DNA from: Oscillospiraceae bacterium | Lineage (GTDB): Bacteria; Bacillota; Clostridia; Oscillospirales; Ruminococcaceae | Reading direction: 5' to 3' | Assembly (NCBI GenBank): GCA_017416665.1 | Contig: JAFQBO010000352.1 | Location: 1-10,078, forward strand | Length of the DNA stretch: 10,078 bases | Shown: piece after piece, positions 1-10,078 of the stretch | How positions within the stretch are numbered: the first letter of the stretch is position 1 | Layout of the letters: every line of letters begins with the position of its first letter | Notes under the pieces: generated by a model | The model's input: only the letters and a program-made list of their open reading frames with translations | Told to the model about the DNA's origin: nothing | Database searches by the model: none | Made by a program: the position numbers and the translations under genes

Positions 1-1277
1 ATTATACGATTTGAAACAACTTCACTCTCCTCCTCGGTTTCACGGACAATTTTTATCGCTTTGTCAATATCGAGGAGAATTTTGCCGAGACCTTTTAAAA
101 GGTGAAGCTTGTCTGTCATCTTTTTGAGTTCATAAGTCAGACGACGCTTTACGCAGTTTTCTCTGAAGCTTATCCATTCGTTCAGTATTTCTCTTACGCC
201 CATTACTCGTGGTGAACCATTGATTAGGATATTGAAGTTACATGCAAAACTGTCCTGAAGCGGTGTAAGCTTGAAAAGCTTATTCATCAGTTTTTCAGGA
301 TCTGTACCTCTTTTGAGGTCGATTGCAATTTTCAGACCGTTTAAATCAGTCTCGTCACGGATATACGAAATTTCACGGATTTTTCCTGTTTTAACAAGTT
401 CGATAATTTTTTCAATAATTGCTTCTATTGTGGTGCTGTACGGAATCTGTGTGATTTCAATACAGTTTGCCGATTTATCGTAGTTGTATTTTGAACGGAG
501 TTTGACAGAACCTCTGCCTGTAGAAAGAATTTCCTTCATTTCTTCCTCATCATACAGCATATATCCGCCACCCGGAAAATCTGGGCCTTTAAGTGTACTT
601 ATGATGTCATGATCAGGATTTTTAATAAGTGCAATACAAGTTTCACAAACTTCGGCAAGATTAAATGAACACACGTTACTTGCCATTGAAACTGCAATAC
701 CCATGTTTGCATTTACAAGTACAGTCGGAAATGTTACAGGAAAAAGAGTCGGTTCGGTAGTGGAGTTATCGTAGTTAGGTACAAAATCCACGGCGTCCTT
801 GTCGATTTCTCTGAAAAGTTCATTACAGATAGGATCAAGCTTTACTTCTGTATATCGTGATGCAGCATATGCCATATCTCTTGAATACTGCTTACCGAAG
901 TTACCTTTTGAGTCAACAAACGGATGAAGAAGTGTTCCGTTTCCTCGTGAAAGACGAACCATAGTTTCATAGATTGCACCATCACCGTGAGGATTGAGTT
1001 TCATGGTTTCACCAACAACGTTTGCGGACTTTGTACGCTTACCCGTGAGAAGTCCCTGCTTGTACATTGTGTAAAGGAGCTTTCGGTGCGAAGGCTTGAA
1101 ACCATCAATTTCAGGCAATGCTCTTGAAACAATAACACTTATGGCATACGGCATATAGTTTTTTATAAGGGTATCTGTAATTTTTTCATCAATAACAATG
1201 CCGGCATTCTCTATATATGCATCAGGTTCATTTTTCTTAATAGTTTTCTTTTTGTCCTTATCGGATTTTTTTGCCAT
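1..1277 (-). CDS. Type IIA DNA topoisomerase subunit A (GyrA/ParC-like), 3' end outside window
   Basis: DNA breakage-reunion subunit of a type IIA topoisomerase. With the ATPase subunit encoded just upstream it would form an A2B2 enzyme that passes one duplex through another. The 425 visible codons cover the winged-helix and tower regions, and the C-terminal part lies beyond base 1. The catalytic tyrosine is Tyr142, preceded by Arg141 in the typical RYTE context, and the NPHGD motif is at 95-99. The position equivalent to E. coli GyrA Ser83 is Gly100 and that of Asp87 is Glu104, both in the quinolone-contacting helix. The start is the ATG at 1277, with AGGAGG 10 bases upstream. The start lies 17 bases after the subunit B stop, so the two are co-transcribed. 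The N-terminus is lysine-rich (MAKKSDKDKKK). The family is certain. Whether it acts as gyrase, Topo IV or a third paralogue cannot be decided, because the C-terminal domain that separates these is missing. Confidence 0.93.
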   Translation of the reverse strand, partial: MAKKSDKDKKKTIKKNEPDAYIENAGIVIDEKITDTLIKNYMPYAISVIVSRALPEIDGFKPSHRKLLYTMYKQGLLTGKRTKSANVVGETMKLNPHGDGAIYETMVRLSRGNGTLLHPFVDSKGNFGKQYSRDMAYAASRYTEVKLDPICNELFREIDKDAVDFVPNYDNSTTEPTLFPVTFPTVLVNANMGIAVSMASNVCSFNLAEVCETCIALIKNPDHDIISTLKGPDFPGGGYMLYDEEEMKEILSTGRGSVKLRSKYNYDKSANCIEITQIPYSTTIEAIIEKIIELVKTGKIREISYIRDETDLNGLKIAIDLKRGTDPEKLMNKLFKLTPLQDSFACNFNILINGSPRVMGVREILNEWISFRENCVKRRLTYELKKMTDKLHLLKGLGKILLDIDKAIKIVRETEEESEVVSNRI

Positions 1278-1294
1278 TTGAATTTTGCCTCCTT

Positions 1295-3277
1295 TTATGA
1301 AATATCAGCCATTTCAAGATAATCACTGCCGTATTCTGCAATATAATCTTTTCTTTCCTGAAGATTGTCACCAAGCAGCATGTCAAAAATCTGAGTTGTT
1401 GCCTCAATGTCAGACGGTGAGACCTTGATAAGACGTCTTGTTGCCGGATTCATAGTAGTGAGCGACATCATTTCAGGTTCGTTTTCACCAAGTCCCTTTG
1501 AACGCTGGAGTGTGAATTTCTTCTGACCTATAATCTTTAAAATATCGGATTTTTCTTTTTCGTTATACGCAAAATACGTTTTGTCTTTGGTATTTATTTC
1601 AAAAAGTGGTGATTCGGCAATATAAACATAGCCTTCCTGAATAAGAGTAGGTGTAAGACGATAAAGCATTGTAAGAACAAGTGTTCTGATCTGGAAGCCG
1701 TCAACATCGGCATCGGTACAGATTACGATTTTATTCCATTTTAAATTTTCGATATTGAATGTTGAAAGTTCCTTGTTGGCTTTTGTTGAAACTTCAACTC
1801 CACAGCCAAGTACCTTCATAATATCAGTGATGATTTCATTCTTAAAAATCTTTACATAGTCAGCTTTGAGACAGTTCAGTATTTTACCTCTGATAGGAAT
1901 TACAGCCTGGAATTCGGCTTCTCTTGCAAGCTTTACAGCACCGAGAGCCGAATCACCTTCCACTATATAAAGTTCACGTCTTGTAACGTCTTTGGTACGG
2001 CAGTCAACAAACTTCTTTACCATATTCGAAAGGTCAATAGTACCTGCAAGCTTTTTCTTCAGATTAAGACGTGTTTTTTCAGCATTTTCACGACTTCGTT
2101 TGTTTACCATTACCTGTTCTGCAATTTTCAGAACTTCGTCAGGATTTTCTATAAAGTAAACTTCAAGCTGATGCTTCAGGAATTCTGTCATTGCCTCATA
2201 GATAAACTTGTTTGTAATAGCTTTTTTTGTCTGGTTTTCGTATGAAGTCTGAGTAGAGAATGATGAAGAAACCAGAATAAGACAGTCCTCAACATCTGCA
2301 AAAGTTATCTTGTTTTCATTTTTCAGATATTTGTTATTGTTTTTAAGGTAAGCATCAATCTGAGAAACAAACGCCTGTTTTACTGCTCTTTCCGGCGAAC
2401 CACCGTGTTCAAGAAAGCTTGAGTTGTGATAATATTCAAGCTGTTTTACTTTATTTGAAAAGGTAACCGCAAATGACATTTTAACTTTGTATTCAGGTTT
2501 GTCTTCTCTGTCTGAACCGACTCTTTCAGCACTCCATGTCTGAATTGATGTAAGGTTATTTTCTCCGGCTATTTCAGCAACGTAGTCGGAAATACCGTTT
2601 TCGTAAATAAATTCAGTTTCTTCAAAACTTCCGTCCTCACGCTGTAAACGGTAAATAAAAAGAAGATTAGGATTTACAACAGCCTGACGCTTTAAAATAT
2701 CACGGAAATACTCATCTCTAACGCCAATATCAGTAAATACTTCAAGATCGGGTTTCCATTTTGTTTTTGTACCTGTCTGTTTTATACTTGTTTTTTCTTT
2801 CTGAAGTCCGCCGACATTCTCACCTTTTTCAAAGTGAAGGTTATACTTATAGCCGTCTCTTATAATTTCGACGTCCATAAATTCCGATGAAAACTGAGTT
2901 GCACACAAACCAAGTCCGTTAAGACCAAGTGAGTATTCATACATATCCGAAGAATTGTCATATTTACCACCGGCATAAAGCTCACAGTAAACAAGCTCCC
3001 AGTTAAAGCGTTCTTCTGAATTGTTGTAGTCAACCGGACAACCACGTCCGAAGTCTTCAACCTCTATTACATTGTCATTATATTTTGTTATGATTATTTT
3101 TTCACCATATCCCGAACGTGCTTCGTCAATTGAGTTTGAAATGACTTCAAAAACCGAATGTTCACAGCCGTCAAGACCATCTGAACCAAAAATAACTCCG
3201 GGACGTTTTCTGACCTTATCCGGTCCTTTCAGCATGGTAATACTTTCATTACCATAATCTTTTTGTTTTTTTGCCAT
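1295..3277 (-). CDS. Type IIA DNA topoisomerase ATPase subunit B (GyrB/ParE-like, divergent)
   Basis: ATPase and TOPRIM subunit partnering the GyrA/ParC-like protein encoded downstream. Its 660 residues match the short Gram-positive GyrB/ParE form. The GHKL ATPase spans roughly 1-220: catalytic Glu44 and Asn48, the Asp75-x-Gly77-x-Gly79 motif, LYAGGKYD near 100-107 and the lid GLNGLG at 118-123. The transducer domain carries the ATP-contacting lysine in the QTK motif (Lys351). The TOPRIM domain has EGDSA at 440-444 and DADVDG at 522-527, and SKGLGE at 593-598 closes the conserved core. All catalytic residues are present, so it is probably active. Several flanking residues are atypical: Ser47 where most have Asp, LGLNGLG instead of GGLHGVG, and FQ instead of SH after DADVDG. 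The ATG at 3277 follows a modest AAGG-type ribosome binding site. A dedicated promoter lies at 3315-3343. It is annotated as a ParE-like paralogue without choosing gyrase or Topo IV. Confidence 0.93.
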   Translation of the reverse strand: MAKKQKDYGNESITMLKGPDKVRKRPGVIFGSDGLDGCEHSVFEVISNSIDEARSGYGEKIIITKYNDNVIEVEDFGRGCPVDYNNSEERFNWELVYCELYAGGKYDNSSDMYEYSLGLNGLGLCATQFSSEFMDVEIIRDGYKYNLHFEKGENVGGLQKEKTSIKQTGTKTKWKPDLEVFTDIGVRDEYFRDILKRQAVVNPNLLFIYRLQREDGSFEETEFIYENGISDYVAEIAGENNLTSIQTWSAERVGSDREDKPEYKVKMSFAVTFSNKVKQLEYYHNSSFLEHGGSPERAVKQAFVSQIDAYLKNNNKYLKNENKITFADVEDCLILVSSSFSTQTSYENQTKKAITNKFIYEAMTEFLKHQLEVYFIENPDEVLKIAEQVMVNKRSRENAEKTRLNLKKKLAGTIDLSNMVKKFVDCRTKDVTRRELYIVEGDSALGAVKLAREAEFQAVIPIRGKILNCLKADYVKIFKNEIITDIMKVLGCGVEVSTKANKELSTFNIENLKWNKIVICTDADVDGFQIRTLVLTMLYRLTPTLIQEGYVYIAESPLFEINTKDKTYFAYNEKEKSDILKIIGQKKFTLQRSKGLGENEPEMMSLTTMNPATRRLIKVSPSDIEATTQIFDMLLGDNLQERKDYIAEYGSDYLEMADIS

Positions 3278-3314
3278 AGTACCCTTACCTTTCTCAAGTT
3301 ATCCAAACTCTTTA

Positions 3315-3343
3315 ATAATAACACATTACGAAAATTTTTGCAA
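3315..3343 (-). promoter_or_regulatory. Promoter of the topoisomerase operon
   Basis: On the minus strand a TTGCAA -35 box (3338-3343) and a TATTAT -10 box (3315-3320) are separated by exactly 17 bases. Transcription would begin near 3308 and give a leader of about 30 bases before the subunit B start codon. The promoter sits just past the terminator of the upstream non-coding RNA. The topoisomerase genes therefore appear to be transcribed independently of that RNA. Confidence 0.7.
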
Positions 3344-3352
3344 GCTTTTTTG

Positions 3353-3390
3353 AAAAATAAAAAAGAGAGAACATTTTAAATGCTCTCTCT
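3353..3390 (-). terminator. Intrinsic terminator of the large non-coding RNA
   Basis: Read on the minus strand, a stem of about 12-13 base pairs (arms 3378-3390 and 3364-3376, one G-U wobble, AGAGAG at the base) is followed directly by a U-rich tract, TTTTTTATTTTT. This is a textbook intrinsic terminator for transcription toward lower coordinates. No protein gene ends just before it, so its client must be the non-coding transcript. On the plus strand the downstream T-run is offset by several bases, and no plus-strand transcription unit reaches it. Confidence 0.85.
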
Positions 3391-4107
3391 GTGTTTTTTA
3401 TATTCAATACCGGAGGTTAAATATAACCTAAAATAATTAGTACATCGTAACCACCCTGTTATTTAATTTTTAGTTATGAAATTTTATCTTATTATTCTGG
3501 CGGAGCCACGTCCCTTCTCTTATTTTTTGATATTGTTCCTCAATTTCATTAGCATCACCTGAGCTTTATATCAGATTTATAAGATTCATATATTAAAGTC
3601 AATAAATTACTGCACCGGTACCACCTTTTCATGTTTCATTTATCCTTGATATATATGTAAAGACTTTAAGTCGTGACTTTCAGGAAAATTTCCTGAACCA
3701 ACTTTCAAACCATGTCCGAAGCATCAACGTTCTCCTGAGTCGTACAACTTATCAATTCGTCCTTCATTTCAAAGATTCTTTATTTCATTAACCGGAATTC
3801 TGTAACTTTTATAAAGTACCTGACTATTCCCTTTTTCTCATTTGAAATTACTTCCGAAAGATAAGTCACCGTTCATGGTCTGTGAACTCTGCTCATCAAC
3901 TGTTTCCACCGGCAACATACCTCCTCGTGATATAAATTTGTTTTCGTAAAAAGATTTTCCGAATCTTTATTTTCTGCCTTACGAAAACACCATCGCTTAA
4001 AGAAAACTAATAAACCTTTCTGAATATATGTCATTAACATTTGCTGGATTTATTTCTGCGATGAATTAACATATTTGTTTTTGCTTTTTATTTAGTTTTC
4101 TTTTGTT
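3353..4107 (-). ncRNA. Large structured non-coding RNA, about 755 nt, family not established (ROOL/GOLLD-like candidate)
   Basis: A transcription unit with its own promoter (4114-4142) and intrinsic terminator (3353-3390) but no convincing reading frame. The transcript folds by eye into many long helices. The 5' arm pairs 4058-4063 with 3991-3996 and 4046-4057 with 4001-4016. An 11-bp helix pairs 3979-3989 with 3939-3949 and is capped by a 7-bp hairpin (3962-3968 with 3950-3956). A nested central arm pairs 3874-3882 with 3706-3714, 3860-3869 with 3744-3753, 3841-3848 with 3766-3773, 3826-3830 with 3794-3798, and 3813-3819 with 3802-3809. The 3' part has hairpins at 3679-3697 and 3414-3429 and a helix pairing 3579-3585 with 3486-3492. 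Known ornate large RNAs such as ROOL, frequent in Firmicutes and rumen metagenomes, have this size and free-standing organisation. That assignment is inference; I do not recognise a diagnostic sequence of any family. It could also be a new class. Confidence 0.78.
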
Positions 4108-4113
4108 GTATAT

Positions 4114-4142
4114 ATAATAACACATCTGTTGTTAAAAGTCAA
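4114..4142 (-). promoter_or_regulatory. Promoter of the large non-coding RNA
   Basis: On the minus strand, a TTGACT -35 box (4137-4142), a 17-base spacer and a TATTAT -10 box (4114-4119) place the start of transcription near 4107. The -10 region shares the string GTGTTATTAT with the topoisomerase promoter. Its -35 box lies 57 bases from that of the divergent DUF1292 promoter. The AT-rich stretch between them contains two ATGCA-type repeats around 4149 and 4161, with no recognisable operator. Confidence 0.78.
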
Positions 4143-4199
4143 CAGTTTATGCAAAAAAACATGCACAAATATATCTATTTTGTTTATACAATATTACTA

Positions 4200-4228
4200 T
4201 TGACATATGCGTTGATTTGTAGTATAAT
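4200..4228 (+). promoter_or_regulatory. Consensus promoter of the DUF1292 gene
   Basis: A perfect TTGACA (4200-4205) and a perfect TATAAT (4223-4228) separated by 17 bases, the ideal housekeeping-sigma arrangement. Transcription should start near 4235, giving a leader of about 40 bases before the ATG at 4276. Such a full consensus match suggests strong constitutive expression. Confidence 0.9.
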
Positions 4229-4275
4229 TATTTTTGTTAGTTACAAACACGAATTATTAAAGATAGGAGTTTTTT

Positions 4276-4602
4276 ATGTCAGAATTACGTGAATTTGAAC
4301 CTGATTTATTCACTCTTGAAGACGAAGAAGGAAATGAACAGACATTTGAACTTTGTGACGTATATAAAGAAGGCGACACTACATATTTCGCTCTTATTCC
4401 TCAGCAGCTTGAAGACAGCAGTGACGAAGAGGATTATTTTGTAATTCTCAAGAGAGACGACAACGATCCTGACGAATATCTTGATTCAATTGACGATGAA
4501 GAAGAGCTCGACAGGCTTGCAGAAATATTCATGCAGAGAATCCTTGAAGATGTGGAAGATGAACATGAATGTCACGATGAAAATTGTGACTGTTGCCACT
4601 AA
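4276..4602 (+). CDS. DUF1292 family protein (YrzB-like), acidic, Cys/His-rich tail
   Basis: A 108-residue, very acidic cytoplasmic protein. The first two thirds match the DUF1292 pattern: an FTLEDEEGNE opening around 12-21, a central YFALIP strand at 37-42, a YFVILKRD segment at 54-61, and a final helix with EELDRLAEIF around 76-85. The family is widespread in Firmicutes and has no established biochemical role. The last 12 residues contain His97, Cys99, His100, Cys104, Cys106, Cys107 and His108. That is dense enough to suggest metal binding, although this is inference. AGGAG at 4265-4269 lies six bases before the ATG, and a full-consensus promoter is upstream. The gene ends only ten bases before the -35 box of the downstream RNA and has no terminator of its own, so some transcripts may run into that RNA. 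No signal peptide or membrane segment is visible. Confidence 0.88.
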   Translation: MSELREFEPDLFTLEDEEGNEQTFELCDVYKEGDTTYFALIPQQLEDSSDEEDYFVILKRDDNDPDEYLDSIDDEEELDRLAEIFMQRILEDVEDEHECHDENCDCCH

Positions 4603-4611
4603 AATTTACTA

Positions 4612-4640
4612 TTGATTTTTATTTGATTTTGTGATATAAT
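4612..4640 (+). promoter_or_regulatory. Extended -10 promoter of the 6S-like RNA
   Basis: TTGATT (4612-4617), a 17-base spacer and TATAAT (4635-4640). TG at 4632-4633 lies one base before the -10 box and makes it an extended -10. The predicted start is near 4647, just before the 5' closing strand of the RNA. A strong dedicated promoter in front of a region with no reading frame supports an independent small RNA gene. Confidence 0.82.
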
Positions 4641-4646
4641 AATCTT

Positions 4647-4847
4647 AGAAAAATTAATTCTGCCTTGTTCGTGTCGGTATAGTTTTTATAATCCAACACT
4701 TTCTTTTAGGGAATCCGGTCTCTGACTGAGGATTGCAGACCTCCCGCCATGTGCGGACGAAGGGAGCGTGAGGCTTTCAGGAGGATACCCACCTTGCTTA
4801 ACAGCTTGGTTTTATTTCGCTATATGACGGCAAGGCGGTTTATTTTT
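4647..4847 (+). ncRNA. ssrS: Probable 6S RNA
   Basis: About 200 bases, the normal 6S length, behind its own promoter and without a reading frame. Its ends pair: 4660-4667 with 4831-4838 (8 bp, one wobble), followed by a U-rich tail (TTTATTTTTATT) that would terminate transcription. Inside, 4671-4673 plus 4676-4680 pair with 4785-4792 around a two-base bulge. Between 4712 and 4766 there are alternative hairpins, such as 4717-4721 with 4737-4741 and 4741-4745 with 4762-4766. A largely unpaired A/T-rich strand at 4681-4707 resembles one side of the central bubble that mimics an open promoter. 6S RNA binds housekeeping RNA polymerase and shifts promoter use in stationary phase. The assignment rests on layout and on a GTTCGTG..GGTAT / ATACCCACCTTG pattern that I associate with clostridial 6S RNA. 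I found none of the SRP, tmRNA or RNase P hallmarks. Confidence 0.75.
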
Positions 4848-4888
4848 ATTAAATGACAGTCAAATTCTTTTTATCTTCATTTTTACCT

Positions 4889-4920
4889 AAAAAAGCAGCA
4901 GTTTAAAACTGCTGCTTTTT
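4889..4920. terminator. Bidirectional terminator between the 6S-like RNA and the coiled-coil gene
   Basis: A near-perfect palindrome with GCAGCAGTTT and AAACTGCTGC arms (4895-4904 and 4906-4915), flanked by an A-run on the left and a T-run on the right. It therefore works as an intrinsic terminator in both directions. On the minus strand it follows the stop codon of the coiled-coil gene directly. On the plus strand it backs up the terminator at the end of the 6S-like RNA. Confidence 0.9.
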
Positions 4921-5377
4921 ATTTTCTGTTTTCTCTTATAGTCTGTTTCTGTTTTCTTACATCCTGTAAGGATAAATTCATAAATTTTTCAGTGTTGTTC
5001 ATCAGATTGTCAACATACTCATTTGCAGCACGCTTAACTTCATTTGCATTATTCTGTGCCTTTTTCAGTACATCAACAGCCATTTTCTTGGCTTCCTTGA
5101 CTATTGCTGTTTCAGAAGCAATAACTGCCGCTCTCTTCTCAGCCTGACTTATAATGGATTCTGCTTTCGCCTTGGCTTCATTAAGAACACGATCCCTGTC
5201 AAATGCAACTATTCTTGCTTCCTTAATCTCATACGGCATATTGAGTCTAACATCATTAACAAGTTCTCTGAGTCTTTCAACATCTGCAATATACTTACCT
5301 CCGCCGAATGGGAATGGTCTCGCCTTATCAAGAACTTCATCAAGCTCGTCAAGAATTTCGTCAACCTTATTATTCAT
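4919..5377 (-). CDS. Coiled-coil protein of unknown function encoded downstream of coaD
   Basis: A 152-residue charged, soluble protein. After a helical start (DEILDELDEVLDKA) it has a short Pro/Gly-rich break (PFPFGGGKY, about 21-29), then almost continuous helix rich in Ala, Lys and Glu from about 30 to 135. The segment ARIVAFDRDRVLNEAKAKAE and the AEKRAA and AKKMA repeats resemble the stalk subunits of ATP synthases (subunit b, or V-type subunit H) and DivIVA-like proteins, so automated annotation often uses such names. There is no membrane anchor, which argues against a true ATP synthase b subunit. I infer a DivIVA-like or scaffolding helical protein and do not assign a function. AAGGAG lies six bases before the ATG at 5377. 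The gene follows coaD by 68 bases, with a hairpin in the gap, and ends at a symmetric terminator. Confidence 0.85.
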   Translation of the reverse strand: MNNKVDEILDELDEVLDKARPFPFGGGKYIADVERLRELVNDVRLNMPYEIKEARIVAFDRDRVLNEAKAKAESIISQAEKRAAVIASETAIVKEAKKMAVDVLKKAQNNANEVKRAANEYVDNLMNNTEKFMNLSLQDVRKQKQTIRENRK

Positions 5378-5396
5378 AAAAATCTCCTTTTACAAT

Positions 5397-5425
5397 CTAT
5401 AAAAAACTTTTGAAATAAAAGTTTT
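5397..5425 (-). terminator. AT-only hairpin with U-tract between coaD and the coiled-coil gene (weak terminator or attenuator)
   Basis: On the minus strand the arms AAAACTTTT (5417-5425) and AAAAGTTTT (5403-5411) form nine pairs around a five-base loop, followed by a continuing T-run. The geometry is that of an intrinsic terminator, but the stem contains only one G-C pair, so termination is probably partial. It would lower expression of the coiled-coil gene relative to coaD. I see no convincing promoter in the gap. Confidence 0.45.
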
Positions 5426-5445
5426 AAAACCGATAACAGTACTGT

Positions 5446-5931
5446 TTATTCACTCACAAGCCTTTTTCTTATAAATTCAAGAACATTTTCCGGAACAAAA
5501 TGACTTATATCTCCGCCAAAATAAGCTATCTGCTTAACCATACTTGAACTCAGATACATATTTTCCGATGAAGTTGTGAGAAAAACCGTTTCAGCTTCGT
5601 TATACAACTGTTTATTTGCAAGTGCCATCTGAAATTCATATTCAAAGTCACTCACAGCACGCAGTCCCTTTACTATTGCCACTGCACCGATTCTTTTAAC
5701 ATAATCCGCAAGAAGTCCGTCAAGAACGTCGATTACAACGTTTCCAAAATCCTGTGTATTCTCACGAATCATCATCATTCTTTCAGTTTCTGTAAAGCTC
5801 GGAGTTTTTGAAGCATTGACGGATATTAATACAACAACCTCATCAAATAAGCGTGATGCCCTTTTGATTATGTCAAGATGTCCGAAAGTAATCGGATCAA
5901 AACTTCCCGGACATACAGCAATACGTCTCAA
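5446..5931 (-). CDS. coaD: Phosphopantetheine adenylyltransferase
   Basis: Catalyses the penultimate step of coenzyme A synthesis: transfer of AMP from ATP to 4'-phosphopantetheine, giving dephospho-CoA and pyrophosphate in the cytoplasm. The 161 residues match the family length of about 160. Visible motifs are the nucleotidyltransferase signature PGSFDPITFGH at 8-18 with His18 of the T/HxGH motif, Lys42, the KGLRAVSDFEYE block starting at Lys88 and containing Arg91, and a YLSSSMVK segment in the C-terminal part matching the ISSS/T-x-x-K motif. The start is a TTG codon at 5931, supported because the family begins within a few residues of PGxFDP and there is no in-frame ATG upstream. Its ribosome binding site (AAAGGA) lies inside the last codons of rsmD, and the gap is two bases, so translation is probably coupled to rsmD. 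The rsmD-coaD pairing is very common in Firmicutes. Confidence 0.97.
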   Translation of the reverse strand: MRRIAVCPGSFDPITFGHLDIIKRASRLFDEVVVLISVNASKTPSFTETERMMMIRENTQDFGNVVIDVLDGLLADYVKRIGAVAIVKGLRAVSDFEYEFQMALANKQLYNEAETVFLTTSSENMYLSSSMVKQIAYFGGDISHFVPENVLEFIRKRLVSE

Positions 5932-5933
5932 TT

Positions 5934-6482
5934 TTATTCATCCTTTCCTGCTTTGCAGTACACTGATATTTTAATTTTACCATATTTTCGTACATTTTTC
6001 AACATCAAACCGTCAATTTCTTCCGGCAAATCAAGATTTTTTTCATATTCACAAATTATCTTGCCGTTTTCTTCCAGAATATTAGGCAAAATAGGCAAAA
6101 TTTCCTGTAGAATTCCCTTGTTATATGGTGGATCAAGGAATATAAAATCAAATTTATTTGAGGTTGTACTTGCAAAATCGATACCGTTCATATTTAAAAC
6201 AGTCGATTTTGAGGTAAATTCTGTTTTTTCCAGATTTCTTTTGATAACCTCAACTGCTTTTCTTGAATTGTCTGTAAATACAGCTGATCTTGCACCACGG
6301 CTTAATGCCTCAATACCAAGCTGTCCTGTTCCTGCAAACAGATCAAGAACACATGAATCGAACAAATCAAACTGAATTGCCGAAAAAATAGCTTCCTTGA
6401 CCTTATCTGTTGTAGGACGTACATCAAGACCTTCAAGTGTTTCAAGTCTTCTGCCCTTTGCAATTCCTGTAATAACTCTCAT
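5934..6482 (-). CDS. rsmD: 16S rRNA (guanine(966)-N2)-methyltransferase RsmD
   Basis: SAM-dependent methyltransferase that modifies G966 of 16S rRNA (E. coli numbering) during 30S assembly. From the chosen start the protein has 182 residues, the usual size. The SAM-binding motif DLFAGTG is at 47-53, followed by LGIEALSRGA, and the catalytic DPPY tetrapeptide of N6/N2 amino-methyltransferases is at 117-120. The opening MRVITGIAKGRRL matches the normal N-terminus of the family. I therefore prefer the ATG at 6482 to the in-frame GTG at 6491, which falls inside the Shine-Dalgarno sequence (GAGGTGG, six bases before the ATG). The gene follows uvrC by 12 bases, and the uvrC stop codon touches its ribosome binding site. 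It runs into coaD with a two-base gap. Confidence 0.95.
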   Translation of the reverse strand: MRVITGIAKGRRLETLEGLDVRPTTDKVKEAIFSAIQFDLFDSCVLDLFAGTGQLGIEALSRGARSAVFTDNSRKAVEVIKRNLEKTEFTSKSTVLNMNGIDFASTTSNKFDFIFLDPPYNKGILQEILPILPNILEENGKIICEYEKNLDLPEEIDGLMLKNVRKYGKIKISVYCKAGKDE

Positions 6483-6494
6483 ATGTTCCACCTC

Positions 6495-8315
6495 TTACAA
6501 ACTCTGAATTAAATTGTATAAATTATTTGCCGTTTCCATGTTTACACCGGCTTTTTTTGCAAGTTCTTCTGCTGATGCTTTTTTGAGTGATTCCATTGTT
6601 TTGTATTCCAGTATAAGCTTCTGTGCTTTTTTTATACCTATACCCTTGACTTTGGTAAGTTCAAAGCTGAAGCTTTTTTTTGTGTGTTTTGACTTCATAT
6701 AGGATATGGCAAATCTGTGTACCTCATCCTGTATTTTTGTCATAAGAATGAATGCCTGTGATTTTTTTGAAACTGAAATTTCACCGCCGTCTGTTGCGAT
6801 TGCACGGGTTCTGTGTTTATTGTCCTTTACAAGACCATAAACAGGAATATCCAGATTAAAATGACGCATAACCTTCATTACTGCGGAAACATGACCTTTA
6901 CCACCGTCAAGCAGTATCAGATCAGGTTTTGTACGAAAGCCCTCATCAGAACCGTTGAAATACTCATTAAAACGTCTTTCAAGAACTTCCTGCATACAGG
7001 CGTAGTCGTTCTGAATAAGTGAATCTTTTATTGAAAAACGTTTATATGCTTTCTTATAAGGACGACCGTTTCTGAAAACAATCATGCCGGCCACAAGTGA
7101 TGACGAGGACAAATTGGAAATATCATACGACTCTATATACTCTGGCGGCTTTGGAAGTCCAAGAATTTTGCCGAGTTCCTCTACTGCTGCTATTTCCTTT
7201 CCGGTACGGTCATTACGGATTGATAAGTACTCCTCAGCATTTGATTTTGACATCATCACATATTTTAAAAGATTGCCCTTCTGAGGAAAAGTAAATCTGA
7301 CACTGTGTCCGCATTTTTCGGAAACAGCTGTTTTCAGGAGTTCAGCATTTTCCTGAGTTTCGTCAACAATAATATTTTTCGGCACATCTTCATGCGAAAG
7401 ATAGTACATACTCAGAAAGCTTTCGGTCAGTGTTTCGTCATACTCATTTTTGGAAAAAGGAAAAATAAGCTTGTCTGAAAGTCGTCCGTTGCGGTACTTT
7501 AATATGGATATGCATGCTCCGTTTGCACTGACAGATGAAGCAACAAAGTCAGCACTCTTTAAATCATCATCAAAAATTTTCTGTTTTTCACCTGCTTTTG
7601 AAATTGCCTTTATTCTGTCACGAATTCTTGCTGCTTTTTCAAAATCAAGATTTTCGGAAGCTTTCAGCATCTGTTCTTCAAGTATCTTCACTGAAATTTC
7701 ACTTCCGTTATTTATATATTCTCTCACCTGCTGAATAATTTCTGCATATTCTGACGGTGTTATGTCGTTCTGACATAATCCGATACACTGATTTATGTGA
7801 AAATTAAGACAGGGACGTATATTCTTTTTTTTGTTTTCAAAATTATATTTACAGGTCGGCAGTTTAAAAAGTCTGTTTATTTCGTCAACAGTCTCACTTG
7901 CCGTAAAAGCACTCATGTATGGGCCGAAATACTCCCCTTTTGACTGTGTATTTTTTTCAAAAGTAACTCTCGGATAAACGCCTTTTGAAATTTTTATATA
8001 AAAATAACCCTTGTCGTCCTTTAAAAGAATATTGTATTTTGGCTTATGCTGTTTTATCAGACTACATTCAAGAATAAGTGCCTCGGATTCGCTGTCAGTA
8101 ACAATAAAGTCATAGTCATACACATTTTCAACCATCTGATGCACTTTCGGCGTATGATTCGGATTATTTCTGAAATAGCTTGTGACACGTTTCTTTAAAT
8201 TTTTGGCTTTACCTATATATATAATCTCGTTATCTTTGTTTTTCATCAGATAAACACCCGGAGAAACTGTAAGTCTGGATGTCTTTTGCTGAAGAAAAGG
8301 CAATCGTTCATTCAT
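6495..8315 (-). CDS. uvrC: UvrABC system protein C (excinuclease subunit)
   Basis: Dual-incision nuclease of nucleotide excision repair. Recruited by UvrB, it cuts on both sides of the lesion. The 606 residues match the family norm of about 600. Domains in order: GIY-YIG nuclease (GVY at 20-22, YIG at 33-35; 3' incision); a four-cysteine cluster (Cys155, 169, 177, 181), the candidate Fe-S ligands of UvrC proteins; a UVR motif for UvrB binding at about 211-240; an RNase H-like nuclease for the 5' incision with Asp398 (YDIS), Asp437 (NDYA), Asp470 (LLDGGKGH) and His533 (VHRFAI); and two helix-hairpin-helix motifs at 553-606. The protein appears complete and catalytically intact. The ATG at 8315 follows GGAGG at five bases. 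It is the first of the tightly packed uvrC-rsmD-coaD genes and lies 34 bases after the acyl-CoA synthetase, with no clear promoter in the gap. Confidence 0.98.
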   Translation of the reverse strand: MNERLPFLQQKTSRLTVSPGVYLMKNKDNEIIYIGKAKNLKKRVTSYFRNNPNHTPKVHQMVENVYDYDFIVTDSESEALILECSLIKQHKPKYNILLKDDKGYFYIKISKGVYPRVTFEKNTQSKGEYFGPYMSAFTASETVDEINRLFKLPTCKYNFENKKKNIRPCLNFHINQCIGLCQNDITPSEYAEIIQQVREYINNGSEISVKILEEQMLKASENLDFEKAARIRDRIKAISKAGEKQKIFDDDLKSADFVASSVSANGACISILKYRNGRLSDKLIFPFSKNEYDETLTESFLSMYYLSHEDVPKNIIVDETQENAELLKTAVSEKCGHSVRFTFPQKGNLLKYVMMSKSNAEEYLSIRNDRTGKEIAAVEELGKILGLPKPPEYIESYDISNLSSSSLVAGMIVFRNGRPYKKAYKRFSIKDSLIQNDYACMQEVLERRFNEYFNGSDEGFRTKPDLILLDGGKGHVSAVMKVMRHFNLDIPVYGLVKDNKHRTRAIATDGGEISVSKKSQAFILMTKIQDEVHRFAISYMKSKHTKKSFSFELTKVKGIGIKKAQKLILEYKTMESLKKASAEELAKKAGVNMETANNLYNLIQSL

Positions 8316-8349
8316 AATTTCCTCCGGGTTTATCTTTTAGAACTTGTTC

Positions 8350-10026
8350 TTATTTATTTTCAGCCTTAGCCATATCTTTCATATGAATTTCCTTACGTTT
8401 GATTTTACCGCTGAATGTCTTAGGAAGTTCCTCAACATATTCAACGATACGAGGATACTTGTAAGGCGCTGTTACATGCTTTACATGTTCCTGAATTTCC
8501 TTTGTGAGTTCATCACTCGGTGTATAGCCCTTTGCAAGAACGACAGTTGCTTTTACTACCTGTCCTCTTATCGGATCAGGAGCACCGGTGATGGCACATT
8601 CGACAACTGCCGGATGTTCAAGTACAGCACTTTCTACTTCAAAAGGTCCTATGCGGTATCCGGAGCATTTAATTACATCATCATTTCTGCCCATAAACCA
8701 GTAGTTACCGTCTTCATCAACAACAGCAACATCACCGGTATCGTAATAAGCACCACCGAGAATTTCCTCAGTCATTTCAGGGTTGTGATAGTAACCTGTA
8801 AAAAGTCCGACAGGCGGATTTGACTTTACATCATTTACAATGATAGTACCTTCTTCACCCGGTTTGCACTCCTCACCATTTTCGTTGATGACCTTTATAT
8901 CATAAAGCGGTGCAGGCTTGCCCGTAGAACCTGCTGATGGTTCAAGCCACTTGAAATTTGCAATCAGCACAGTACCTTCGGATTGTCCGAAGCCTTCACG
9001 GAGCTTTAAACCGGTAAGCTTGTACCAGTCATTGAAAACCTGTGGATTAAGCGGTTCACCCGCAATACAGCATGTCTTTATACATGAAAGATCAAACTTT
9101 TCAACATCTTCCTGTAACATGAATCTGAACATTGTCGGAGGTGCACAGAAGGTAGTAACCTTGTACTCTGTAATCTTTTTCAGCAGATTAAGCGGAACGA
9201 ACTTATCCATATCATATGCAAAAATTGTAGCACCACAAATCCACTGTCCGTAGATTTTACCCCAGCCGAATTTTGCCCAGCCTGAATCGGAAACACTCAT
9301 ATGGAGTTTGTTTTCCTGTACCTGCTGCCAGTATTTTGCGGTTACGATATGTCCCAGAGGATGGGCAAAGTTATGCTGTACCATTTTTGGCATACCTGTC
9401 GTACCGGAAGTAAAGTACACAAGCATTATATCATTCCATTTGTTTGCATCTTCACCTGTCGGTCTTTCAAAAGTATCAGGATACTTGGCAATTTCGTCCT
9501 CAAAGAAATCCCAGCCATCACGTTTATCTGCAACAATTGTTTTGAATTTGAGTGACGCAATTTCAGGTGCTGCCAGTTCGGTCTGTTCAGCAATATAATC
9601 GTCATTTATGCAGACTATACCAGTAATTTCAGCGGCATTACCTCTGTAAACTATATCTTTTTTACTCAGCAGGAGTGTTGCAGGAATTACAACTGCACCA
9701 ATTTTATGAAGTGCCGTTGCACAAACCCAGTATTCCCATCGTCTGCGTAAAACAAGCATAACAACAGAACCTTTTTTTACGCCTTTGGCTTTAAAATAGT
9801 TTGCAGTACGGTTTGAAAGCTTTGAAATTTCAGTGAATGTAAACTTATGTTCCTCGCCGTGATCATTACACCATACAAGTGCCATTTTTTCCGGCTCAAG
9901 TCTTGCCCATTCATCCACAACGTCATAACCGAAATTGAAGTTTTCAGGCACATTTACCTTGTAGTTTTCTTTAAAATCTTCATAGCTTTCAAATTCTGTT
10001 CTGGGTAAATACTTTTCTAATAACAT
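8350..10026 (-). CDS. AMP-forming acyl-CoA synthetase (medium-chain/ACSM-like)
   Basis: Member of the ANL adenylate-forming superfamily that activates a carboxylic acid with ATP and transfers it to CoA. The 558 residues include the P-loop-like A3 motif YFTSGTTGMPK (204-214), the A5 motif GFGQSE (345-350), A7 YDTGD (428-432), the A8 hinge around GRNDDVIKCSGYRIGP (446-461) and A10 with catalytic Lys541 (SGKIKRKE). The block DSGWAKFGWGKIYGQW (247-262), followed by CAPPTMFRFM, resembles medium-chain ACSM enzymes more than acetyl-CoA synthetase or long-chain FadD. A short- or medium-chain, branched or aromatic acid is therefore likely; the substrate is inference. No signal peptide or membrane segment is seen. 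GGAG lies six bases before the ATG at 10026. No strong terminator separates it from uvrC, so read-through into the DNA repair gene is plausible even though the functions are unrelated. Confidence 0.93.
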   Translation of the reverse strand: MLLEKYLPRTEFESYEDFKENYKVNVPENFNFGYDVVDEWARLEPEKMALVWCNDHGEEHKFTFTEISKLSNRTANYFKAKGVKKGSVVMLVLRRRWEYWVCATALHKIGAVVIPATLLLSKKDIVYRGNAAEITGIVCINDDYIAEQTELAAPEIASLKFKTIVADKRDGWDFFEDEIAKYPDTFERPTGEDANKWNDIMLVYFTSGTTGMPKMVQHNFAHPLGHIVTAKYWQQVQENKLHMSVSDSGWAKFGWGKIYGQWICGATIFAYDMDKFVPLNLLKKITEYKVTTFCAPPTMFRFMLQEDVEKFDLSCIKTCCIAGEPLNPQVFNDWYKLTGLKLREGFGQSEGTVLIANFKWLEPSAGSTGKPAPLYDIKVINENGEECKPGEEGTIIVNDVKSNPPVGLFTGYYHNPEMTEEILGGAYYDTGDVAVVDEDGNYWFMGRNDDVIKCSGYRIGPFEVESAVLEHPAVVECAITGAPDPIRGQVVKATVVLAKGYTPSDELTKEIQEHVKHVTAPYKYPRIVEYVEELPKTFSGKIKRKEIHMKDMAKAENK

Positions 10027-10070
10027 ATTTTTCTCCGTTCCGCTGCCTGGAGGTACGCTGTACTATATGC

Positions 10071-10076
10071 AGTATA
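10071..10076 (-). promoter_or_regulatory. Possible -10 box of the acyl-CoA synthetase promoter
   Basis: On the minus strand TATACT occurs at the window edge, about 45 bases before the start codon, a sensible distance for a -10 element. Any -35 box would lie beyond the window, so this is only suggestive. Confidence 0.25.
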
Positions 10077-10078
10077 TC

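Follow-up and report, generated by a model that had tools for sequence, protein, structure and literature searches.

The locus raises the question of what is made from the minus strand between a gyrB/parE-like gene and a divergent gene for a DUF1292 protein in a 10,078-nt stretch of DNA from an Oscillospiraceae bacterium (contig JAFQBO010000352.1; the whole stretch that was analysed is called the window here). A preliminary description had proposed a free-standing, large structured RNA of a known or new class. The free-standing, structured character and the new class appear to be borne out by compensatory changes and by varying downstream genes, whereas the known classes named (ROOL, GOLLD and OLE) were not recovered, and a conserved ribosome-binding motif with an array of micro-ORFs had been missed. 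The best explanation, to which a probability of roughly 40% is given, is that the predicted transcript is a ribosome-engaging regulatory RNA which may serve as a sensor or sink of translation capacity.

The RNA is predicted to be about 750 nt long (3358..4107, minus strand). Its start is placed from a sigma-70-type promoter, TTGACT-17-TATTAT, with TG before the -10 element and ten of 12 consensus matches (4114..4142, minus strand), and its end from an intrinsic terminator (3358..3390, minus strand), where a stem of 12 pairs in the window copy (3390..3364) is followed by T's; this stem is helix 6 of the fold, with a change on both sides in five of its ten pairs. Both elements had been described before and both were found. 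Terminator-like sites in 3280-4280 number two, versus 0.2 in shuffles, and promoter-like sites eight, versus 5.3 (s.d. 2.4). Taken alone the promoter match is no more than chance, but a promoter is kept in the homologues, where a script recovered one in 31 of 33; G005 is cut by the contig end, and in G010 the script picked wrongly and the right promoter was read by eye. The script also returned a terminator-like hairpin near the RNA end in 29 of 33 RNAs, L100 ending with its contig and L113, L118 and L131 giving none. The single minus-strand ORF of at least 50 aa inside 3353-4107 is a 55-aa frame (4040-3873), which is interrupted by stops in eight of nine genus homologues and is open, with an unlike sequence, in the ninth (G007); no conserved long frame was found in the ORF list of the window or in the nine genus homologues. 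The earlier statement that the region lacks a convincing frame therefore holds for long frames and fails for short ones, since the window copy has four micro-ORFs with strong ribosome-binding sites.

When the window was searched against Rfam 15, as had been suggested, no family overlapped the RNA at E<=1, and the only match above a gathering score was 6S RNA at 4654-4845 (plus strand). No family reached its gathering score in the RNA, in the window or at 19 homologue loci. Two overlaps of chance level were seen at those loci at E<=1: L114 gave ARRPOF at its 3' end (21 bits against a cut-off of 127, E 0.58), and L112 gave caiA on the strand opposite to the RNA (31 bits against a cut-off of 55, E 0.29). 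ROOL, GOLLD and OLE are included in Rfam 15. None of them matched at E<=1 in the window or at the 19 homologous loci, and the proposed membership is given up in favour of the new class that had been named as the alternative, to which the compensatory changes also point. The RNA resembles these three in being large, structured, bacterial and apparently free-standing, without an assigned function; unlike them, it has a chromosomal place, often beside DUF1292 and 6S, and carries an array of ribosome-binding motifs and micro-ORFs. Nor was the phage or prophage setting of ROOL and GOLLD, often near tRNA genes, encountered, as no tRNA was found in the window, the window copy had no BLASTN match in phage and plasmid records, one exact pattern had no match in viral contigs, and Pfam identified housekeeping genes for four of the five neighbours tested. 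A T-box was considered as well. AAAAGGTGGTACC of the genus (g1) resembles the T-box sequence AGGGTGGNACCGCG, in which UGG pairs with the tRNA CCA; unlike a T-box, the RNA has several copies of the motif, UGG becomes UGA in many of them, and no common gene lies behind it. With a terminator of its own, unrelated genes downstream and no Rfam match in the window or the 19 loci, the T-box was rejected. Among the top-ranked results of the literature searches, which were made without subscription papers and most preprints, none describes such an RNA, and tandem ribosome-binding motifs with near-empty frames resemble nothing there. A human microbiome survey gives 3161 candidate RNAs of 27-219 bp (PMC8040213), among which fragments of the RNA could be included.

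Homologues were found in ten of the 11 genomes of the genus, its own included (BLASTN in 61, then 11 genomes). The main matches within the genus are 67-73% identical; the copy in G007 was weak by BLAST and was recognised on reading, and G004, the sole genus genome without a match, is an assembly 88% complete in 420 contigs. Covariance model R1, comprising hairpin H1 and micro-ORF A (both described below), detected two copies in genus g27 (E 8e-4 and 0.002), which show the whole plan of promoter, 5' stem, H1, A with its site, and several units of motif plus minigene. Model R2 gave matches in 13 of 16 g27 genomes at E<=0.1, of which 12 were accepted and that in G426 was false, as well as copies in g109, g141, g3 and g113, and model R3 added g15, g19, g150, g9 and g52. 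The weakest member, L152 (g52), has A and a C-like ORF without the motif core. Six further carriers were reached through DUF1292: motifs were counted in 70 DUF1292 loci from named genomes and 11 loci were read, which gave, on the divergent side, L026, L027, L028, L030, L034 (Ruminococcus sp.) and the more degenerate L029 (Massilioclostridium coli).

The working set comprises 42 RNAs from 16 lineages, that is 11 genus handles and five named groups possibly overlapping them. RNA length ranges from roughly 650 to 1900 nt, with several 3' ends approximate. The longest version, that of L034 (~1.9 kb), carries repeated C-type micro-ORFs (MIQLTSKRFEF twice) and repeated frames starting with MSR. Two copies were kept outside the set: L143, from a second g15 genome, and L123, which is cut by its contig and has an A-type ORF, MASEEPQYICCQDRILIQSL, so that its genome G428 is counted as a g27 carrier. 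L096, L111, L126-L128, L130 and L131 (weak first scores), L146-L152, L026-L030 and L034 were accepted by reading, with L146 and L148-L152 judged on micro-ORF lists alone. The models get their own training sequences back, and later E-values are not independent. L124, L125 and L129 proved false at R2 scores similar to those of accepted copies; therefore, weak scores needed reading. These three, with L121, L122 and L140, were rejected on reading, L142 for lying inside a long coding frame, and L141 and L145 for being without any motif core; L132, L134, L135, L136, L138 and L139 (E 0.004-0.04), with 0-2 copies in a core scan, were not accepted. All three matches of R2 outside the family in 394 genomes of the order (L140, L141 and L142) are among the rejected ones. 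R3 matches at E<=0.02 in 97 of 396 genomes, mostly at E 0.0001-0.02, and this figure is not a count of homologues, as R3 also matches ordinary gene starts. Overall, the copies read place the RNA in its genus and about ten further genera of the family, g52 being the weakest. We are highly confident that they represent a new conserved family of structured RNA, and a large covarying RNA spread across about eleven genera of a family prominent in rumen and gut would then be one to which no Rfam family corresponds.

The fold was assessed in several ways. The minus strand of the window copy folds with z = -3.97 against 20 shuffles, none of which was as good. Applied to an alignment of ten genus copies (A7), RNAalifold proposes 73 pairs, of which 24 have changed on both sides; 60 pairs of this prediction, kept in six helices, were used for the covariation count. 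Standard pairs fill 94.0% of the cells of these 60 pairs, versus 86.3% in shuffles of the 3' letters; changes on both sides occur in 23 of the 60 pairs and in 61 cells, versus 13.7 and 21.8 in shuffles, none of 500 being as high. When the partner is slid by 1-3 columns, pairing falls to 45-53%, a control that leans toward the structure because that structure comes from this very alignment. The count of further pair types alone is unremarkable (52 versus 49.4; 89 of 500 shuffles). Since 23 of 60 pairs show compensatory changes, as a check of covariation among homologues had been expected to reveal, the predicted fold is taken to be real.

The strongest helices are H1 and a long-range helix. H1 (3939..3989, minus strand; helix 1) has the 11 perfect pairs noted in the preliminary description, 3989-3979 with 3949-3939, and these covary: 99.2% of cells are paired, and eight of 16 hairpin pairs have a change on both sides. 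The 5' strand of the long-range helix (3861..3882, minus strand) is the 3' half of micro-ORF A, and it pairs with an inner strand at 3745..3752 (helix 3) and an outer strand at 3706..3719 (helix 2), both on the minus strand; 11 of the 22 pairs in helices 2 and 3 have changed on both sides. A putative 5' domain (3999..4103, minus strand), closed by a long stem of 4103-4087 with 4014-3999, was read by eye and from the MFE fold, and the stem is absent from the pairs that RNAalifold predicted from the ten genus copies. An alignment of six g27 copies yields 160 pairs, of which 39 have double changes; there too a long helix includes the 3' half of A, but this helix hardly varies in g27. Pairing of the first GGTGG with element D (see below), predicted in g1 by RNAalifold, does not covary and was left out. 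A second micro-ORF in g1 (MFRSWF-type, around 3724) was dropped, the stretch being a partner strand of the long-range helix.

The most conserved islands of the alignment resemble ribosome-binding sites with start codons. Micro-ORF A (3838..3909, minus strand) starts with GTG, reads METVDEQSSQTMNGDLSFGSNFK and has the ribosome-binding site GAGGAGG at 3926-3920. It is followed, all on the minus strand, by the motif AAAAGGTGGTACCG with the minigene GTG CAG TAA (Met-Gln-stop) at 3615-3607 (together 3607..3629), by the motif AGGTGATGCTA with micro-ORF C, MKLRNNIKK, at 3549-3520 (together 3520..3560), by element D, GGGACGTGGCTCCGCC (3492..3515), which has the motif without ATG and leaves GTG GCT CCG CCA GAA TAA open in frame, and by the motif AGGGTGGTTACG with the minigene ATG TAC TAA (Met-Tyr-stop) at 3445-3437 (together 3437..3457). 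The last minigene encodes Met-Tyr-stop in nine and Met-Cys-stop in one of the ten genus copies, with varying spellings (TAC TAA, TAC TGA, TAT TAA, TGC TGA). A is present in all 42 accepted RNAs, which is partly selection, as every model includes the A region; it has 14-29 codons and starts with ATG in 34 and GTG in eight. Several of L116-L120 (g27) have a second A-like micro-ORF downstream (MANETPQYMSLMDRKSTR, MAHETPQCICLSDWNCTR), as if the A domain had been duplicated. In part of g1 (window 3436-3390 and relatives), an anti-Shine-Dalgarno-like sequence, TTAACCTCC, lies slightly 3' of Met-Tyr-stop.

The recurring motif, GTG-R-NN-CC-N-ATG, resembles the complement of the 16S rRNA tail. Its consensus AGG-GUGA-N-UCC is complementary, with one bulged base, to the tail that we take to be GGAUCACCU, a sequence not drawn from these genomes. 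Across the 42 RNAs, 137 copies of the core GTG-R-NN-CC were counted, versus 9.5 in dinucleotide shuffles (at most 16). A cleaner test was restricted to sequence 3' of A, which none of the search models contains, and to 22 RNAs accepted without reading, ten from g1 by BLAST and nine from g27, L100, L144 and L137 by model scores: here 63 cores were counted, versus 2.8 in 100 shuffles (at most 9). The excess also appears in g1 only (10 RNAs; 23 versus 0.6, at most 3), with one RNA per genus (4 RNAs; 12 versus 0.4, at most 3) and in a set of 29 (91 versus 4.1); since the last includes seven RNAs accepted by reading, the 22-RNA and genus-only tests are preferred. Some of the stretches cut for these counts extend beyond the terminator and include part of the next gene, as in L131, which dilutes the signal. 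ATG or GTG starts that pair well with the 16S tail number 294 in 33 RNAs, versus 123 in shuffles. The GTGRNNCC core is absent from the RNAs of L147 and L152. Nothing is concluded from the complement of the core (2 versus 6.9 in the 42 RNAs, the lowest shuffle having 2; 1 versus 1.6 in the 22). Among 638 long ORFs of the same loci, with starts taken by a simple rule, the core lies within 20 nt of the start in three, a looser form of the full motif is found at 24 starts, and CC at -3/-2 at 48, versus 41 of the 42 A starts.

The frames behind the motifs are very short. In the 22 RNAs, 35 of 52 motif starts reach a stop within 3 codons, versus 84 of 537 other ATG or GTG codons; the same holds in g1 only (19/25 versus 34/159) and with one RNA per genus (5/9 versus 8/88). 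These 35 combine a Shine-Dalgarno sequence, a start and a stop after very few codons, in which they are like the two-codon minigenes of lambda bar type and of the txe leader; unlike the latter, several follow one another on a structured RNA that is putatively independent and has no common gene downstream. A study of such minigenes reports that, when very short ORFs are expressed, peptidyl-tRNA can be released at a rate that outruns its recycling, depleting a tRNA, and that the txe-leader minigenes act in cis in the leader of a gene (PMC8708949). It seems probable that ribosomes start at the motifs, and the micro-ORFs are likely to be translated.

If ribosomes do start there, the peptides themselves may be the product. 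The close rival of a ribosome-engaging function is that the RNA is a polycistronic messenger for micropeptides, namely A (14-29 residues), several basic C peptides (about 9-14 residues) and some di- to octapeptides, its structure merely controlling their translation; we hold this to be conceivable and somewhat doubtful. A keeps Glu5 in 34 of 42 RNAs (GAA 25, GAG 9) and Gln7 in 37 of 42 (CAG 34, CAA 3), with third bases changing. C-type peptides recur elsewhere with a common look, mostly basic and of about 9-14 residues (MRIFITRLNII, MLKICIKRFNI, MKVLTRFTDI, MKINVVFRLFNP and MKISFRSRRIT are examples), and their arginines use AGA, CGA, CGG, CGT and AGG as read by eye. In two g15 genomes the end of C reads TTC AGG ATC GGA CCC AGT GAA TAA (L147) and TTT AAA ATC GGT CCA AGC GAA TGA (L143), with six codon differences, five of them synonymous or stop-for-stop and one Arg/Lys (FRIGPSE versus FKIGPSE); because of these synonymous differences, the odds of the messenger are raised and those of a decoy are lowered. 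A codon-substitution test on nine genus copies gave in-frame z scores of 2.5 at A and 2.82 at C, with out-of-frame scores near zero or negative (-0.4 and -0.5 for C). Yet this signal is weak and not significant over the 628 intervals tested, the best having z 3.24 and one free of ORFs 3.15, and the scores count for the sole reason that A and C had been named beforehand. Against a messenger, moreover, two thirds of the motif starts yield only 1-3 codons, too short for the usual functions of a peptide, the peptide sequences diverge fast, and the apparent peptide conservation in the 3' half of A stems at least in part from conservation of the RNA, since that half sits in a covarying helix. Overall, it appears likely that selection has acted on the C peptide in places, and possible that it has acted on the start of A as a peptide. 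If micropeptides matter, the RNA, as a polycistronic messenger, would stand at the lowest extreme of what coding can be.

A second alternative does away with translation. The RNA may be the scaffold of a ribonucleoprotein in which GTGRNNCC binds a repeat-binding protein or another RNA, the likeness to start sites being a by-product. Element D would suit such a scaffold, since its motif lacks a usable ATG and a hairpin with a GAAA-type loop follows it in several genera, as would a spacer between Shine-Dalgarno sequence and start that is conserved far beyond that of ordinary genes (the 3 of 638 above). However, ATG and GTG alternate in place, the second and stop codons vary as they do in frames, and a stop within 3 codons, as at most motif starts, would be needless for a protein site; the scaffold is accordingly considered improbable. 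In the 3' part of L126, L127, L144, L096 and others, element D (GGGGTGAGTCC and similar) is often followed by this hairpin, for example AAAGAATGAAAGTTCTTT and AAGTGATGAAAGTCGCTT, with a stem that varies from genus to genus.

The gene behind the RNA bears on the remaining alternatives. In the window it is the gyrB/parE-like gene (3277-1295), on the same strand as the RNA and with a possible promoter of its own, TTGCAA-17-TATTAT at 3343..3315, as had been claimed. The nine other genus copies all have an oppositely oriented gene at this place, presumably rpoD-like in G009, G003, G005, G006 and G007, antiporter-like in G001, G002 and G008, and another in G010; the g27 copies have other downstream genes again. 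Because the next gene is convergent in nine other genus copies, the RNA is regarded as an independent unit and not as the leader of the next gene, in agreement with the preliminary description. That the RNA is a leader or attenuator of the gene behind it, or what is left of a decayed protein gene, is very hard to maintain, and both readings were rejected: the next gene is on the same strand in the window, and micro-ORFs and switching folds are common in leaders, but elsewhere in the genus the strand of that gene is reversed and its identity varies, terminator-like hairpins close most of the RNAs, no long frame is conserved and the fold covaries. A cis-acting minigene or leader peptide was likewise rejected in view of the RNA's own terminator and the differing genes downstream, which are convergent in the nine other genus copies.

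The preferred reading, a ribosome-engaging regulatory RNA, can be put as follows. The transcript of about 750 nt would fold into a 5' hairpin domain and the long-range helix. A would open the system: its 3' half could pair with the ribosome-binding site of A or, alternatively, with downstream strands, and a ribosome reading A would switch the fold. Downstream, several extended Shine-Dalgarno motifs would be followed by micro-ORFs of one to about twelve codons; therefore, ribosomes would start and then leave at once, without making protein. Its start sites would thus act as a decoy for 30S subunits, and the RNA, lying beside 6S, would absorb or gauge initiating ribosomes. Observations against the decoy role include signs of peptide selection on C and on the opening seven codons of A, for which a pure decoy would have no need, the lack of an ATG behind the motif in element D, and the lack of the core in L147 and L152.

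The alternative pairings that such a switch would use are present in part of the family. The spacer before the A start can pair with the 3' half of A, and this pairing beats 95% of shuffles in 16 of 42 RNAs (2 expected) and in six of 16 lineages (0.8 expected); it is not significant in the other 26 RNAs, and in g1 no pair of this stem has changed on both sides. In g1 the same 3' half of A also pairs with 3752-3745, and the two pairings are mutually exclusive. A ribosome on A might flip one into the other.

If ribosomes start on it, the RNA would be, to our knowledge, the first independent RNA for ribosome engagement instead of protein output, and the question of whether RNA controls translation capacity would become directly testable in cultured Ruminococcus.

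The neighbourhood suggests a comparison with 6S RNA, a known decoy for RNA polymerase. The gene for DUF1292 (4276..4602, plus strand), a small acidic protein of Pfam PF06949, is the divergent neighbour in 28 of 42 loci, DUF1292 having been the route to six of these, and in nine of ten genus loci, the tenth (L005) being cut at the RNA start. Directly behind it lies 6S RNA (4654..4845, plus strand; Rfam, 66 bits), which is a neighbour in several genera, being also present in nine of 19 homologue loci scanned (L127 below the gathering score) and in L028, L029 and L030. The RNA is like 6S RNA in being apparently free-standing and its genome neighbour, and a decoy for a core machine by analogy only; unlike 6S RNA, it has another sequence and fold and would be a separate transcript on the other strand, with the ribosome and not RNA polymerase as its target. 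It is tempting, and on balance unlikely, that the RNA is the ribosome-directed counterpart of 6S, in which tandem starts would soak up or gauge ribosomes, A would be the switch, and adjacency to 6S would let transcription and translation capacity be set together. DUF1292 was not found in 11 g27 loci, L150 and L152; therefore, the link of the RNA to 6S is not universal. Conversely, DUF1292 and 6S are present in L042 (R. callidus) and L047, where nothing like the RNA was seen. In the window, the promoter upstream of DUF1292 (4200-4228, plus strand) matches the sigma-70 consensus at 12 of 12 positions and stands back to back with the promoter of the RNA.
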